The notes beneath the pieces were generated by a model, which was not told the DNA's origin, ran no database searches, and saw nothing but the letters and a program-made list of their open reading frames with translations. 64,000 nt of DNA from Candidatus Electrothrix rattekaaiensis (GTDB lineage Bacteria; Desulfobacterota; Desulfobulbia; Desulfobulbales; Desulfobulbaceae): positions 1,178,001-1,242,000 of the forward strand of contig JAVQMD010000002.1 in NCBI GenBank assembly GCA_032595675.1, given 5' to 3'. The position numbers and the translations under genes were made by a program. Below, piece after piece: positions 1-64,000 of the stretch (positions are counted from its first letter, which is position 1; each line of letters opens with the position of its first letter).

Positions 1-9
1 TGTGGCGTT

Positions 10-3000
10 CTATTTATTCGATGCCACTTGAAAATCCAGCCCAATCATCATGTGATTGATGCCGAACTGATAACCGCCTTCAGGTATCGCATCAATAAAA
101 TGCTTCCGTTCAGGCACCAAAACATCAGCACTTTCTTTGGCACTGATGCTGTTTTCTCCCTCTCTCAGCCCTGTAGGAAAGAGATTGAGCTGCGCCAGAT
201 AGTCAACATAGGGAAGGCGTTCAACAAAGTCGATAATGCTGCTGGCATATATTTTCCCGCCAAAAACAATATCCGCACCTTCCGTATAAGCCCAAGGAGC
301 CAGAAAACGATTCAGCTTATCCTGCAAACGATCAATATGATACCCTTCCTCATACCCCTGCCGGAAACGCACTCCCATTCTGACCAGAAAAGGAACATAA
401 TTCGCATTTTTCACCACGATATTCGCTGAATCCGGTGCCATCGCCTCAATATAGCTCTGAATATCCTCCAGTAAGTTTGCCGGGGCTTTCGGCTCAAACG
501 GATCAGCAGGCAGGCGGTTGCGGATATCCGGTATGACAACGATCTCCACAGTGCCCGGCCTGCTCTCATTTGCCGGAATGCACTTGACTTTGTAAATCTG
601 AGGAAAGCGTTCCAAAACTAGATGCTCATAATCCCATACGGTCAGCGCACGTTGTTTATGTCGCAGCCGTTCGCTGACCCGGGTGTAAAACCATTTATCC
701 TCTTCAGCAGTTTTGCCGCCGAATGATGTGTAGGGTTGACGAACAGCCTTAATGGCCGGGAGAGGATGTAGCAGCTTTTTGATGCTGTCCTTTGCCAAAG
801 GCTGCCTGAAATGGTCAGGCGCATTGTCGTTGTCAACCAAGGTAGCAGACACGGCTTGGGTATGAATGGCAACAGTATCGCAAACACTGTCAGGCCGCTT
901 TCTCACACTTGCCCGCAGCCAGTACAGTTCAGAAGGCAGCAAGGTGCTTGGCTTCTCAGGCGCAGGCAGGGCAAATTTGATGATGCCGGAATTGATCAGG
1001 CCGCGAGTCCTATCGTGCAGCACGCCACCGTTCTCTAGTGGGAGCCACTCATTGCCGTCCAAGTAATCCCAGTAAACAGGCGACGGATTCATATCCGCAT
1101 CAGCACTGCCCTCAGCCATCTGGAACAACATGCTCAGATGCTGCGGCGGCTTGAGATTCTCCAAACCGATATACAGTTCGCCTGCCCGGTCGTACTTGGG
1201 CAGGAAAGGATAGCCAGTTATTTTTTCGTCATCTTTAACAGGCTTCACCTCTGCATAGCCGAATGGATGGATATGGAATAATTTTATTTCGTTCTGATTT
1301 TCTTTTAGGCTGGCAGAAGCGTTATAATTTAGGGTCAGTTTTTTAATGACAGGGGTGAAGGGCGGGTTGATTTGGTAATTTTCAGCTTTGATTCCAGTGG
1401 GTCCATTTGCTATTGCTACAGCAAGTTCTGTAGCTTTTTGTGCCGCAAGTGCTGGATAAACTGAATGTTGAAAATCAGGATTCTGCAATTCCCAATAAAT
1501 TTTTTCCACATATCCCTCTTTTGAAAAAGATACTTCATATCCATTATCATTTTTTTTGAAAAGTGCATGTTCTTCATTATCTCTAAAATTATCTGTTTGA
1601 ATTAATATATTAAAAGACAGCTTGCTTTCTATTTTTTTAGTATTATTAGACTGTTTCGTATTGTATGCATTATACGCTTGATAGTAAACATCTGATAGAT
1701 GATCAATATTTACCCATTCATTTTTAAATATTATTTCTGTTATTTTTTTTAAGCGTAGCTCAGAAGATGACAAATAAAAACGTGACCCGACAACAGGTTT
1801 AGGACCGAATGGTTCAAACGGTTTCTTGCAGTCTAATTTTTGAAAATCGTTCCAGATAGTAAAATATGAAAGGTCCTTTACCTCAGCACTTATCGTTATA
1901 TTTGACAATATTTCTTTACGGAACTGTTGATAATACTTTCCTGAATTATTTTTTCCATTTCGATCATCAAAAATAATTTTAAGAATCGGCCAATCAGCCC
2001 CTTTAAAAGGGCCGAATTTTGGTGCTGCTATTGGCTTTTGATCAGCATTAAATGTAATTATCCATTCTTTCTCATCATTAATATTTAAAGATGATGCTTC
2101 TATCCATCCATCCTCATCTTCCGTGCTAGCAAGAACACGAAACATTTCATTTGTTCCGTTTAACCCAAGAGTTAAAGTGATTATACGCTCTCCCTGACTC
2201 AACAGCAGAACAGGAGAACTTATAGCCAAGCCGAATTCAGCAGGCCCAGGCTGCTGTTTCTCTTTTTTTTCAGAAGATTCCTCATCAGAAGAGAACTGAC
2301 CGAATGTCTTCCAGCGTTGTGCTGTATTCTTAGCATCAACAGAATTACTTACAGTTGCTTTTCTCACATCCTCAATCGCATATAGCCCTTGCCATTCTTC
2401 TTTTTCAGCAATAATATCTTCTTGCAACTCTCTCTTGCGACGGGCTATCAAACCGGATTCTTTTTTAGATCCAAGGAGTTTTGCAAGTTCCTTTTTACGA
2501 TCAGATGATGTTCTTTTTGCGTAAGCTGCGGAAAGGAGGCTATCAATCCTTTCCCATTTATCTGTATTTTCAGGAGTGTTCTTGATAACCTTGATAAGAA
2601 AATAAAAAGCATCTACAGTTATATAAAAATATGACTCTATTTCCTTAATATTATTATAAAGTTTTTCCGTTTTATTCTCATGGGTTATAGTGTTATTAGA
2701 ATCTAACTCTTTTGCACTTTTCTCCAGTTTTTTACGTTCATCAATATCGTTGTACTTTTTGTTAAATTCATTAAATGTCAGCTTGAGTTTATTTTTGATA
2801 AATTCAAGTCGCTTGTAGCTACAATCCAATAACTTAAAATCTACCTTTTTCTTCTTGTTTTCTTGTTCATCCAGTGGATATTTCGGCAATTCGTAACCCA
2901 GTTCTGTCCTACCAAGAGCTACTTTTAACATCTCAATAAAGGCTTTTTGACGTATTTCTTCGTTATTCTCCTTATTCTTAAGGTATTCTTCCCGCGCTTT

Positions 3001-3648
3001 TTGGATACTCTCATAAATAGAAGTAGGTTGTTTATCAACATACACAGCCCGTAACTTCGCAATCTGGGCATGATTGAGCTGAGTCTTTTCATCCGTTGTA
3101 TAGGCCAGCAATTTCCCGGCACTGTCTTTCCCGGCGTGAAGCAGTGTTCCGGCGGGCAGAAGAAAACTCTCCTGCTGTTTCGCCAGCTCAATCAGCACAT
3201 TGACATGATCAGGCACCGCCTTTTTCTTCTGCATTTGCAGAATCTTTTGAAAATAAAAATCCAGATGCCGCTTGGTGAAGCCGTTCAGGTGTTGTTTGGT
3301 GCGCTCCAAGAGCTGGAGGAAAGTGAGGAGTAGGACAAAATGCGGCTGCTGATATTGCCGGGCCTTATCTTCTGGAAGAGCGCCGGGATCCTTGAGAAAG
3401 GCCAGTATCTCGGAAACAACTGCATCTTGTTCCTCTTGCGATGCATTAGCGGGAAAAGGAAAAAATTTCTGCCAAGTACCGTCTGCTTCATTATTTTCAT
3501 CAAAATACCGCAGTTCCGCGCTGTACTCATAAAGAAACCGGAGCATATCCGCCAAGGAGCGTTCATCAACAGACACAAAGTCAGGCTGCAAAGCAGCCTT
3601 CAGGCGCAGTTTCTGACTGATACCGTCCCGTATGCGGCTTTCCGACAT
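10..3648 (-). CDS. eCIS baseplate J-like protein (Afp11/Afp12-like)
   Basis: 1212-residue protein, last gene of the leftward injection-system series. The C-terminal third, from about residue 960, has the baseplate-J pattern: a VWDYEHLVL segment, then a PGTVEIVVIPDI strand, then repeated small alpha/beta modules. It should form the wedge of the baseplate that joins spike to sheath, as in Afp and PVC particles. The middle (roughly residues 200-740, bases about 1430-3050) is much richer in A+T and in Lys, Asn and Glu than either end and looks like a lineage-specific insertion. It starts 2 bases after the stop of the 69-residue gene, so the two are probably co-translated. The stop codon lies at 10-12, so the gene is complete. 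The family call is by eye. Confidence 0.82.
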   Translation of the reverse strand: MSESRIRDGISQKLRLKAALQPDFVSVDERSLADMLRFLYEYSAELRYFDENNEADGTWQKFFPFPANASQEEQDAVVSEILAFLKDPGALPEDKARQYQQPHFVLLLTFLQLLERTKQHLNGFTKRHLDFYFQKILQMQKKKAVPDHVNVLIELAKQQESFLLPAGTLLHAGKDSAGKLLAYTTDEKTQLNHAQIAKLRAVYVDKQPTSIYESIQKAREEYLKNKENNEEIRQKAFIEMLKVALGRTELGYELPKYPLDEQENKKKKVDFKLLDCSYKRLEFIKNKLKLTFNEFNKKYNDIDERKKLEKSAKELDSNNTITHENKTEKLYNNIKEIESYFYITVDAFYFLIKVIKNTPENTDKWERIDSLLSAAYAKRTSSDRKKELAKLLGSKKESGLIARRKRELQEDIIAEKEEWQGLYAIEDVRKATVSNSVDAKNTAQRWKTFGQFSSDEESSEKKEKQQPGPAEFGLAISSPVLLLSQGERIITLTLGLNGTNEMFRVLASTEDEDGWIEASSLNINDEKEWIITFNADQKPIAAPKFGPFKGADWPILKIIFDDRNGKNNSGKYYQQFRKEILSNITISAEVKDLSYFTIWNDFQKLDCKKPFEPFGPKPVVGSRFYLSSSELRLKKITEIIFKNEWVNIDHLSDVYYQAYNAYNTKQSNNTKKIESKLSFNILIQTDNFRDNEEHALFKKNDNGYEVSFSKEGYVEKIYWELQNPDFQHSVYPALAAQKATELAVAIANGPTGIKAENYQINPPFTPVIKKLTLNYNASASLKENQNEIKLFHIHPFGYAEVKPVKDDEKITGYPFLPKYDRAGELYIGLENLKPPQHLSMLFQMAEGSADADMNPSPVYWDYLDGNEWLPLENGGVLHDRTRGLINSGIIKFALPAPEKPSTLLPSELYWLRASVRKRPDSVCDTVAIHTQAVSATLVDNDNAPDHFRQPLAKDSIKKLLHPLPAIKAVRQPYTSFGGKTAEEDKWFYTRVSERLRHKQRALTVWDYEHLVLERFPQIYKVKCIPANESRPGTVEIVVIPDIRNRLPADPFEPKAPANLLEDIQSYIEAMAPDSANIVVKNANYVPFLVRMGVRFRQGYEEGYHIDRLQDKLNRFLAPWAYTEGADIVFGGKIYASSIIDFVERLPYVDYLAQLNLFPTGLREGENSISAKESADVLVPERKHFIDAIPEGGYQFGINHMMIGLDFQVASNK

Positions 3649-3650
3649 GG

Positions 3651-3860
3651 CTATTCCTCCGTCTCAGGCTGTGCGGAGTCTATTGTCTTCGCCACACCAT
3701 CATGCGCAACTGCCGAGTTGTTCTGCTCGGCCATCTGTGTACCGGCCTGCTGATGGATTTTACTGATCAGCTCGTGGACCTTGATAAAAGGCAGGTTGCC
3801 CAATGCTTCGAGTATCAAGTTGGCTTCTTCTACTTTGACATCAAGTTTGATCTGTTTCAT
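3651..3860 (-). CDS. Small eCIS-cluster protein of unknown function
   Basis: 69 residues, between the gp25-like and baseplate-J genes. The N-terminal half reads as a lysine-containing amphipathic segment (KVEEANLILEALGNLPF), and the C-terminal half is polar and probably disordered. Small proteins with this 'LILEALGNLPF' pattern occur next to phage-like baseplate genes, but no biochemical role is known to me. Its position, strand and tight spacing argue that it is a real member of the operon, perhaps a chaperone or a minor baseplate part. I cannot assign a function. Confidence 0.6.
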   Translation of the reverse strand: MKQIKLDVKVEEANLILEALGNLPFIKVHELISKIHQQAGTQMAEQNNSAVAHDGVAKTIDSAQPETEE

Positions 3861-3886
3861 TGTGAATTTTCTGTTCGTTTTTTTAT

Positions 3887-4330
3887 TCAGGTGTTGTCAG
3901 GCAGCAGCCTGACAGTTGTGGTGAGATTGATGTCCGTTCCCTCCTGCTTATAATAGGGATAGACAAAGTTGAACCGGGAATTGGTGGATTTGACCTGATA
4001 AACAATCTCTATCAGGACCACTCCTTCATGCCCTTGGTTGTCATCCAAGTGTACACGCTCCAGCCGGATGCGGGGTTCATGATAGAGAATCGCTGATTCC
4101 ACCTTGTCCGCCATCAGCGTTTTTATGCGGGTGTCCAGTTGCTCAAACATCAGCTCGTCTAAATTACAGCCATATTCTGGCTGCATCAGCCGTTCTCCCG
4201 GTCGGGTGCTGAGTAGGATTTCCAGACTGGAGGCGATATCCGCTTCACCTTCCAGCATGTCCACCCCACCGCTACTGCTCTTAAACACCGGTGGAAAACT
4301 CCAACCCCGTCCGAGAAAAGCCTGATCCAT
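3887..4330 (-). CDS. eCIS baseplate wedge protein, gpW/gp25 family (Afp9-like)
   Basis: 147 residues from the ATG at 4328-4330. The reading frame is open further upstream to 4474, but that part overlaps the PAAR gene and has no family resemblance, so the shorter start is chosen. Typical gp25 features are visible: an early GRGWSFPPVF segment, a LLSTRPGERLMQPEYGC motif (the gp25 'EPR'-like core) and a C-terminal beta-rich region. gp25 proteins nucleate sheath assembly at the baseplate. Only 5 bases separate it from the PAAR stop, which supports one operon. Confidence 0.85.
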   Translation of the reverse strand: MDQAFLGRGWSFPPVFKSSSGGVDMLEGEADIASSLEILLSTRPGERLMQPEYGCNLDELMFEQLDTRIKTLMADKVESAILYHEPRIRLERVHLDDNQGHEGVVLIEIVYQVKSTNSRFNFVYPYYKQEGTDINLTTTVRLLPDNT

Positions 4331-4335
4331 CGTTT

Positions 4336-4605
4336 TTAACCTCCAATAAGTACAGTAACCATACCCGGAGGTATGACTACACCTCCGGCTGCCGTCATAT
4401 CGCCGATACGGGCGGCTGGCGAACCACCAATCAGAACGGTTGTTGATCCCTTGATAATCGCATCTGCACCGCAACTATCACCGATGCGGGCCGCAGGCAA
4501 ACCGCCGATCAGCACAGTGGGTTCTCCGGGCGGAATAATCGGGATCGGTACGCCTTGGGTTGCAGGACTGGTGATCATGTCGGTGATACGAGCTGCTGGG
4601 AGCAT
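4336..4605 (-). CDS. PAAR-repeat spike tip protein (Afp10-like)
   Basis: 89 residues from the ATG at 4603-4605 (MLPAARITDM). Three PAAR-type repeats are visible: 'LPAARITDM', 'LPAARIGDSC' and 'SPAARIGDMT', alternating with Gly/Pro-rich beta turns and TVLIGG strands. PAAR proteins cap the VgrG trimer as a sharp cone that punctures the target membrane and may carry effectors. It lies directly downstream of the VgrG-like gene, the usual arrangement. The open frame upstream to 4749 is antisense-like low-complexity sequence inside the VgrG gene and was not used. Confidence 0.9.
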   Translation of the reverse strand: MLPAARITDMITSPATQGVPIPIIPPGEPTVLIGGLPAARIGDSCGADAIIKGSTTVLIGGSPAARIGDMTAAGGVVIPPGMVTVLIGG

Positions 4606-4618
4606 GTTGGTTTTTCCT

Positions 4619-6385
4619 TTAATTGATCTGAACGATTCCGCCCTGAATAATCGTGGAGGCATTGCCCTTGAGCGTCGCTTCAGCACCGGAAACTTCCGCA
4701 CTGCCGGTGGCCGACGCTTTGAAGGCACTCTGCGCTTGCACTTCGGCATTCACCCCCTCCACCTTCACGTCATTGGCAGCTTTCAGGATCAGGTTCTTGG
4801 CACTTTCAAGGGTGATGCCGTCCGCATTCAGGGTAATCTTATTGTCATTCTGATCTTGAAGCAAGACGGCGGTTTCGTCTTCCGACAAGATGAGTTTGTT
4901 GCCGCCGGGAGTTTCCAAGGTGATGACTTTCTTTTCATCATCAAAGACAAACTGCATCTTTTCCCGGCTGATATAGCCTTTCCGATAATTATCGTCCTGA
5001 GCAGGTTCAGGAGCTGGTTTGGCACTACTGTGAAGCATACCCAACACCACCGGGTGACGCGGATCATCGTTGAGGAAACCGACAATGACTTCATCGCCGA
5101 TATCTGGACGAAAAAATGTTCCGCGTCCATCTCCAGCATCCAGGGTTGCCAATCTCGCCCAGATCCCTTCCTCTTCGCTGCTGACCAAGGGCAGACGCAC
5201 TTTGATCCGATCTTCTCCTTCCGGGTCCTCTTCCAAGGCGGTGACGATCCCGATCTGCAGTCCGCCGACTCCGGGCAGTAATCCTGCCGCTGGCAGAGGA
5301 CGCAGGTTATAGGTCTCTGCAAAAAGGTCGGGATTCAGGCCGAACTGCACATCTGTTTCCCAATTGCCGCCGCCGAGGCTATGACGCACTCCAGAGACGT
5401 ATAGATGTCCTGCAAAACGATCTCCGATACCGGTAAGTTCAATAATATTGCCCGGAAGAATACCGGCGAACCCTTGAAATTTCGCCCTGCCGCGAATCTT
5501 AGCCAGGCGTTCCCTGAGCAATCTGCCGTCAGCCCATACCTGCAACTCAGTCTGGTCCAGTCCACCGCCATGATGTATTGCATGGGGATCTCTGTCGCCG
5601 ATCTCCGCCAGATCCGCAGGAGCAAGATTGCCGCTGTCAGCAGCAGCAGGCTCTTCAGCATTAACCGACATCACGTCCTGTTCAGCAGCATTCCAAGTAT
5701 CAGCCTTTATGCCTTTGCTCTGCTGGCGGGCATCTATTTCCGCATCCAGTTCCAGAAGAGTGTTCCCGTAACCGACAACGACAACCGGTTCTTCATCAGC
5801 CACAGGCGGAGCAACCCGAATGCTGCCGTCTTCCACCAGCACAACCATGCCGTTGGCTTCCGCCCGACAGAGCAGAAAATCCCAATCACTGGCTTCATAC
5901 TGGACCGCAGACTTCAGTTCCGGTAGGGTGGCCTCCACATCAGCGGTCAAACCGTGATTATTGATCAGTTCTTCCATGATCTCGCTATCTTTCTTGTCCG
6001 TATGGAAGCGGCTTCTGATGTTGCCAGTCATTTTAAAGGCAGAATCACGACATTCTATTCGTAACTGATTACCGTTTCGGCGAATTTTAATACTGTGTTT
6101 TATAATAATACCCTGAAAAATGGTTTCGTTCTCAGAGCGATAGCCCAGTCGGACCTCAATCTTTCGGCCCGGAATAAAATGAGTAGTGTTGCTGGCCGGG
6201 AAAGTGGCTTTGGCTGCTTCGCCATCACTCAGATGAATGATGGCAGTTGGAATGCGGTTGAGTTCGCGGCTCACGGTTGCTGACAGCAGATGGAATACAC
6301 CTGAGATTTCTTCACCGTCAATCAGCAGGGCTGCAGTGCAGACACCCGGTGCGGAAGGTGTCGGAATGCCGGATTCGTTGCTCAT
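4619..6385 (-). CDS. eCIS VgrG-like spike protein (Afp8-like)
   Basis: 588 residues. The N-terminal two thirds resemble gpD/gp27 (IEVRLGYRSENETIFQGII, then 'ASDWDFLLCRAEANGM', a strong VgrG/gpD signature near residue 165). An OB-fold gp5-like region follows near residues 380-455 (VTALEEDPEGEDRIKVRLP; 'DIGDEVIVGFLNDDPRHPVVLG'). The C-terminal 90 residues have the repetitive I/V-x-L pattern of a triple-stranded beta-helix. It should form the trimeric central spike under the tube. Its start overlaps the stop of the LysM gene as ATGA, indicating translational coupling. Confidence 0.92.
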   Translation of the reverse strand: MSNESGIPTPSAPGVCTAALLIDGEEISGVFHLLSATVSRELNRIPTAIIHLSDGEAAKATFPASNTTHFIPGRKIEVRLGYRSENETIFQGIIIKHSIKIRRNGNQLRIECRDSAFKMTGNIRSRFHTDKKDSEIMEELINNHGLTADVEATLPELKSAVQYEASDWDFLLCRAEANGMVVLVEDGSIRVAPPVADEEPVVVVGYGNTLLELDAEIDARQQSKGIKADTWNAAEQDVMSVNAEEPAAADSGNLAPADLAEIGDRDPHAIHHGGGLDQTELQVWADGRLLRERLAKIRGRAKFQGFAGILPGNIIELTGIGDRFAGHLYVSGVRHSLGGGNWETDVQFGLNPDLFAETYNLRPLPAAGLLPGVGGLQIGIVTALEEDPEGEDRIKVRLPLVSSEEEGIWARLATLDAGDGRGTFFRPDIGDEVIVGFLNDDPRHPVVLGMLHSSAKPAPEPAQDDNYRKGYISREKMQFVFDDEKKVITLETPGGNKLILSEDETAVLLQDQNDNKITLNADGITLESAKNLILKAANDVKVEGVNAEVQAQSAFKASATGSAEVSGAEATLKGNASTIIQGGIVQIN

Positions 6386-7101
6386 GCCTGTTTGCCCTTG
6401 CTATCAAGAAGTGGGAGAGGAGGAAACCTTAGAATGCTTCCTGGTTGGAGCAAGCGGAAATTATCAAGTTTGTTTTCCCGGGCTACTTGCAGGTAATAGC
6501 GAGAGTCTCCATAGATATGTTGGCACATCAGCGGCAGAGTATCGCCTGCCTTGACTTTGCGTACATGGGTGAGATCGGCTGACTGTTTATCCTCCTGCAA
6601 CGCACGCTTAGTCTCTTCAATACTACTGATAACCTTTATCTTGGCCACTGCGCGGATAGGAGTCCCATCAGGTTTGAAAATTTTGTAATTAATGCTTATT
6701 TCTGCTGTCCGCCCCTTAAAAATAGAGTTTTCTCCCCATATCATTTTGAGATAGCGGGGTTCATGGGCGTCACCTTGGTAATCAATCAAAACTCGCCGAA
6801 ATCTTTTCAGATCATCGACAATGGACGTCTTTGGATTTCCGTCGATGATTCCGGTGTTGTCGAATAAAAACTCAAACGTCATATCCTGCGGTTCGGTTCT
6901 CTCGTACTTTAACTGCTTCGCGCTTGCTCCCTGTCCTTGATCCGAATCGGCATATTTGAATTTATACTCCACCGTATACGTTTCTGGATTGATCAATGCT
7001 TCAAATGTATCATCAGCCTCGCTAACCCCTCCGTTTTCTGCTTTTTTCGAGTCGGCAAAAGCAAGAATCAGCATTTTTTCCAGTTTCCCCTGATCAGCCA
7101 T
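6382..7101 (-). CDS. eCIS LysM-containing tube-baseplate adaptor (Afp7-like)
   Basis: 239 residues from the ATG at 7099-7101, which has a clear AGGAG ribosome site on the minus strand; the frame extends to 7149 without support. The C-terminal 50 residues form a LysM domain (VKAGDTLPLMCQHIYGDS ... LQPGSILRFPP). The first part carries 'FEALINPETYTVEYK', typical of the CIS tube-adaptor family. In Afp/PVC this protein joins the inner tube to the spike, like gp53/LysM proteins of phages. It overlaps the preceding DUF5908 gene by one base (TAATG) and the next gene by four. Confidence 0.88.
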   Translation of the reverse strand: MADQGKLEKMLILAFADSKKAENGGVSEADDTFEALINPETYTVEYKFKYADSDQGQGASAKQLKYERTEPQDMTFEFLFDNTGIIDGNPKTSIVDDLKRFRRVLIDYQGDAHEPRYLKMIWGENSIFKGRTAEISINYKIFKPDGTPIRAVAKIKVISSIEETKRALQEDKQSADLTHVRKVKAGDTLPLMCQHIYGDSRYYLQVARENKLDNFRLLQPGSILRFPPLPLLDSKGKQA

Positions 7102-7289
7102 TATCGTTCTCCTTTTTCGCGAAGAATCTGTAATACCTGCTCCGCGCACTCGCTGACCAAAGCATTTTTCTCTTCTGATGGTGGAGCAGAACCAACGGCG
7201 GAAGAGGTTCCTGATGGGCCTGATTGCTGTCCGCTACTGGAGGTATTGACCGCAACACGAATATGCAGTTCTTTAATTTCAATGGGCAT
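7101..7289 (-). CDS. DUF5908-type small eCIS protein (Afp6-like)
   Basis: 62 residues starting MPIEIKELHIRVAV, the hallmark N-terminus of the small DUF5908 family found between tube and LysM genes in many contractile injection systems. The middle is Ser/Gly/Pro-rich, and the C-terminus (LVSECAEQVLQILREK) is a likely amphipathic helix. The role is unknown, and its position fits Afp6. It is coupled to the LysM gene by a TAATG overlap. A longer frame from 7300 in another phase was judged a shadow. Confidence 0.75.
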   Translation of the reverse strand: MPIEIKELHIRVAVNTSSSGQQSGPSGTSSAVGSAPPSEEKNALVSECAEQVLQILREKGER

Positions 7290-7301
7290 GAAGAATACAA
7301 T

Positions 7302-7757
7302 TTAATCCTGTACAGTAAAATACCTGTATGTTAATTCCATCGTTTCAATAACCACACTGCTTTCATTGGCATTCAGGTCACTCACCAGCCATTTTTTAGG
7401 AACGGCATTGACCACGTTCCAAGTACGTAGCGGCTCGGGGTTCTCTTGTTTGTTCGCCTGTTCATTCAGAAGCATCACACTGATATTAGTCGGTTTGAAT
7501 TGCCGATCACGAAAGGCATTGAGAAACCATCTGATTACTTGAGAATCGGTCAGCATACCGCGCTTCAGCACTAAATCTGCATATTTTGTCCGAACAGGAA
7601 GCTTGTGGACAAAACGATTTTCACCGCCCTCCTTGTATTCCTCCATATCGTATTCAACTGACAAGCCGGAAACATTTTTGAAACGCACTTCCTCCTTGCC
7701 GATATCGAATACAACTTTATAATAGAATCCCCAGGGCGGATAGTATTGCGTCATCAT
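7302..7757 (-). CDS. eCIS inner tube protein, gp19 type (Afp5-like)
   Basis: 151 residues with the T4 gp19-like pattern: an N-terminal YYKVVFDIG strand, 'VSGLSVEYDMEEYKEGG', then 'LVLKRGMLTDSQVIRWF' and a C-terminal TMELTYRYF strand. It is the second tube paralogue in the cluster. In Afp/PVC one or two copies of this variant sit at the baseplate end of the tube and make the transition to the spike. It lies 8 bases downstream of the other tube gene. Confidence 0.9.
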   Translation of the reverse strand: MMTQYYPPWGFYYKVVFDIGKEEVRFKNVSGLSVEYDMEEYKEGGENRFVHKLPVRTKYADLVLKRGMLTDSQVIRWFLNAFRDRQFKPTNISVMLLNEQANKQENPEPLRTWNVVNAVPKKWLVSDLNANESSVVIETMELTYRYFTVQD

Positions 7758-7764
7758 TGTCGCC

Positions 7765-8202
7765 TTATATCGGCATGACCTTCAAGCCTTCGTGGGCGAT
7801 CTCAATACTTTCAATCGCCACCTCACTGGCATCCGATTTAAGATCTGGAGCTGTCAGTTTCACTGGAAAACAGCGATTGGCCTTCCAAGCTGCAACAGGT
7901 TCATGTTTCTCATTTAAGAGCCGAATAGTTACATCACGTCGGTTCTCCACTCTCTCGTTAGAAACTTCTTCAAACCAGGCACTATAGTCGGTGTCCTTTG
8001 CAAAAGTACCGCGTTTTAAGGTGATGTTACTATTTTTCATCATTCCTGGCATAGCGATTTTGCTGAAATCAGGGCTGTCGCTATGGCGATACTCAATCTT
8101 TTCCCGTTCCATGACCAAACCGGTGACCTCGGTAAAACTGATTTTTGCGCCGCCCCAATCTACCTGGAATTGAAAACGCGGTAAGGGATATTGCTGTGCC
8201 AT
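7765..8202 (-). CDS. eCIS major inner tube protein, gp19 type (Afp1-like)
   Basis: 145 residues with the same fold signature as its neighbour: 'FQVDWGGAKISFTEVTGLVME', 'NSNITLKRGTFAKDTDYSAWFEEV', and a C-terminal IESIEIAHEGL strand. It is probably the main tube subunit, stacking in hexameric rings inside the sheath. It is preceded on the minus strand by a strong AGGAG site (about 8205-8215). The order sheath, tube, tube matches other eCIS loci. Confidence 0.9.
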   Translation of the reverse strand: MAQQYPLPRFQFQVDWGGAKISFTEVTGLVMEREKIEYRHSDSPDFSKIAMPGMMKNSNITLKRGTFAKDTDYSAWFEEVSNERVENRRDVTIRLLNEKHEPVAAWKANRCFPVKLTAPDLKSDASEVAIESIEIAHEGLKVMPI

Positions 8203-8268
8203 GATATATTCTCCTTTCTGTTACTGAGTTGTGATGCCTTTGTTTTTTACTCTGCCGTATGGAGGTTT

Positions 8269-9771
8269 TTATGATTCCGCCATTTTGTGGGAAAACCTGA
8301 GAACAATAAACTCCGCAGGCCGCACGACGGCCATACCGATTTCAATAATCATTTTTCCCTCAAGGATGTCCTGTGCTGTCATGGTTTTACCAAGTCCCAC
8401 AGCAACATAAAAGGCATGTTCCGGTTTGACGCCCTGTAATGCGCCCTGTCGCCATTGGGTAGTCAAAAAATTTTCGATCATGGCCTGTATCCGCACCCAT
8501 GTGTTGGCATCGTTCGGCTCAAAGACAAACTGCTCCGTGGCTTTCTTGATGGATTCTTCGGCGAAATTAAAGAAGCGGCGGACATTGATATACCGCCATT
8601 CATTGTCGTTGCCTGCTAGGGTACGGGCACCCCAGACAAGAGTTCCTTTGCCAGTAAAATACCGAATAGCGTTAATGGACTTGCCGGATCGTGCATCCTC
8701 ATTCATACCATCTTGTTCGGCATTGGAAATTTGGAGAGTTGGCTGGATGACCGCATTCAAACTGACATTGGCAGGTGCTTTCCAAACCCCCCTGCTGTTG
8801 TCCACTGAAGCGTAGATTCCGGCTATGGCTGCCGCCGGCGGCATGATGCAGGGCATATCCCGAATAGCAGCTTTGGCCAGTTCATATCTAAAATTGTTGT
8901 TTTCTTTCAGTGTTGTTAAGTTCAGGGATTCTGAGTCGCTCTCTCCGCCTCCTGCAGATATGCCAGCTGCTCCTCCGTCATCTCCTGATGAATCGCCTGA
9001 GTCACCCGTTGCAGTGCTGCTAGAAGCGGTGTCTGTCTCGCTTTCTTGAACAGAACCGCTTTTTATTGTTACCGTCGTAGTATTTTCATCATAGGCAAGG
9101 TCTAGTATTGTTTCAACATTAGGCCCATAAACAGCTCCATATTTAAGATATTCATTGCCGATGCCCTTGCCTCTGAATTCGTCAACCATCTCATTCAGTG
9201 TATTTTCCCCTCCTTCATGTAGATCCATAATCACAAATCGATCTTTTAATTGATAGCACTGCTCAAGCGCAGAATTATAAAGAGTCTCAACTTCCGTAAT
9301 ATCAGAAATATTTTGTGCTTCTGGAAAAATGATCAGTGTAGGTTCATCCTCCTTCTTTAAGACATCCAGCCCCTTCTTTAATTCTGTCGAGGAAATACCA
9401 CCAGTATCAGCAGATTTCCCAATAGAGACGATATAGCAAGGGCCGCCTCCGTTAGCAAAGAAAAGCTGCAGCGCATAATACATAATATGTTTTGATGGGG
9501 TAGTTATCCGAGCTGTAGCAGATTCATTTCCATCTTTATCTGTAGTTATAGTTACTGTGATTGTCGTTTCCTTATCCGCTTCTCCAAAATATTTTTCATA
9601 TTCAACCATAGAAGAAATTCTTTTAGGTTTTATCTCTCCAGCAGCCTGATGATTCGACCTCTCGGTATACCCGATAAAAGCCGGAATAGCTGTTTCCACA
9701 GGAGCTATAGAAGGCGGAAACTTTGCGATTTCATCAATATAAACGCCAGGGGTTTTGTAGGGAGCAGCCAT
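8269..9771 (-). CDS. eCIS contractile sheath protein (Afp2/3/4-like)
   Basis: 500 residues. The N-terminus (YKTPGVYIDEI ... AFIGYTERS) and C-terminus (FVFEPNDANTWVRIQAMIENFLTTQWRQGAL ... 'VVRPAEFIVLRFSH', given here as separate short motifs) are the classic sheath signatures that form the interlocking strands of the contracting helix. 'LVWGARTLAG' is the usual conserved core motif. Residues 238-285 are an unusual low-complexity run of Ser, Gly, Asp and Thr, probably a flexible loop on the outer face. Only one sheath gene is present, whereas Afp has three. Confidence 0.93.
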   Translation of the reverse strand: MAAPYKTPGVYIDEIAKFPPSIAPVETAIPAFIGYTERSNHQAAGEIKPKRISSMVEYEKYFGEADKETTITVTITTDKDGNESATARITTPSKHIMYYALQLFFANGGGPCYIVSIGKSADTGGISSTELKKGLDVLKKEDEPTLIIFPEAQNISDITEVETLYNSALEQCYQLKDRFVIMDLHEGGENTLNEMVDEFRGKGIGNEYLKYGAVYGPNVETILDLAYDENTTTVTIKSGSVQESETDTASSSTATGDSGDSSGDDGGAAGISAGGGESDSESLNLTTLKENNNFRYELAKAAIRDMPCIMPPAAAIAGIYASVDNSRGVWKAPANVSLNAVIQPTLQISNAEQDGMNEDARSGKSINAIRYFTGKGTLVWGARTLAGNDNEWRYINVRRFFNFAEESIKKATEQFVFEPNDANTWVRIQAMIENFLTTQWRQGALQGVKPEHAFYVAVGLGKTMTAQDILEGKMIIEIGMAVVRPAEFIVLRFSHKMAES

Positions 9772-9805
9772 TCTCGTTCTCCTTTCAGATTACTTTTCAA
9801 GATGA

Positions 9806-10840
9806 TTAAATAAAAATTTCGGAAACCAATTTATTTCCTTCTTCTATCTTAAGATACTGTCCAATCGCAGGTTTTTGTTTAGAGCCAGCATTTCCGTAGT
9901 AGGTTAGTGGAAGTGGATTGGATTCCACAGAACTGAGTGCGCCTGTCTTCTTATTGATGTATTTCCATAAGGTGGAACGATTTTTAAAACGGACATGAAA
10001 AACCGAATTATCAGGCTCTAATTTTCCATTCTTTTCTTTTTCTTTTGCCTGCCCATTTTTGTTAACCAAACTAAACTGTTCATTATCCAGCCTCGCCTGT
10101 AATCGAATAAGGGTAAAAATATCAACGGGTAAGTCTTCGGGTAACTGTTTCCCTCGCTTGGGAACTTGCTTTTTCAGTTCTTCTGAAAAAGTAGGTGGAG
10201 GTGTAATTACAGGGACATCTCCTTGATGAACATAGACAGGATTATCAGCTTTATCACCTAACTCTTGCACGTCATCCTGCTGGTCGCTGACCATCTGCTT
10301 CAACACACCGTTCTCAGTAAAAAACGATTCTACTCCATCGGGAGAATCAAGAAATTCTTGGGATAAAAACAGCGTTCCTTTACCATCCAGACCAATATTT
10401 TCACGTAATGTTCCAGTCTGATTAGATAACACCGGCACATTCTCCCTGTACCTATACGTTTTTTTTGCATCTTCATGATAGATTTCGTGAATCGTTTGTG
10501 GACGCAAGGTCAACGCCGTGTAGTTAAATAGGTTCGGATCGTGTACTGTCACCACGAATTCAAACATTGTTTCAGCAGGAACCGTGACTTTATCCGGCAG
10601 TGCTGCAATACAGCCCAACGCGGTCGTTTTATATATGCACCCAAATCCGTTCAGAGTTTTTACTGTACTGGCAGTTGGCTCAATAACAAAAAAGCGTCTA
10701 CAATCATATGATCGCAGACGCTTTTTGTGTTGATCTTTCGGTAAAGAATCAAATAATGTACCCCCCTCATCCAGCCAGTAATGATGCAGCAGACGTATCT
10801 CAAACAATGGTCTGTATCGATTCCTGACTTGCTCAGACAT
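9806..10840 (-). CDS. eCIS-cluster protein of unknown function
   Basis: 344 residues, lying between the Pvc16-like gene and the sheath. The N-terminus 'NRYRPLFEIRLLHHYWLDEG' and the motif 'CRRFFVIEPTASTVKTLNG' recall proteins of unknown function seen in other eCIS loci. The rest is mixed alpha/beta with a lysine- and glutamate-rich patch near residues 265-280. There is no signal peptide and no membrane segment. Co-orientation and 9-base spacing from its upstream neighbour argue for a structural or assembly role. I do not recognise a defined domain. Confidence 0.7.
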   Translation of the reverse strand: MSEQVRNRYRPLFEIRLLHHYWLDEGGTLFDSLPKDQHKKRLRSYDCRRFFVIEPTASTVKTLNGFGCIYKTTALGCIAALPDKVTVPAETMFEFVVTVHDPNLFNYTALTLRPQTIHEIYHEDAKKTYRYRENVPVLSNQTGTLRENIGLDGKGTLFLSQEFLDSPDGVESFFTENGVLKQMVSDQQDDVQELGDKADNPVYVHQGDVPVITPPPTFSEELKKQVPKRGKQLPEDLPVDIFTLIRLQARLDNEQFSLVNKNGQAKEKEKNGKLEPDNSVFHVRFKNRSTLWKYINKKTGALSSVESNPLPLTYYGNAGSKQKPAIGQYLKIEEGNKLVSEIFI

Positions 10841-10849
10841 AATCTTGCA

Positions 10850-11467
10850 CTACTCGGTTTTATGAGAGAAATTAGTGATAACCTCTTCTACAACCCCACC
10901 TTGGCCTTGAACAGACTTAAATTGGAGATCAAGCATTCTGAGCTTGTATAAAACAAAGGGATACTGCTTTCCTCCGAGTGTGCCCCAGAGATGGTTCACC
11001 TCTTCCATGCTGGGAGAGTATAAGTCAAAAATTAACTTAAATGATTCCAGCCGATCCAGAGTGTTAAGAGGCTCATCTTTGCTTATAGATTCTGGGTCAA
11101 CATTATCTTGCGTAATGACGTTATTACACTGAAAAAAAAGGATTGCTCTTGAGAGCATTAACAATGCATTCGTGTAATCTTTATGTGCAGCGGTAATAAG
11201 AATTAAAAGATTGATAAAAACAGGAGGATTCTCGTAGGTTACTCTGAGTGATGCGCTATCTGATACACGATGAGGTAAATTTTTGAGAGTTTTTTCTTCT
11301 TTAATATTAACGACAGAGATGTAGAGCATCTCTCTATCATGATTGCCAGTAAACCCTTCAGCCAAATTACCTAACTTAACCGAAGGATCTTCACTCGACA
11401 TATTATAATTATCCGTCAGGTGCTTATGAAGTTCGTTGGCAACTATAGTCAACGCATGAGAAATCAT
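10850..11467 (-). CDS. Pvc16-like (DUF4255) tail-terminator protein
   Basis: 205 residues, first gene of the visible series. 'MISHALTIVANELHKHL' and the central 'PPVFINLLILITAAHKDYTNALLMLSRAILFFQ' region (shown here in parts) match the DUF4255/Pvc16 N-terminal family. 'LWGTLGGKQYPFVLYKLRML' is the typical C-terminal motif. Pvc16/Afp16 caps the upper end of tube and sheath and sets particle length. Usually this gene lies late in Afp-type clusters; here it leads the operon, as in several marine and deltaproteobacterial loci. Confidence 0.85.
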   Translation of the reverse strand: MISHALTIVANELHKHLTDNYNMSSEDPSVKLGNLAEGFTGNHDREMLYISVVNIKEEKTLKNLPHRVSDSASLRVTYENPPVFINLLILITAAHKDYTNALLMLSRAILFFQCNNVITQDNVDPESISKDEPLNTLDRLESFKLIFDLYSPSMEEVNHLWGTLGGKQYPFVLYKLRMLDLQFKSVQGQGGVVEEVITNFSHKTE

Positions 11468-11954
11468 GATATACCGCCTTGCAGAAAGAATTATAAGCCA
11501 AGAGGTAAATCTCTACCTGACCCTATAGAATCCTTTGTTACTGGGATCGGTTTCGTCAATATGCAAGCTAACTCTGATCAGTGGGGCAAAAAAAGAAGCG
11601 ACCAGCGAAATAATGTTGTTCAGGTATAGCGATTATTCAAACAAGAGAGATAAGTAACATTTGAATAAATATTATTTTCACCATGATTCCTAAAAAAGTC
11701 AAGAAAAAAATAGGTATTTTATTTTATATGCTTTGTCTTCAATGATTCGGTAAGTTTTTCAGCATGGGGTAGCTATCAGACGCTAACCTTTTGAAATTTC
11801 TCAAATTAAGCTTTCTAAGCTAATTCAACCAACATGCTGAAATTGCTAAATTAAAAATTATTTACCGAACCATTGGTCTTAACAATTTATTATTAGTGTT
11901 TTTTCTCTGCTGTTTGAAAACTTTATTGTCAACTTTCACCGAGCATACAGAGCG
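11468..11954 (+). other. Spacer between eCIS operon and transposase
   Basis: 487 bases without a credible gene. It must contain the promoter of the leftward eCIS operon, but I see no convincing -35/-10 pair. At 11740-11753 there is CAATGATTCGGTAA, and at 11862-11875 the near-reverse copy TTACCGAACCATTG. Between them AGCATG and CATGCT also pair, so 11740-11875 can fold into an imperfect hairpin resembling an IS end or a small non-autonomous element. Confidence 0.5.
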
Positions 11955-13254
11955 ATGGAGCGAAGAATCAAAAGTATTTTAAGCGGTACAGAGGGGCTCA
12001 AAGCCGTCAGGAGAAATGCCCTGATCCATATTTTCACTCTCTTCATCGCTTTGCCGGGTCGTGTCAATTTTCTCGCGATGGCCCGGCACGGTCGTTTTTC
12101 GGAGAAAACATATCGAAATCATTTCGAGGAAAAGTTTGATTTCTTTAAGTTTAACAAACAACTTGCGGAGCAGTTCTGTTCTTCTCATCGAATTATTGCG
12201 GGAGACTGCTCTTTCATCCCGAAGTCGGGGAAAAGGACTCCTCACCTTGCCAAATTCTGGAGTGGATGTGCTTCCAAGTCGCTGCCCGGACTCGAAATAA
12301 GCTCTCTCGCAGTTGTTGATATTGACACGAACAGGGCCGTCCATCTCGAATGCGAACAGACTCCGGGAGATCTTTCCGACAACGAAAGTCGAATCGATTT
12401 CTATGTCGATCAGCTGATCAGGCGTGCCGAAGATCTCAAGAAACTCGCCGATTACTTTGTCTACGACGGTGCTGCCGCAAAGAAAAAGTTTGTCGACGGC
12501 ATCGTTGAAAACACCGAACTGCATCTCGTCAGTAAACTTCGCCGGGATGCGAATCTGCGGTATTTATATACAGGCCCGAGGAAGCCAGGGCCGGGCTGTC
12601 CGAGACAATATGACGGCAAAATCTGGTGGAACAATATTGAGACCGATCGTTTCGACATCTGTCATGAAAGCGATGAAATTATTATATATACAGCCGTTGT
12701 CAATAGTGTGTCGCTGAAACGTAATGTCCGTATCGCTTATGTCAGAAAGAAAGGAACCGACAGTTATGTCGTTCTTTTCTCTACCGATATGAACCTGGAC
12801 GGGTTTCTGATTTATAAATATTACAAGGCCCGCTTTCAGATAGAATTTCTTTTTCGGGATGCGAAGCAGTATACCGGCCTCACGCATTGTCAGGCGCGAA
12901 GTGAAAATAAGCTGTATTTTCATTTCAACTGCTCGTTGACCTCCGTATCACTCGCAAAAATCGACTTCTTCGACAAGGTTGAAAATCAGGGATCTCCTTT
13001 TTCGATGAAGAATATAACTGATTATTATTCTGCTAAATTATTTCTTGATCGTATTTTATCCAAGTTAGATATTGAGCTAACTTCAGATAAATTCGATTTC
13101 GATTATGAAGAACTGCTGAATACTGCGGGTGCGCTCGCATAATCGTGAGTGAAATTTACCGAACCATTGAAGAATTATTCAAAGTTTTTTTCTCAAAATC
13201 AGGCTGCTCTGAACATCGCTTGTTTCACAGCGGAAAAAAATTACCGAACCATTG
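11740..13254 (+). mobile_element. IS4-type insertion sequence, boundaries uncertain
   Basis: The transposase gene at 11955-13142 is bracketed by copies of a 14-bp motif. CAATGATTCGGTAA is at 11740-11753. The complementary-sense TTACCGAACCATTG is at 11862-11875, 13156-13169 and 13241-13254. The leftmost copy and one of the right copies probably mark the terminal inverted repeats (13 of 14 bases match). The extra copies suggest a nested or tandem insertion. No clear target-site duplication was found, so the outer limits are approximate. Confidence 0.5.
11955..13142 (+). CDS. IS4-family DDE transposase
   Basis: 395 residues. The catalytic residues can be placed: first Asp in 'IIAGDCSFIPKSG', second Asp in 'YFVYDGAAAKKKF', and the Glu in the 'YKARFQIEFLFRDAKQ' segment, which fits the IS4 YREK signature Y-x2-R-x3-E-x6-K. 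The frame is intact from start to stop, so the enzyme may still be active. It stands alone between the eCIS operon and the nif promoter region, on the opposite strand from the eCIS genes. Confidence 0.9.
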   Translation: MERRIKSILSGTEGLKAVRRNALIHIFTLFIALPGRVNFLAMARHGRFSEKTYRNHFEEKFDFFKFNKQLAEQFCSSHRIIAGDCSFIPKSGKRTPHLAKFWSGCASKSLPGLEISSLAVVDIDTNRAVHLECEQTPGDLSDNESRIDFYVDQLIRRAEDLKKLADYFVYDGAAAKKKFVDGIVENTELHLVSKLRRDANLRYLYTGPRKPGPGCPRQYDGKIWWNNIETDRFDICHESDEIIIYTAVVNSVSLKRNVRIAYVRKKGTDSYVVLFSTDMNLDGFLIYKYYKARFQIEFLFRDAKQYTGLTHCQARSENKLYFHFNCSLTSVSLAKIDFFDKVENQGSPFSMKNITDYYSAKLFLDRILSKLDIELTSDKFDFDYEELLNTAGALA

Positions 13255-13267
13255 GTATAGCTACGGT

Positions 13268-13409
13268 GGAATAAAAAATGAATAACTTCCAGATTTCAAA
13301 AAACTGGCACTCCTCTATAACTGCCATTTTTGCAGGAACTGATCAAAAACGACAGGCATGTTCTCAATAAAACAGTCGAGCAAATCGGGAAGTTATTTTT
13401 TTACATTCC
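13268..13409. repeat. Small inverted-repeat element (MITE-like)
   Basis: The left end GGAATAAAAAATGAATAACT, followed by TCC, is nearly the reverse complement of the right end, GGAAGTTATTTTTTTACATT followed by CC. The ends are about 22 bases each, with a few mismatches or shifts, and the total length is about 142 bp. No coding sequence lies inside. This looks like a non-autonomous transposon remnant or a large hairpin just upstream of the nif control region. Confidence 0.5.
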
Positions 13410-13705
13410 GGTGGTATAATCAACGTTGTAATAGCTTTCCAGCAATTCATGGTAAACCCCATTGAAACCCCGCATTCCGCGTTCCAGCCCATGTCCGCGC
13501 CACCTCAAAGCAGGTAGCGAATAAACTTGATATCCCGGCTACCGCAGTCGAGCAACACGGTTTTTTATGTGTCAACGTACGGAATGTGGGGGTATGAAAA
13601 ACTTAATACTTTCAAGTGGTAAGTCCCTGCGTTTTGGTTAGTTAGCGACTTGATCGATGCAGCATTCTTTTTGTTTGCAACAAAACTGACATACACCTAC
13701 CTAAT

Positions 13706-13721
13706 TGTAAACACATAGACA
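13706..13721 (+). promoter_or_regulatory. Putative NifA upstream activator site
   Basis: An exact TGT-N10-ACA match (TGT 13706-13708, ACA 13719-13721). This is the known binding pattern for NifA. It lies about 125-140 bases upstream of the predicted sigma-54 start site, inside the usual range for activator binding. The pattern has low information on its own; the adjacent sigma-54 promoter raises its credibility. Confidence 0.6.
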
Positions 13722-13818
13722 AAAGGGTTCGAGAGAACAATATCGGTTTCGTTCGTTTTTAAAAGAAGGCGATCTTAATCTTTTGATATTAAAGAATGAA
13801 AATCTTTTTTTTCTCGAA

Positions 13819-13834
13819 CGGCACACCGCTTGCT
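13819..13834 (+). promoter_or_regulatory. Sigma-54 (RpoN) promoter of the nif operon
   Basis: The sequence CGGCACACCGCTTGCT carries the invariant GG (13820-13821) and GC (13832-13833) doublets with exactly ten bases between them. It fits the -24/-12 consensus TGGCAC-N5-TTGCW except for the first base. The predicted start is near 13845, about 83 bases before nifH. With the TGT-N10-ACA site upstream this indicates NifA/RpoN control of nitrogen fixation. Confidence 0.75.
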
Positions 13835-13864
13835 TTATAAGGGGCAACAGCGGCACAATGATGA

Positions 13865-14752
<888 letters not shown>

Positions 14753-14762
14753 ACATGGGGCG

Positions 14763-14912
14763 GTAGGGGTAGACCTCTGTGTCTGCCCGGTATGAAAGGG
14801 CGAACACAGGGATTCGCCCCTACGGGTAAAAAACGGTAGGGGCAGGTCCCCGTGCCTGCCCTGTTAAGGCGAATAAACACAATGTAGGGTCACGGCGTGC
14901 CGTGCCCCTACG
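14763..14912. repeat. Palindromic repeat block in nifH-nifI1 spacer
   Basis: Three related GC-rich motifs in tandem: a GGTAGGGGTAGACC...GTCTGCCC arm with a partner ending in GATTCGCCCCTAC; a GGTAGGGGCAGGTCCCC...CCTGCCC hairpin; and a GTAGGGTCACGGC...GCCGTGCCCCTAC hairpin. The same three motif types recur between nifD and nifK (17340-17465). They resemble dispersed extragenic palindromes and could act as processing or partial termination sites after nifH. Confidence 0.8.
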
Positions 14913-14937
14913 GGTAAATATATAAGGAGAACAACTC

Positions 14938-15282
14938 ATGTTAATGATCAGAGCTATAGTCAGGCCGGAAAAAACAGATGCAGTGCTGGCTGCCCTCATG
15001 GATGCGGGCTTTCCGGCGGTCACCAAATATTCCGTTGCCGGGCGCGGTAAACAACGCGGTATTAAAATCGGTGATGTCACCTATGATGAGATTCCGAAAA
15101 TGATGCTTATGTCCGTTGTTCGGGACGAAGATAAAGATTTTGTTATCCAGACCATCATGGATACAGCCAGAACTTCCGAGAAAGGCGCTTTTGGTGACGG
15201 TAAGATCTTTGTCAGCGAGGTTGAGGAAGTGTATACCATCAGTTCCGGTGTTAAGGAAGGAGCAGTCGGGGAGGCCGCGTAA
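14938..15282 (+). CDS. nifI1: PII-family nitrogenase regulator NifI1
   Basis: 114 residues, GlnB-like. 'MIRAIVRPEKTDAVLAALMDAGF' (start region, abbreviated) and 'GDGKIFVSEVEEVYTI' are PII signatures. The T-loop region contains 'AGRGKQRGIKIGDVTYD'. NifI1 works with NifI2 as a hetero-oligomer that blocks nitrogenase when fixed nitrogen rises and is relieved by 2-oxoglutarate and ATP. Placement between nifH and nifD is diagnostic. TAAGGAGA precedes the start. The stop overlaps the next start (TAATG). Confidence 0.95.
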   Translation: MLMIRAIVRPEKTDAVLAALMDAGFPAVTKYSVAGRGKQRGIKIGDVTYDEIPKMMLMSVVRDEDKDFVIQTIMDTARTSEKGAFGDGKIFVSEVEEVYTISSGVKEGAVGEAA

Positions 15283-15656
15283 TGAAAGAAGTCATTGCTG
15301 TGGTACGCATCAATATGATGAACCAGACCAAGCAGGCCTTAAGCGATGCCGGGGTTGACGCCTATTTCGCCCGAGAGGCTCAGGGGCGGGGCAAAGGTTT
15401 CGCCAATCCCAAGGTGCTTGAGGGGGTTGATGAGGGATACGAAGAAGCGGCTGCCGTGCTGGGAGAAAAGGGAAAACTCTATCCCAAGCGAGTGCTGACC
15501 GTGGTGGTTGAGGACGATAAGGTCGACGATGTTGTGCAGGCCATTATCGCACCCAACAAGACCGGCAAGCCGGGCGACGGAAAGATATTTATTCTGCCTG
15601 TGGCTGATTCGGTTCGGGTTCGGACCGGGGAATCGGGCGAAGCAGCTATCGTCTGA
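15282..15656 (+). CDS. nifI2: PII-family nitrogenase regulator NifI2
   Basis: 124 residues. It is PII-like with the longer central region typical of NifI2 ('FAREAQGRGKGFANPKVLEG', then a VDEGYEEAAAVLGEKGKLYPKR stretch, shown in part) and the C-terminal 'GDGKIFILPVADSVRVRTGE' motif. It partners with NifI1 in ammonia switch-off. Coupled start with nifI1, and 29 bases before nifD. Confidence 0.95.
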   Translation: MKEVIAVVRINMMNQTKQALSDAGVDAYFAREAQGRGKGFANPKVLEGVDEGYEEAAAVLGEKGKLYPKRVLTVVVEDDKVDDVVQAIIAPNKTGKPGDGKIFILPVADSVRVRTGESGEAAIV

Positions 15657-15685
15657 ACCTGAAGAGAAAATTTGAGGAGAACAAT

Positions 15686-17329
15686 ATGGGAGCGGCAGAA
15701 AAACTGGTGCAGTGGAATCCCACCGATATTAAGGCGGAATTGATTAAAAAGTATCCGCCCAAGGTGGCCCGTAAACGCGCCAAACAGATAATGATTAACG
15801 AGGCCTTGGAGAACGGCACGCCGGAAATTACGGCCAATGTCCGTACCATCCCAGGCATCATCACCATGCGCGGTTGTACCTACGCCGGTTGTAAGGGCGT
15901 TATCATGGGACCGACCCGCGATATCGTCAACCTGGTCCACGGACCCATCGGATGTAGCTTTTACGCCTGGTTGACCCGACGTAATCAGACCGATGCTGGC
16001 CCGGAAGGACCGGACGGTGAAAACTTCATGAACTACTGTTTTTCCACCGATATGCAGGATCAGGATATCATCTTCGGCGGAGAGAAAAAACTGGAGCAGG
16101 CCATTCAGGAAGCCTATGACCTGTTTCATCCCAAGTCCATTGCAGTGTTTGCCACCTGTCCGGTGGGTCTGATCGGAGATGATATTCACACCATTTCCCG
16201 GCAGATGAAAGAAAAGCTGGGTGACTGTAATGTGTACGCCTTCAGCTGTGAGGGCTATAAGGGTGTCAGTCAGTCAGCAGGCCATCATATCGCCAACAAT
16301 CAGGTGTTCCGTCATATCGTGGGCGAGAACGACAAGCCGGTTGAGGGCAAATACAAAATCAACCTGCTGGGTGAGTACAATATCGGCGGCGACGGCTTTG
16401 AGATAGATCGGGTCTTTAAGAAATGTGGGATTACCAATATCTCCACCTTTTCCGGCAACTCTACCTATGAGCAGTTTGCCACAGCTCATCAGGCCGACCT
16501 GAATGCGGTTATGTGTCATCGGTCCATCAACTACGTGGCTGACATGCTGGAGACTAAGTTCGGTATTCCGTGGATCAAGGTGAACTTCATCGGAGCCAAC
16601 GCTACAGCCAAATCGCTGCGTAAGATTGCCGCCTATTTTGAGGATCAGGAGCTGATCGACAAGGTGGAAGCAGTGATTGCCGAGGAAATGCCGGATGTTG
16701 AAGCGGCGGCGAGCGAAATTCTGCCCCGTACCGGCGGCAAGACAGCCATGATGTTTGTGGGTGGCTCCAGAGCCCATCATTATAAGGAGTTGTTTGACGA
16801 GTTGGGCATGAAGACCATCTCTGCCGGTTACGAGTTTGGTCATCGTGATGATTACGAGGGTCGTCGGGTTCTGCCGCACATCAAGGTGGATGCGGACAGC
16901 CGGAACATCGAGGAAATCGTGGTGGAGGCCGATGAGACTCGCTTTAGCCCTCGCAAGAGTGAAGAGGAGCTGAAGGCACTGGAGGAAGGCGGTCTTAAAT
17001 TCAAGGATTACGAAGGATTGGCCCCAGATTTAGAAGAGGGCACCTTGATCATCGACGACCTCAATCAGTACGAGGCTGAGAAGCTGGTCGAGCTGATGAA
17101 GCCGGACATTTTCTGTGCAGGTATCAAAGAGAAGTTCTCCATTCAGAAGCTGGGCGTGCCCATGAAGCAGCTGCACAGCTATGATTCTGGCGGCCCCTAT
17201 GCCGGATTCAAAGGTGCGATCAACTTTTACAAAGAGATTGACCGTCTGGTGAACAGCAGGGTCTGGAGTTACATGAAGGCCCCCTGGCAGGAAAACCCGC
17301 AGCTCTCCGGCACCTTTGTCTGGGAATAA
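15686..17329 (+). CDS. nifD: Nitrogenase MoFe protein alpha chain NifD
   Basis: 547 residues. The P-cluster ligands are Cys64 (MRGC), Cys90 (PIGCS) and Cys158 (ATCP). The FeMo-cofactor ligands are Cys277 (VMCHRS) and His497 (LHSYD). The substrate-pocket residues in 'GVSQSAGHHIANN' (Gln195-like and His200-like) are intact. Relative to the Azotobacter protein there is a charged insertion of about 50 residues around 385-450, as known in clostridial NifD. The partner NifK is correspondingly short. A GAGGAGA ribosome site precedes the ATG. It should form the alpha2beta2 catalytic component with NifK. Confidence 0.98.
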   Translation: MGAAEKLVQWNPTDIKAELIKKYPPKVARKRAKQIMINEALENGTPEITANVRTIPGIITMRGCTYAGCKGVIMGPTRDIVNLVHGPIGCSFYAWLTRRNQTDAGPEGPDGENFMNYCFSTDMQDQDIIFGGEKKLEQAIQEAYDLFHPKSIAVFATCPVGLIGDDIHTISRQMKEKLGDCNVYAFSCEGYKGVSQSAGHHIANNQVFRHIVGENDKPVEGKYKINLLGEYNIGGDGFEIDRVFKKCGITNISTFSGNSTYEQFATAHQADLNAVMCHRSINYVADMLETKFGIPWIKVNFIGANATAKSLRKIAAYFEDQELIDKVEAVIAEEMPDVEAAASEILPRTGGKTAMMFVGGSRAHHYKELFDELGMKTISAGYEFGHRDDYEGRRVLPHIKVDADSRNIEEIVVEADETRFSPRKSEEELKALEEGGLKFKDYEGLAPDLEEGTLIIDDLNQYEAEKLVELMKPDIFCAGIKEKFSIQKLGVPMKQLHSYDSGGPYAGFKGAINFYKEIDRLVNSRVWSYMKAPWQENPQLSGTFVWE

Positions 17330-17339
17330 TTCGGAACAT

Positions 17340-17465
17340 GTAGGGGCAGGTCCCCGTGCCTGCCCTGCCCGATTTTTCGGGAAATTCAGGGCGAACACAG
17401 GGATTCGCCCCTACATCCCATACGCGGAAATAATTCCGTAAGGGCACGGCACGCCGTGCCCCTAC
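17340..17465. repeat. Palindromic repeat block in nifD-nifK spacer
   Basis: It repeats the motif set of the nifH-nifI1 spacer: GTAGGGGCAGGTCCCC with CCTGCCC, a GGGCGAACACAGG...GATTCGCCCCTAC unit, and an AGGGCACGGC...GCCGTGCCCCTAC hairpin. Having the same composite element twice inside one operon suggests insertion of a mobile repeat or selection for operon processing. The reading frames of the flanking genes are unaffected. Confidence 0.8.
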
Positions 17466-17492
17466 AGATGATCATTACGAGGTTGAAATACC

Positions 17493-18866
17493 ATGTTATT
17501 ACGACATACACCCAAAGAAATCAGCGAGCGCAAGGCCCTGACCATTAATCCGGCCAAGACCTGCCAGCCCATCGGCGCTATGTACGCGGCCCTGGGCATC
17601 CACGGATGCCTGCCGCACAGTCATGGCTCCCAGGGCTGTTGCGCCTATCATAGATCAACCCTGACCCGGCATTATAAAGAGCCGATCTCGGCGGCCACCA
17701 GCTCCTTTACCGAAGGCGCGTCCGTGTTCGGCGGTCAGGCCAACCTGACCCAGGCTTTCAACAATATCTTCACGGTCTACAATCCAGAAATCGTGGCAGT
17801 GCATACCACTTGTCTGTCCGAGACCATTGGCGACGATCTGCCCCAGATTCGCAAAAAGGCGATCAAGGAAGGCAAGATCCCGGAAGGCAAGGAGGTCATT
17901 GGTGCGTCCACGCCCAGCTATGTTGGTTCCCATGTGACCGGGTTCTCCAATATGGTCAAAGCTATGACCGATCTGGCCGAGCCCACGGGCAAGAAAAACG
18001 GCAAGATCAACCTTATCCCCGGCTGGGTAGAACCCTGCGATATGGAGGAGCTCAAGCGGCTCACCAAGTTAATGGGTGTGGGTACGATCCTTTTTCCAGA
18101 TACCTCGGGCGTGCTCAACAGCCCGCTGACCGGTGAATACAAAATGTTCCCGGCAGGTGGCACCACAGTTGCCGAGTTGAAGTCCACTGCTGATTCAATG
18201 GGTACTCTGGCTTTGGGCGAATGGTGTTCCGCTGATGCGGCCCGTCAGCTGGATAAGAAGCATAAGGTGCCTTGCACAGTGCTGGATATGCCCTTCGGTC
18301 TCAAGGCCACGGACCGTTTTATTGAGGCCTTGCGCACCATTGCCGGGGTCAACGTGCCTGATGAAATTATGACCGAGCGCGGTCAGCTGGTGGATCTGAT
18401 TTCCGACATGCACCAGTACTTCTTTCACAAGAAGGTTGCTCTGGTCGGTGATCCAGATCAGGTCATCGCTATGACCGAGTTTTTGGTTTCCATCGACATG
18501 TGTCCGGTCCACATTGTTACCGGTACTCCGGGCAAGAAGTTTGAGAAACGCATCAGGGAGATCACAGCGGACATGCCTTTTGAGGTCAACGTCAAGGCCA
18601 AAGGCGATTTCTTCCTCCTCCATCAGTGGATGAAGAACGAGCCAGTGGACCTGCTGATCAGTAACACCTACGGCAAGTACATTGCCCGTGATGAGGATGT
18701 GCCGCTGATCCGCTGGGGCTTCCCCATCCTGGATCGTCAGGGGCATCAGTACTTCCCCACAGTCGGGTATAAAGGTGGCCTCCGCCTGCTGGAGAAGATC
18801 CTCTCTGCTATCATGGATCGCAAGGATCGGGATGATCCTGAGACCAAGTTTGAGTTGGTGTTGTAA
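17493..18866 (+). CDS. nifK: Nitrogenase MoFe protein beta chain NifK
   Basis: 457 residues. The P-cluster ligands are Cys24 (AKTCQPIGA), Cys49 (SQGCCAY) and Cys107 (TTCLSE). The N-terminal extension of about 50 residues seen in Azotobacter NifK is absent, which matches the clostridial-type subunit and complements the insertion in NifD. An AGGTTG ribosome site lies 6-12 bases before the ATG. It is the last gene before a strong terminator; nifE, nifN and nifB are not in this window. Confidence 0.97.
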   Translation: MLLRHTPKEISERKALTINPAKTCQPIGAMYAALGIHGCLPHSHGSQGCCAYHRSTLTRHYKEPISAATSSFTEGASVFGGQANLTQAFNNIFTVYNPEIVAVHTTCLSETIGDDLPQIRKKAIKEGKIPEGKEVIGASTPSYVGSHVTGFSNMVKAMTDLAEPTGKKNGKINLIPGWVEPCDMEELKRLTKLMGVGTILFPDTSGVLNSPLTGEYKMFPAGGTTVAELKSTADSMGTLALGEWCSADAARQLDKKHKVPCTVLDMPFGLKATDRFIEALRTIAGVNVPDEIMTERGQLVDLISDMHQYFFHKKVALVGDPDQVIAMTEFLVSIDMCPVHIVTGTPGKKFEKRIREITADMPFEVNVKAKGDFFLLHQWMKNEPVDLLISNTYGKYIARDEDVPLIRWGFPILDRQGHQYFPTVGYKGGLRLLEKILSAIMDRKDRDDPETKFELVL

Positions 18867-18900
18867 GAGAAGTACGGTAGTACAAGAGAGAAAGAACAGA

Positions 18901-18930
18901 ATGGCGGGGCTGGGAGGCTCTGCCATTTTT
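18901..18930 (+). terminator. Rho-independent terminator after nifK
   Basis: ATGGC...GCCAT stem with a G-rich interior, followed by TTTTT. It lies 35 bases after the nifK stop. A diverged copy of this hairpin follows the nifD::nifK relic at 21581-21612. Confidence 0.7.
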
Positions 18931-19000
18931 GCGTTATGGAGTGAGCGACGTTTGTGCTACAATTTTAAACGAAAATTTTTGCTCTCTAATATTGATATTT

Positions 19001-19768
19001 CTATAAGCGGAAATATTTCTCGGGGTGTGCGACACCAAAAATAGTTTTCGATAATAAATTTTGCATATTATACTTGAAATGAAAATGAAGATTTGAGGAT
19101 GATTTTTTCGATGAAAATTTCAAGTTCCATTTAAGAAAGTTTTTTATATGATTGTTGATGATAATATTTTCAAGTATACCTATCTCTTCATATTGAAATT
19201 TACTTTTTGTGTTCTCTTTGTTTAATGGAAATTTATTAATTGTCTCACTGATAAGTCTTATATTTTCTTTGTCTCTGAAAATACAAAATGGCCATAGTTT
19301 AAAGCCATATTTATTATAGTTTACATATATATCTGATATAGATTCGTTAAAAATAAAAAGAAATCTTTCAAAAATGATTTTCTTTGCATTGCTCGTTTTT
19401 CTTGTGTCATAAGTTGTTGTCAATTTATAGTCTGATCCGCAACTGTCACAATAATGTAAACATTTTATCTTTCCGCTAGAATCTTCGCTCCATTTAGTGT
19501 GAATGAAAGATGACGAACATTCACAGCATCTCCTTTCGCTTAATGTAAATTCCGGGCTTGACTCGCATTTAGGGCAAATAATTGCGTTAGGTGAAATAAA
19601 GTTACCACACTTTAGACACATTGCTCTGTTAAAAATTTTTCTAAAATATTCTTCCATAACTGAATCTTCAGTACCTTCATGGGCATGTATTGATGATATA
19701 ATTTCATCTTTTGTCATTTCCGGTTCTAACAGTGTGAAAAAATCAACTGCACCTTTTGATACACTCAT
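19001..19768 (-). CDS. Hypothetical zinc-ribbon protein
   Basis: About 255 residues from the ATG at 19766-19768 (MSVSKGAVDFF). The frame is open to 19873, but that upstream start lies inside the terminal repeat of a small inverted-repeat element, so the internal start is preferred. It carries CxxC pairs 'CLKCG', 'CPKCE', 'CCEC' and 'CDSCG', consistent with two zinc ribbons (about residues 50-125 of the chosen product). The C-terminal half is rich in Lys, Asn, Ile and Phe. The gene is far more AT-rich than the nif operon beside it, which suggests transfer. Function unknown. Confidence 0.5.
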   Translation of the reverse strand: MSVSKGAVDFFTLLEPEMTKDEIISSIHAHEGTEDSVMEEYFRKIFNRAMCLKCGNFISPNAIICPKCESSPEFTLSERRCCECSSSFIHTKWSEDSSGKIKCLHYCDSCGSDYKLTTTYDTRKTSNAKKIIFERFLFIFNESISDIYVNYNKYGFKLWPFCIFRDKENIRLISETINKFPLNKENTKSKFQYEEIGILENIIINNHIKNFLKWNLKFSSKKSSSNLHFHFKYNMQNLLSKTIFGVAHPEKYFRL

Positions 19769-19869
19769 TATGTAACCCTTTATTATAGTGTTAATAAATG
19801 AAAATTTTCCATCTGATAATTTCCGAAAGAACGTAACCTGCTGTTCCCGCTGAGACAGTAGGAAATGAC

Positions 19870-20066
19870 TCATGAAAATGCTCCACTTCCGTTCCGGTAT
19901 CTCCTCGCTGCTCCAGACTTTCCCGGTTGGACCGCAGACTGGGATTTAACAATACGGTATGCCGTCGGAAATGTTTTTAGCGTACCGGATGATGCTACCT
20001 TATGCCGGGGCTGCTCCAGAATGTGACATGCATCTGTTTCCTTCTGGAATAAGAGCATTTTCATGA
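19870..20066. repeat. 197-bp element with perfect 14-bp inverted ends
   Basis: TCATGAAAATGCTC at 19870-19883 is the exact reverse complement of GAGCATTTTCATGA at 20053-20066. GCTGCTCCAGA occurs twice inside. No gene fits between the ends. It looks like a MITE or a non-autonomous IS remnant. Confidence 0.55.
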
Positions 20067-20242
20067 GGCATTTCCTGCAGAACGCCTGTTGTCCGGCGGT
20101 TGCGCCGTTTTGAAAATTATCAGTCCATGCTATTGCCTGTAATGAACAGGGCTGTGAAATAGAGAGGAACCAAAAAAGATTTTGAATCTATTTCGACGTT
20201 ACCTTCTGATTTTAATCCAGATTTAGTCCTGTCATCTTGATG

Positions 20243-20485
20243 TCAAGCAGGCCAAATTCGAGCCCACCTGCATTCCAGTTCATTGAGTTCAGCAGCAAGA
20301 GGGAACACCTTGAAGCAGCTCAGACTGAGCAGAAATTCAACTCTGGACATTCCCGCAAGTTTAGCGGCCCGCCCGGAGGAAAGCCGGCCTATTTCAAACA
20401 ATTTGACAGCCGCCAGCAGGAGAACTTCACGCCCGAACGATTCGGCATCTGTTTTCTTCACGAGAAGTACATATGGATTTATCAT
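20243..20485 (-). CDS. UPF0175-family protein (possible antitoxin), C-terminus altered
   Basis: About 80 residues from the ATG at 20483-20485. The core 'AVKLFEIGRLSSGRAAKLAG', followed by 'MSRVEFLL', is the helix-turn-helix-like motif of UPF0175 proteins, which usually accompany PIN/DUF3368 toxins. 'FPLAAELNELE' near the end also fits the family, but the last ten residues differ. No DUF3368 partner follows, so it may be a remnant. It lies 31 bases downstream of the PIN toxin gene on the same strand. Confidence 0.5.
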   Translation of the reverse strand: MINPYVLLVKKTDAESFGREVLLLAAVKLFEIGRLSSGRAAKLAGMSRVEFLLSLSCFKVFPLAAELNELECRWARIWPA

Positions 20486-20516
20486 CTGACCGCATGATTC
20501 CAGGAGCAAATGGGCA

Positions 20517-20927
20517 TCATGAATGCCCAAAGGGATTGTTGATCGTAAGAAACTCTTCAACCTCCTGCCCATCCTGCAAATCTTCCGTGTAAAGATACGG
20601 ACAGCGGCTCTCCAGAGCAGCAGCCACAATAAGACTGTCCCAATACGAAAACTGATACCGAGTCATCACATCAAGGGCCGCTATAATTGTCTGTTGCGTC
20701 ATAGCGGTCAACTCAAACACCTCCATGAATTTGGTGGCATAACTGATGACCTGCTCCTTCGGGAGAATGCGTTTACGAAGAGTCACGGAGACAAACTCAT
20801 TGATCACCTGCGGACTCACGACGATTTCGTTATCAAGCAGCACCCGTTCCGCAATCGTCCGTTTCTGCCGGTCATCTGCGATAGAATAGACCAGAACGTT
20901 GGTGTCGATAAAAATTCTATCGCTCAT
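20517..20927 (-). CDS. PIN-domain toxin (VapC-like)
   Basis: 136 residues from the ATG at 20925-20927. It begins 'SDRIFIDTNVLVYSIADD', with the first PIN aspartate. 'VSPQVINEFVSV' carries the conserved Glu, and 'YWDSLIVAAALESRCPYLYTEDL' (shown in part) carries the later acidic residues. It is probably a ribonuclease toxin. A GAGGAG ribosome site sits inside the end of the upstream antitoxin-like gene, whose stop is 5 bases before the start codon. Confidence 0.85.
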   Translation of the reverse strand: MSDRIFIDTNVLVYSIADDRQKRTIAERVLLDNEIVVSPQVINEFVSVTLRKRILPKEQVISYATKFMEVFELTAMTQQTIIAALDVMTRYQFSYWDSLIVAAALESRCPYLYTEDLQDGQEVEEFLTINNPFGHS

Positions 20928-21174
20928 GAAGCTCCTCACGATTAAATGTATACTGATCCGGTAAAACACCCTCCGCTTCTTTAAAAATATCTGATAAAAT
21001 ATGCTGTTTTGTTGTTCGATCAGCCTGTGCCTGATATTTAAAGATTAAGAATTCATAAAATGTGAGCAACTCCTGCCGGGCGGCTTCGGGCAGTTTGAGC
21101 AGGTCCAGCACATGATTTCCGATATGTAGCCCGGTCTGTTGTGTCATTGCTTTTTCCCTTTTTTCTTTAGCCAT
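20917..21174 (-). CDS. Putative antitoxin (DUF2281-like) for the PIN toxin
   Basis: About 85 residues. Possible starts are 21174 (MAKEKRE) or 21147 (MTQQTGLH). The segment 'LLKLPEAARQELLTFYEFLI' resembles the DUF2281 pattern of short antitoxins preceding VapC genes, and the C-terminus is acidic and probably disordered. The gene order antitoxin then toxin, and an 11-base overlap in which the toxin start lies within its 3' end, support a module. Confidence 0.65.
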   Translation of the reverse strand: MAKEKREKAMTQQTGLHIGNHVLDLLKLPEAARQELLTFYEFLIFKYQAQADRTTKQHILSDIFKEAEGVLPDQYTFNREELHER

Positions 21175-21272
21175 TACCACACCTCTTTTCTCTTACACTC
21201 TTTAATCTATTTTCACCCTAACTTATTAGGATACCACCTGTACCGCTCTGTAACAACCTCAATTTCGTAAAA

Positions 21273-21545
21273 CCGGAGGAGTTGAAGCTGGCAACAGCTA
21301 TTCAGGAAGCCTATGACCTTCATCCCAAGTCCATTGCGATGTTCGCGACCTGTCCTGTCGGGTTGATCGGGAATGATATTCACAATATCTCCAGACAGAT
21401 GAAGAAAAAGTTGGGCGACTGATCAGTACTTCCCCACAGTCGGGTATAAGGGCGGGTTGCGCCTGCTGGAGAAGATCCTTTCCGCGATCATGGATCGCAA
21501 GGATCGGGATGATCCTGAGACCAAGTTTGAGTTGGTGCTGTAAAC
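21273..21545 (+). pseudogene. nifD::nifK fusion relic
   Basis: Bases 21273-21421 match the part of nifD around 16075-16223 (encoding AIQEAYDL.HPKSIA.FATCP, with one codon deleted). They are joined directly to a copy of the last ~120 bases of nifK (21422-21543 against 18745-18866), ending in the same 'KFELVL' and stop. The join falls near GACTG/ATCAGTACTT. Scattered substitutions and the terminator copy downstream show an old duplicate that lost everything between. It encodes no useful product. Confidence 0.85.
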
Positions 21546-21580
21546 AAGAAGTAAAGAGGAAGAACAGAAGAAGGACAACA

Positions 21581-21612
21581 TGGTGGGGCCGCAAGGCTCC
21601 GCCATTTTTTTT
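21581..21612 (+). terminator. Terminator copy after the nif relic
   Basis: TGGTGGGGCC-GCAA-GGCTCCGCCA followed by T8. It is homologous to the nifK terminator at 18901 and keeps its pairing through compensating G-U changes. It marks the 3' end of the duplicated nif segment. Confidence 0.65.
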
Positions 21613-21689
21613 GTATTAGCGTGGTTGGATGAGAGCAGGGAGCTGATCTCATCCCCGCGAACAGTAGACAATGGCCCCCTTCTTGGCTG

Positions 21690-22106
21690 TCATGGTCTTG
21701 CTTCGAGCAGTACCTTGTAAGCAGCCTGCACAATACTCAATCTGTCCCATGTAACCATAGGCATTGTAGTTGCTTTGAGCACGCTTTCAGGGACAGCTTC
21801 TTTTCTCCAAGAGTACACTCCTATGATCGGCTTGTTCATATTGAGGGCCTCGGTAATGGTATAATCAAGCCAGAAACGGTGTTTGTTATATAAACCCGTT
21901 AGGATAATGACAGCCTGGGCTGGGCAGATTTGTTGGGTTAATTTCTCCTTGAGATTTGTTGAGTCAGCGTCATGACGCATTACATGATGAGGTACACTGC
22001 AGGAAAAGAGTGGTTCTTCCTGAAGCCAGGCAATTAATTCCCAGTAATGTCTGTCGAACTGCCAACCATGACTTATAAAGAGAGTTCCCCTTTCGCTTGC
22101 GTTCAT
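21690..22106 (-). CDS. MTH538 TIR-like (ThsB-type) domain protein
   Basis: 138 residues, all one domain. 'TLFISHGWQFDRHYWELIAWL', 'IILTGLYNKHRFWLDYTI', 'KPIIGVYSW' and 'VTWDRLSIVQA' give the pattern of the DUF1863/MTH538 TIR-like fold. This fold is shared with ThsB of Thoeris, which senses phage and makes a cyclic ADP-ribose signal. No ThsA partner (SIR2/SLOG or transmembrane) lies beside it, so it is an orphan here. It could be a lone defence gene, a remnant, or an NAD-binding protein with another role. Confidence 0.75.
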   Translation of the reverse strand: MNASERGTLFISHGWQFDRHYWELIAWLQEEPLFSCSVPHHVMRHDADSTNLKEKLTQQICPAQAVIILTGLYNKHRFWLDYTITEALNMNKPIIGVYSWRKEAVPESVLKATTMPMVTWDRLSIVQAAYKVLLEARP

Positions 22107-22290
22107 TTCTCCTCCTTTTTTACATCACGTACAGGCAACAAGGAAAGGACCGGCCTGCTATGTCTTGCTACAGCGTATGAAGGTGTACTATAAATAGAGG
22201 GGTTTGGAAATACAAGTTTTTTTAGGATGTGATGCGTTTGGAAAATGTTGTGCATGAATGAGTCATTTGTTCTGCCGAAAGGGTGGCAAA

Positions 22291-22329
22291 AAAGAAAAAC
22301 GGCCTGTGATCATTGCGATCACAGGCCGG
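22291..22329 (-). terminator. Terminator of the sulfur-carrier operon
   Basis: A perfect 12-bp stem, CGGCCTGTGATC / GATCACAGGCCG, with a 5-base loop, followed on the minus strand by TTTTTCTTTTTT. It lies about 40 bases after the stop of the 57-residue gene. Confidence 0.9.
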
Positions 22330-22368
22330 TGTAAAGAAATTATGCAGCCGATGCAGGCTAGTGGCGAT

Positions 22369-22542
22369 TTACCACCAGCAGACAGTTTTGTCGGCGTCAA
22401 AAATCTTTTTCACAAGCTCATCATAATCCGGATTTTCACCGTGAAGGTTGAACTCATCAGCATCACGATCACGGTTAAGAATCCCAACCAGTGTCTTGAC
22501 ATCATCATTCGGCTCAGAACGATAGACCTGTAATATCTTCAT
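22369..22542 (-). CDS. 57-residue protein of the YTD-like sulfur cluster
   Basis: ATG at 22540-22542 with an excellent AAGGAGG ribosome site, stop TAA at 22369-22371. The protein begins MKILQVYRSEPNDDVKTLV and ends 'KIFDADKTVCWW', so it has one cysteine three residues from the end. It is acidic, with no signal or membrane segment. It is the last gene of the run TusA, DsrE-like, DsrE-like, small protein, just before the terminator. It probably corresponds to one of the hypothetical genes of the YTD cluster. The terminal CWW may be a persulfide carrier site, which is inference. Confidence 0.75.
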   Translation of the reverse strand: MKILQVYRSEPNDDVKTLVGILNRDRDADEFNLHGENPDYDELVKKIFDADKTVCWW

Positions 22543-22560
22543 TGCGTGTTCCTCCTTGTC

Positions 22561-22908
22561 TTATTCTGCGCACGCAGGCGGTGGCTCATTGGTCTGTTTA
22601 GGCAGGCCGTAGGGAATGATAACATCAGCATCACGCATTCTCTCGCCTAATGCCTCCAGATCAATATTGGTCATCTCAACACCTTCGGGCAGCTCAGTGG
22701 GTGCGTCGGCACCACAGCTGAGCACTTCGCCTTCCATGTCTGCGATCCAGGCAATATTTTCTGCCATGTACTCGGACATTTTCGGAAACTCTCCGTTCAT
22801 GATAACCGGATAACCGTAGTGGTTTTCCACCGCCAGCCCGAGAGCCGAACGAATGCCGTCGTTATACGTACGATTGGCAATCAGGATGTATACTTTTAAT
22901 GATTCCAT
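22561..22908 (-). CDS. DsrE-like protein, hypothetical YTD-cluster member
   Basis: 115 residues. Alpha/beta pattern with 'KVYILIANRTYNDGIRSALG' at the start and 'MRDADVIIPYGLPKQ' near the end, similar to DsrE/F-fold proteins. Cysteines occur in 'VLSCGADA' and near the C-terminus ('PPACAE'). It sits 13 bases downstream of the other DsrE-like gene, on the same strand. It may accept or store sulfane sulfur with TusA. The DsrE assignment is weaker than for its neighbour. Confidence 0.65.
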   Translation of the reverse strand: MESLKVYILIANRTYNDGIRSALGLAVENHYGYPVIMNGEFPKMSEYMAENIAWIADMEGEVLSCGADAPTELPEGVEMTNIDLEALGERMRDADVIIPYGLPKQTNEPPPACAE

Positions 22909-22921
22909 GTTTGCGCGCTCC

Positions 22922-23254
22922 TTATAAAACGATGTACTTACCGCATTCGTCCAGCAGAGCGCCGTGGAATGCCTGGGTTCTCATTTGTTTTTCATTCAGC
23001 CCTGCAGGGATATCTTTTGCCGAGTCATACCCTTCACAGGTGTAGCTATCAGCGCAAATTGCGATATCATCCTCTCCGCACAGTTCTGCAAGAGCTTTGA
23101 AGCGTGCATCCTTGGTCAGGTGAACAGATTTGTAGGTAAAAAAAATCATGGGCTTCTTGCCTGCCTTAGCAGTGGCTTCAGCTATGCCCACAACATGCGT
23201 CATGTTTTGCGGTGATGTTACAAAAATAGCAAGTTTATTCGGATCAGCAGCCAT
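22922..23254 (-). CDS. DsrE-family sulfur carrier
   Basis: 110 residues. 'LAIFVTSPQNMTHVVGIAEA' and 'AGKKPMIFFTYKSVHL' give the Rossmann-like start of DsrE/peroxiredoxin-type proteins. There are four cysteines: Cys59, Cys67, Cys73 (in 'ADSYTCEGYD', the likely sulfur-binding position) and Cys104. Located between TusA and a second DsrE-like gene. It should receive sulfur from TusA in the cytoplasm. Confidence 0.8.
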   Translation of the reverse strand: MAADPNKLAIFVTSPQNMTHVVGIAEATAKAGKKPMIFFTYKSVHLTKDARFKALAELCGEDDIAICADSYTCEGYDSAKDIPAGLNEKQMRTQAFHGALLDECGKYIVL

Positions 23255-23316
23255 TGGCTTTATCCTCCTTCTGCGACGTCATCAATGTACGTGCTTTAAA
23301 TCAAATGAATCAGAGA

Positions 23317-23574
23317 TCAACCTTTCTGAACGAAAAAGCTAATATATCCTGATTCTTCTTTCTCACCAAGGTACTCGTGACCTGCACGGGCGCACCATCC
23401 GGGGATATCGTTACGTGAACCCGGATCGGTTCCGTCGATCTGCAGAATCTGACCGCCGTCGATTTTGCCGATTTCTTTTTTGGTACGCAACAGGGGCATA
23501 GGGCAACTCAGGCCTTTTGCGTCAAGTACAGATACGACATCCAGTCCTTCAGGTGCAGTTTTTACGTCACTCAT
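23317..23574 (-). CDS. tusA: TusA-family sulfur carrier
   Basis: 85 residues. The family hallmark C-P-x-P is at Cys24 ('LSCPMPLLRTKKEI'), where the persulfide forms. A second cysteine, Cys61 (in 'IPGWCARAGH'), follows a short helix. It is the first gene of the leftward sulfur operon and divergent from the YedE-like transporter. A TAGGAGA ribosome site precedes the ATG. It probably relays sulfur between YedE and the DsrE-like proteins. Confidence 0.92.
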   Translation of the reverse strand: MSDVKTAPEGLDVVSVLDAKGLSCPMPLLRTKKEIGKIDGGQILQIDGTDPGSRNDIPGWCARAGHEYLGEKEESGYISFFVQKG

Positions 23575-24005
23575 TTGGTTCTCCTAACTATTTGGAATAA
23601 AAAATAAAATTGCTCAATAGTGCCTAATTAAATTTGATCTGAAATGTCATGGTACTTCGGCGTTTCAGTTTTTACTTATTGGAAAAGAACTATTTCATAT
23701 AACGAATAGCACTTCTTCTGTCAAGGGATTAATGCAGATGTGTTTCCGTGACGATTCTCTGCTAACTCACTGAAAAACTGTTTTATATTTTAAGCGTTGG
23801 GCGACTTCGCTTTTTGAAGCCCCGGAACAGTCTTGACAAAAACACCCCGTGAAGGTAAAGAAAGGCCTGATAAAAGGTCTGTTTGCCATATAAGTCATAC
23901 GCGTGGAATGATTTTTTGTTCAAAATATAGGCCCTTGGCCAAAGTTAATAGGGTAAAGCAGTATTAATTTTTGTTCAGTAAGTGAACCAGAAGAGAGAGG
24001 AGAAG
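23575..24005 (+). other. Divergent control region of the sulfur cluster
   Basis: 431 bases between tusA (leftward) and the yedE-like gene (rightward). It must hold both promoters. I see a GGGCGACTTC...GAAGCCCC hairpin at about 23797-23823 and a TTGACA at 23834-23839, but no convincing -10 partner. No further gene is visible. Confidence 0.4.
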
Positions 24006-25355
24006 ATGTTCATGAATGAGTCAAGTTTGTTAGGAAAAACAAGAGCTTTGTATAAAGATCTCTGCGAAACCGAGTGGAACGCCAATATTACCGGCGTAAT
24101 TATCGCGGTGTTAAGTATTTTGATTATGGTCTGGTGGCGTCCCTGGGGCGCGGTTGGTGCCATCCGTAACTGGGGCGATTGGATCTTGTACGGTATTACC
24201 TTCGGGTACATGGATGCTCCTAAGTCCGCATTGATCAGTTCCGGTTCCGTAATCGGCATCGGTTTTCTCGGCGGTTCTTTTCTGTCCGCCTGCCTGGGCG
24301 GACAGTTCGCCTTTCGTTTTCCCCCGTACCGGGAAGTGGTTAAAGGAATTCTTGCCGGTATCCTGATGGGTGTCGGTTCCGCCTTGGCGGGCGGCTGTAA
24401 TGTCGGCGGTATGTATAATGCCCTGGGTAATCTGGCGGCCAACGGATTTTCCATGTGGTTGGGCATCGTTATTGGGGTATTGCTGGGTTTATGGCTGCTC
24501 TATAAGGAAATGGAGTATATCAGCTGGGGATCAAACGGTGCTTGGACTGTTCAGGTTCCTCGGGTTGCTCAAACTCTGCTGGGCCTCGGTGCCTTAGCGG
24601 CTTTGATCTGGGGAGCTTATCAGTACAGCGGGTATGACGGCGAGGGTAATGTGGACTATATTGCCTCGCTTTCCGGTATCCTGCTGATTGCCGCTGGGCT
24701 GGGTTACGCAATGCATCGCGGACGCTGGTGTATGATTCAGGGGTTCCGTGAGCCGCATATGACCGGTGATTGTACCTTGGCTAAATCCGTGGCTTTGTCT
24801 ATCTTTGTTCTGGCTATTGGCGGTGCTGTTGTCAAGTTCGCCGTGCCAATCAGTAATGAGGGGGTAGCTGTTCTGGCCCCGATCAATTATGTACGCGGTA
24901 CCTTTGGTTGGGTCGGTGTTACTGGTGGTTTCCTTTTCGGCTTGGGTGGTATGCTGGCTGGCGGTTGCGGTTCCGGTACTCTCTGGCGTGTGGGTGAGGG
25001 CCAAATTAAGCTCTGGATCGTGGTTCCTTTTTTTGGTATTGCCAATTCCTTAATGAGCTTGTGGTTTAAAGGGATGGAGTTCGAGATCGGCGGAGCAAAG
25101 TTGCATGACCTGATGACGCAGGCGAAATATGGTCTTCTGGATGCTGATGTTGACGAAATTCAGGATGCTCTTGATGCGGCTGATACCATCACTGTTGTAG
25201 GTATCGAGAAGGCCGGTTATCTGGGTAAATATATCTACATGCCCGATGTAATGGGCTACGGCTGGACCTTGGGTCTGATCGCTCTCAGCATGGCTCTGTG
25301 GTACATCATTGTTACCTGGAACGAGGAGAGCAATAAGTTAATCGTGCCTATGTGA
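24006..25355 (+). CDS. YeeE/YedE-family sulfur (thiosulfate) transporter
   Basis: 449 residues from the ATG at 24006, preceded by GAGAGGAGA (an in-frame GTG at 23982 lacks this). It is an integral membrane protein with about ten to twelve hydrophobic segments in two homologous halves. Each half has the cysteine motif used for thiosulfate passage in TsuA: 'GGCNVGG' (Cys131) and 'GGCGSGT' (Cys321); a third cysteine is Cys242 ('GRWCMIQG'). A soluble insertion lies at residues 365-400. It is divergent from tusA-dsrE. It probably imports a sulfur species and hands it to TusA. Confidence 0.9.
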   Translation: MFMNESSLLGKTRALYKDLCETEWNANITGVIIAVLSILIMVWWRPWGAVGAIRNWGDWILYGITFGYMDAPKSALISSGSVIGIGFLGGSFLSACLGGQFAFRFPPYREVVKGILAGILMGVGSALAGGCNVGGMYNALGNLAANGFSMWLGIVIGVLLGLWLLYKEMEYISWGSNGAWTVQVPRVAQTLLGLGALAALIWGAYQYSGYDGEGNVDYIASLSGILLIAAGLGYAMHRGRWCMIQGFREPHMTGDCTLAKSVALSIFVLAIGGAVVKFAVPISNEGVAVLAPINYVRGTFGWVGVTGGFLFGLGGMLAGGCGSGTLWRVGEGQIKLWIVVPFFGIANSLMSLWFKGMEFEIGGAKLHDLMTQAKYGLLDADVDEIQDALDAADTITVVGIEKAGYLGKYIYMPDVMGYGWTLGLIALSMALWYIIVTWNEESNKLIVPM

Positions 25356-25384
25356 TGCTTTGTTGATTAAACAGCGTTTTTTTA

Positions 25385-25420
25385 AATCGCAATATCCTTT
25401 CGAGGGTATTGCGATTTTTT
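25385..25420 (+). terminator. Terminator after the yedE-like gene
   Basis: AATCGCAATA...TATTGCGAT stem with a CTTTCGAG loop region, followed by seven T. It ends the yedE transcript 30 bases after the stop. Confidence 0.9.
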
Positions 25421-25493
25421 TATGCAGATGGTTAATGCCGACACAAGAAATATTTGGTACAGATTATTCGTTGAGAAACTAGGGGGAGAATCG

Positions 25494-26093
25494 GTGAACC
25501 AAAGAAACCAATTACGAAAAGAGCGACTTGCTGAGCGAGATCTGTTGGATGCCACCCTGCGTCAGAGCAAGAGCGAACAGATCCAGGCCCTGCTGCTTAA
25601 ACAACTGGTCATCGTTGATGCGAAGCACTTGTTTATCTATGTTCATTTTCGCAGCGAGGTAGAAACCCTTGCTCTGATTGAACATTGCCTTGTCGCTGGA
25701 AAAAAAGTCTCAGTTCCTGTGACCCTGCGCAACGAGTCCCGGCTCTTGGCCGTGCAGATTACTGATCCTGCAACGCAGCTTAAACCGGGCTGTTTTGGGA
25801 TTCTGGAACCGACAGAAAAGCAGATTGCCCGGGCAACGATTGATCCAACAAGAATTGATGCGGTTCTCGTGCCGGGTTCGGTTTTTGACCCCTTGGGAGG
25901 TAGGCTGGGGTACGGTGGCGGCTATTATGATCGTTTTTTAACCCAGGATGCGCCGCAGGCCCAGCGGATCGGGCTGGCCTATGCCGTGCAGCTGGTTGAG
26001 CAGGTTCCGATGGAAGCCCATGATCAATATATGGATATGATTATCACAGAACAGCAAGTGTATACATGCTGGAAGCTGAACAAGGAGATATAA
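25494..26093 (+). CDS. 5-formyltetrahydrofolate cyclo-ligase
   Basis: 199 residues from the GTG at 25494, preceded by AGGGGGAG. The frame is open back to the ATG at 25422, but that start abuts the terminator of the previous gene and has no ribosome site. The catalytic motif 'LGYGGGYYDRFL' and the ATP-site arginine/lysine segment 'NQLRKERLAERD' are present. It converts 5-formyl-THF to methenyl-THF. Its stop overlaps the next start (TAATG). Confidence 0.93.
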   Translation: MNQRNQLRKERLAERDLLDATLRQSKSEQIQALLLKQLVIVDAKHLFIYVHFRSEVETLALIEHCLVAGKKVSVPVTLRNESRLLAVQITDPATQLKPGCFGILEPTEKQIARATIDPTRIDAVLVPGSVFDPLGGRLGYGGGYYDRFLTQDAPQAQRIGLAYAVQLVEQVPMEAHDQYMDMIITEQQVYTCWKLNKEI

Positions 26094-27160
26094 TGCGAAA
26101 AACAGGCGTGTACAGAGATAATCTCTTTTTGGAACATCAACCGGATGTCACCCACCCGGAATCACCGGAACGGTTGCAGGTCATCTATAATACTCTGGAC
26201 AGGGCAAGGGTAGCAGAGCATTTTGTCTTTCCCAGCTTTGATCCGGTTTCGGATGAGATCATTCATCTCAATCATTCACCGATCATGGTAGATCGAGTGG
26301 CATCAACGCAGGGGAGGGGGGTTGAGTACCTGGACCCTGATACCCAGACCTCGGCCCGTTCTTATGAGGCGGCCTGCCTTGCTGCCGGTGCCTTGGTGGA
26401 CGGTATTACCCGTATTGAGAACGGAGAGTTGGATAACGCTTTTTGCCTGGTTCGCCCACCGGGGCATCATGCAGAATGGGGCGAATCCAAGGGATTCTGC
26501 CTGTTCAACAACGTCGCCATTGCGGCCCGCTGGGCCATGCAGGAGCTTGGGATGCAGCGTATCCTGATCCTTGACTGGGATCTGCATCACGGCAACGGCA
26601 CCCAGAACAGCTTTTATGAGAGCGACAAGGTACTGTATCTTTCCAGTCATCAATATCCTTATTTTCCCGGTACTGGAGCCTTTCCAGAGATTGGCAGGGG
26701 CAGGGGAGAGGGCTTTACTTTTAATGTCCCGCTGGCTGGCGGTGAAGGGGATATGGAGTTTGCTCGGATCGTGAATGAGTTGGTTGTGCCCATTGCTCGA
26801 TCCTACCAACCGGAGTTGATTTTAATCTCTTGCGGTTTTGATGTCTCTGACGGCGATCCCCTGGGAACTATGCAGGTGACTCCGGCAGGTTTTGCTTGGA
26901 TGACTCGTCAGTTGGTTGCCGTTGCAGAGGAAGTCTGTCGCGGAAAGTTGTTGGTCACTCTGGAGGGTGGGTATGATTTGGCCACCATGCGTGACGGCAG
27001 CCTTGCTGTACTGGCAGAACTCTGCGGGGAAAAGCTCGATTGCGGCTATCCGATTAATCTGTCTGCTGAAAAGGCCGCCGAGTTTGCCAACTCTGCGGCT
27101 CCCTGTCCGGCCTTGGATTATACACTTCAACTGGTCAAGCATTATTGGGAAGGGGTGTGA
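26093..27160 (+). CDS. Histone deacetylase-family protein (AcuC-like)
   Basis: 355 residues from the ATG at 26093. Class II-type deacetylase motifs are clear: 'RPPGHHAEWGESKGFCLFNN' (catalytic His pair), 'ILDWDLHHGNGTQ' (zinc Asp and His), 'SCGFDVSDGDPLG' (zinc Asp) and 'LEGGYDL'. The bacterial substrates of this group are acetylated lysines or polyamines. Translationally coupled to the formyl-THF ligase. No signal peptide. Confidence 0.92.
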   Translation: MRKTGVYRDNLFLEHQPDVTHPESPERLQVIYNTLDRARVAEHFVFPSFDPVSDEIIHLNHSPIMVDRVASTQGRGVEYLDPDTQTSARSYEAACLAAGALVDGITRIENGELDNAFCLVRPPGHHAEWGESKGFCLFNNVAIAARWAMQELGMQRILILDWDLHHGNGTQNSFYESDKVLYLSSHQYPYFPGTGAFPEIGRGRGEGFTFNVPLAGGEGDMEFARIVNELVVPIARSYQPELILISCGFDVSDGDPLGTMQVTPAGFAWMTRQLVAVAEEVCRGKLLVTLEGGYDLATMRDGSLAVLAELCGEKLDCGYPINLSAEKAAEFANSAAPCPALDYTLQLVKHYWEGV

Positions 27161-27194
27161 CGGTTGTCATCCCGTTGAGGTGATAGGAAATTTT

Positions 27195-27222
27195 GTAGGG
27201 GCAATTCATGAATTGCCCCTAC
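27195..27222. repeat. Perfect 28-bp palindrome, GTAGGGGC type
   Basis: GTAGGGGCAATTCA followed by its exact complement TGAATTGCCCCTAC. It shares the GTAGGGGC/GCCCCTAC ends with the repeat blocks in the nif operon. 35 bases after the deacetylase stop; it could act as a terminator-like hairpin, although there is no T-run. Confidence 0.8.
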
Positions 27223-27693
27223 GGCACCCGGCATTGAATGAGCAGCTGGAGTTCTTGCTTTATGTTGCCGCTTTTTCTTCGACCCACGTCGGTCTTTTAA
27301 CAAACTGCGCCATTATTTCCCCGACAATCAGCAGGGCTGCTGAGGTGTAAAAGGTATAGTCCAGACTGCCGTTCTGATCCACCGGAGTCTGAGTCTGGTC
27401 GTATGACCACGGAGGTATCATCTTATTTTGTCGTCAAGCTGCGAAGGGGGTATGTAGTCGATTTGTGATAATGAGAACTCCTTTTGCTTACTTTCCTGAT
27501 ATGAAAGTTTTTCTTGACCGAACAAACAAAGATGTGTACATTTTATACATTAAGGCGAAAGCCAAGAACAACCGTCCGTGACAAGGGTATTTTTCATCGG
27601 GTGGAGTTCAGTCTATCGCCTGTTTCATCATAACAAAGAGGCAACAAACGTTTCTTTTTTTTTTGAGCGATTGCCTCTGCTTTCTGGTCGGTG

Positions 27694-27790
27694 CCGGAAA
27701 GTTGAATAAAGCCACAGCCGTCGTGAGACGGTGTCGGAAAGCTACGGGTCTCCAGAGGGGAGATAGCCGGGTCGCCTACTTTTACCTCTT
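27694..27790 (+). ncRNA. GEMM-type riboswitch, copy 1
   Basis: Core elements: AAAGCCACAGCCGTC, a GTGA (GNRA) tetraloop on a P2 stem, GGAAAGCTACGGGTCT, then a P3 stem closed by GGAGA and AGCCGGGTCGCC. This matches the cyclic-dinucleotide GEMM-I pattern (GNRA loop docking onto P3; conserved CGGGTCT...AGCCGGGT). The base aligned with the ligand-selecting G20 appears to be A, as in cGAMP-type members. Copies 2 and 3 at 45521 and 47061 share the sequence. Nothing recognisable lies directly downstream here. Confidence 0.7.
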
Positions 27791-28142
27791 ACTAGGATAT
27801 TGTTATGAAAAATCCACGCATACTCTCCCATTGTATCGGTACAGTTCATGATTGGTCGATACGCCTTTTTACTCCCGGTCAATCCAAGTTGAAAGTTCGT
27901 TTTTCTCAGCAATATAGGTATGATCGAAGATCCCCTAGACCGATATCTGTTCTCTTTTTTCCCTTGCAACAGGGCAAGGATATTCCTGTTCGTATTGACC
28001 CCCGAAGGATTCGGTAATTTTTTAGAGAGATTTTCTCGAAAAACCCCGGGTTGGTCATCTGGTTCAGGACGGAAATCCTGACGACAGGATTCGTCTGTGC
28101 AGCCATTTTGCGGCTAAAAAAAGACACGAAAGAGCGTTGGCT

Positions 28143-28571
28143 ATGAATGTATACTTGGATAATTGTTGTATGAACAGGCCTTTTGATGATCAATCTGATC
28201 GTCGTATCAGATTTGAATCCGAGGCTGTTAAGGTGATCTTGTCGCTTTGTGAGCAGCGGCAGTGGCATAATATCGCCCAGTTTGAGATTGATCAGATTCC
28301 TGATGAGGACAGAAAAAGGAAGCTGCAACTGCTCATCGGACAGACAGACGATGTCGTCACGATAGACAAGGCTGTCTCCGTAAGGGCAAGAGAGTTTGAA
28401 GAAAAAGGGATGCAGGCTTTTGATGCGCTGCACTTAGCCTGTGCGGAAGACGGTGCAGATGTTTTTTTGACAGTGGATGACAATCTGCTGCAACAGGCAT
28501 TGGATATTGAAGATTTAGGGATACCGGTCCATAATCCGGTCCTTTGGCTTATGAAGGAGGGCAAGGCATGA
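28143..28571 (+). CDS. PIN-domain toxin
   Basis: 142 residues from the ATG at 28143. 'NVYLDNCCMNRPFDDQSDRR' is the typical start of a VapC-like PIN subgroup. 'FDALHLACAEDGADVFLTVDD' (shown in part) holds the later acidic pair. The downstream 62-residue gene overlaps it as ATGA. A probable type II toxin whose partner follows rather than precedes it. Confidence 0.82.
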   Translation: MNVYLDNCCMNRPFDDQSDRRIRFESEAVKVILSLCEQRQWHNIAQFEIDQIPDEDRKRKLQLLIGQTDDVVTIDKAVSVRAREFEEKGMQAFDALHLACAEDGADVFLTVDDNLLQQALDIEDLGIPVHNPVLWLMKEGKA

Positions 28572-28756
28572 AGATAACAGACGGCAAGGTGCAATGGGCA
28601 GGGATTGAAGCAGGGAGTAAAAATATCAGCGTGATTGAACTGATTCACTATCTCCAGCAGGTGGACACCGGTTCCGGGAATTATGTGCAAGACCGGCAGG
28701 AATGGCAGCAGGAGTATACTGTCGATATGCTGCTGAACGCTGTTAAGCAGGGGTAG
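28568..28756 (+). CDS. Small partner of the PIN toxin
   Basis: 62 residues from the ATG at 28568, overlapping the PIN stop. The AAGGAGG ribosome site is within the toxin gene. The protein (MKITDGKVQWAGI..., then 'SVIELIHYLQQVDTG') looks like a short helical antitoxin. No known family was recognised. Assignment as antitoxin rests on the overlap and size. Confidence 0.6.
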   Translation: MKITDGKVQWAGIEAGSKNISVIELIHYLQQVDTGSGNYVQDRQEWQQEYTVDMLLNAVKQG

Positions 28757-28988
28757 GATCCAGTCGGAGGTTCTGTCCCCCTCCTTCTATTGCGAGAGGC
28801 GGCCTGTAAGTCGCCTCTGCCCATCCACCTGCGCTTCCCGCCCTGTTGCCCCCCGTACCCCTGTGTTTATTCGGAGATGAATTTCCGGCTTGTTGCGGGT
28901 GTCTCTTCGGGTTAAAGTATGTCACGGAAGAGCGTAATAAACAGCGGTCATGGTTGTGACGGCGGATCGGAACTTTAAGGAAAAGACG

Positions 28989-29276
28989 ATGAAAATAACC
29001 AAACAAGAAGTAGAACGGGTGGCCGCGCTGGCCCGCCTGGAGTTGACCGAAGATGAAATCGAGAAGCTGACCCCGCAATTGGATCACATCCTCAGCTATG
29101 TGGCCAAGCTGGATGAACTGGACACCGAGGGTGTGCCGGTGACCACCCATACCCAGAGCGTGACCAATGCCTTTCGGGAAGATGAGGTGCGGGAATCCCT
29201 GCCGCGTGAAAAGGCCTTGGCCAATACAGCCAAAGAAAACGGCGAGGCTTTTGTGGTGCCCAAGGTTGTGGGCTAA
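28989..29276 (+). CDS. gatC: Asp-tRNA(Asn)/Glu-tRNA(Gln) amidotransferase subunit C
   Basis: 95 residues from the ATG at 28989 (GGAAAAG upstream). 'VERVAALARLELTEDEIEKL' and 'QLDHILSYVAKLDELDTEGV' are standard GatC. It stabilises the GatAB amidotransferase that makes Gln-tRNA or Asn-tRNA. gatA and gatB do not follow; the next gene is on the other strand, so gatC is separated from its partners here. Confidence 0.95.
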   Translation: MKITKQEVERVAALARLELTEDEIEKLTPQLDHILSYVAKLDELDTEGVPVTTHTQSVTNAFREDEVRESLPREKALANTAKENGEAFVVPKVVG

Positions 29277-29355
29277 CCTAAAGAGAAAAAACAGAAGAAA
29301 ACCGTGCTGACTGGTGCAGCACGGTTGAAGTATTTTTCGAGTTTTCTGAGGTCCG

Positions 29356-29937
29356 CTAGATCACCTGATAATACCGCTGACCAGCGCATGCCCGGCAGAG
29401 AATACGCCTTTCCTGCTCCACATCCCGACTGTCCTGGACATGATCGCCGCATTGTTCGCATTGCACCCGGCGTTGGGGACGGCCCGGCATATCGCAGTCC
29501 GGGATGGTGACCTTCACCTCTTGCACGGTAAAGAGTTCCTCCTCCGGCATCACCTTATAGGCAGCCAGCTGCCGCTGGTATTTCTCGTCGATTTCGGGAC
29601 AGTATTTTTTCGAAAGCTCACGGGATTCCTCCCGTGCTGTTATCCGGACCGCCTTGCCGCTCTCCAGATTAACAAAGGTGGCCGCCATGATCCCGAAATC
29701 CATCCAGCGCATGGAACGCTTGCCCAGGCTGCACCCGGTAACCGATTGGATCGCGTCCGTGGCGCAGCGGTCGATTTCCACCAGCACATAGAGTTTTTTT
29801 CGATCCGCACCCTTGGGGTCATCTATATTGATGCGCTCAAGGCCCAGCATGGACATGCGCACCCCGATGACCTGACCGGCACAGATATGGCCATGGATTT
29901 TTGTCGAGATATCTAAAAGTTCATCAAAAGATTCCAT
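29356..29937 (-). CDS. FmdE-family protein with C-terminal zinc motif
   Basis: 193 residues. 'KIHGHICAGQVIGVRM' is the FmdE signature (the first Cys/His metal site), and 'CSLGKRSMRW' follows at about residue 70. The C-terminus has CEQCGD and CRACAG, a zinc ribbon. FmdE-like proteins occur beside molybdenum or tungsten formate/formylmethanofuran enzymes and may bind the pterin or metal. Nothing of that kind is next to it here. It lies 6 bases after engB on the same strand, so they are probably co-transcribed. Confidence 0.88.
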   Translation of the reverse strand: MESFDELLDISTKIHGHICAGQVIGVRMSMLGLERINIDDPKGADRKKLYVLVEIDRCATDAIQSVTGCSLGKRSMRWMDFGIMAATFVNLESGKAVRITAREESRELSKKYCPEIDEKYQRQLAAYKVMPEEELFTVQEVKVTIPDCDMPGRPQRRVQCEQCGDHVQDSRDVEQERRILCRACAGQRYYQVI

Positions 29938-29943
29938 GATTAT

Positions 29944-30567
29944 TCACTCTTCTTCATCAGTTTTACTCGGTTCATCATATTCATTATATTCACCATAGGC
30001 CGCCAACCTCGTCCGTAATTCCTCACAACCTAAGTCAGTCTTGGCGGAAAAAAGGAGGCGGTCTTTCGGAGCGAGATTCAGGGCCGCATCTAGGGCCGCT
30101 GCCTGCTTGTTCTGCTGGTTCTTGGAGAGCTTATCCGCCTTGGTGTAGACGGGCAGGGCAGGGATGTTGTTATACTGCAACCAGTCCAGCATCTCCCGAT
30201 CCGTGGCCTTGAGTTCGTGGCGCAGATCAATAATAACCACCACGCAGGCTAGAGTTTCTCGTTCCAGCAGATAGCCGCTGATCAGCTCTTCCCAGCCCGA
30301 GCGCACTTTGCGGCCCACCTGGGCAAAGCCGTAGCCGGGCAGATCCACCAGGAACATCCGCTCTTTGACCTCGAAGAAATTCAGGCTCTGGGTCTTGCCC
30401 GGTTTAGAGCTGGTCTTGACCAAGTTCTTGCGATTAATCAGTTTGTTGATCAGGCTAGACTTGCCTACATTGGAGCGACCGGCAAAGGCGATTTCCGGGT
30501 AAAGAGGGTCGGGCAGCCGTTGCAGGCTGAAGACCGAGTCCACAAAGGACACTTGATTAAAATTCAT
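29944..30567 (-). CDS. engB: Ribosome-biogenesis GTPase EngB (YsxC/YihA)
   Basis: 207 residues. G1 'GRSNVGKSS' (residues 30-38), G3 'DLPGYG' (75-80), G4 'TKADK' (about 142), and the family's 'KPGKTQSLNFF' switch. It assists late assembly of the 50S subunit. The C-terminal tail is short and acidic. Confidence 0.95.
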   Translation of the reverse strand: MNFNQVSFVDSVFSLQRLPDPLYPEIAFAGRSNVGKSSLINKLINRKNLVKTSSKPGKTQSLNFFEVKERMFLVDLPGYGFAQVGRKVRSGWEELISGYLLERETLACVVVIIDLRHELKATDREMLDWLQYNNIPALPVYTKADKLSKNQQNKQAAALDAALNLAPKDRLLFSAKTDLGCEELRTRLAAYGEYNEYDEPSKTDEEE

Positions 30568-30594
30568 ATATTTTTTTTGCGAAGCCGAATTACT

Positions 30595-30870
30595 TCAGTT
30601 TGATATTCTGCTCCGAGGAGCGGGGGTAATTCTTTTATTTTCTTTTTGCGCTCTGGCTCTCAATTCTGAGATTAAAACGTCTATCATATTCAATTCAACG
30701 ATAACGCGGGAATTGGTTCCGCTATTGACTGATTGTGTCCAAATTTCTATCCCGCGATCCGTATGATCGGTCCACAGATCTTTTTCTCCGATTTTTATAT
30801 GAATGCCATTATTCCAAGGTTCAGCTGTAGCACCATTTCTGATAAGTTCAAGCAAAACGTCCTGATTCAT
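30595..30870 (-). CDS. Hypothetical protein
   Basis: 91 residues from the ATG at 30868-30870, chosen because of a perfect GGAGGAATT ribosome site. The longer frame to 30996 lacks one. 'LELIRNGATAEPWNNGIHIK' and a central Trp-rich segment 'KDLWTDHTDRGIEIWTQS'. Soluble, with a basic C-terminus. No family recognised. It lies between engB and hisG on the same strand. Confidence 0.55.
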   Translation of the reverse strand: MNQDVLLELIRNGATAEPWNNGIHIKIGEKDLWTDHTDRGIEIWTQSVNSGTNSRVIVELNMIDVLISELRARAQKENKRITPAPRSRISN

Positions 30871-31001
30871 AATTCCTCCTATTTCGGCTTTCACCAAAAA
30901 AAGTAACAGTGTTAATAATTGGAAAATCACTTCAGTCTGCTCCCCGCCCTTAAAAGGACGAGGGGGTTCATTTTTCTCCGCCTGCCGGATAAGCATCCGG
31001 T

Positions 31002-31874
31002 TCAGATCACCTTGTTCAGGGAATACTCAATGATACCCTCGGCCCCGATCTTTTTCAGCTGCGGGATCAGATCTCGGACCTGATGCTCGGAGATAACCGT
31101 TTCCACGGAGAACCAAGGCTGCTTATAGAGACGAGCCACGGTGGGTGCGGTGACACTGGGGAGTATTTCCAGAATCTGTTCAAACTGCTCCTCCGGTACA
31201 TTCATTTTCAGGCCGACGATTTTGTCCGCCCGCAGCGCACCTTGCAGGAGCATGGCGATATGGTCGATTTTGTCCTTTTTCCAGGAATCATCCAAGGCCT
31301 GGTGGCTGGCGATCAGCTGAGTATTGGATTGCATCAGCTCATGGATGACCCGCAACCCGTGAGCTCGAATGGTGGCCTCGGTCTCGGTGACTTCGACAAT
31401 GGCATCAGCCAGCCCGGACACGGCCTTGGCTTCAGTGGCTCCCCAGGAAAAGGAGATGTCCACGGTCATGTTGCGCTCTTCAAAGAAACTTCTGGTGACA
31501 TTGACCAGCTCCGTGGAGATGCGCTTGCCGTCCAGCTGCTCCACCGAGGTGATTTCGGAATCACCGGGCACGGCAATGACCCAGCGGGTCGGCCTTTTGC
31601 TGACCTTGGAGTACACCAGATCCTCAATCACGACCACGTCTGAGCCGTTTTCCAGAGTCCAGTCCTTGCCCGTGATCCCGGCGTCCAGAAGTCCGTCCTC
31701 AACATAGCGGGACATCTCCTGGGGGCGGCAGATGTAGACGGACAGCTCTGGATCGTCTACCTCAGGGAAGTAGTTTCTGGCTGCCATCTTGATCTTCCAA
31801 CCGGATTTTTCAAACAGGGCAATGGTTGCCTTTTCCAGGCTGCCTTTGGGTATGCCTATCTTTAATACACTCAT
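31002..31874 (-). CDS. hisG: ATP phosphoribosyltransferase HisG (long form)
   Basis: 290 residues from the ATG at 31872-31874 (MSVLKIGIPKGSL). It catalyses the first step of histidine synthesis. The PRPP-loop 'VEVTETEATIRAHGLRVI' and 'DAGITGKDW' are visible. The C-terminal ~75 residues form the ACT-like regulatory domain of the long form, so no HisZ is needed. Followed leftwards by unrelated genes, with hisI 66 bases upstream, making a mini his operon. Confidence 0.95.
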   Translation of the reverse strand: MSVLKIGIPKGSLEKATIALFEKSGWKIKMAARNYFPEVDDPELSVYICRPQEMSRYVEDGLLDAGITGKDWTLENGSDVVVIEDLVYSKVSKRPTRWVIAVPGDSEITSVEQLDGKRISTELVNVTRSFFEERNMTVDISFSWGATEAKAVSGLADAIVEVTETEATIRAHGLRVIHELMQSNTQLIASHQALDDSWKKDKIDHIAMLLQGALRADKIVGLKMNVPEEQFEQILEILPSVTAPTVARLYKQPWFSVETVISEHQVRDLIPQLKKIGAEGIIEYSLNKVI

Positions 31875-31940
31875 AATTTCCTCAATAGTACGCAATATTC
31901 TTATCGTAAGGGTGAAAGATTTTTCGCCCCTGCATTGTTA

Positions 31941-32318
31941 TCATCCATACACCTTGGCCGGATCAAAAACCGGCTCGGCAATGATCTCCAGTTCGTCGCC
32001 ATGTACCCGGCGAAAGAAACAGCTGGCATAGCCCTTATGGCAGGCTGCGCTGCCCAGTTGCTCTACCTTGAAGACCACAGTGTCTTGGTCGCAGTCCACC
32101 AGGATTTCTTTGACTATCTGGACATGACCGGAGGATTCGCCCTTGAGCCAGAGTTTATTGCGGGAACGGCTCCAGTAATGGGCCTTACCGGTTTCCAGGG
32201 TCTTGTGCCAAGATACTTCGTTGATATAGGCCAGCATGAGTACGTCGCCGCTGGCTGCGTCCTGCGCTATGGCGGGCAGGAGACCGTCTTTTGATTTGGT
32301 GAAATTGAGTTCAGGCAT
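31941..32318 (-). CDS. hisI: Phosphoribosyl-AMP cyclohydrolase HisI
   Basis: 125 residues. '[19 protein letters not shown]' (substrate loop), '[13 protein letters not shown]' (metal-binding Asp/Cys) and the late cysteine pair '[14 protein letters not shown]' are all present. It is the single-function form, without the HisE pyrophosphohydrolase domain. Upstream of hisG on the same strand. Confidence 0.95.
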
Positions 32319-32407
32319 TGTGTTATAGATTGTGATTGAGATAACGAGTCTGTTTACTGCTCAGTAAAAACTTCTGAAAAAGGTTAATTGCATTCGGCAG
32401 CCGGTAT

Positions 32408-33265
32408 TTATTCCTGATCCCGCAGGCGGATAATGAGTTCCTTGGATAACCCTGTACCTGCCGCAATAATTTCAGGAGCAATATTCTGTGCCAGCAGGTT
32501 TCGGGCGATAGAGAGCTTTGCTTCCTGTTCTCCTTCCTCTCTTCCTTCCCGTATCCCGTCTTTTCGTGCTTTTTCCAGCGAACCTTTCTGTAGCCAGATA
32601 AAATCCCGGCGTTTAAACTGTACTTCAAGCTCGTCCTCGTTCATTCCAGCGGTGTTCGCCAGCTCAAAGGCATCAAGCAGGTTCGGTTCGGAAAACGTTT
32701 TCGGGACGAAATCAAGTTCACCAGCATTTTTGATAAAATAAATCCATTTATCCGTCACCGAGCGCAGTTCTTCCTCGCTCTTGGTAAATTTAGGCAGCTC
32801 TATAAAAACGAGTTCAATGTCTCCGCTGTATTGAACCAAGCTGTCTTTTTCCCGCAGGTTCCAGTAGGAAATCACCCGGTCGAATTCAGGAAACATCTCA
32901 AAATCGGTGATGGTCAGGGCGATGACCGGTTCCAGCGTCGCATACTTCTCTGATTTTTTCAGCTGGGTGGAATACAATTTTGCCGCATTATACAGCACAC
33001 GTTTTTCAAATCCCTCCACATTGAGCACCTGCATCTCAATGATCACCTTGCGATGATCTGATAGCACAGCTTTGACATCCACGTAGCTGTCTTTCATGCC
33101 TTTGAGTAGAGGGACTTGATACGGATCAACAATAGTGAGGTCCGTAATTCCGGCATCCCCGAAGTCAATGACCGCGTTGAGGAAATCAATCAGGATAGCT
33201 TTGGACTGCTCGCTGCCGAAGACTCGCTTAAAGGCAAAGTCGGTTTTAACGTCTAGGAAATCCAT
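32408..33265 (-). CDS. Rpn-family PD-(D/E)XK nuclease/putative transposase
   Basis: 285 residues. 'DVKTDFAFKRVFGSEQSKAI' is the standard opening of the Rpn/PDDEXK_2 family, and 'VKAVLSDHRKVIIEMQV' contains the D...ExQ catalytic core. The C-terminus has the charged 'REGREEGEQEAK' tail typical of the group. These proteins promote recA-independent recombination. Here it is intact and stands alone after hisI. Confidence 0.88.
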   Translation of the reverse strand: MDFLDVKTDFAFKRVFGSEQSKAILIDFLNAVIDFGDAGITDLTIVDPYQVPLLKGMKDSYVDVKAVLSDHRKVIIEMQVLNVEGFEKRVLYNAAKLYSTQLKKSEKYATLEPVIALTITDFEMFPEFDRVISYWNLREKDSLVQYSGDIELVFIELPKFTKSEEELRSVTDKWIYFIKNAGELDFVPKTFSEPNLLDAFELANTAGMNEDELEVQFKRRDFIWLQKGSLEKARKDGIREGREEGEQEAKLSIARNLLAQNIAPEIIAAGTGLSKELIIRLRDQE

Positions 33266-33371
33266 GACAGCTTCAATGAAAGAAGTTTATCTGTTTGCGG
33301 GGTGCGAGACCGTCTTTTGAATTTGTGAAATTGAGTTCAGGCATTTCTGGAAGTATAAAATTGTTCTGAAT

Positions 33372-33617
33372 TTACTTGTAGCTGTCTTTTCGATGTAAAA
33401 CCCGACCTATCTCAATACTGTCCTCTGACACGTCAAACAAGATTCTATAACTTCCTACTCTGAGACGATAAGCAGGTTCAAAATTGGTCAGTTTTTTGAT
33501 GTTAGAGTTACGCGGAAATTCACTCAACTCCCAGATTTTTGAATGAATTTTCCGCCTATCATTTCGGTTGATTTTCTTTAAGTCTTTTATCGCGCTCTTG
33601 CGGATATTAACTTTCAT
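33372..33617 (-). CDS. RelE/ParE-family toxin
   Basis: 81 residues. 'YRLRVGSYRILFDVSEDSIE' and the terminal 'RVLHRKDSYK' fit RelE mRNA interferases exactly. Its start overlaps the end of the upstream antitoxin by 11 bases. Intact module. Confidence 0.88.
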   Translation of the reverse strand: MKVNIRKSAIKDLKKINRNDRRKIHSKIWELSEFPRNSNIKKLTNFEPAYRLRVGSYRILFDVSEDSIEIGRVLHRKDSYK

Positions 33618-33795
33618 TTTTCAGATATTCTTCAAATGAGATAGCTTCTTCGCCTCTTGTGGCTCTCAGCAGCTTGAGATCATCCATATCTTCTTTTGAA
33701 ACGATTTCCAGCCCATCTTTTTTGAGAAGATTGAGAAACCACATGACTTTTTCGACCAGTTTTTCATTGCTGATATTAATGGTTATGGAATGCAT
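33607..33795 (-). CDS. Antitoxin of the RelE-type module
   Basis: 62 residues. Short N-terminal strand (HSITINISNEKLVEKV), central helix and acidic C-terminus 'EEAISFEEYLKNES'. No family named with certainty, but position, size and overlap with relE identify its role. Confidence 0.72.
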   Translation of the reverse strand: MHSITINISNEKLVEKVMWFLNLLKKDGLEIVSKEDMDDLKLLRATRGEEAISFEEYLKNES

Positions 33796-33810
33796 ATTGT
33801 TCGTTCGTAA

Positions 33811-34032
33811 TTACCAAGGGTTGATCTTAGATTTCGATATGTTTTGGAAATTGCGGGACACGTTCTGAATGCGCTCTTTCTTCAGGAGCTTGGGACTCAG
33901 TCTGGTCAGCCTGACACCTACCTTCTGCTGATGCAATTTATACTCTTCACAGATAGCATCAAGATCATAACCGAATTTCTCGGAATGCTCGTTTCGGTAC
34001 TGTCGTATCTCATCTACAATCGGATCTTTCAT
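33811..34032 (-). CDS. Putative antitoxin of a PIN module
   Basis: 73 residues. It begins 'MKDPIVDEIRQYRNEHSEKF', then 'YDLDAICEEYKLHQ', a pattern common in short proteins paired with PIN toxins. Its start overlaps the stop of the upstream PIN gene (ATGA), so the toxin comes first in this pair. Confidence 0.7.
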   Translation of the reverse strand: MKDPIVDEIRQYRNEHSEKFGYDLDAICEEYKLHQQKVGVRLTRLSPKLLKKERIQNVSRNFQNISKSKINPW

Positions 34033-34505
34033 AATTCATCTCCTAACAGTTCTTGAGGAGAGCATATTTCAGGGCAATTCCATCCGTTCTCCTCCACAGC
34101 CTGTCGTATTTTCTTTCTGATAAACGGATTGTTTATATGCTTGAAGTTCCATGTTACAATAATATCCATTCCATTAGCCGCAGCAACGGCAATATGAAGC
34201 GCATCCTCCGGGCATTTTTCCGGAATAATATTTTTCTCGATAAATTCCCGGGCAAGTCTTTTTATCTCGTCGTCAATTTCCAGTACAGGGAATTCCTCTA
34301 TTACCTGAGAACGGAGTCTCGCCTGCACCACATCTCCCCTTGATGCTTCCTGTATCACAATGTCTGAGATAAAAACTTCGTATTGATCAATAAGCTGCCA
34401 AAAATCTGAAGTAGAAGCTTGGTGTGCAGCAATCACCAAGTTTCTTGACGGCCTTGCAGTCAGATAACTTATTACACTTGTTTCAATGTATATCTTTTGT
34501 TTCAT
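34029..34505 (-). CDS. PIN-domain toxin (VapC-like)
   Basis: 158 residues. 'QKIYIETSVISYLTARPS' has the first acidic residues, 'CPEDALHIAVAAANGMDIIV' the later ones, and 'TWNFKHINNP' closes the active site. Complete. Coupled to the downstream 73-residue antitoxin-like gene. Confidence 0.88.
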   Translation of the reverse strand: MKQKIYIETSVISYLTARPSRNLVIAAHQASTSDFWQLIDQYEVFISDIVIQEASRGDVVQARLRSQVIEEFPVLEIDDEIKRLAREFIEKNIIPEKCPEDALHIAVAAANGMDIIVTWNFKHINNPFIRKKIRQAVEENGWNCPEICSPQELLGDEL

Positions 34506-35073
34506 TATAAGAGTCTCTTGCTTTTCCCTATCAGTCTTCTATTACTATTCCACCCACCACAACCTCATGCAAACATCAAGATCATCCTCTCTGAGTTTTG
34601 TGTGCAAGATTCACTTGCCGAGAGAAGGGGTTCGTTGCTTGCGGCAGGCGAAACATTTCTTTCAAGGCGATCTCCTCGTAACCGCAACACGACTCCCCCC
34701 TGAACAGGAGCCTCTCCTTTTCTTCAGAGAAGAACCGCTTTTGTCAAATGAACAGCTTCTCGCGACAAGAGAAGCACCTCTCGCAAGAAAAGAACAACCA
34801 CTTTTAAGAATAGAAGAACCTCTCTCAAGGAGAGAACCGCTTCTTTTAACGAATGGACGACCTCTCTTCACAAGAGAAGCAGCTCTCATAAGAAGAGAAC
34901 AGCTCCCTTTGAAGAATGTGCAGGCTCTCTTGACAGGAGGGAGACTTCTCGCCAGAAAAGAACGTCTCCTTTTTCCGATAGGACAGCCGTCGTTGAAGCA
35001 GCAAGCGTTCATCGCTGCTTCCCTCCGGGACGTATTTACATCGCATAGGTGCCTGACGGCTCCATGCCTCCGA
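34506..35073 (+). other. Intergenic region with heptad-coding repeat array
   Basis: 568 bases between the PIN toxin and the PilJ-like gene. Most of it is the 21-bp repeat array described separately. Long frames are open on both strands because the repeat unit has no stop in several phases. No ribosome site singles out one of them. A plus-strand frame 34486-35253 includes the whole array. Confidence 0.5.
34708..35001. repeat. Fourteen tandem 21-bp units
   Basis: Unit boundaries fall every 21 bases from 34708 (34729, 34750, ... 34981). A typical unit is GAAGCACCTCTCGCAAGAAA with a final A. The units share GAA at the start, CTCTC in the middle and AAGA near the end but differ at many positions. 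In the plus frame each unit encodes a heptapeptide of the form E-x-P-L-L-x-R. In the minus frame it encodes S-L-L-x-R-G-x. There are no spacers, so it is not a CRISPR. Confidence 0.9.
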
Positions 35074-35880
35074 CTATTTTTTCCCGTTATCCGAGGCCAG
35101 TTCCTTATGGTATTTTTCCAACATAACCAACTCTTCAATCAGCTTATCTGTGGCTGCCAGAACAATAACAGGCTGCGCTCTTTTTTGGATACCCAGATAG
35201 AAATCTTTAGCAATGGGCCAAAGTTTGTTGATGCTGTTAATGCTCTTTTGTAATGCTTCAGAATGGGCTTCGTGTGCGGCGATTTTGTTCAGACCGGTCT
35301 CGAAAAGCGTGACCGACTGCTTGAGCTGAATCACGTTATCCTCGTTTTCGATTCCAGCATGATGGGCGATATAATATTTGTTGATTCTCTCCAGTAGGCG
35401 CAACTGGCGTTGAATATCACCCATCATTGTTTCTTCGGCACTTCTGTTTTTCGGCAGATGTGCGTCAGCAAGGAATTCGGCAGCTTCAAACAGGGACTCA
35501 CTGGCATCTATGACTATTGCGCCGTGTTCGTTACTGTAGGGTTTAGGGAGAATCGCCTTGAGTTTATCATAAGAGGCCAGGAGAAACTTCATGATGTTTT
35601 CCTGCTCCTCGCCTTGGAGTCCTTGTTGCAGTACTGGTATGTTCTTGTCAAATGCGGCCAGACCTTCTTTGAGGTGTAGCACAGCTGATTCGTAACGTAT
35701 ATCCAGCTCCTTATAAAAGTATGATTTAGCGATCTTCTGACTCGCGTACTGAATATTACAGGCTGCATCCGAGATGCGCAATTCGTTGCCAGCTGCTAAC
35801 ACCTCAGCAGTAGGGTAATAGATTGTAAAGAATAAGAAAAGAACAAGTGGAGTTAGAGTTTTTTTGATCAGGATACCCAT
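35074..35880 (-). CDS. Periplasmic PilJ/type IV pili sensor-like protein
   Basis: 268 residues from the ATG at 35878-35880 (MGILIKKTLTPLVLFLFF), a clear signal peptide ending near 'VLAAG'. The mature part has two helical repeats that resemble the PilJ/NarX N-terminal sensor domain ('CNIQYASQKIAKSYFYKELD' and, later, 'LRLLERINKYYIAHHAGIEN'). No transmembrane or signalling domain follows, so it is a free periplasmic version. The frame upstream to 35961 has no ribosome site. Confidence 0.75.
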   Translation of the reverse strand: MGILIKKTLTPLVLFLFFTIYYPTAEVLAAGNELRISDAACNIQYASQKIAKSYFYKELDIRYESAVLHLKEGLAAFDKNIPVLQQGLQGEEQENIMKFLLASYDKLKAILPKPYSNEHGAIVIDASESLFEAAEFLADAHLPKNRSAEETMMGDIQRQLRLLERINKYYIAHHAGIENEDNVIQLKQSVTLFETGLNKIAAHEAHSEALQKSINSINKLWPIAKDFYLGIQKRAQPVIVLAATDKLIEELVMLEKYHKELASDNGKK

Positions 35881-36060
35881 AATATATCGTCTCCTCTGGA
35901 CAAGTATATGTTGGCGGGGCATGACGGACCAGTTTATCCTACCATACCCTGATGGACACATCGTGTTTTATTGTATATCTTTTTTGCTTGCTTTGTTTAA
36001 TGGAAAACTGCGTAGAGTATAGGGTTATAGGGTACCTTGGTGGCTGAAGAGATAAACGCA

Positions 36061-36240
36061 TTAATCTTTTTTCCTCGTTCCCCTTGCATCTCTTGCATCT
36101 TTTGCTTTTTCACCTCTTTTCTCCCGTTCCATGAATTGAATCATGCAGGATGTTCTGTGCTGGCAGTAATCTCTCGGGTGCCGACAGGCCGCTTGTTCGG
36201 CATCCATTTTTTCTCCGTATTTGGCGCATTCAAGTTCCAT
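36061..36240 (-). CDS. Small cysteine-rich conserved-looking protein
   Basis: 59 residues from the ATG at 36238-36240. 'MELECAKYGEKMDAEQAACR', then 'HPRDYCQHRTSCMIQFM', then a Lys/Arg/Asp-rich tail. Four spaced cysteines could bind zinc or an Fe-S centre. I believe similar short proteins exist in related bacteria, but this was not checked. A weak GGAAC precedes the start. Confidence 0.5.
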   Translation of the reverse strand: MELECAKYGEKMDAEQAACRHPRDYCQHRTSCMIQFMEREKRGEKAKDARDARGTRKKD

Positions 36241-36460
36241 GGTTTTGTTCCATAATATATTCAAAAAAACTCGGCACGAAAAACTGTACATTTATGCTGC
36301 TGAGCCGCCTTTGTCAAGGTTCTTTCGTTTGCTCGCTTGCTCGGGTCTCTTCAGAGGGCTTGTCAAATCAGCATGATTTATTATATAAGGGGCGCAGTAC
36401 GATCAAAATCACGTTAATTTTGTCCCCCGCGATTGAGCGGGGCTCATTTGAGGAAAAAAT

Positions 36461-36901
36461 ATGTGCCCTGTCGCCTTGACTGACACCGTTACTGTTACCT
36501 ATACGGCTTCTCTGGAAACCGGAGAGCTCATCGAAAAAAGAGATGAAGAAAATCCGGCTACCGTATCCATCGGCAGCGGAGTCCTGTGTCAGGCTGTTGA
36601 AGCCTGTTTGTTCGGTATGGAGCCGGGGCAGAGAAGAGTGATCCGAGTGGACCCTGAAGATGCTTACGGACTGCATCAGAAGGAGTTGGTCCAGCAGATT
36701 CCCTTGGCACATTTTCAGGGGAAGCTTGATCCGAAACCGGGAATGATCCTTTCTCTGACAGTGGACAGGGACGGAGAGCGGCATCAGGTGCCAGCCACGA
36801 TCACCGAGGTGCATGAGGACAGCATGACGGTGGATTATAATCATCCGCTGGCCGGGCGGCCCATTGTCTATGAGGTCACGCTGATCACGATCAATTCCTG
36901 A
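36461..36901 (+). CDS. FKBP-type peptidyl-prolyl isomerase (SlyD-like)
   Basis: 146 residues, cytoplasmic. 'VTYTASLETGELIEK', 'GSGVLCQAVEACLFGMEPGQ' and 'VDPEDAYGLHQKELVQQIPL' give the FKBP core with an inserted-in-flap chaperone domain of the SlyD type. The final part 'DYNHPLAGRPIVYEVTLI' is characteristic. The histidine-rich tail of E. coli SlyD is absent. A TGAGGA site precedes the ATG. Confidence 0.93.
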   Translation: MCPVALTDTVTVTYTASLETGELIEKRDEENPATVSIGSGVLCQAVEACLFGMEPGQRRVIRVDPEDAYGLHQKELVQQIPLAHFQGKLDPKPGMILSLTVDRDGERHQVPATITEVHEDSMTVDYNHPLAGRPIVYEVTLITINS

Positions 36902-36927
36902 TCCTGCGGATATAGAGCTTCTGGTGG

Positions 36928-37146
36928 TTATTTATCTTGGGCCGGGAATTCGGCTTCCCGTTCTTCGGTGAAATAACAGAAGCGGTCCCAGGAAACCTCG
37001 GTGCCAGAAACCGGACAGCGGAGAGCGACCTTTTTTTCGTCAACTCCTATGACCAGCCAGTCACCTTTGCGCGGGCCATCCTCAATATGTATTTTTTGTC
37101 CTGGAGCAAAGGGGTATCGTTTGAAGAAAAGGACTTTTTCGCTCAT
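36928..37146 (-). CDS. Conserved-looking hypothetical protein
   Basis: 72 residues. 'FFKRYPFAPGQKIHIEDGPR' then 'KGDWLVIGVDEKKVALRCPV' and 'VSWDRFCYFT' suggest a small beta-barrel (SH3-like) fold. There is a good GGAGA site upstream on the minus strand. Convergent with the FKBP gene. Function unknown. Confidence 0.6.
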   Translation of the reverse strand: MSEKVLFFKRYPFAPGQKIHIEDGPRKGDWLVIGVDEKKVALRCPVSGTEVSWDRFCYFTEEREAEFPAQDK

Positions 37147-37223
37147 GGTGTTCTCCTTAATCGCCTTGATTGAGTTGCCGCTGAGATAATAAGGGGTGTC
37201 CAGCAGCAGGGAAGGAAAAGATT

Positions 37224-37658
37224 ATGCATGCTAGTAAACCGGAACAGGGAAGGGATGTCAATCCGTTTCAACAGCTTGATCAGATTGTCAGGAAGCTGCG
37301 TGCTCCGGACGGCTGTCCCTGGGATGAAAAGCAGACCGGGCCGAGTTTGAAAAAATATCTGCTGGAAGAGGCAATGGAGTTAGCTGAGGCCATTGATAAC
37401 AGTGATCCAGAGCATATCCGCGAAGAGATAGGAGATATGTATTTTATCCTGGCCCTGCTCGCTCTTATTTACGAAGAACAGGATGGTGTTCCAGGAACAG
37501 ATCCTGTCTGGAAGATTTGTGACAAGATGGTGCGTCGCCATCCTCATGTTTTTTCCCGGAAAGAGGGGATGTCTGGGCGATCTTTATCCGAAGAACAGCT
37601 TAGGGAGCAGTGGGAGCGGATAAAACAGGAGGAAAAGTCGACCGGGAAGAAAAAATAA
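37224..37658 (+). CDS. mazG: MazG-family nucleotide pyrophosphohydrolase
   Basis: 144 residues, a single MazG domain. 'LRAPDGCPWDEKQTGPSLKK' is the signature start. The metal-binding acids are in 'LLEEAMELAEAI' and 'EEIGDMYFILALLA'. It hydrolyses non-canonical or excess NTPs. Shorter than the two-domain E. coli enzyme. Confidence 0.93.
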   Translation: MHASKPEQGRDVNPFQQLDQIVRKLRAPDGCPWDEKQTGPSLKKYLLEEAMELAEAIDNSDPEHIREEIGDMYFILALLALIYEEQDGVPGTDPVWKICDKMVRRHPHVFSRKEGMSGRSLSEEQLREQWERIKQEEKSTGKKK

Positions 37659-37877
37659 GGGAAAAAGAAGTACCTGATCTGTTTGGGTTCACTTGCTCGG
37701 TTCGGTTTTTTGCTGATTTTGAGTAAAAAAGAGTGCTTTTTTCCTTGAAAAGATGTTCCACAGTTGAGGAAGATTGCGCTTTTTGTTAGTGTACGGAGTA
37801 GATGATACCTTGTAGTCGTTGTTCGCCTGTTCTACTCGGCGGATAATTTTTTCAAAGAGATCGCGTGAGGAGGATGT

Positions 37878-39656
37878 ATGAAGGTTCTGGTTATTGGTTC
37901 CGGTGGCAGGGAACATGCCTTGGTTTGGAAGTTGAGCCAGTCGGAAAAGGTACGATCCATCTGCTGTGCACCCGGAAATGCCGGAATAAAAAAAATGGCA
38001 TCCTGTGTCAAGATAAGCTCGGATGATATTGAGGGGCTGCTTGAGTTTGCTAAAAAAGAGAATGTTGATTTGACCATAGTGGGGCCGGAAGATGCTCTGG
38101 CCGCCGGTATTGTTGATCGCTTTGAAGAAGAAGGTCTGCGTATTTTTGGGCCAAGCAAGGCTGCTGCCGCGTTGGAAAGCAGTAAGGTGTTCTGTAAAGA
38201 ATTTCTCGAAAAATATAATATCCCCACTGCGGCATATGAGTCCTTTACGAAGCCGGGCGCAGCCAAGAAATATATCGAAAAGATAGGCGCACCTTGTGTG
38301 GTCAAGGCGGACGGGCTGGCTGCGGGTAAAGGGGTTATTATCTGTCAGACCGAAGATGAGGCCAAGGAAACGGTTGATCAGATGCTGAAGGAAAACGCCT
38401 TTGGCGATGCAGGCAGCACTGTGGTCGTTGAAGAGTTTCTCACCGGTGAGGAGGCTTCCTTTATCGCCTTTGTTGATGGCGAAACCGTCCTGCCCCTGCC
38501 TTCGTCTCAGGATCATAAGGCTGTTTTTGAAGGTGATCGCGGCCCGAACACCGGCGGTATGGGTGCCTATTCACCGGCCCCGATCCTGGATGAAGGCATG
38601 AGCATGCGGGTGATGAACGAGGTCATGCTGCCCACAGTGCGGGGCATGGCGGAAGAGGGCCGTCCTTTTAAGGGGATGCTGTACGCTGGCATGATGATTG
38701 ACGGTGATCGGATCAATGTGTTGGAGTTTAACTGTCGTTTTGGGGATCCAGAATGCCAGCCTTTGCTCATGCGTCTGCAAACCGATCTGGTGGAGATTAT
38801 TGAAAAGGCTCTTGACGGTAAACTCAATGAGGTTGAGCTGGAGATTGATCCCCGACCCGCAGTCTGCGTTGTTATGGCCTCGGAAGGATATCCGGGTAAT
38901 TATATCACCGGCAAACCCATCACCGGTTTGGTCAACGCTGCAAAGCTGAGAGATGTCATGATCTTTCATGCTGGTACAGCCATTGAAAACCGCAGAACCG
39001 TGACCTCCGGCGGCAGGGTCTTTGGAGTCACGGCAATGGATACTTCCGTTAACAAGGCCATTGAGCGGGCGTATAAGGCGGTGGATAAGATCAGATGGAA
39101 GGGGTGCTATTATCGTCGTGATATCGGACATCGTGCTGTTTCTCATCTGAAGAAAAATTGCGGCCCTTTGGTGGGCGTGATTATGGGATCGGATTCGGAT
39201 CTGCCTGTTATGCGGGCGGCCACGGATTTCCTTGACTCGGTGGGCATTAAGAATGAGATCAGAATCTCTTCGGCTCACCGCACGCCGGAGCAGGCAGCCG
39301 AGTACGCCCGGACTGCTGCCCAGCGCGGCCTGAAGATTATCATTGCCGGTGCCGGAATGGCAGCTCACTTGGCCGGGGTGCTGGCTGCGCATACCACCCT
39401 GCCGGTGATCGGTGTGCCTATTGATGCCTCTTCGCTGAATGGGCTGGATGCCCTGCTGTCCACTGTGCAGATGCCGCCGGGGATCCCTGTGGGAACAATG
39501 GGTATCGGCAAGGCCGGTGCGAAGAACGCAGCGGTCTTTGCGGCTCGGATTCTTGCCACCAGCAATCCCGACTTGGTTGCAGCCCTTGAGCAGCACAGTC
39601 AGGATATGGCGGCACAGGTTGAGGAAAAAAATAAGGCCCTTGCCGAGAAGAAATAG
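37878..39656 (+). CDS. purDE: PurD-PurE fusion protein
   Basis: 592 residues. Residues 1-425 are phosphoribosylamine-glycine ligase ('[15 protein letters not shown]', '[10 protein letters not shown]', '[15 protein letters not shown]', '[15 protein letters not shown]'). Residues 429-590 are the PurE N5-carboxyaminoimidazole ribonucleotide mutase ('[12 protein letters not shown]', '[10 protein letters not shown]', '[13 protein letters not shown]', '[18 protein letters not shown]'). There is no stop or frameshift between them, so one polypeptide catalyses steps 2 and 6 of purine synthesis. Good GAGGAGG site. The usual arrangement is two separate genes. Confidence 0.95.
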
Positions 39657-39668
39657 CGCTGTCTTCTC

Positions 39669-40295
39669 GTGCTCTGTTCCGCTTCAGATCCGGCTGCACT
39701 TGACGAGGCGGCGTGTTTGCTTCGTCAAGGTGGCCTGATCGCCTTCCCGACAGAGACCTACTACGGCCTTGGCGTTGATCCCTTTAATGTCGAGGCTCTT
39801 GAACGTCTCTTTTCCGTAAAACAACGACAGCCGGACAAACCTGTCTTGGTTCTTGTTGCCGAGCAGGCCCAGGTAACCGAACTGGCGGCGGCGGTGCCTG
39901 CGGTCTTGCACCGGCTTATGACGGCCTTCTGGCCCGGCCCGCTCACCATGGTTTTTCCGGGACGAGCAAGCCTGCCGTCCCTTCTCACCGGCGGTACCGG
40001 CAATATCGGTATCCGGCAATCTCCCCATTCCCTTGCTATTGACCTGCTCCGTGCCTTTGGCGGGCCGATTACAGCGACCAGTGCTAATCGCTCTGGTGCT
40101 CCCCCTGCAACAACTGCTGCTGAGATCCAGGAGAGCCTGGGCGCGGAAATTGATCTGATTTTGGACGGCGGTACCACTCCCGGCGGTGCAGGCTCTACCT
40201 TGGTTAGTTGTGATCAACAGCAACTTCGCTGTTTGCGGGCAGGGGTGGTTTCGTTTGGGGAGGTTTGCAAGGTTGCTTCTGTAATAAACAGGTAA
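39669..40295 (+). CDS. tsaC: Threonylcarbamoyl-AMP synthase (TsaC/Sua5 type)
   Basis: 208 residues from a GTG at 39669, 12 bases after purDE. 'GGLIAFPTETYYGLGVDPFN', 'KPVLVLVAE', 'WPGPLTMVF' and 'GPITATSANRSG' are the YrdC-domain motifs. It starts the t6A modification of tRNA. It lacks the C-terminal Sua5 domain, so it is TsaC-like. Confidence 0.92.
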   Translation: MLCSASDPAALDEAACLLRQGGLIAFPTETYYGLGVDPFNVEALERLFSVKQRQPDKPVLVLVAEQAQVTELAAAVPAVLHRLMTAFWPGPLTMVFPGRASLPSLLTGGTGNIGIRQSPHSLAIDLLRAFGGPITATSANRSGAPPATTAAEIQESLGAEIDLILDGGTTPGGAGSTLVSCDQQQLRCLRAGVVSFGEVCKVASVINR

Positions 40296-40381
40296 TGAAC
40301 TCCCCTGCCCCTTGGGGTCGGGCTATAACCCTAGAGCTTCGCAATAAACTTATACTCTTCCTCTCTTTTGCCCAATAATAC

Positions 40382-40409
40382 TTGACATGAGCCGAGTAGG
40401 TATTACACT
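40382..40409 (+). promoter_or_regulatory. Possible sigma-70-type promoter of lemA
   Basis: TTGACA at 40382-40387, a 16-base spacer, then TACACT at 40404-40409. It lies 65 bases before the lemA start. The -35 is perfect; the -10 matches 4 of 6. Confidence 0.4.
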
Positions 40410-40474
40410 CTCTAAGTGTATTTTTCCATACACCTTTTCATATATCACCTGTGTCCTATCGGGAGGATTATTCT

Positions 40475-41059
40475 ATGCGCCATTTTGTTCTTTTCCTGGC
40501 TGTTGCCTTGATTATGCCCGCCTTGACCGGCTGCGGCTACAATACCATTCAAGAAAATGACGAGTCGGTCATTGCGGCTTGGGGTGACGTTGAGGCTGCC
40601 TACCAGCGCCGGGCCGACCTGATTCCTAATTTGGTGGAAACAGTGAAGGCCTATGCGGCTCACGAGAAGGATACCCTGACTGCGGTAACCGAGGCGCGTG
40701 CCAAGGTGGGTCAGTTAAATCTGGGCAGCGACACCCTGAATAATCCAGAGGCCATGGCCAATTTCCAAGCGGCCCAAGGCGGTATGAGCTCAGCACTTTC
40801 CAAGCTCATGGTGGTGGTGGAAAAATATCCCGACCTCAAGGCCAACCAAAATTTTCGCGATCTCCAGCATCAGTTGGAGGGCACTGAAAATCGCATCAAC
40901 GTGGCTCGGGTTCGATACAACAAGGCTGTACAGATTTTCAACACCTCCATCCGCACCTTTCCCAACAATCTGACCAACAACTTTCTCTTGAATCTGCCCA
41001 GACGGGAGCCGTTCAAGGCTGAGGAAGGGGCGCAAAGAGCACCAAAGGTGAAATTTTAA
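40475..41059 (+). CDS. lemA: LemA-family lipoprotein
   Basis: 194 residues from the ATG at 40475 (GGGAGGA upstream). N-terminal signal with lipobox LTGC, lipidated Cys20. The mature part is helical: 'AAWGDVEAAYQRRADLIPNL' is the LemA core, and 'RYNKAVQIFNTSIRTFP' is near the end. It is followed by two TPM-domain genes, a common trio of unknown envelope function. Confidence 0.92.
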   Translation: MRHFVLFLAVALIMPALTGCGYNTIQENDESVIAAWGDVEAAYQRRADLIPNLVETVKAYAAHEKDTLTAVTEARAKVGQLNLGSDTLNNPEAMANFQAAQGGMSSALSKLMVVVEKYPDLKANQNFRDLQHQLEGTENRINVARVRYNKAVQIFNTSIRTFPNNLTNNFLLNLPRREPFKAEEGAQRAPKVKF

Positions 41060-41080
41060 CCCTTTCTGACGGAGGTTATT

Positions 41081-41989
41081 TTGCAACTGTTCAGCACTCC
41101 TCGTCATGCCCCGACCAACCCGCCTTTATCAGGGGCGGCGGTGCAGGTCGGGGGTATCTCACTATTGGCTCTGCTCCTCATAAGCCTGACTGTTCTTCCT
41201 GTCTCGGCCCGGACGATTCCGGCCTTTAAGGGCTATGTCAACGACTATGCCGATATGATCAGCGGACCTGTCGAGGCGAAGCTGGAGCAGACCCTGGAAT
41301 CCTTTGAACGCACCGATTCAACCCAGATAGCGGTGCTCACCGTCGATTCTCTGGAAGGCGACCCTTTGGGAGATTTTAGTATCCGGGTGGCGGAAGAATG
41401 GGGCATCGGTCAGAAGGGTAAAGATAACGGCGTATTGCTGCTGGTGGCTAAGAAAGAGCGTCGAGCACGGCTGGAAGTCGGTTATGGCTTGGAAGGGGTG
41501 CTGACCGACCTGCTCGCCGGCAGAATTATTGATGATGTCATCACCCCTCGTTTTAAATCCGGTCAATTTGATCAGGGGTTTGAGGGCGGGGTGGAGGCTG
41601 TGATACAAGCGACTCGAGGAGAATTCAAGGCTGATCAAACCTCATCTCGACGTGGCGGTCGGCGTGGAGAATCGCCGCTATTCTCGTATCTTTTCTTCGG
41701 CGGGTTTTTCATTTCCTTTTTGGGACAGTTTTCCCGCAAAGTAGGGATAGTTGCCGGGGCAATTACTCTGCCTGTTGTATTTTTGCTGGTCTCGTTCCCG
41801 GGCTGGCTGATTCTGCTTGTATTGATTCCAATCGGGGCCCTTGCTGGCCTGCTGCTGTCGATTATCTCGCCCATTTTTCTCAGTGGCAGCGGGAGCAGCG
41901 GCGGAAGCAGCAGCGGCAGTGGATTTGGAGGTTTCAGCGGCGGCGGTGGCGGCAGTTTTGGCGGCGGCGGTGCTTCAGGAGGTTGGTAA
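41081..41989 (+). CDS. TPM-domain membrane protein (YgcG-like)
   Basis: 302 residues, start TTG at 41081 after GACGGAGG. An N-terminal hydrophobic segment (signal), then the TPM domain ('GYVNDYADMISGPVEAKLEQ', 'IGQKGKDNGVLLLVAKKER', 'GYGLEGVLTDLLAGRII'), two membrane helices and a Gly/Ser-rich tail ending GGASGGW. Such proteins are typically paired with LemA. Exposed outside the cytoplasm. Confidence 0.9.
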   Translation: MQLFSTPRHAPTNPPLSGAAVQVGGISLLALLLISLTVLPVSARTIPAFKGYVNDYADMISGPVEAKLEQTLESFERTDSTQIAVLTVDSLEGDPLGDFSIRVAEEWGIGQKGKDNGVLLLVAKKERRARLEVGYGLEGVLTDLLAGRIIDDVITPRFKSGQFDQGFEGGVEAVIQATRGEFKADQTSSRRGGRRGESPLFSYLFFGGFFISFLGQFSRKVGIVAGAITLPVVFLLVSFPGWLILLVLIPIGALAGLLLSIISPIFLSGSGSSGGSSSGSGFGGFSGGGGGSFGGGGASGGW

Positions 41990-41992
41990 CGT

Positions 41993-42622
41993 ATGAAATC
42001 GGAAACATTTTTTTCAGCAGCAGAGAATGCGGAAATCACCCGAACCATCCAGGAGGTGGAATTGCAAACCTCCGGCGAGGTGGCGGTGATGGTGGTTGAA
42101 CAAAGCGACTCTTACCCGGAGAGTCGCATCCTGGCCGGGGTGATTGTAGGTTGCTTACTGGCCCTCGGTGTAACGGATTTCCTGCTGGATGATTCGCTGT
42201 GGGGATTCCTGCCGCTGGCCGCAATTTTTTCCTTGTTAATCGCTCGGCTGACGGAATATCTGCCCTTGATGAAAAGATTCTTTGTCCCCGCTGCTAGGCT
42301 CGAAGAAATGGTTCGCGAGCAGGCTGTGCAGGGATTTTTCCAACAGGGACTGTACAAGACCAGAGAGGCCACCGGGGTGTTGTTTTTCATCTCCCTGTTC
42401 GAGCGCAGGGTCTGGGTGCTTGCCGATCAAGGCATCAACGAAAAAATCTCGCAGGAAAGCCTGCAAGCCTATGCTGCCGATATCGCCAAGGGGATCAAGG
42501 AGGGTCGAGCCGCCGAGGCACTCTGCCAGGAGATCCGCCGCGCAGGCACGGTGTTGGCAGAACATTTCCCGGTACGCGACGATGATATCAACGAGCTGCC
42601 CGATCAGGTAATGCACGGCTGA
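41993..42622 (+). CDS. Second TPM-domain membrane protein
   Basis: 209 residues, starting 3 bases after the previous stop. 'ETFFSAAENAEITRTIQEVE' and 'TGVLFFISLFERRVWVLADQ' belong to the short TPM subgroup (Psb32-like). Two adjacent membrane helices lie at about residues 45-85. Completes the lemA-TPM-TPM operon. Confidence 0.88.
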   Translation: MKSETFFSAAENAEITRTIQEVELQTSGEVAVMVVEQSDSYPESRILAGVIVGCLLALGVTDFLLDDSLWGFLPLAAIFSLLIARLTEYLPLMKRFFVPAARLEEMVREQAVQGFFQQGLYKTREATGVLFFISLFERRVWVLADQGINEKISQESLQAYAADIAKGIKEGRAAEALCQEIRRAGTVLAEHFPVRDDDINELPDQVMHG

Positions 42623-42790
42623 CAGCTGTGTTCTCTTCCATTCCGTCCCCTTTTGTCCTTCTTTTGTCGGCGCAGGTAATTGGTCCGCCCTGAGAAAAAA
42701 TAATTGAAAATTATGGATTAATAAGGAGATACTACGTTTGTCATAGCAAAAATACGTGGTTTTAAGGGGTGATCGAAAAAGGGAGTCGGA

Positions 42791-43429
42791 ATGACCGCAA
42801 AGAGAAAAATGTCGTTCAGCAGGATCAGCTTTGAAGATTTGCTGGAGCTGGTTGATATACGCGAAGTTATGGATTACTCGGTTTTTGAAGATTGGTTCCG
42901 GTTTGATTACAGCCTGAACCCGGAAGAGGAAACCTTTCTGGAAGACCTGCTTGCTCGAAATCTTCGTTTTGTAGATACCTATCTTGAAGAAGAACTCAAG
43001 GCCCAGTTTATTATTCCGTTGCTCAACAAGGTTAATTTTTTTCATGGTCAGGCGCGGGGATGGTATGAACGCCCTTTGCAGGCCCGGATTAATGAGGTTC
43101 TGCTGCACGGAAGAACGGATTATATGGTGGCGCGAGGTATTGAAACGCCGAGAGAACCGTATTTTTTTATTCAGGAGTATAAGCAGGAACTCGGTGATCG
43201 GCATCCAAAGAATGCCCTGTTGGCGGAGATGATGGTGGCCTTGGAGCTGAACGGTGGCTCGCAGATGCGTGGAGCCTATGTGGTCGGTAAATCGTGGACT
43301 TTTGTGTTGCTGAATAAGGAGAGCGAAAACCGGTATGAGTATTTTCGTTCGCAGGATTTCAGTGCGATCAAGATTCCTGAGCTTCAGGGGATTTACAGGA
43401 ATTTGCAGTCGGTTAAGGCGATGTTGTGA
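42791..43429 (+). CDS. Hypothetical protein with possible PD-(D/E)XK core
   Basis: 212 residues. 'LLHGRTDYMVARG' followed by 'EPYFFIQEYKQELG' gives an Asp...(Q)EYK pair like the D-x(n)-E-x-K nuclease core. 'NALLAEMMVALELNG' and 'GAYVVGKSWTFVLL' complete the fold. Similar proteins occur in large paralogous sets in some filamentous bacteria. The next gene (DUF29) overlaps its stop. The nuclease function is inferred. Confidence 0.6.
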   Translation: MTAKRKMSFSRISFEDLLELVDIREVMDYSVFEDWFRFDYSLNPEEETFLEDLLARNLRFVDTYLEEELKAQFIIPLLNKVNFFHGQARGWYERPLQARINEVLLHGRTDYMVARGIETPREPYFFIQEYKQELGDRHPKNALLAEMMVALELNGGSQMRGAYVVGKSWTFVLLNKESENRYEYFRSQDFSAIKIPELQGIYRNLQSVKAML

Positions 43430-43449
43430 TGAATGAGACGAGGAAGAAA

Positions 43450-43902
43450 ATGAACACTGCCGTTGAGTATGATCAGGATTTTTATCAATGGTTGATGAAA
43501 AACGCCAAGTTGCTTCGCCAAGGCAATTTTTCAGAGGCTGATACCGAGCATATCGCGGAGGAGCTGGAGGCTATGGGGAAAAAAGAACAGAGAGAGCTGG
43601 TCAGCCGATTGACTGTTCTGCTGGCGCATCTTTTGAAGTGGACCTTTCAGCCCGCACGAAGAACTCGAAGCTGGAAGAACACCATTACCGCACAGCGAAT
43701 AGACATCATGGATCTGTTGGAGGACAGTCCCAGCCTGCAACACGAGCTGAAAAAAAAGACAGCAAAAGCCTATATGCGGAGCAGGCTTATGGCGGAGAAT
43801 GAGACCGGGATTGATAAGAGCAGGTTTCCTGCGGAGAGTCCGTTTTCTGTTGAGGAGATTCTTGGGCAGGATTTTTATCCTGAGACTGAGGAATGTCTTT
43901 GA
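43450..43902 (+). CDS. DUF29-family protein
   Basis: About 150 residues from the ATG at 43450 (GAGGAAG upstream); an earlier ATG at 43426 overlaps the previous stop. 'YDQDFYQWLMKNAKLLRQG' and 'LVSRLTVLLAHLLKWTFQP' are the DUF29 signatures. Function unknown; DUF29 proteins are common in cyanobacteria and cable-type bacteria and often lie beside nuclease-like genes. Confidence 0.88.
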   Translation: MNTAVEYDQDFYQWLMKNAKLLRQGNFSEADTEHIAEELEAMGKKEQRELVSRLTVLLAHLLKWTFQPARRTRSWKNTITAQRIDIMDLLEDSPSLQHELKKKTAKAYMRSRLMAENETGIDKSRFPAESPFSVEEILGQDFYPETEECL

Positions 43903-44762
43903 GTATGTCCGAGAGCGGTTTGGATGCCGAAACGTGTTCACCTTTCCGACGGCCAAGGTGTTGGATTATGCTGCGGATTGAGCTGCGTTGGGGCGTATCT
44001 ACGACTTAAGGGAGAGCCAATTTTCTGTACCCAGTGTTGAAACACTGGGTTATTTTCGGCAGTCCCTCCGGGACGCTGTTTCCCGGAGATCCCTGCCCCG
44101 GAGGGGCAATTGATAATAGCCCATCGTTTTAACGGTGGGCGGTTAGAATGGAAAATTCAAATTCTTCTGATGCTGAGTAGACAGCCCCCCAACTCGTAAA
44201 TACGCCCGTTGCATTGGAAGACTCGGACAACCCTTTTGCTGTGGTGGTGATGGCGCACCTCAAGGCGCAGGAGACTGCATCGGGTCGGGCTGAAGAGCGG
44301 AAGCAGTGGAAACTGCGGCTGATCCGGCTGCTGTATGCACGCGGATACGAGCGAAAGGACGTACTGGAGCTGTTCCGTTTCATCGATTGGCTGCTGATTC
44401 TGCCGCCTGAACTGGAACGACGCTTTACCGAGGAAGTGAGTAGAATAGAGGAGGGTCAAGGGATTGAATATATTACAAGTGTTGAACGGATCGGAATGCA
44501 GCGCGGGCTTGAGCAGGGTATGAAGCAAGGACTTGAACAGGGAGTAAAGCTGGGGAGTCTGGAGCAGGCCAAGATTATGCTGCTGGAGGTGCTCTCAGTC
44601 CGGTTCGGGCCGGTATCTCGTGAGCTGACCGGGTGTATTGAACAGATTGCGGATCATGAGGTGTTGCAGGAGCTGCATCGCGTTGCGCTTCGTTGCGCCG
44701 ATGTGCAGGAGTTTACGGCACGGCTTGATGCGTCGGAAGGGGATGACAAGACCGCTTCATAG
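43900..44762 (+). pseudogene. Rpn-like gene split by a repeat-rich insertion
   Basis: Bases 43900-43981 encode 'RERFGCRNVFTFPTAKVLDYA', matching the middle of the intact paralogue at 45757. The match resumes at about 44211 ('ALEDSDNPFAVVVMAHLK') and continues to 44762. The N-terminal half is missing and about 230 bases are inserted between the two parts. The remaining 182-codon frame (44214-44762) ends in a charged 'EQGMKQGLEQGVKLG' tail. Probably non-functional, although the 3' frame could still be translated. Confidence 0.75.
43982..44210. repeat. Hairpin-rich insertion in the Rpn-like gene
   Basis: Contains CCCAGTG-TTGAAA-CACTGGG (about 44030-44050), a CAGTCCCTCCGGGAC arm with CCCGGAG further on, and GCCCATCGTTTTAACGGTGGGC (about 44119-44140). 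These are the compact palindromes of a dispersed extragenic element. Its limits are inferred from where homology to the intact Rpn paralogue stops and resumes. Confidence 0.65.
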
Positions 44763-44954
44763 TATTTGGGTGTGGCTCTTTTAAAACAACTACCATTGAT
44801 TTTATTAGAAAAACTACCATGGTACCCGTAACTAACTAACTGACTTTTCGTGACCGTCGAAGCAAAAGATCCACACCCATAGTATTTTCAGGCAGGATTG
44901 CTGGGACGCTGAATTTCTGACGGAATTCCAAAAATATTTTAGGCCATTATAACC

Positions 44955-45212
44955 ATGCCGATCATAAGCAGATTTCTTGGGATCATCATCACGATGTATT
45001 GGGATGATCACAGTCCGCCTCATTTTCATGCCAAATACGGAGAATACGAAATGACGGTCGATATTCGTACCGGCGTTATAGAAGGAAAATTTCCCAAAAG
45101 AGCTTTACGGCATGTGCTGGAATGGTATGAAATGCATAAAGATGAACTGCTGGAGAACTGGCACCGTTGCGGAGAACGCGAGACCCTGAACCCTATAGAA
45201 CCTTTGGAGTGA
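44955..45212 (+). CDS. DUF4160-family protein
   Basis: 85 residues. 'FLGIIITMYWDDHSPPHFHA' is the DUF4160 signature, followed by 'HVLEWYEMHKDELLENWHRC'. It is almost always followed by a DUF2442 gene, as here, 3 bases downstream. The pair behaves like a toxin-antitoxin-type module in genome surveys; the function is unproven. Confidence 0.9.
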   Translation: MPIISRFLGIIITMYWDDHSPPHFHAKYGEYEMTVDIRTGVIEGKFPKRALRHVLEWYEMHKDELLENWHRCGERETLNPIEPLE

Positions 45213-45215
45213 ACC

Positions 45216-45515
45216 ATGCCTCTGCATATTAGAAAAGCTGCATACCTGAAGGACTATACAGTGGAAGTGACATTCAGTGACGGCAGAAAAGGAACCGTTG
45301 ATCTGCGTGATGCTCTTCGAGGGCCTATGTTTGAGGTGCTACGGGACAAGGCAATGTTTGCGGGTCTGCGGGTTGATGACGAATTGGAAACCATTGTTTG
45401 GCCCAACGGTGCTGATCTCGCTCCTGAGTATGTTTATTTCAGAGCGTTCAGAGATGAACCGGAGTTGCAGGAGCAGTTTGCGCGGTGGGGTTATATTCTG
45501 CAAAAACGGTCATGA
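45216..45515 (+). CDS. DUF2442-family protein
   Basis: 99 residues. 'VTFSDGRKGTVDLRDALRGP' and 'IVWPNGADLAPEYVYF' are DUF2442 motifs. Partner of the DUF4160 gene just upstream. Confidence 0.9.
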   Translation: MPLHIRKAAYLKDYTVEVTFSDGRKGTVDLRDALRGPMFEVLRDKAMFAGLRVDDELETIVWPNGADLAPEYVYFRAFRDEPELQEQFARWGYILQKRS

Positions 45516-45520
45516 GGTGC

Positions 45521-45620
45521 TGTCGGAACAGGAAAGTTGATAAAGCCACAGCCGTCGTGAGGCGGTGTCGGAAAGCCACGGGTCTCTGTATAAGACAGCC
45601 GGGTTGCCTACTTTAACCTC
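45521..45620 (+). ncRNA. GEMM-type riboswitch, copy 2
   Basis: GATAAAGCCACAGCCGTC, GTGA tetraloop, GGCGGTGTCGGAAAGCC, ACGGGTCT...AGACAGCCGGGTTGCC. Nearly identical to copy 3 from the core through an ATG about 20 bases after it (GGGAAGTATGTTATG). The base aligned with G20 is A. It precedes the Rpn-like gene at 45757 by about 140 bases. The intervening ATG (45641) opens only a short frame. Confidence 0.72.
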
Positions 45621-45756
45621 TGCATAGCGGGAAGTATGTTATGAGTTCCACCTCCAAAATACCCGATCCGGGTACACTCTTCTGTTGTTTGGGCCGGTTG
45701 GTTTCCGCCTGCTATCGTTCTCGTTTACCGAAATATTCCATACAGTCAAAATAACA

Positions 45757-46827
45757 ATGACGGACAAACCGGAAACAACAGAGCGTCAGGACTTCGACAG
45801 CCCATGGAAGGAGATTCTGGAATGTTATTTTCAGGAATTCATCACCTTCTTTTTTCCTGAGATCGCCGAAGAAACGGACTGGGAACGGGGCTATCTCTTT
45901 CTTGACAAGGAATTTCAGCAGGTGACACGGGAGGCCGAACTCGGCAGGCGGTATGCGGACAAGCTTGTCCGGCTGTGGCGGAAAAACGGCGACGAGGCAT
46001 GGGTGCTGGTTCATGTGGAAGTGCAGGGGCAGGAGGAAAGAAGCTTCGAGGAACGCATGTTCGTGTACAATTACCGGATTTTCGACCGGTTCCGCAGGCC
46101 GGTGGTCAGTCTGGCCGTATTGGCCGACGAACGAAAAAACTGGCGGCCCGACCATTTTGGCTATGAACTCTGGGGATGCAGGGTCGGTATCCGTTTTCCG
46201 AGCGTGAAGATTCTTGATTATGCGGACCGCCCGGATATTAGGGAAGAAAACACCAATCCCTTTGCGCTGGCGGTGACGGCTCATCTGAAAACACAGGAAA
46301 CACGTCATGACGCTGACGGGAGGAAAAAATGGAAACTGTATCTGGTGAGAAAGCTGTATGAACACGGTTATGAGAAAGAGGATGTGATCCGGCTTTTTCA
46401 CTTTATCGACTGGATGATGGCTCTGCCGGAATACATGGAAGAAGAGTTCTGGCAGGAGATCGGCGAATATGAGGAGGAAAAAAAGGTGCGGTATGTAACA
46501 AGTGTGGAGCGGATCGGATTCAGACGTGGAGTTTCAGAAGGACGACAGCAGGGCGTGGCTGAGGGACGACAGCAAGGCGTGGCTGAGGGGCGACAGCAGG
46601 GTATGTTGGAAGGACTGCTGGAAGGTACGCTCGAAGCGATTGAGATGGGGCTGTCGGTCAAGTTCGGCGTGAAAGGGCTACGGCTGCTGCCGGAGATTCG
46701 GCGGATCAGGGATATTGAGCGTCTGAATATGATTAAACAGATCATAAGGGTTACGGATGATCTTGCCGAGGTCGAGGCATCGCTGGAATCTCCCGGCAAA
46801 GACGGGGAATTGCCTGACGGAAATTAA
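45757..46827 (+). CDS. Rpn-like PD-(D/E)XK family protein
   Basis: 356 residues from the ATG at 45757 (MTDKPETTERQDF). 'ETDWERGYLFLDKEFQQVTR', then 'VLVHVEVQGQEERSFEERMF' (E-x-Q core), then a 'KILDYADRPDIREENTNPFA' segment. The C-terminal third has three 8-residue repeats, (V/G)AEGRQQG. The intact relative of the split gene at 43900. These proteins multiply as mobile-like paralogues; whether they cut DNA here is unknown. Confidence 0.82.
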   Translation: MTDKPETTERQDFDSPWKEILECYFQEFITFFFPEIAEETDWERGYLFLDKEFQQVTREAELGRRYADKLVRLWRKNGDEAWVLVHVEVQGQEERSFEERMFVYNYRIFDRFRRPVVSLAVLADERKNWRPDHFGYELWGCRVGIRFPSVKILDYADRPDIREENTNPFALAVTAHLKTQETRHDADGRKKWKLYLVRKLYEHGYEKEDVIRLFHFIDWMMALPEYMEEEFWQEIGEYEEEKKVRYVTSVERIGFRRGVSEGRQQGVAEGRQQGVAEGRQQGMLEGLLEGTLEAIEMGLSVKFGVKGLRLLPEIRRIRDIERLNMIKQIIRVTDDLAEVEASLESPGKDGELPDGN

Positions 46828-47333
46828 AAATCAGTGATGTTGGGGTTCGCAAAGCTCACCCCAACCTACGAACTGTGCAGCAAAGGGTGTTATTTCGCAA
46901 TCGTTTTTTTCATTGCGCCCCAAGCATTTTTGCTCTGTATCTCCTCATCACGTTAAGGTTTTTTATGGAAAACAGTTGACAAGCACAAAGTAACAAGGCT
47001 ATGTTTCGTTCACCATAACAAATGGCAATGCTTATCCACTGAGCAGGTGCCTTGACTTTCTGGTCGTCATTGGAAAGTTGTTCAAGCCACAACCGTCGTG
47101 AGGCGGTGTCGGAAAGCCACGGGTCTTTGTATAAGACAGCCGGGTTACCTCCTTTAACCTCTGAATATCGGGAAGTATGTTATGCGTTCTACCCAAAATT
47201 ACTCGCTCCCAATACAACGTTATCGTATAGGCGAGATAATTACCGATTGCTGTTTCTTCCCATCCGCTGTTCCTGAAATATTTCAGTCTGATTACTCAAA
47301 TAAAGAAGTTATTTTCTACGCCCAAGAAACATC
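46828..47333 (+). other. Intergenic region before the large secreted protein
   Basis: 506 bases without a gene. A GTTGGGGTTCGC...TCACCCCAAC hairpin lies at 46838-46870, and GEMM riboswitch copy 3 at 47061-47165. After the riboswitch an ATG at 47181 opens a short frame (MRSTQNYSL...) that ends before the next gene. Confidence 0.5.
47061..47165 (+). ncRNA. GEMM-type riboswitch, copy 3
   Basis: TTCAAGCCACAACCGTC, GTGA tetraloop, GGCGGTGTCGGAAAGCC, ACGGGTCTTTGTATAAGAC, AGCCGGGTTACC. It differs from copies 1 and 2 at positions that keep the P2 and P3 stems. It lies about 170 bases upstream of the 1229-residue secreted protein and is the best candidate for a functional control element. Ligand c-di-GMP or cGAMP; the A aligned with G20 favours cGAMP-type recognition (inference). 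Confidence 0.75.
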
Positions 47334-50300
47334 ATGAAATATCTTATTTTGTCGCTAACTCTTCTGATAATTACATTTTCTTGTTTGCCTAATAGGGTAA
47401 TTGCTGCTGATGTTGTCCCTACAGGTTCTGTGCAGGTTTTTATTGAGCCTGAAGGAGCGGTAGATGCCGGGGCGAAATGGGAAGTTCAATTGTGGCATGG
47501 TTGGGAAGGGCCGTTTAGTAGCGGCTACACAGCAAGCCATTTTACTGTTGATGATGCTCGGGTGAGGGGTACAGACATTGTCGGGTGGGACACGCCTGCT
47601 GAGATTCCCATTAAGATCACAGACGGTGGATTGGCACAGGCAACACTGATCTATACCCGCATAACCGGTTCCATCGAGATTACAATAGAGCCTGAAGAGG
47701 CACGGGATGCCGGTGCTACGTGGGGGACAATGATTGACGGAATCGGATGGTGGGGTCCGGCGAATAGCGACAGAAAGTACGATCATTTTCCGGTTGGACC
47801 GAAAACAATCAGTTTCAGCGACATTTCCGGCTGGCAAACGCCTGACGATATCACAATTAATGTAGTGGCAGCTGATGTTGTCAAAAGAACCGTGACGTAT
47901 ACTCAGGACAGCCCGGAAACCGGCAAAGTTAAGGTAACGATATCTCCCAGTGAAGCTGTTGATGCCGGAGCGCAGTGGCGGACAGTAACATCATCCGGCC
48001 CAAATTTATGGAAGGACAGTGGTGAAGTTGAAACTGGTCATCCTGCAGGTCTTTTGAAGGTTGAGTTTAAAGATGTTTCCGGCTGGAATACTCCTGACTC
48101 AAAAAACGTCACTGTTACTGCTGACTCTACCAAAACGACATCGGGAACGTACACAGAAGATGGCCCTTCTGACCCAGAAACCGGCTCAGTCGAGGTAACG
48201 ATCTACCCCAGTGAAGCTGTTGCTGCGGGAGCACAATGGCGGACAGTGACAGCATCAGGTCCGAATACATGGAGAGACAGCGGTGATATTGAATCCGCTC
48301 ATCCGGCGGGTTTGTTGACGGTTGAGTTTAAAGATGTTTCCGGTTGGAGCAAGCCATCAAATAGGACGGTTGATATTATTGCCGGAACAACGGCTTCTGA
48401 AGCAGGAACGTACACCGAAGATTCCCCGACAACCGGGTCTGTTCAGGTCACAATCAGTCCGACTGAAGCAGTTTCTGCCGGGGCACAATGGAAGCTCAAG
48501 CTCGCGGACGGCACCCTGCTGGGACCGTACAGCAGCGGCGATACAGCGAGCAATCTTGAGCCGGGCAGTGGAGTTGTCCAGTTTGTTGATGTGACAGACT
48601 GGATCACGCCTGCTGATGCCTCAGTCAACGTAGTTGCCGGAGACACAGCCACAGCCAGTGGTGAATATACGCAGCACCTTGAAGAACCGGATGTCTGCAT
48701 CGGTCATGACTACGAGCAGCAGACCCCGCTTGCCGGGGTAACCCCGCCGACTGTTGAGATTTCCGGTGATTCCGCAGTGAACGAACAGGCTGAACTCAGT
48801 CTTTCTGCCAACTCTACTGTAGATGAAGCCAAGGGCGGCAGTAAATTCTATTACTGGTGCGCGGAAAAGGGCCTGCTCCAGGCCGACCCTGCTCATCCTG
48901 ATTACAGTCAGGTGAAATTCATTGCACCGAAAGTTCCCGGAAGCGACGAAGATATTCGCATCTACGCTAAGGTCGGCGACACGCTGGGCTATGTGGGCCG
49001 GGACATCTTTCATGTCAATGTCTCGGAACGCGGCAATTTCGATGCCAGCGATCCGGCACCTACGGTTTCTGTGACCCTGCCGGATATCCTCTATGCAGGT
49101 CGTCCATTCCGTATTCTCTATACAATTGCTGATGCCCTGTTTGCTGCCCCTGCCCGTGCCGATCTGTCTGCTCCAGTACGGATGCAGGCAATAGCGGCGG
49201 AGATGAGTGAGAGCGCAGCAGCGGTTGAAGAACCGACCTCTGATCTCTACACCGATATGTATATCAGCACAGACGGCGGCGACTTCATTCAGGTTGTCAA
49301 GGGATTGCGTGGCGAGAGCGGAGCATATACAATCATTCCGCCGACAGTGACGGAAAATTTCAGTATTAAGGTTGTTGTTACCGACGGGAACAGCACCGTA
49401 GAAAAAATCATTGATGCTCCGGCTGTGCAGCCGTGGTATGAGATTTCCGGGTACTGCTCAGACGGGGAAAGCGGCGAACCGATTCCCAACTGTCTGGTCC
49501 AGGCAGCGGAATACGGCAGGGCACTCAGCGATTACACCGGCGGCTTTGAACTGGCCGGGCTTAACGAGGGCAGCTTTACGGTGAGCGCAGGTCATGCTGA
49601 CTACTATTTTGAACCCCGCAAGGTCAGTGTTGCCTTGACCAAAGATCATCCGGGCCAGGATGTTTCCTTTACAGGCTGGCCGATGACCGATGACGATGAC
49701 GACGGAATGCCGGACAGTTGGGAAGAGAAATATTTCGGCGATCTGTCGCAGGACGGCAGTGGTGATTTTGATCAGGATGGCCTTGCTGATCTGGATGAAT
49801 TTTATCAGGGTACAGACCCGACAGCAGCGGACAGCGATGCAGACGGTATCCCGGACGGCTGGGAAGTCCTGCACGGGCTTGATCCGCTGACCGATGACAG
49901 CGGTGATGACTCGGATAATGACGGGTTCAGCAATTATGAAGAGTATGAAGCAGGTACCGATCCGCAGGATGCCAGCTCGCATCCGGTGTTCTGCCATTTC
50001 CGGGTGCCGGGTGATTATGCAACGCTGAGTTTAGCGATAATGGCGGCGCACGGCAGAACAGACGGAGCTGCGGTCTGCGTCAGTCCGGGCACCTATGAGG
50101 AGAACGTCGAGCTGCTGGATAAGGTCTGGCTGGTGGCGGAATCCAAAGATCCGGCAGAAACTGTGATTCTCGGTGACGGCAAGAAGGATGTGGTGACTAT
50201 GAACAAGGTTGATTCCGGCGGTGTGGTCGGGTTCACCATCAAAAGTAAGGGCAAAGGCAAGAAGAACAAGACCCAGGCCGACGGCATTGTTTTTAAAGGT

Positions 50301-51023
50301 GCTTCCCAGCGGGCCGTGATTGCCCGGAACATCATCACCGACACCCGGAACGCGGTCATCCTGCGCGGCAATGTTTCGCCGCTGATTATGAATAATACCG
50401 TGGTTGGTAATCAGAGCGACGGCATTGAGGTGAGCGGTAATTCCCCGGCCCAGGTGCAGAATAATATTGTGGCGGATAATAGCGGTTACGGGATTGTCAG
50501 GAACGGTCATGCTCTTGATGTTCTTGCCTATAATGATGCCTTTGGCAACAGTAAGGTAGATTATCGCAAGACTGAAATGGGTGAAGGCGGGCTGAATGCT
50601 GACCCGCTGTTTGCAGAGGGCTACCGGCTGGGAGCGGATTCGCCCTGTCTTGATGCCGGACGTACTCTGAACGGTGCTGTGACGGATATGGGGGCCTATG
50701 GCGGCAACACGGCTGCGCTGGTGTATGGCGGCTATGTGCCCGGTCCGCCGGACAGTGATAAAGACGGGATCAGTGATGATTGGGAGATGCAGTATTTTGC
50801 GAGCCTTGCGGCTGCCGATGCGGCCAGCGATCATGACGGTGACGGGTATTCTGATTATGCTGAGTACGTCAACAGCGTGAACGGGGCGGTTGATCCAGAT
50901 GGTAGCGGGTTTGATCCTTTGGCGGAGAATGCGGCTGGAGGGGATGGTTGGAGTTCCGGGGATAATACGGCTCTGAAAGGGCTTTTGCCGTTTATTTATG
51001 AGTTGTTGTTGAAGAAAGAATAG
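47334..51023 (+). CDS. Large secreted multidomain surface protein
   Basis: 1229 residues. Signal peptide at 1-25. Five ~80-residue repeats at about 30-450, each with 'EAV.AGAQW' and 'DVSGW.TP' motifs and a closing GTYT strand. An Ig-like region follows, then a carboxypeptidase-regulatory-like module near 701 ('ISGYCSDGESGEPIPNC'). A calcium-binding thrombospondin-3-like stretch (784-880; DDDDDGMPDSW, DSDADGIPDGW, DSDNDGFSNYEE) precedes a right-handed beta-helix (about 890-1110; 'NNTVVGNQSDGIEV'). A second calcium stretch lies at 1140-1175. No membrane anchor is visible. Probably exported to the cell surface. Preceded by a riboswitch. Confidence 0.88.
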   Translation: MKYLILSLTLLIITFSCLPNRVIAADVVPTGSVQVFIEPEGAVDAGAKWEVQLWHGWEGPFSSGYTASHFTVDDARVRGTDIVGWDTPAEIPIKITDGGLAQATLIYTRITGSIEITIEPEEARDAGATWGTMIDGIGWWGPANSDRKYDHFPVGPKTISFSDISGWQTPDDITINVVAADVVKRTVTYTQDSPETGKVKVTISPSEAVDAGAQWRTVTSSGPNLWKDSGEVETGHPAGLLKVEFKDVSGWNTPDSKNVTVTADSTKTTSGTYTEDGPSDPETGSVEVTIYPSEAVAAGAQWRTVTASGPNTWRDSGDIESAHPAGLLTVEFKDVSGWSKPSNRTVDIIAGTTASEAGTYTEDSPTTGSVQVTISPTEAVSAGAQWKLKLADGTLLGPYSSGDTASNLEPGSGVVQFVDVTDWITPADASVNVVAGDTATASGEYTQHLEEPDVCIGHDYEQQTPLAGVTPPTVEISGDSAVNEQAELSLSANSTVDEAKGGSKFYYWCAEKGLLQADPAHPDYSQVKFIAPKVPGSDEDIRIYAKVGDTLGYVGRDIFHVNVSERGNFDASDPAPTVSVTLPDILYAGRPFRILYTIADALFAAPARADLSAPVRMQAIAAEMSESAAAVEEPTSDLYTDMYISTDGGDFIQVVKGLRGESGAYTIIPPTVTENFSIKVVVTDGNSTVEKIIDAPAVQPWYEISGYCSDGESGEPIPNCLVQAAEYGRALSDYTGGFELAGLNEGSFTVSAGHADYYFEPRKVSVALTKDHPGQDVSFTGWPMTDDDDDGMPDSWEEKYFGDLSQDGSGDFDQDGLADLDEFYQGTDPTAADSDADGIPDGWEVLHGLDPLTDDSGDDSDNDGFSNYEEYEAGTDPQDASSHPVFCHFRVPGDYATLSLAIMAAHGRTDGAAVCVSPGTYEENVELLDKVWLVAESKDPAETVILGDGKKDVVTMNKVDSGGVVGFTIKSKGKGKKNKTQADGIVFKGASQRAVIARNIITDTRNAVILRGNVSPLIMNNTVVGNQSDGIEVSGNSPAQVQNNIVADNSGYGIVRNGHALDVLAYNDAFGNSKVDYRKTEMGEGGLNADPLFAEGYRLGADSPCLDAGRTLNGAVTDMGAYGGNTAALVYGGYVPGPPDSDKDGISDDWEMQYFASLAAADAASDHDGDGYSDYAEYVNSVNGAVDPDGSGFDPLAENAAGGDGWSSGDNTALKGLLPFIYELLLKKE

Positions 51024-51122
51024 CTCGTATGAAATCAATTGCTTGATTGTTTGGTATTCCTCTGGCTGTTTAGTCAGTTGAGCCTTGAATGTTTTTTTAT
51101 TTTCTAGTTAAGGGGAATTAAC

Positions 51123-52619
51123 ATGTCTCTTCGCTTCATAATAGTTCTAGCACTATGTTGCTTTTCGCTCACCTCCCATAGAGGTTATGCGGGATGTAAA
51201 CCTTTTCCAGATGATGGTGATTATTGTGAAGATGTACAATATTTATATGATCATAAGATGATTAATGGATATAAGAATGGGTGGTTTGGGTTTGGTGATA
51301 TTTTGTCAAGAAGAGAAATGATGAAAATGACTCTTCTTTCTTTAAAAGATAAAGAAAAGACAGAAGCAGAGTATAAAAATGAAATATATAATAAGGATAC
51401 TGATACTGTAACTTGTTTTCCTGATGTCTCTAAAAGCGATTGGGCATATGAATATATCTGTTATTCTAAAAAAGAAGGTTTTGTTATAGGATATCCTGGT
51501 GGAAAATTTCATCCTGGTGAAAAAATTACATATGATGAAGCATCAAAGATTATTTTAAAAACATTATCAGGAGGTAAGGAGTGTTGGAAAAGTAACACTT
51601 CTGACTGGTGGATTCACTATGTTAGTTATATGAATGAAATTATTAAATCTGATGTGATAAGGTCAAAAAAAGTTGAGCGTGAGTTTTTTGCTCATATGCT
51701 GAGGAATGCCATGGAGGTAATAGATGGGATAAAAAGCTGTGAGCCAGTCAAGGATAATGATTTTGACGATTATATTGGTATAATGAAAACAACACGGCCA
51801 TATAATGACATTGGAAAACCTATTGATGAAATACGTTGCAATGAACGGAATATGAATATCCGAGTTAAAGATAGAAAAATATGCACTCGGCGATTTGAAA
51901 AAGGTGAGCTGGCTATTGTATATAACGATGACGGAAAAATTGATTTTGCAGTACCATATGTACCATTGTTTAATGAATATTTTGGAAGTGGTAACACCTG
52001 TTCAATTATGCCTTATGATACAGATCAATATTATACATCTGAGCCGCTATTTCAAAAGGATGCTTGCAATGGGATGACATTATGTGGTAATCGTGCTAAG
52101 GGTTGTCATATACTATCTGTTGGCATGATTGATTATTATTACAATAATGAAAGGATTAATGGAGGCGAAGTAAATGATTATAATAAATGGCTAAGAGATA
52201 ATGGACAAAGTGATGGATGTGGCCTTATTTTACCTGCAAATAAAAAATATATGAATTTGTCAAATCAAGGAAATCAGAGTATATTGAAAACATTTGAGGT
52301 TAGAAATAGTGATTATATTTCTCAAATGCAAAAAAAACTAAATGGTAATTCTAAATTACAATCTTATGTAAAAACGAGAAGGCCAGTTCTTTTGCAATAC
52401 AAATACAAAGGTCCAGTTGACAATAATACACATGCCATCGTGTTAGTGGGGAAAGATGTTTCTGGTAATTATATTGTTCAAGACCCATATTTTAACAGGC
52501 TATCAAATGGAAGGGCTACAATGTTTTTAACTTTGCAAGAAGCTATTGAGAATCATAAAAGAGAGCGAGATACAACAGATATCACCTTCACAAAGCTTAT
52601 TTTTTATTACGGGAAGTAA
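51123..52619 (+). CDS. Secreted protein with SLH-like repeats and C39-like C-terminus
   Basis: 498 residues. Signal peptide at 1-24. Two S-layer-homology-like modules: 'CEDVQYLYDHKMINGYKNGW' with 'ILSRREMMKM', and 'CFPDVSKSDWAYEYICYSKK' with 'EKITYDEASKIIL'. The C-terminal 140 residues resemble the C39-type cysteine-peptidase fold: Cys366 (DGCGL), His437 (NTHAIVLVG), Asp454 (IVQDPY). The CG region is not textbook, so activity is uncertain. The gene is markedly AT-rich compared with its neighbour, suggesting transfer. It starts 100 bases after the large secreted protein. Confidence 0.72.
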   Translation: MSLRFIIVLALCCFSLTSHRGYAGCKPFPDDGDYCEDVQYLYDHKMINGYKNGWFGFGDILSRREMMKMTLLSLKDKEKTEAEYKNEIYNKDTDTVTCFPDVSKSDWAYEYICYSKKEGFVIGYPGGKFHPGEKITYDEASKIILKTLSGGKECWKSNTSDWWIHYVSYMNEIIKSDVIRSKKVEREFFAHMLRNAMEVIDGIKSCEPVKDNDFDDYIGIMKTTRPYNDIGKPIDEIRCNERNMNIRVKDRKICTRRFEKGELAIVYNDDGKIDFAVPYVPLFNEYFGSGNTCSIMPYDTDQYYTSEPLFQKDACNGMTLCGNRAKGCHILSVGMIDYYYNNERINGGEVNDYNKWLRDNGQSDGCGLILPANKKYMNLSNQGNQSILKTFEVRNSDYISQMQKKLNGNSKLQSYVKTRRPVLLQYKYKGPVDNNTHAIVLVGKDVSGNYIVQDPYFNRLSNGRATMFLTLQEAIENHKRERDTTDITFTKLIFYYGK

Positions 52620-52712
52620 CGGCTTATCTCCCATCAAGTCTTTGCGATCTTGACGTAACGCTGGGAATCTTTTCAATTCATACAGGTTGCATCATCATCC
52701 TTTCTCACTCTT

Positions 52713-52893
52713 TACTCAGTACACTTCGCCGCCAAAGCACAACTTGGCGGCGGGCGAAAAACATTACCCTTTCCGACCAATCTCCACACCCTCCCCGCAA
52801 ATCCCCTTGCATCATGCATGCCGATAAACATGGCAGCACGAAACAGCGGAACTTGCCTTTTCTCATCAGGAATCTTACAATGAAACAAAGTAG
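52713..52893. repeat. Direct repeat, left copy
   Basis: Begins CTCAGTACACTTCGCCGCC and ends TTACAATGAAACAAAGTA. The right copy is at 53755-53926. Identity is near-perfect over the last 45 bases (CTTGCCTTTTCTCATCAGGA and onwards) and about 75-80 percent before. Together they flank the Rpn-like gene at 52903. Confidence 0.85.
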
Positions 52894-52902
52894 ATTGAGG
52901 AG

Positions 52903-53688
52903 GTGTTCGGGTTCGAGCCTGCGGATATCGCCGTCCGCACCGGGCGGGTGGATCTCATGCTGCGGGACGAAAACGGTGCGTACTGGCATATCGAAGAGCA
53001 GCGGAATCTCCGAAAGGAGGACATGTACCGCTTTGCGGCCTATCACTTCACCGGCGCAAAGCAGTGGGGTGCGGGCCTGACTGATATTATTCTGGCCTCG
53101 GGAGATGTCTCCTTTAAAGACGATGCGCTTATTATTGGTAGCGGTCGCTACGCCCCGATGATCATTGATTTTAGCGAACGGGACGGACGGAAACGGCTGG
53201 CGGAAATTCGTTCGGCTGTCGAAAAAGGAAAATTCGTGAACTGGCCGGAGCTGGTCTTTCTGCCTTTGTACGGAAAAGAGCAGGGAAAAGCCCGGAGCGG
53301 CATGGTCGAGGAGATGTTGCGTTTCGATATTGAACTGTTCCGCGCGGAAAAAATACCGGACAGACTGCTTGCCGCAGCCTTGGTCATGTCCAACAAGATG
53401 GTGGATAAAAAGTTTTTTCAGGAATATCTGGAGGTGCTGAAAATGATCGACGTTATTGATTTCGCCAGAGAGCATGGAATTGAAGAGGGAAAGAACCTTG
53501 GTGTTCTGGAAGCCTGCCGGAAAATGGTGCTGAATCTGCTGCTTGAAAAATTCGGCGTTCTTCCGCAGGAATTATCCGAAAGAATCAAAATGATTACCGA
53601 TCAGGAACTTCTGGAATTCCTTTTTCGCAAAGCCCTTCAATGCGACAGTGCGGGGGAGTTCGAGAAAATTTTGAATCGACCGCAGTGA
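52903..53688 (+). CDS. Rpn-like protein, N-terminus truncated
   Basis: 261 residues from a GTG at 52903 with GAGGAG upstream. 'GRVDLMLRDENGAYWHIEEQ' is the D...ExQ core, and 'SERDGRKRLAEIRSAVEKG' follows. Relatives carry 30-60 more residues before this core, and the sequence upstream is the left flanking direct repeat, so the start looks replaced. The tail 'REHGIEEGKNLG' is the typical charged end. May be inactive. Confidence 0.7.
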   Translation: MFGFEPADIAVRTGRVDLMLRDENGAYWHIEEQRNLRKEDMYRFAAYHFTGAKQWGAGLTDIILASGDVSFKDDALIIGSGRYAPMIIDFSERDGRKRLAEIRSAVEKGKFVNWPELVFLPLYGKEQGKARSGMVEEMLRFDIELFRAEKIPDRLLAAALVMSNKMVDKKFFQEYLEVLKMIDVIDFAREHGIEEGKNLGVLEACRKMVLNLLLEKFGVLPQELSERIKMITDQELLEFLFRKALQCDSAGEFEKILNRPQ

Positions 53689-53754
53689 AGCTGTGCAGCC
53701 AGCATCGCTTTCGCTGATGTCGGGTTGCCTTCCATTCATCTCTTCTCAAACCCT

Positions 53755-53926
53755 GCTCAGAGCACCCCGCCGCCGGGCACAATTTGGCGGCGAGGGAAAA
53801 ACATCCCCCTCTCCCCAACCTCCACACTCTCCCACAAACACCCCTGCATCATACCGAGAAATATGGCAATACAAAACAGCGAAACTTGCCTTTTCTCATC
53901 AGGAATCTTACAATGAAACAAAGTAA
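53755..53926. repeat. Direct repeat, right copy
   Basis: CTCAGAGCACCCCGCCGCC ... TTACAATGAAACAAAGTA. The copy after which the RelB-like gene follows directly. A third, shorter piece of this repeat is at about 54957-55010. Confidence 0.85.
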
Positions 53927-53959
53927 ATCCCGTAAGTCTTTAACAGAGGAAGCGCAGGT

Positions 53960-54220
53960 ATGAATACAGCCAGAGTACAAGCTCACATCGACAAGCTCCT
54001 TAAAGAACAGGGAGAACAGATTCTGAAAGAACTCGGCGTCTCTACGGCTGAACTTATCCGTATGACATTCAGGCAGCTCGTGAAAAAAAAAGGCATCCCT
54101 TTTGAGAATATTCCTAATGCTGAAACGTTATAGTCATTTGACGAAGCCAGCGATCCTTCACAGGTGACCAGATACAGCAATGCTAGAGATGCTGTTGTTG
54201 ATATGTGGGATGAATCCTGA
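53960..54220 (+). pseudogene. RelB/DinJ-like antitoxin gene with in-frame stop
   Basis: Starts ATG at 53960 after AGCGCAGG. 'TARVQAHIDKLLKEQGEQIL' and 'STAELIRMTFRQLVKKKGIP' are RelB/DinJ features. TAG at 54131-54133 ends it after 57 codons, but the frame continues sensibly to a TGA at 54218-54220 (SFDEASDPSQVTRY...). A fragment copy at 55010-55120 has CAA at the matching codon, so the TAG is a recent nonsense change. Confidence 0.75.
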
Positions 54221-54222
54221 TC

Positions 54223-54327
54223 ATGCGGCAACCTGTTTTCACCAACAAATTTAAAAAGGATCTGAGACGGCAGAAAAAGAGGGGTAAAAAAACCGGACGG
54301 GTCAATGAATATAACATTGACACCTGA
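54223..54327 (+). pseudogene. Truncated RelE/YafQ-like toxin gene
   Basis: 34 codons, 'MRQPVFTNKFKKDLRRQKKR', followed by unrelated residues and a TGA. The family is about 90 residues, so two thirds are missing. It begins 2 bases after the RelB frame, the usual arrangement. Confidence 0.65.
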
Positions 54328-54429
54328 TATTGAGCAGGTGCTGCCTTTCCGTTTTTTTCATAACGTAGTATAGCGTAGTATAGTAGGGTACATATACTTT
54401 ATTAAAGAATCAGCTTGCATGGAATAGCT

Positions 54430-54654
54430 ATGAAGAAAAATACTCAAGAGATATTTACAGATGCCTTGGCTATGCCCCCTGTTCAGAAGGCCGCCCTTAT
54501 TGAAAAACTTTTTATCAGTTTTGACTTGGAACGGCAGAAAGAAATTGATCGGCTATGGGCGGGAGAAGCGGAAGCTCGGATTGATGCCTTTGAATCCGGG
54601 AAGATATCAGCTAGATCGTTTAGCACTGTGCTCGAAGAACTGAATGTTAAATGA
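54430..54654 (+). CDS. Addiction-module antitoxin (TIGR02574-type)
   Basis: 74 residues from the ATG at 54430. 'ALAMPPVQKAALIEKLFISF' and 'KEIDRLWAGEAEARIDAFES' followed by GKI fit the putative addiction-module component family that precedes ParE/RelE toxins. Its end overlaps the toxin start by 4 bases (ATGA). Confidence 0.88.
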   Translation: MKKNTQEIFTDALAMPPVQKAALIEKLFISFDLERQKEIDRLWAGEAEARIDAFESGKISARSFSTVLEELNVK

Positions 54655-54944
54655 ACATCAGGATACTGTCGCTGGCAGAGCAGGAATTTTCCGAAGCTGT
54701 TGATTGGTATAATGATCAATGCCCTGGCTTGGGATACGAATTTGCAGCGGAAGTGGCCTCCACGCTGGAGAGAATTTCCAATTTTCCAGAAGCCTGGCCG
54801 AAAATTTCTCGTCGGGCAAGACGTTGCATGACCAGTAAGTTCCCCTTTGGGGTTATCTATCAAACTCGGAAAGATTGCATCTTAGTAATCGCTTTTATGC
54901 ATATGAAACGTGATCCGATATACTGGCAGGAGCGAGCCGAGTAA
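54651..54944 (+). CDS. ParE/RelE-family toxin
   Basis: 97 residues. 'LAEQEFSEAVDWYNDQCPGL' and 'FPFGVIYQTRKDCILVIAFM' and 'HMKRDPIYWQER' are standard ParE-like motifs. Intact and coupled to the antitoxin. Confidence 0.9.
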   Translation: MNIRILSLAEQEFSEAVDWYNDQCPGLGYEFAAEVASTLERISNFPEAWPKISRRARRCMTSKFPFGVIYQTRKDCILVIAFMHMKRDPIYWQERAE

Positions 54945-55212
54945 ATCCTTTGTACACTGCTCAAAACACCCCGCTGCTAGGCGTAACTTGGCGGTGCGAG
55001 ACAAACAGCATCCCTTTTGAGAATGTTCCTAATGCTGAAATGTTACAATCATTTGACGAAGCCGGAGATCCTTCACAGGTGACCAAGTACAGCAATGCAA
55101 GAGATGCCGTTTCTGATAGATTTCGTTGTACGCAATCAAAGACCTACGTAATTGTATTTTTTCGATAGGTATAAAAAAATCGTTTTGCGACCTGTAAAAC
55201 ACCCAGCTTCCG

Positions 55213-55241
55213 TTGACATTCTTCAAATTATATCGTAAAGT
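55213..55241 (+). promoter_or_regulatory. Possible promoter of rpsU
   Basis: TTGACA at 55213-55218, a 17-base spacer, and TAAAGT at 55236-55241. The -10-like hexamer is part of an 8-bp perfect inverted repeat. It lies about 70 bases before the rpsU start. Confidence 0.5.
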
Positions 55242-55254
55242 GCAAAACTTTACG
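55234..55254 (+). promoter_or_regulatory. Inverted repeat in the rpsU leader
   Basis: CGTAAAGT-GCAAA-ACTTTACG, a perfect 8-bp inverted repeat spanning the predicted -10 and transcript start. It could be an operator or an RNA hairpin for control of S21. Confidence 0.5.
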
Positions 55255-55311
55255 TATTGAAGATAAACAAGCAGATGGGGCATGCCATTATCAAAAAGGA
55301 TGTGATTTTTC

Positions 55312-55506
55312 ATGATTGAGGTAGAAGTCAAAGGAGACTTGGAGTACGCGATCCGCCAGCTGAAGAAGAAATTGCAGATCGACGGCGTGAAACGCGAACT
55401 GAAACGACGTGAATACTACGAGAAACCGAGCATTAAGAAACGTCGCAAGTCTGCCGAAGCATTGCGCAAACTTCGCAAGTACAACCGAATGAAAAATCGG
55501 TACTAG
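55312..55506 (+). CDS. rpsU: 30S ribosomal protein S21
   Basis: 64 residues. 'MIEVEVKGDLEYAIRQLKKK', then 'RELKRREYYEKPSIKKR' is S21. It stands in its own transcript with a promoter and terminator, not with dnaG/rpoD. Confidence 0.95.
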   Translation: MIEVEVKGDLEYAIRQLKKKLQIDGVKRELKRREYYEKPSIKKRRKSAEALRKLRKYNRMKNRY

Positions 55507-55512
55507 TCTGCT

Positions 55513-55545
55513 CAGCCCTGTCACATTGCCTGTGTCAGGGCTTTT
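55513..55545 (+). terminator. Terminator after rpsU
   Basis: AGCCCTGTCACA-TTGCC-TGTGTCAGGGCT followed by TTTT. One mismatch in a 12-bp stem. Confidence 0.85.
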
Positions 55546-55627
55546 CTTATAGAATCTTTCCTTCCTGGTCGTTACTCTGAAAACCTCTCCGCTTGTCCAC
55601 CATGTTGACAGCTTTCTCCAGTATCTT

Positions 55628-56479
55628 GTGGTTCATCGCAGGTTGTCAAAAAATACCGTTAACAGCTACGCCTCTGATTTACATTTTTTTTTTGAATTTC
55701 TGCAAAAGCAGGACGTGGACACGTCGGAGGCTGTGACTCCAGAGATGGCCCGAGCTTTTCTGGCAGAATGCTTTCAGAGAAATATTAATTCGCGCAGCAA
55801 TGCTCGGCGTCTTTCCGCCTTGCGTGCTTTTTTTGACTACCTTGTTTTTCAACAAGTCAGATTGGATAATCCCATAGCTGACATTGATTCGCCCAAGATC
55901 GCCAGTGGACTTCCCGACATATTGACCGTTACCGAGGTGGAGCAGATGCTGAAAGTTCCGGCAAAACAGAAACCGCTTATCTTGCGTAACTATGCCATGC
56001 TGCATTTGCTCTATGCTACAGGGATTCGAGTCTCGGAGTTGGTTGCCATGCCTGTTCGCGATTGTAGTATCACCAGTGGCCATGTTCGTGTCTTGGGAAA
56101 AGGAGATAAAGAGAGGATGGTCCCTTTTAACGAGGTGGCAGGGAGGCACGTTGAAGAATATCTCACCAAGACTCGTCCGATTCTCCTGAGGAAGCGAACC
56201 AGCCCCTATCTTTTTGTGACAGGGGGGGGCGGAAAAATGACACGCAACCGTTTTTGGCAAATTCTTAAAGGAATAGTTGCGGCAAACGGAATAGAGAAGA
56301 TCGTCAGTCCGAAAACAATGCGCCACTCTTTTGCGACCCACCTGTTGGCTGGTGGCGCGGATTTGCGCTCTGTCCAGATGATGCTTGGGCATACGGATAT
56401 TTCCACCACCCAGATCTACACCCATGTGGATAAAGGGCGAGTAAAAGAACTGCATCGACGTTTTCATCCGCGTGGGTGA
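55628..56479 (+). CDS. Tyrosine recombinase, XerC/XerD type
   Basis: 283 residues as drawn from the GTG at 55628. Catalytic residues: Arg in 'ATGIRVSELV', Lys in 'GKGDKERMV', His-x-x-Arg in 'TMRHSFATHLL', His in 'LGHTDISTTQIYTH' and the Tyr at the end of that motif. Upstream in the same frame, 'HVDSFLQYLVVHRRLS' looks like the conserved first helix, so the true N-terminus may begin earlier (around 55577) at a non-ATG codon; no ATG is in frame. Probably resolves chromosome dimers at dif. Confidence 0.92.
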   Translation: MVHRRLSKNTVNSYASDLHFFFEFLQKQDVDTSEAVTPEMARAFLAECFQRNINSRSNARRLSALRAFFDYLVFQQVRLDNPIADIDSPKIASGLPDILTVTEVEQMLKVPAKQKPLILRNYAMLHLLYATGIRVSELVAMPVRDCSITSGHVRVLGKGDKERMVPFNEVAGRHVEEYLTKTRPILLRKRTSPYLFVTGGGGKMTRNRFWQILKGIVAANGIEKIVSPKTMRHSFATHLLAGGADLRSVQMMLGHTDISTTQIYTHVDKGRVKELHRRFHPRG

Positions 56480-56643
56480 GATGAAGAGCATTCCTCAGAG
56501 GTTGAAAACCCTGCTTGCATTTTTTTATGACCCTATGGTAGTATTATTTAAATTCTATTTTGTAAATATTGAACTGTAATTCTCCAGATAGTAGCTGGCC
56601 GAACTGCATTTTTTAACGCAGCGATTTTCTTACAGGTGTTTAC

Positions 56644-57672
56644 TTGAAGCAAAAACGACTGGAAAAGATAGCAGATGTTGTTACTCGCAGTGCCAGCCGC
56701 AATTCGGCACTGAATCGTCTGAACGGTTTTTACGAGCTTTTTGAGAAAGACGATGAAGTTCTGGTCGTCATTACAGCGGATCCAGATTCACTGGCCAGTG
56801 CTATGGCGGTGAAACGGTTGCTCAGTTATCGGGTGGGAAGCGTGACCATCGGGTACCCCAACGAAATACGGCGACTCAATAATATAACGATGGTAGAGCG
56901 GTTAAAGATCCCCATCGAGCGCCTGCATACCCTGCCGGTGAATGATTATTCCAAGCTGATTATGTTGGACTCGCAGCCCACCCATCAGCCCTGTTTTGAG
57001 AAGCTGAAATTCGATGCGGTCATAGATCATCATCCTGTTACACCTGGGTGGGATGCAAAATTTATTGATATTCGCCCGGAGTACGGAGCTGTCGCCTCCA
57101 TGATGGTGGAATATCTCCGGGCCGCGAATATTACCCCTTCAGTTGCCCTTGCCACGGCCCTTTATTACGGGATCAAGGTTGATACGCAAAATTTTGAGAA
57201 AAAAAACATGCAGTTGGCGGACGGGATTTCCTTCCGTTATGTGTTTAATATCGCCAACCGCAATCTTGTTCGTAAATTTGATCTGACCGAGCTCCGCCGC
57301 TCCGAGTTAAAGTATTTTAAGATAGCCCTGAACGAGGTGAAATCAAGTAAGGGGAGGGCCTACGCCCATATTGGGCGGGTCGGCACACCGGATATCTTGG
57401 TTATTATTGCTGATTTTTTGAATCATGTTGACAAGTTCGACTGGGTGATGGTATCAGGGATAAGCGGTGAAAAATTAGTGGTCATTCTTCGTTGTGATGG
57501 CTACCGGAAAAATGCCGGTAATTTTGCCCGCAAGACCTTTGCCGAATATGGGTCAGCAGGTGGACACCGGGAAGCGGCACGAGCTGAGCTGCCGATGAAA
57601 AACCTTCCGTTGCGTGAAGGACAGGACTTTACAACCAGTACTCTCATGCGTATTGCCACTCGGCATATGTAA
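56644..57672 (+). CDS. DHH-family phosphoesterase
   Basis: 342 residues from a TTG at 56644. 'VVITADPDSLASAMAVKRL' (first metal site), 'IMLDSQPTH', 'AVIDHHPVTPG' (the DHH motif itself) and, in the C-terminal DHHA1 domain, 'EYGSAGGHREAARAEL' are seen. Likely a nanoRNase or cyclic-dinucleotide phosphodiesterase-type enzyme. There is no GGDEF or sensor domain. Free-standing and cytoplasmic. Confidence 0.9.
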   Translation: MKQKRLEKIADVVTRSASRNSALNRLNGFYELFEKDDEVLVVITADPDSLASAMAVKRLLSYRVGSVTIGYPNEIRRLNNITMVERLKIPIERLHTLPVNDYSKLIMLDSQPTHQPCFEKLKFDAVIDHHPVTPGWDAKFIDIRPEYGAVASMMVEYLRAANITPSVALATALYYGIKVDTQNFEKKNMQLADGISFRYVFNIANRNLVRKFDLTELRRSELKYFKIALNEVKSSKGRAYAHIGRVGTPDILVIIADFLNHVDKFDWVMVSGISGEKLVVILRCDGYRKNAGNFARKTFAEYGSAGGHREAARAELPMKNLPLREGQDFTTSTLMRIATRHM

Positions 57673-57803
57673 TAGAGGGTGCGGGCTGCGGGATAGACTG
57701 TTTGAATGAAGGATGAGCTTTGATAGGTAAAGGGGGAGAGTTGATCCCGTGTCCGTCCCCCGTAATAAAAAAGATATGAGTTGAGTGAGCAGGGAGTCTC
57801 TCT

Positions 57804-59060
57804 ATGGTAATGCCTTCTACATTGGCGATGATTCTGGCCGGTGGCCGCGTTGACGAGTTGGGTGTACTGACCCATTATCGTCCCAAGTCTGCTGTACCTT
57901 TTGGCGGATTTGCACGGGTGATCGACTTTCCGCTGACGAACCTCATGCGTTCGGGCATTGAGCGGATCGCTATTCTCAGTCAGTATCGTTCCTATTCTCT
58001 GGTTAACCATATCGGGACCGGAGCTGCTTGGGATATGATCGGACGGCATCGAGGTATTTCCATTCTTCCACCCTTTAAGGATTATGAAAATCCGCATTGG
58101 TACAGAGGATCGGCAGATGCTGTGCATCAGAACCTGGACTTTGTCCGCTATCATAAGCCGAGCGAGATCCTGATTCTTTCCGGTGATCATATTTATGAGA
58201 TGGATTATCGCGATATGATTCATTTTCATAATGAGCATGATGCTGATGTAACAGCTGCTTTTATTAGGGTGAAGAAAGAAGATGCGTCTTTGCGTTTCGG
58301 TGTGGCGGAAATCGGTGATGAGTACAGTGAAGGCGGATCGCTCCTCTCCTATGAAGAGAAACCCGCAGATCCGAAAGGGGAATGGGCTTCCCTCACGGTT
58401 CTCTGCTTTAAACCGGAAGTGCTCTACAAAGTGCTCCGGAAGAATCAGGCAGCCGCCTCCTATGAATTCGGAAGAGATATTCTTCCGATGATGGTGCAGG
58501 AGGGAATGAAGGTGCTCGGATATAAATTTCGAGGGTACTGGGGGTACACCCGTACTGTTAACGAGTACTGGCAAACCTCTATGGATCTCCTGGGCAGCAA
58601 TCCTTTGATTGATCTAGAAAAGTGGGGAATACGAACCAATCTTGAACATCGAGATATTCGTGACTGCCAACCCTTGAAAGTTGGGTCGCAAGGTGTTTTA
58701 GATAATTCCTTGGCCTATAATGGGTGCATTATTGATGGCACAGTGAAAAATTCTATCTTGTTTCCCGGTGTTCGGGTGGAAAAAGGGGCGGTTGTTGAAA
58801 ATTCTGTGCTTTTTTTCAACACACTGGTCAAAGAGGGAGGACAGCTCCGGCAGGTGGTCAGTGATGTCAACACCACCTTTGGGGCCAATGCTCAGGTCGG
58901 TATATCTCCTACAGGTGTTAGTGACCGGGTGACGGTTATCGGCTGGAATAATCATGTTCCTGACAAAATGACCATCGGTTGCGGATGCTCGGTTGCGCCG
59001 GGTATCGAAGAAGAAAAATGGCCAGAAAACGGGCTGGAGGATATGGAGGAACTGCAATGA
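57804..59060 (+). CDS. GlgC-like nucleotidyltransferase, first paralogue
   Basis: 418 residues. Glucose-1-phosphate adenylyltransferase layout: N-terminal Rossmann domain ('ILILSGDHIYEMDYRDM'; 'YEEKPADP'), C-terminal left-handed beta-helix ('NSILFPGVRVEKGAVVENSV'). The nucleotide-binding loop is altered to 'LAGGRVDELGVL', in place of GG-x-G-x-R-L. The lysine motif is 'PKSAVPFGG' instead of AKPAVP. It may be a regulatory or altered-specificity subunit. Its stop overlaps the next start (ATGA). Confidence 0.9.
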   Translation: MVMPSTLAMILAGGRVDELGVLTHYRPKSAVPFGGFARVIDFPLTNLMRSGIERIAILSQYRSYSLVNHIGTGAAWDMIGRHRGISILPPFKDYENPHWYRGSADAVHQNLDFVRYHKPSEILILSGDHIYEMDYRDMIHFHNEHDADVTAAFIRVKKEDASLRFGVAEIGDEYSEGGSLLSYEEKPADPKGEWASLTVLCFKPEVLYKVLRKNQAAASYEFGRDILPMMVQEGMKVLGYKFRGYWGYTRTVNEYWQTSMDLLGSNPLIDLEKWGIRTNLEHRDIRDCQPLKVGSQGVLDNSLAYNGCIIDGTVKNSILFPGVRVEKGAVVENSVLFFNTLVKEGGQLRQVVSDVNTTFGANAQVGISPTGVSDRVTVIGWNNHVPDKMTIGCGCSVAPGIEEEKWPENGLEDMEELQ

Positions 59061-60334
59061 GAGAAGCAAAGGATGCCTTGGTGCTTTTGCTGGCCGGTGG
59101 TATCGGCAGTCGTCTCAATATCTTGGTTGGGCATCGGGCTAAACCGGCAGTGCCTTTTGGTGGGCTGTATCGGATCATAGATTTTTCTTTGTCCAATGTG
59201 ATGAATTCTGGCCTGACTCGGGTTGGCGTGCTGACCCAGTATAAGCCCCTCTCCTTAATGCGTCATATCCAGACCGGTGAGGCTTGGGATTTTACAGGGA
59301 GAACGCGCGGGATTAAAATTCTGCCGCCTCGAACTGGCGAAAAGGACTCGGATTGGTACAAAGGAACTGCAGATGCTATCCGGCAAAATATTGATTTTAT
59401 AAGGAATAACCAGTCGGAGCAGATTGTCATTCTGTCGGGTGATCATATTTATCAGATGGATTTTGATGATATGATTTCGTACCATCGTGAAAAAAATGCA
59501 GGTGTGACCATCGGCATGATGGTAGTGCCTAAGAGTGAGATTCATCAGTTCGGTGCCGGGATTGTCGATGATGAGAATCGTATCGTTGATTGGGAAGAAA
59601 AACCGAAAGAACCGAGAACCAATCTTGCTTCAATGGGAATTTATGTCTTTGATACAGAATATCTTCTGAAGGCACTTTCCGGTGATCGGGAAGAGATCGA
59701 CTTCGGTATGCATATTATTCCCCGGGCGATTGAAGAAAAACAGGTCTATGCTTATCCCTTTTACGGGTATTGGCGGGATGTTGGCACTATTCAATCCTAT
59801 TGGGATGCGAATATGGATATTCTTCGTGCCGATTCTGGAATTTCACCGGAAGAGTGGGGGATACGACCCAATACAGAGGCCGATGGACGGATCATGGATA
59901 GGGGGCCTGCTCGTTTTGCACAAGGTTGTACAGTGCAATCCTCTATGATTTCAGCCGGAAGCGTTATTGAGGGAACTGTGCTGAACTCAGTATTATCGCC
60001 TGGCGTGATTGTTCGTAAAGGAGCTGTTGTGCGTGACTCAGTCATTTTAGAAGATTCTGTGATTGAAGCCGGTGCCGAGGTCGATTTGGTGGTCTGCGAT
60101 AAACGAGTGCATATCGGTGAAGGGGCTCTTGTTGGGCACGGCGATGAGGAAGCGAAGAAGATTTGTAATCAAGAGTATCCAACCCATTTGTACAGCGGCA
60201 TCACGTTGATAGGCAAGGAAGTCCTGATTCCAGAGAAAATGAAGATCGGCAGAAATTGCATTATACGTCCGGGAAAGAAGGGGCATGATGAGAGAGTGCT
60301 CCCTACGGAACTTAAACACGGCGGCATTTTTTAA
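59057..60334 (+). CDS. glgC: Glucose-1-phosphate adenylyltransferase, second paralogue
   Basis: 425 residues from the ATG at 59057. The full catalytic loop 'LAGGIGSRLNIL' and 'HRAKPAVPFGGLYRIIDF' are present, together with 'ILSGDHIYQMDFDDM', 'VDWEEKPKEP' and a beta-helix tail. It should make ADP-glucose for glycogen. Translationally coupled to the diverged first copy, so the two probably form a hetero-oligomer, as in plant large/small subunits (inference). Confidence 0.93.
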   Translation: MREAKDALVLLLAGGIGSRLNILVGHRAKPAVPFGGLYRIIDFSLSNVMNSGLTRVGVLTQYKPLSLMRHIQTGEAWDFTGRTRGIKILPPRTGEKDSDWYKGTADAIRQNIDFIRNNQSEQIVILSGDHIYQMDFDDMISYHREKNAGVTIGMMVVPKSEIHQFGAGIVDDENRIVDWEEKPKEPRTNLASMGIYVFDTEYLLKALSGDREEIDFGMHIIPRAIEEKQVYAYPFYGYWRDVGTIQSYWDANMDILRADSGISPEEWGIRPNTEADGRIMDRGPARFAQGCTVQSSMISAGSVIEGTVLNSVLSPGVIVRKGAVVRDSVILEDSVIEAGAEVDLVVCDKRVHIGEGALVGHGDEEAKKICNQEYPTHLYSGITLIGKEVLIPEKMKIGRNCIIRPGKKGHDERVLPTELKHGGIF

Positions 60335-60412
60335 GCGCATCATGTAAAAATACATTGCTTTTAAGGCACTTTCAGGTAAAAATAGGCTCTTTATTTTTAA
60401 CACCCATTTTTT

Positions 60413-60489
60413 GCGCCCGTGGCTCAGTAGGATAGAGCACCAGATTCCTAATCTGGGTGTCGCAGGTTCGAATCCTGCCGGGCGCACCA
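60413..60489 (+). tRNA. tRNA-Arg (anticodon CCU)
   Basis: A 77-base cloverleaf with encoded CCA. Acceptor GCGCCCG pairs with CGGGCGC. The anticodon arm is CCAGA-TTCCTAA-TCTGG, giving CCT. The T arm is CAGGTTCGAATCCTG. It reads AGG codons. It lies alone between glgC and the UDP-xylose synthase gene. Confidence 0.97.
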
Positions 60490-60549
60490 TTTTTCCTTTC
60501 CCCCCTTCCTTGTTATTTTCAGACAAAGAGAACGATCAACAGGAGCAGT

Positions 60550-61524
60550 ATGAAGGCTGTGCAACAAAAAAAACGGATACTTATTACCGGTGGAGCCGGT
60601 TTTCTCGGATCCCATCTTTGTGAGCGATTATTGGCGGACGGACATGAGGTTGTTTGCTTGGATAATTATTTTACGGGTGCCAAACAAAATATCGTCCATC
60701 TGCTGGAAAATCCCTATTTTGAGGTGATTCGTCATGATGTGACGTTTCCACTGTATATTGAGGTTGACGAAATTTATAACCTTGCCTGCCCGGCCTCTCC
60801 TATCCATTATCAATTTGACCCCGTCCAGACCACTAAGACTTCAGTGCATGGGGCTATTAATATGTTGGGCTTGGCCAAACGAGTCAAGGCCAAGATCTTT
60901 CAGGCATCAACCTCCGAGGTCTATGGCGATCCTCAGGTGCATCCACAGCCGGAGAGTTACTGGGGGCATGTTAACCCAAACGGCATTCGTTCCTGTTACG
61001 ATGAGGGAAAACGATGCGCTGAAACCCTTTTTTTTGATTATCGTCGGCAGCATAACCTGAATATCAAGGTGGCTCGGATTTTTAATACCTATGGACCGAG
61101 GATGCATCCCAATGACGGTCGAGTGGTCTCTAATTTTATTGTTCAGGCCTTGCAGGGACGTCCGATAACAATTTACGGGGACGGTTCCCAGTCTAGATCA
61201 TTTTGTTATGTCGATGACTTGATAGAGGCCTTTGTTCGTCTGATGGATACAGATGACAGTTTTACTGGGCCGGTTAACACTGGCAATCCAGGTGAGTTCA
61301 CGATCCTGCAACTTGCGGAAAATGTCATTGAACTGACCAACTCAAAATCAGAGATTATCTTTGAGCCTCTTCCCCAGGATGACCCGCAACAGCGCCAACC
61401 AGATATCTCTTTGGCAAAGGAAAAGCTCGGTTGGGAACCCAAGATACCCTTACGGGAAGGCTTGATTCCGACCATCGCGTATTTTGATCAATTTTTACGA
61501 GGAATCGACATATCTGATCGGTGA
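60550..61524 (+). CDS. UDP-glucuronate decarboxylase (UDP-xylose synthase)
   Basis: 324 residues from the ATG at 60550 (AGGAGC upstream). NAD-binding '[17 protein letters not shown]', '[19 protein letters not shown]' (UXS signature), the active-site pair Tyr-x3-Lys in '[11 protein letters not shown]', and '[19 protein letters not shown]'. It provides UDP-xylose for surface polysaccharide. Followed by gmd after 7 bases. Confidence 0.95.
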
Positions 61525-61531
61525 AAGACGT

Positions 61532-62617
61532 ATGAAAAAAGCTTTTATTACCGGAGTAACCGGGCAAGACGGAGCATATCTTGCAGAATTTCTCCTTGAA
61601 AAAGGGTATATGGTTCACGGCCTCAAGCGGCGAACCTCCTCGTTTAACACAGATCGTGTAGATCATCTTTATCAGGATCCACACGAAGAAGACGTTCGTT
61701 TTCGTCTCCATCACGGCGACCTAACTGATTCTACTAATCTTATTAGGATTATGCAGGAAATCCAGCCTGATGAGGTGTATAATCTGGCGGCGCAAAGTCA
61801 TGTAGCAGTATCGTTTGAGACACCAGAGTATACTGCCAATAGTGATTCCCTTGGCACGTTGCGGTTGCTTGAAGCTATTCGGATTCTTGGCTTGGAGAAG
61901 AAAAGTCGTTTTTATCAAGCTTCAACCTCAGAGCTTTTTGGAAAGGTTCAGGAAATCCCACAGACCGAAAACACTCCGTTTTACCCACGTTCCCCATATG
62001 CCGTAGCAAAACTGTATTCCTATTGGATTACGGTAAATTATAGAGAAGCCTATAATATGTATTGTTGCAACGGGATCCTCTTTAATCACGAATCACCGAT
62101 TCGAGGAGAAACCTTTGTCACTCGCAAGATTACTAGGGCATTGGCCCGTATCAAGCTGGGCCTACAGGATGCCCTTTACTTAGGTAATTTGGACGCTAAA
62201 CGGGATTGGGGACACGCAAAAGACTATGTCCAGATGCAATGGCTGATGTTGCAGCAGGAGAAACCAGAGGATTATGTCATCGCAACCGGTGTGCAGCATT
62301 CTGTACGGGAATTTGTTGCAATTGCGGCAGCAGAGCTCGGCATGTCATTGAACTGGCAAGGAAAGGGCTTGGATGAGATCGGTATTGAAGAAAAAAGTGG
62401 CAAAACAATTGTGAAAATTGACCCACGCTATTTTCGCCCTACAGAGGTGGAGACTCTCTTGGGTGATCCGTCCAAGGCAAAGAAACAATTAGGCTGGGAG
62501 CCAAAGATTAGCTTTGCCGAGATGGTGCAGGAAATGGTTGTTGAAGATTTGAAGACGGCAGAGCGCGACCAAATGATTCGTCAAAAAGGATATAAGGCCT
62601 ATAATTATTTTGAGTAG
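61532..62617 (+). CDS. gmd: GDP-mannose 4,6-dehydratase
   Basis: 361 residues from the ATG at 61532. '[20 protein letters not shown]', '[19 protein letters not shown]', Tyr-x3-Lys in '[10 protein letters not shown]' and '[19 protein letters not shown]' are all present. First step to GDP-fucose or GDP-rhamnose. In one operon with the UXS gene. Confidence 0.95.
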
Positions 62618-62737
62618 GCTTAGGCTTGTGTCTGGAATCAGACCATGTTGACTTTACGTTATACCTGTGAGAGGCTTCATTGCATGGAGTATGGAGTGGA
62701 CAGATGGCCTAGGCAACCCGCAAAGTAAAATGAGTAA

Positions 62738-62779
62738 CTAAAAAAGGCAATCCGCGTATAGGTGGTTTGCCTTTTTTAG
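62738..62779. terminator. Bidirectional terminator between gmd and rnhB
   Basis: CTAAAAAAGGCAA...TTGCCTTTTTTAG, with T-runs on both strands, between convergent genes. Confidence 0.88.
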
Positions 62780-62813
62780 TTGAGCAGTTAATTTTTTGAT
62801 TTACCTTATAAAC

Positions 62814-63548
62814 CTACTTCCATAGAGACTTCTGCTCAGCCTGTTCTTCAGGTTTTTTTTCCTGACAAAATTCTCGCACTCCCTTAAAGGTTTTTCTGTG
62901 GAGAGGAGAGGGGCCAAATTCAGCTATAGCAGCCCGGTGTGCCTTGGTTGGGTATCCCTTATGCTGCTGGAAATTATATTGCGGGTATTGGAGATGATAT
63001 TCCGCCATCAGACGGTCTCGTGTGACCTTGGCGATAATAGAGGCTGCTGCTATTGAGGCACTTTTTGATTCACCTTTTGTCAGCGGCTGCTGAGGAAGTT
63101 CCAGCGGCACCTTGAAAGTTCCGTCAACTAAAAGAAAGTCAGGAGATAACTTGCCGTTTTTGCCGCAGTCCTGTACAGCCCGCTGCATAGCAAGCAGGGA
63201 GGCTTGCAGGATATTTATCTGGTCGATTTCAGCTGGCTCAGTAATCCCTACACCGATAATCGCATCGGAAGCATGCAACATTGCATAGAGCCTGTCGCGC
63301 TGCTTTGCGGTGAGTTTTTTGGAGTCACGATACTGTTGCGCTTGGGGTTCGGAAAGAAAAATTACGCAACCGGCAATAACCGGTCCGGCCAAGGGGCCGC
63401 GACCCGCTTCATCAACTCCGGCAACGTGAAGAAGCCCTTGTTTTTTCAGGCTGCGCTCGTGGGCAAAGGTATCACCGTCTGGATTTGACGGAAAAAGGAA
63501 GGAAGAAGAGGCGGCTGTATCTTTACGCATGGGCTGTTGTAAAAGCAC
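62814..63548 (-). CDS. rnhB: Ribonuclease HII
   Basis: 244 residues as drawn from a GTG at 63546-63548; an ATG at 63528-63530 (MRKDTAAS) is an alternative. 'AGVDEAGRGPLAGPV' carries the first catalytic acids, 'FLLVDGTFKVP' and 'ASIAAASIIAKVTRDRLM' the others. A C-terminal polar tail extends the core. It removes RNA from RNA-DNA hybrids. Downstream of rplS on the same strand. Confidence 0.95.
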   Translation of the reverse strand: MLLQQPMRKDTAASSSFLFPSNPDGDTFAHERSLKKQGLLHVAGVDEAGRGPLAGPVIAGCVIFLSEPQAQQYRDSKKLTAKQRDRLYAMLHASDAIIGVGITEPAEIDQINILQASLLAMQRAVQDCGKNGKLSPDFLLVDGTFKVPLELPQQPLTKGESKSASIAAASIIAKVTRDRLMAEYHLQYPQYNFQQHKGYPTKAHRAAIAEFGPSPLHRKTFKGVREFCQEKKPEEQAEQKSLWK

Positions 63549-63584
63549 ACCTCTTCATAAACGATGGTTCTTTTTAGCAGAGTA

Positions 63585-63935
63585 TTATACTCTTCCGCGC
63601 TCGCGAATACGGGCTGCCTTGCCTCGACGATCACGCAAATAGTACAGACGGGAACGACGTACCCGACCCTCGGAAACCACTTCGATGGTTTCAAGACGAG
63701 GAGAGTGCAGGGCAAAGGTTTTTTCAACGCCGACAGCACCATGAGAAATTTTACGCACGGTAAAGGTGGCATCCATCTTGCCACGTTTTCTTTTCAGCAC
63801 AACTCCCTGAAATATCTGAACGCGTTCCTTGTTTCCCTCAATAATACGTATATGTACCTTTACAGTATCGCCCGGACGAAAATCCGGCAGGTCAAAACGC
63901 ATTTGTTCCTGATCAATCTTATCAATAATATTCAT
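63585..63935 (-). CDS. rplS: 50S ribosomal protein L19
   Basis: 116 residues from the ATG at 63933-63935 ([12 protein letters not shown]). '[20 protein letters not shown]' and '[17 protein letters not shown]' and '[20 protein letters not shown]' are L19. The longer frame to 63977 is not family-like. rplS-rnhB is the usual order at the end of the trmD operon, the rest of which would lie beyond the window. Confidence 0.96.
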
Positions 63936-64000
63936 AGCTTTATGTCTTTTTGCGGATATTGTTTTCGCAACATCCAATGGATGCCTCCGTTCCCACCCTT

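Follow-up and report, generated by a model that had tools for sequence, protein, structure and literature searches.

A c-di-GMP-I riboswitch of a probable Candidatus Electrothrix cable bacterium, most likely switching translation off through a putative anti-Shine-Dalgarno arm upstream of the aptamer

Which signal is read by the RNA element that precedes the gene of a large, probably secreted protein in this genome, and what would it do to the frames behind it? The element lies in a window of 64,000 nucleotides, by which we mean the whole stretch of DNA that was analysed. The original prediction had described it as a GEMM-type riboswitch tuned to cGAMP. The single 16S gene found in the genome matches exactly both primers of the pair ELF645F and CB836R, reported in PMC7348212 to be highly specific for Ca. 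Electrothrix, and on this basis we take the genus to be most likely Ca. Electrothrix, the marine cable bacteria. Our reading, which we consider probable, is that of a c-di-GMP-I riboswitch that would most likely switch translation off. The coordinates of the features are collected in Table 1.

Table 1. Features of the riboswitch locus and of the other two aptamer copies in the window (SD, Shine-Dalgarno)
Feature	Position	Strand	Remarks
Sigma-70-like promoter site	46976..47005	+	TTGACA, 18 nt, TATGTT; one site vs a mean of 1.0 in shuffled sequences, weak alone
Predicted 5' stem-loop	47024..47051	+	GGCA...UGCC; MFE fold
Putative anti-SD arm	47054..47064	+	complementary to 47069-47079 (local hairpin) or, from 47055, to 47167-47176 (SD)
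3' arm of the upstream hairpin	47069..47079	+	includes AAAG 47074-47077, also the P1 5' strand
c-di-GMP-I (GEMM-I) aptamer	47076..47152	+	RF01051; G20, A47, C92
P1 3' strand	47152..47155	+	CUUU; complementary to AAAG 47074-47077
Shine-Dalgarno-like sequence	47170..47175	+	GGGAAG; part of the region that can pair with the anti-SD arm
51-codon open frame	47182..47337	+	opened by the conserved start codon; its stop TGA shares ATGA (47334-47337) with the following ATG
1229-aa probably secreted protein	47334..51023	+	N-terminal repeats, CarboxypepD_reg-like region (below cut-off), TSP3 motifs, right-handed beta-helix
498-aa protein	51123..52619	+	next same-strand ORF; SLH (over cut-off), C39-peptidase-like region (just under cut-off)
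Second aptamer copy	45536..45612	+	Rfam; G20, A47, C92
37-codon frame after the second copy	45641..45754	+	stop 2 nt before in-frame ATG 45757 of the next ORF (to 46827)
Third aptamer copy	27701..27779	+	Rfam; G20, A47, C92
70-codon open frame after the third copy	27805..28017	+	no codon-position bias in its family

That the element is of the GEMM type was borne out. The Rfam covariance model of the c-di-GMP-I class (RF01051) matched it at 57.2 bits (E 1.5e-8), well over the gathering score of 35, and the three copies of the window scored 57.2, 52.0 and 59.2 bits. The features expected of the aptamer are in place, namely a GNRA-type loop (GUGA), GGAAAGCC and CGGGTCT...AGCCGGGT. The extent first given to the element, 47061-47333, was inexact; the promoter-like site, the anti-SD hairpin, the aptamer and the start codon together occupy about 46976-47184, with open frame beyond. 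Compared with the RF01051 consensus, the P2/P3 fold, the GNRA loop and the bases G20, A47 and C92 are the same, and the element appears to be a genuine member of this known class with the usual ligand pocket. Two traits set the copies of the genus apart from the consensus: the closing pair 21-46 is C-G instead of G-C, and the arm that would control the SD is placed upstream of the aptamer, in competition with P1. The upstream DNA of the copy at 45536 has no match to that of the copy at 47076. This second copy begins 20 nt past the stop of the preceding frame (45513-45536) and lacks the upstream stretch common to other copies; it is perhaps a truncated duplicate.

The class is abundant in this group. 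The genome of the window (4.48 Mb, 5 contigs) holds 21 copies, all over the cut-off, and Infernal found 21, 27, 18, 21, 10, 9, 19 and 21 copies in the eight genomes of the genus (146 in total). In a family sample of 59 genomes, these eight included, at least one copy was present in 41. Outside the genus the numbers in this sample ranged from 0 to 9 per genome, with the exception of G043, from another genus of the same family, which carries 25 and is the sole sampled genome of this kind above nine. Two tandem triple arrays of GEMM-I aptamers, with a spacing of 131-135 nt, were seen at G002:C1:4928718-4929063 (L192) and G006:C1:4046050-4046395 (L193); a triple-tandem c-di-GMP riboswitch is already described in PMC4759541. 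Elsewhere in the window (44030-44075), a match to the Acido-Lenti-1 RNA reached 37.0 bits, exactly its gathering score.

The ligand pocket was compared over 143 full-length copies of the eight genomes, obtained from 147 distinct nhmmer hits after dropping four short ones; at least one of the Infernal copies, which lies at a contig end in G001, falls outside this set. The positions 20, 47 and 92 follow the Vc2 numbering. The contacts of structure 4YAZ, as quoted in PMC7288161, agree with it. Position 20 is G in 139 copies and A in four, position 47 is A in all 143, and at position 92 there are 135 copies with C and eight with U. The full set G20/A47/C92 is found in 131. The alignments give the three copies of the window this canonical c-di-GMP pocket. 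The pair 21-46 is C-G throughout, and the pair 22-45 is C-G in 141 copies and U-G in two; these pairs fix the register of the alignment, and the A that had been read at position 20 in all three window copies is therefore a base upstream of it, the aligned base being G in each of them. Judged by this pocket, the signal of the window copies should be c-di-GMP and not cGAMP, and the riboswitch at 47076 would bind it.

We weighed two other ligand classes against this assignment. That the window copies are cGAMP (GEMM-Ib) riboswitches, as first proposed, now seems very unlikely, given G at position 20 in all three instead of the A of that class, even though a GGDEF protein with a Hypr signature is conserved in all eight genomes of the genus. 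In the C21-G46 pair and in P3 the copies also seem to resemble the cGAMP aptamer of Geobacter. In PMC9262584 position 20 is treated as a selectivity factor and not as a hard filter, and consequently some binding of cGAMP by G20 copies may occur. The cGAMP idea fails for the window copies, and it fits other copies of the genus, those with G20A (four of 143), one of which is in this genome. Still less probable, to the point of being hardly credible, is a membership in the variant class c-di-GMP-I-GGC (RF03167), which belongs to the same clan as RF01051. The copy at 45536 does reach 60.6 bits with its model (cut-off 59), and four of the 21 copies of the genome pass, but base 47, which we took from the RF03167 consensus to be the one behind the GGC label, is G in that consensus and A in every copy compared.

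The flanks common to many copies are a CUUUCYG-like arm on the upstream side (96 of 132 by a simple pattern), a GGAAAG stretch, and an SD with its start codon, which is found 16-30 nt past the end of the HMM match (5th to 95th percentile). A simple GGyA..TGCC pattern like that of the 5' stem-loop appears in 37 of 143. Across the genus, the arm has two complementary partners, the SD and the GGAAAG strand that doubles as the 5' strand of P1. In the copy at 47076 the helix between the arm and the SD has ten pairs (47055-47064 with 47167-47176), with a wider duplex of -12.5 kcal/mol, and there is no terminator-like site at 46830-47400. The copies at 45536 and 27701 pair weakly, at -8.2 kcal/mol each (-9.2 and -8.7 in a second computation).

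To put numbers on this complementarity we exchanged arms and SDs between loci, with 2000 permutations per redundancy level; 10 or 11 of the 143 copies stayed outside the folding and swap tests because they had no start 12-40 nt downstream or because the arm column was gapped or short. Native pairs were stabler than swapped ones with 132, 93 and 61 loci (z -7.9, -6.4 and -5.1; 0 of 2000 permutations each). At the strictest level, 61 loci below 65% identity, the mean was -11.77 kcal/mol for native and -10.16 for swapped duplexes. Control stretches taken before the SD (z -0.9, -0.6, 0.0 for the same three sets) and in the aptamer (z -1.4, -1.1, -0.8) had no effect. A third control, after the start codon, gave z of +4.1, +2.8 and +1.2, that is, native duplexes weaker, in the opposite direction; the first two of these values tell us that a swap z of such size can have other causes and that these z scores should not be read as probabilities. 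Covariation is also seen between the arm and its other partner, the 5' strand of P1 (z -7.6, 94 loci). The SD is complementary to an arm with an alternative partner, as expected of an anti-SD riboswitch, and the covariation agrees with the complementarity.

The direction of switching was approached by folding. In an ensemble that includes neither ligand energy nor cotranscriptional folding, the mean accessibility of the SD was 0.34 in the free RNA and dropped to 0.21 when the aptamer was enforced. Enforcing it came at a mean cost of 6.2 kcal/mol (ligand energy excluded). Of 133 copies, 68 lost more than 0.1 in accessibility, two gained more than 0.1, and 63 changed by 0.1 or less. Two clean alternative states were not seen in the MFE folds of six copies. 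Our first idea had been the reverse one, a translational ON switch in which the 3' strand of P1 serves as anti-SD until c-di-GMP binds, and some copies do carry a stretch like UACCUGCU, complementary by eye to AGGAGGUA. It was dropped after the ensemble computation, which led us to the upstream arm: in the free ensemble the mean pairing of the SD with the P1 3' strand is no higher than 0.06, and the 68 copies that close against the two that open speak against it as well, so that we hold an ON switch to be improbable. We infer instead a translational OFF switch with the anti-SD upstream of the aptamer, an unusual expression platform that the sequence supports. Without ligand, the arm would pair with 47069-47079, occupying the 5' strand of P1 and leaving the SD open. 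With c-di-GMP bound, P1 would form (47074-47077 with 47152-47155) and free the arm, which would then pair with the SD region in the ten-pair helix given above and block initiation at 47182. Translational coupling through the overlapping ATGA would carry the effect on to the 1229-aa protein.

This last step brings us to the frames. Downstream of the switch, the first start codon preceded by an SD is that at 47182 and not that at 47334, and the frame that it opens shows no clear coding signature. In the whole genome, the conserved start opens a frame of 122-1702 codons at nine of the 21 copies, mostly with a signal-peptide-like start (by eye), and one of 28-123 codons, counted as short, at the other 12. 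By plain count, four of these 12, the 47182 frame among them, stop no more than 13 nt from a start codon further on. Frames related to that at 27805-28017 follow a copy in seven of the eight genomes, this one included. No Pfam family was found at E 0.1 for five riboswitch-controlled proteins. Behind the copy at 45536, a 380-aa ORF (45685-46827) has three 24-nt repeats and looks Rpn-like by eye, with no family over the cut-off.

The short frames have the look of peptide families, and we considered that they encode leader peptides. The idea was rejected, as the changes are spread nearly evenly over the codon positions: 370/364/402 in the family of the frame after 27701, 399/327/412 in the one that includes the two other window copies, 204/182/190 in QKLLQ and 181/183/199 in VKFS, against 61/45/113 and 197/143/485 in secreted-protein controls. 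Counter to this rejection, dN/dS was below 1 in most of the pairs printed. Three families had a mild excess at third positions (DYTLF 285/261/366, MTSMN 19/21/32, MRTTE 66/52/78). All these families were chosen by eye, with the near-identical L155 excluded, and their pairs are non-independent.

The 1229-aa protein has TSP3_bac, Beta_helix and NosD matches over the Pfam cut-off, six [DN]x[DN]x[DN]G motifs and, by eye, a signal-peptide-like N-terminus; it is reasonable to regard it as a putative calcium-binding, secreted protein. No relative was found among solved structures at E 0.01, and a search of genome contigs gave three distant, partial matches, which were left out of account. A relative in genome G006 is 88% identical over residues 357-1227 and 57% over 32-278, with a signal-peptide-like start of its own, and no riboswitch precedes it, either in the upstream DNA examined or in the Infernal list of copies. 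Besides, the 117 nt upstream of the copy at 47076 have their closest match, at 96% identity, in a copy of G007. The downstream part of this G007 copy matches the window copy at 45536 along a longer stretch (86% identity, 138 nt), and the frames that come after it are by eye HEPN-like and nucleotidyltransferase-like. This combination suggests that downstream genes turn over, and each switch has the look of a unit behind which the genes are exchanged within short spans of evolution.

Control of the large surface protein by the switch is possible, and weakened by the start at 47182 and by the riboswitch-free relative. Because the 51-codon frame has no clear coding signature and the sister genome has its relative without a switch, we call c-di-GMP control of the 1229-aa protein no more than plausible. 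The aptamer may act on the 51-codon frame alone, or be a stranded cassette, with the large protein outside c-di-GMP control. The G006 relative, the G007 copy with its other genes and the leader frame without clear codon selection all favour that reading, to which we give a substantial chance, short of even. Against it, aptamer and ATG lie on the same strand 181 nt apart with no terminator-like site between, the two frames overlap at ATGA, and the proportion of short frames that end close to a downstream start (four of 12) may point to coupling. It overlaps with the OFF switch proposed here, the RNA part of which would stand in either case.

The few altered pockets in the genus have a distribution of their own. 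The four A20 copies, in G000, G002, G006 and G007, all precede a secreted-looking protein of 123-124 aa with the motif ADNDCFKA; the one in G000 (G000:C2:1008362-1008439, L018) also has A19G. A paralog of this protein in G000 is preceded by a switch (L008) that retains G20. Six of the eight U92 copies (G000, G002, G003, G005, G006 and G007; that of G000 at G000:C1:1214142-1214219, L011) stand before a second, similar-looking secreted-looking protein of 122-124 aa, and the other two, both in G003, before short frames. For Vc2 it is reported that G20A lets the RNA accept cGAMP and that combining G20A with C92U shifts the preference to c-di-AMP (PMC9049102, PMC7288161). From base pairing, C92U alone would admit an adenine. 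A hand-made pattern for the pocket bases matched only three of 23 loci in other genera of the family, all with G20 and C92, and our reading of the pocket is accordingly meant for this genus.

We also looked for an enzyme that could make cGAMP. There are 13 GGDEF matches in the genome, 10 of which could be placed by motif scripts. The selectivity position is Asp in nine of them and Thr in one, G000:C1:268757-269659. According to PMC6456294, Hypr enzymes have Ser or Thr at the position of GacA 347/348 together with a GGDE[F/Y] motif, and this protein has the Thr there with GGDEF kept. At the Y304 position it reads NMK, where the other GGDEFs of the genome have NRR or similar (matched by eye). 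The same residues are conserved in the orthologs of the other seven genomes, at 86-98% identity (eight of eight genomes), and in the four orthologs examined from another genus; the replacement of the usual Arg at the Y304 position, also part of the Hypr signature, holds in the same 12 sequences (eight of the genus and four of the other one). We regard this protein as a candidate cGAMP enzyme.

Parts of this system have known counterparts. The Vc2 riboswitch of Vibrio cholerae is described in PMC9262584 as a translational OFF switch with P1 as key element, and the one at 47076 would likewise act on translation through P1 and in the OFF direction, as deduced here from sequence. As in Geobacter, with its GEMM-Ib riboswitches and GacA (PMC6456294, PMC8835794), electroactive bacteria here combine many GEMM-I copies per genome with a Hypr-signature GGDEF; unlike GEMM-Ib, the window copies have G20, and A20 is rare in the genus. 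A link between a nucleotide signal and the cell surface had been presented as new, and here there is a precedent: Bc2 of Bacillus thuringiensis, a c-di-GMP-I switch before the surface adhesin gene cap (PMC4933901), although this is described as a transcriptional ON switch with a terminator, unlike the one in the window. Our literature searches gave nothing relevant on riboswitches in cable bacteria nor on Electrothrix diguanylate enzymes. Neither did they give any paper on a riboswitch with an anti-SD platform upstream of the aptamer, which, with most subscription journals outside the search, is weak evidence that the platform is new.

The genus-level context is more interesting than the single copy of the window. 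We tentatively propose, with more doubt than conviction, a two-signal riboswitch regulon in marine cable bacteria, in which some 20 paralogous translational switches per genome would share one scaffold with the anti-SD upstream of the aptamer. Most would respond to c-di-GMP and a few would have been retuned to cGAMP by single pocket changes, C92U being a second natural route to adenine, with the cGAMP supplied by the Hypr-signature GGDEF. With the same enzyme signature and candidate sensors now seen in a further electroactive lineage, a shared logic can be put to the test. As cable bacteria are said to be unculturable (PMC10926707), a regulon legible in the sequence itself shows what their second messengers may control; the nine switches of this genome placed directly before long, mostly secreted-looking proteins are a hint at such targets.
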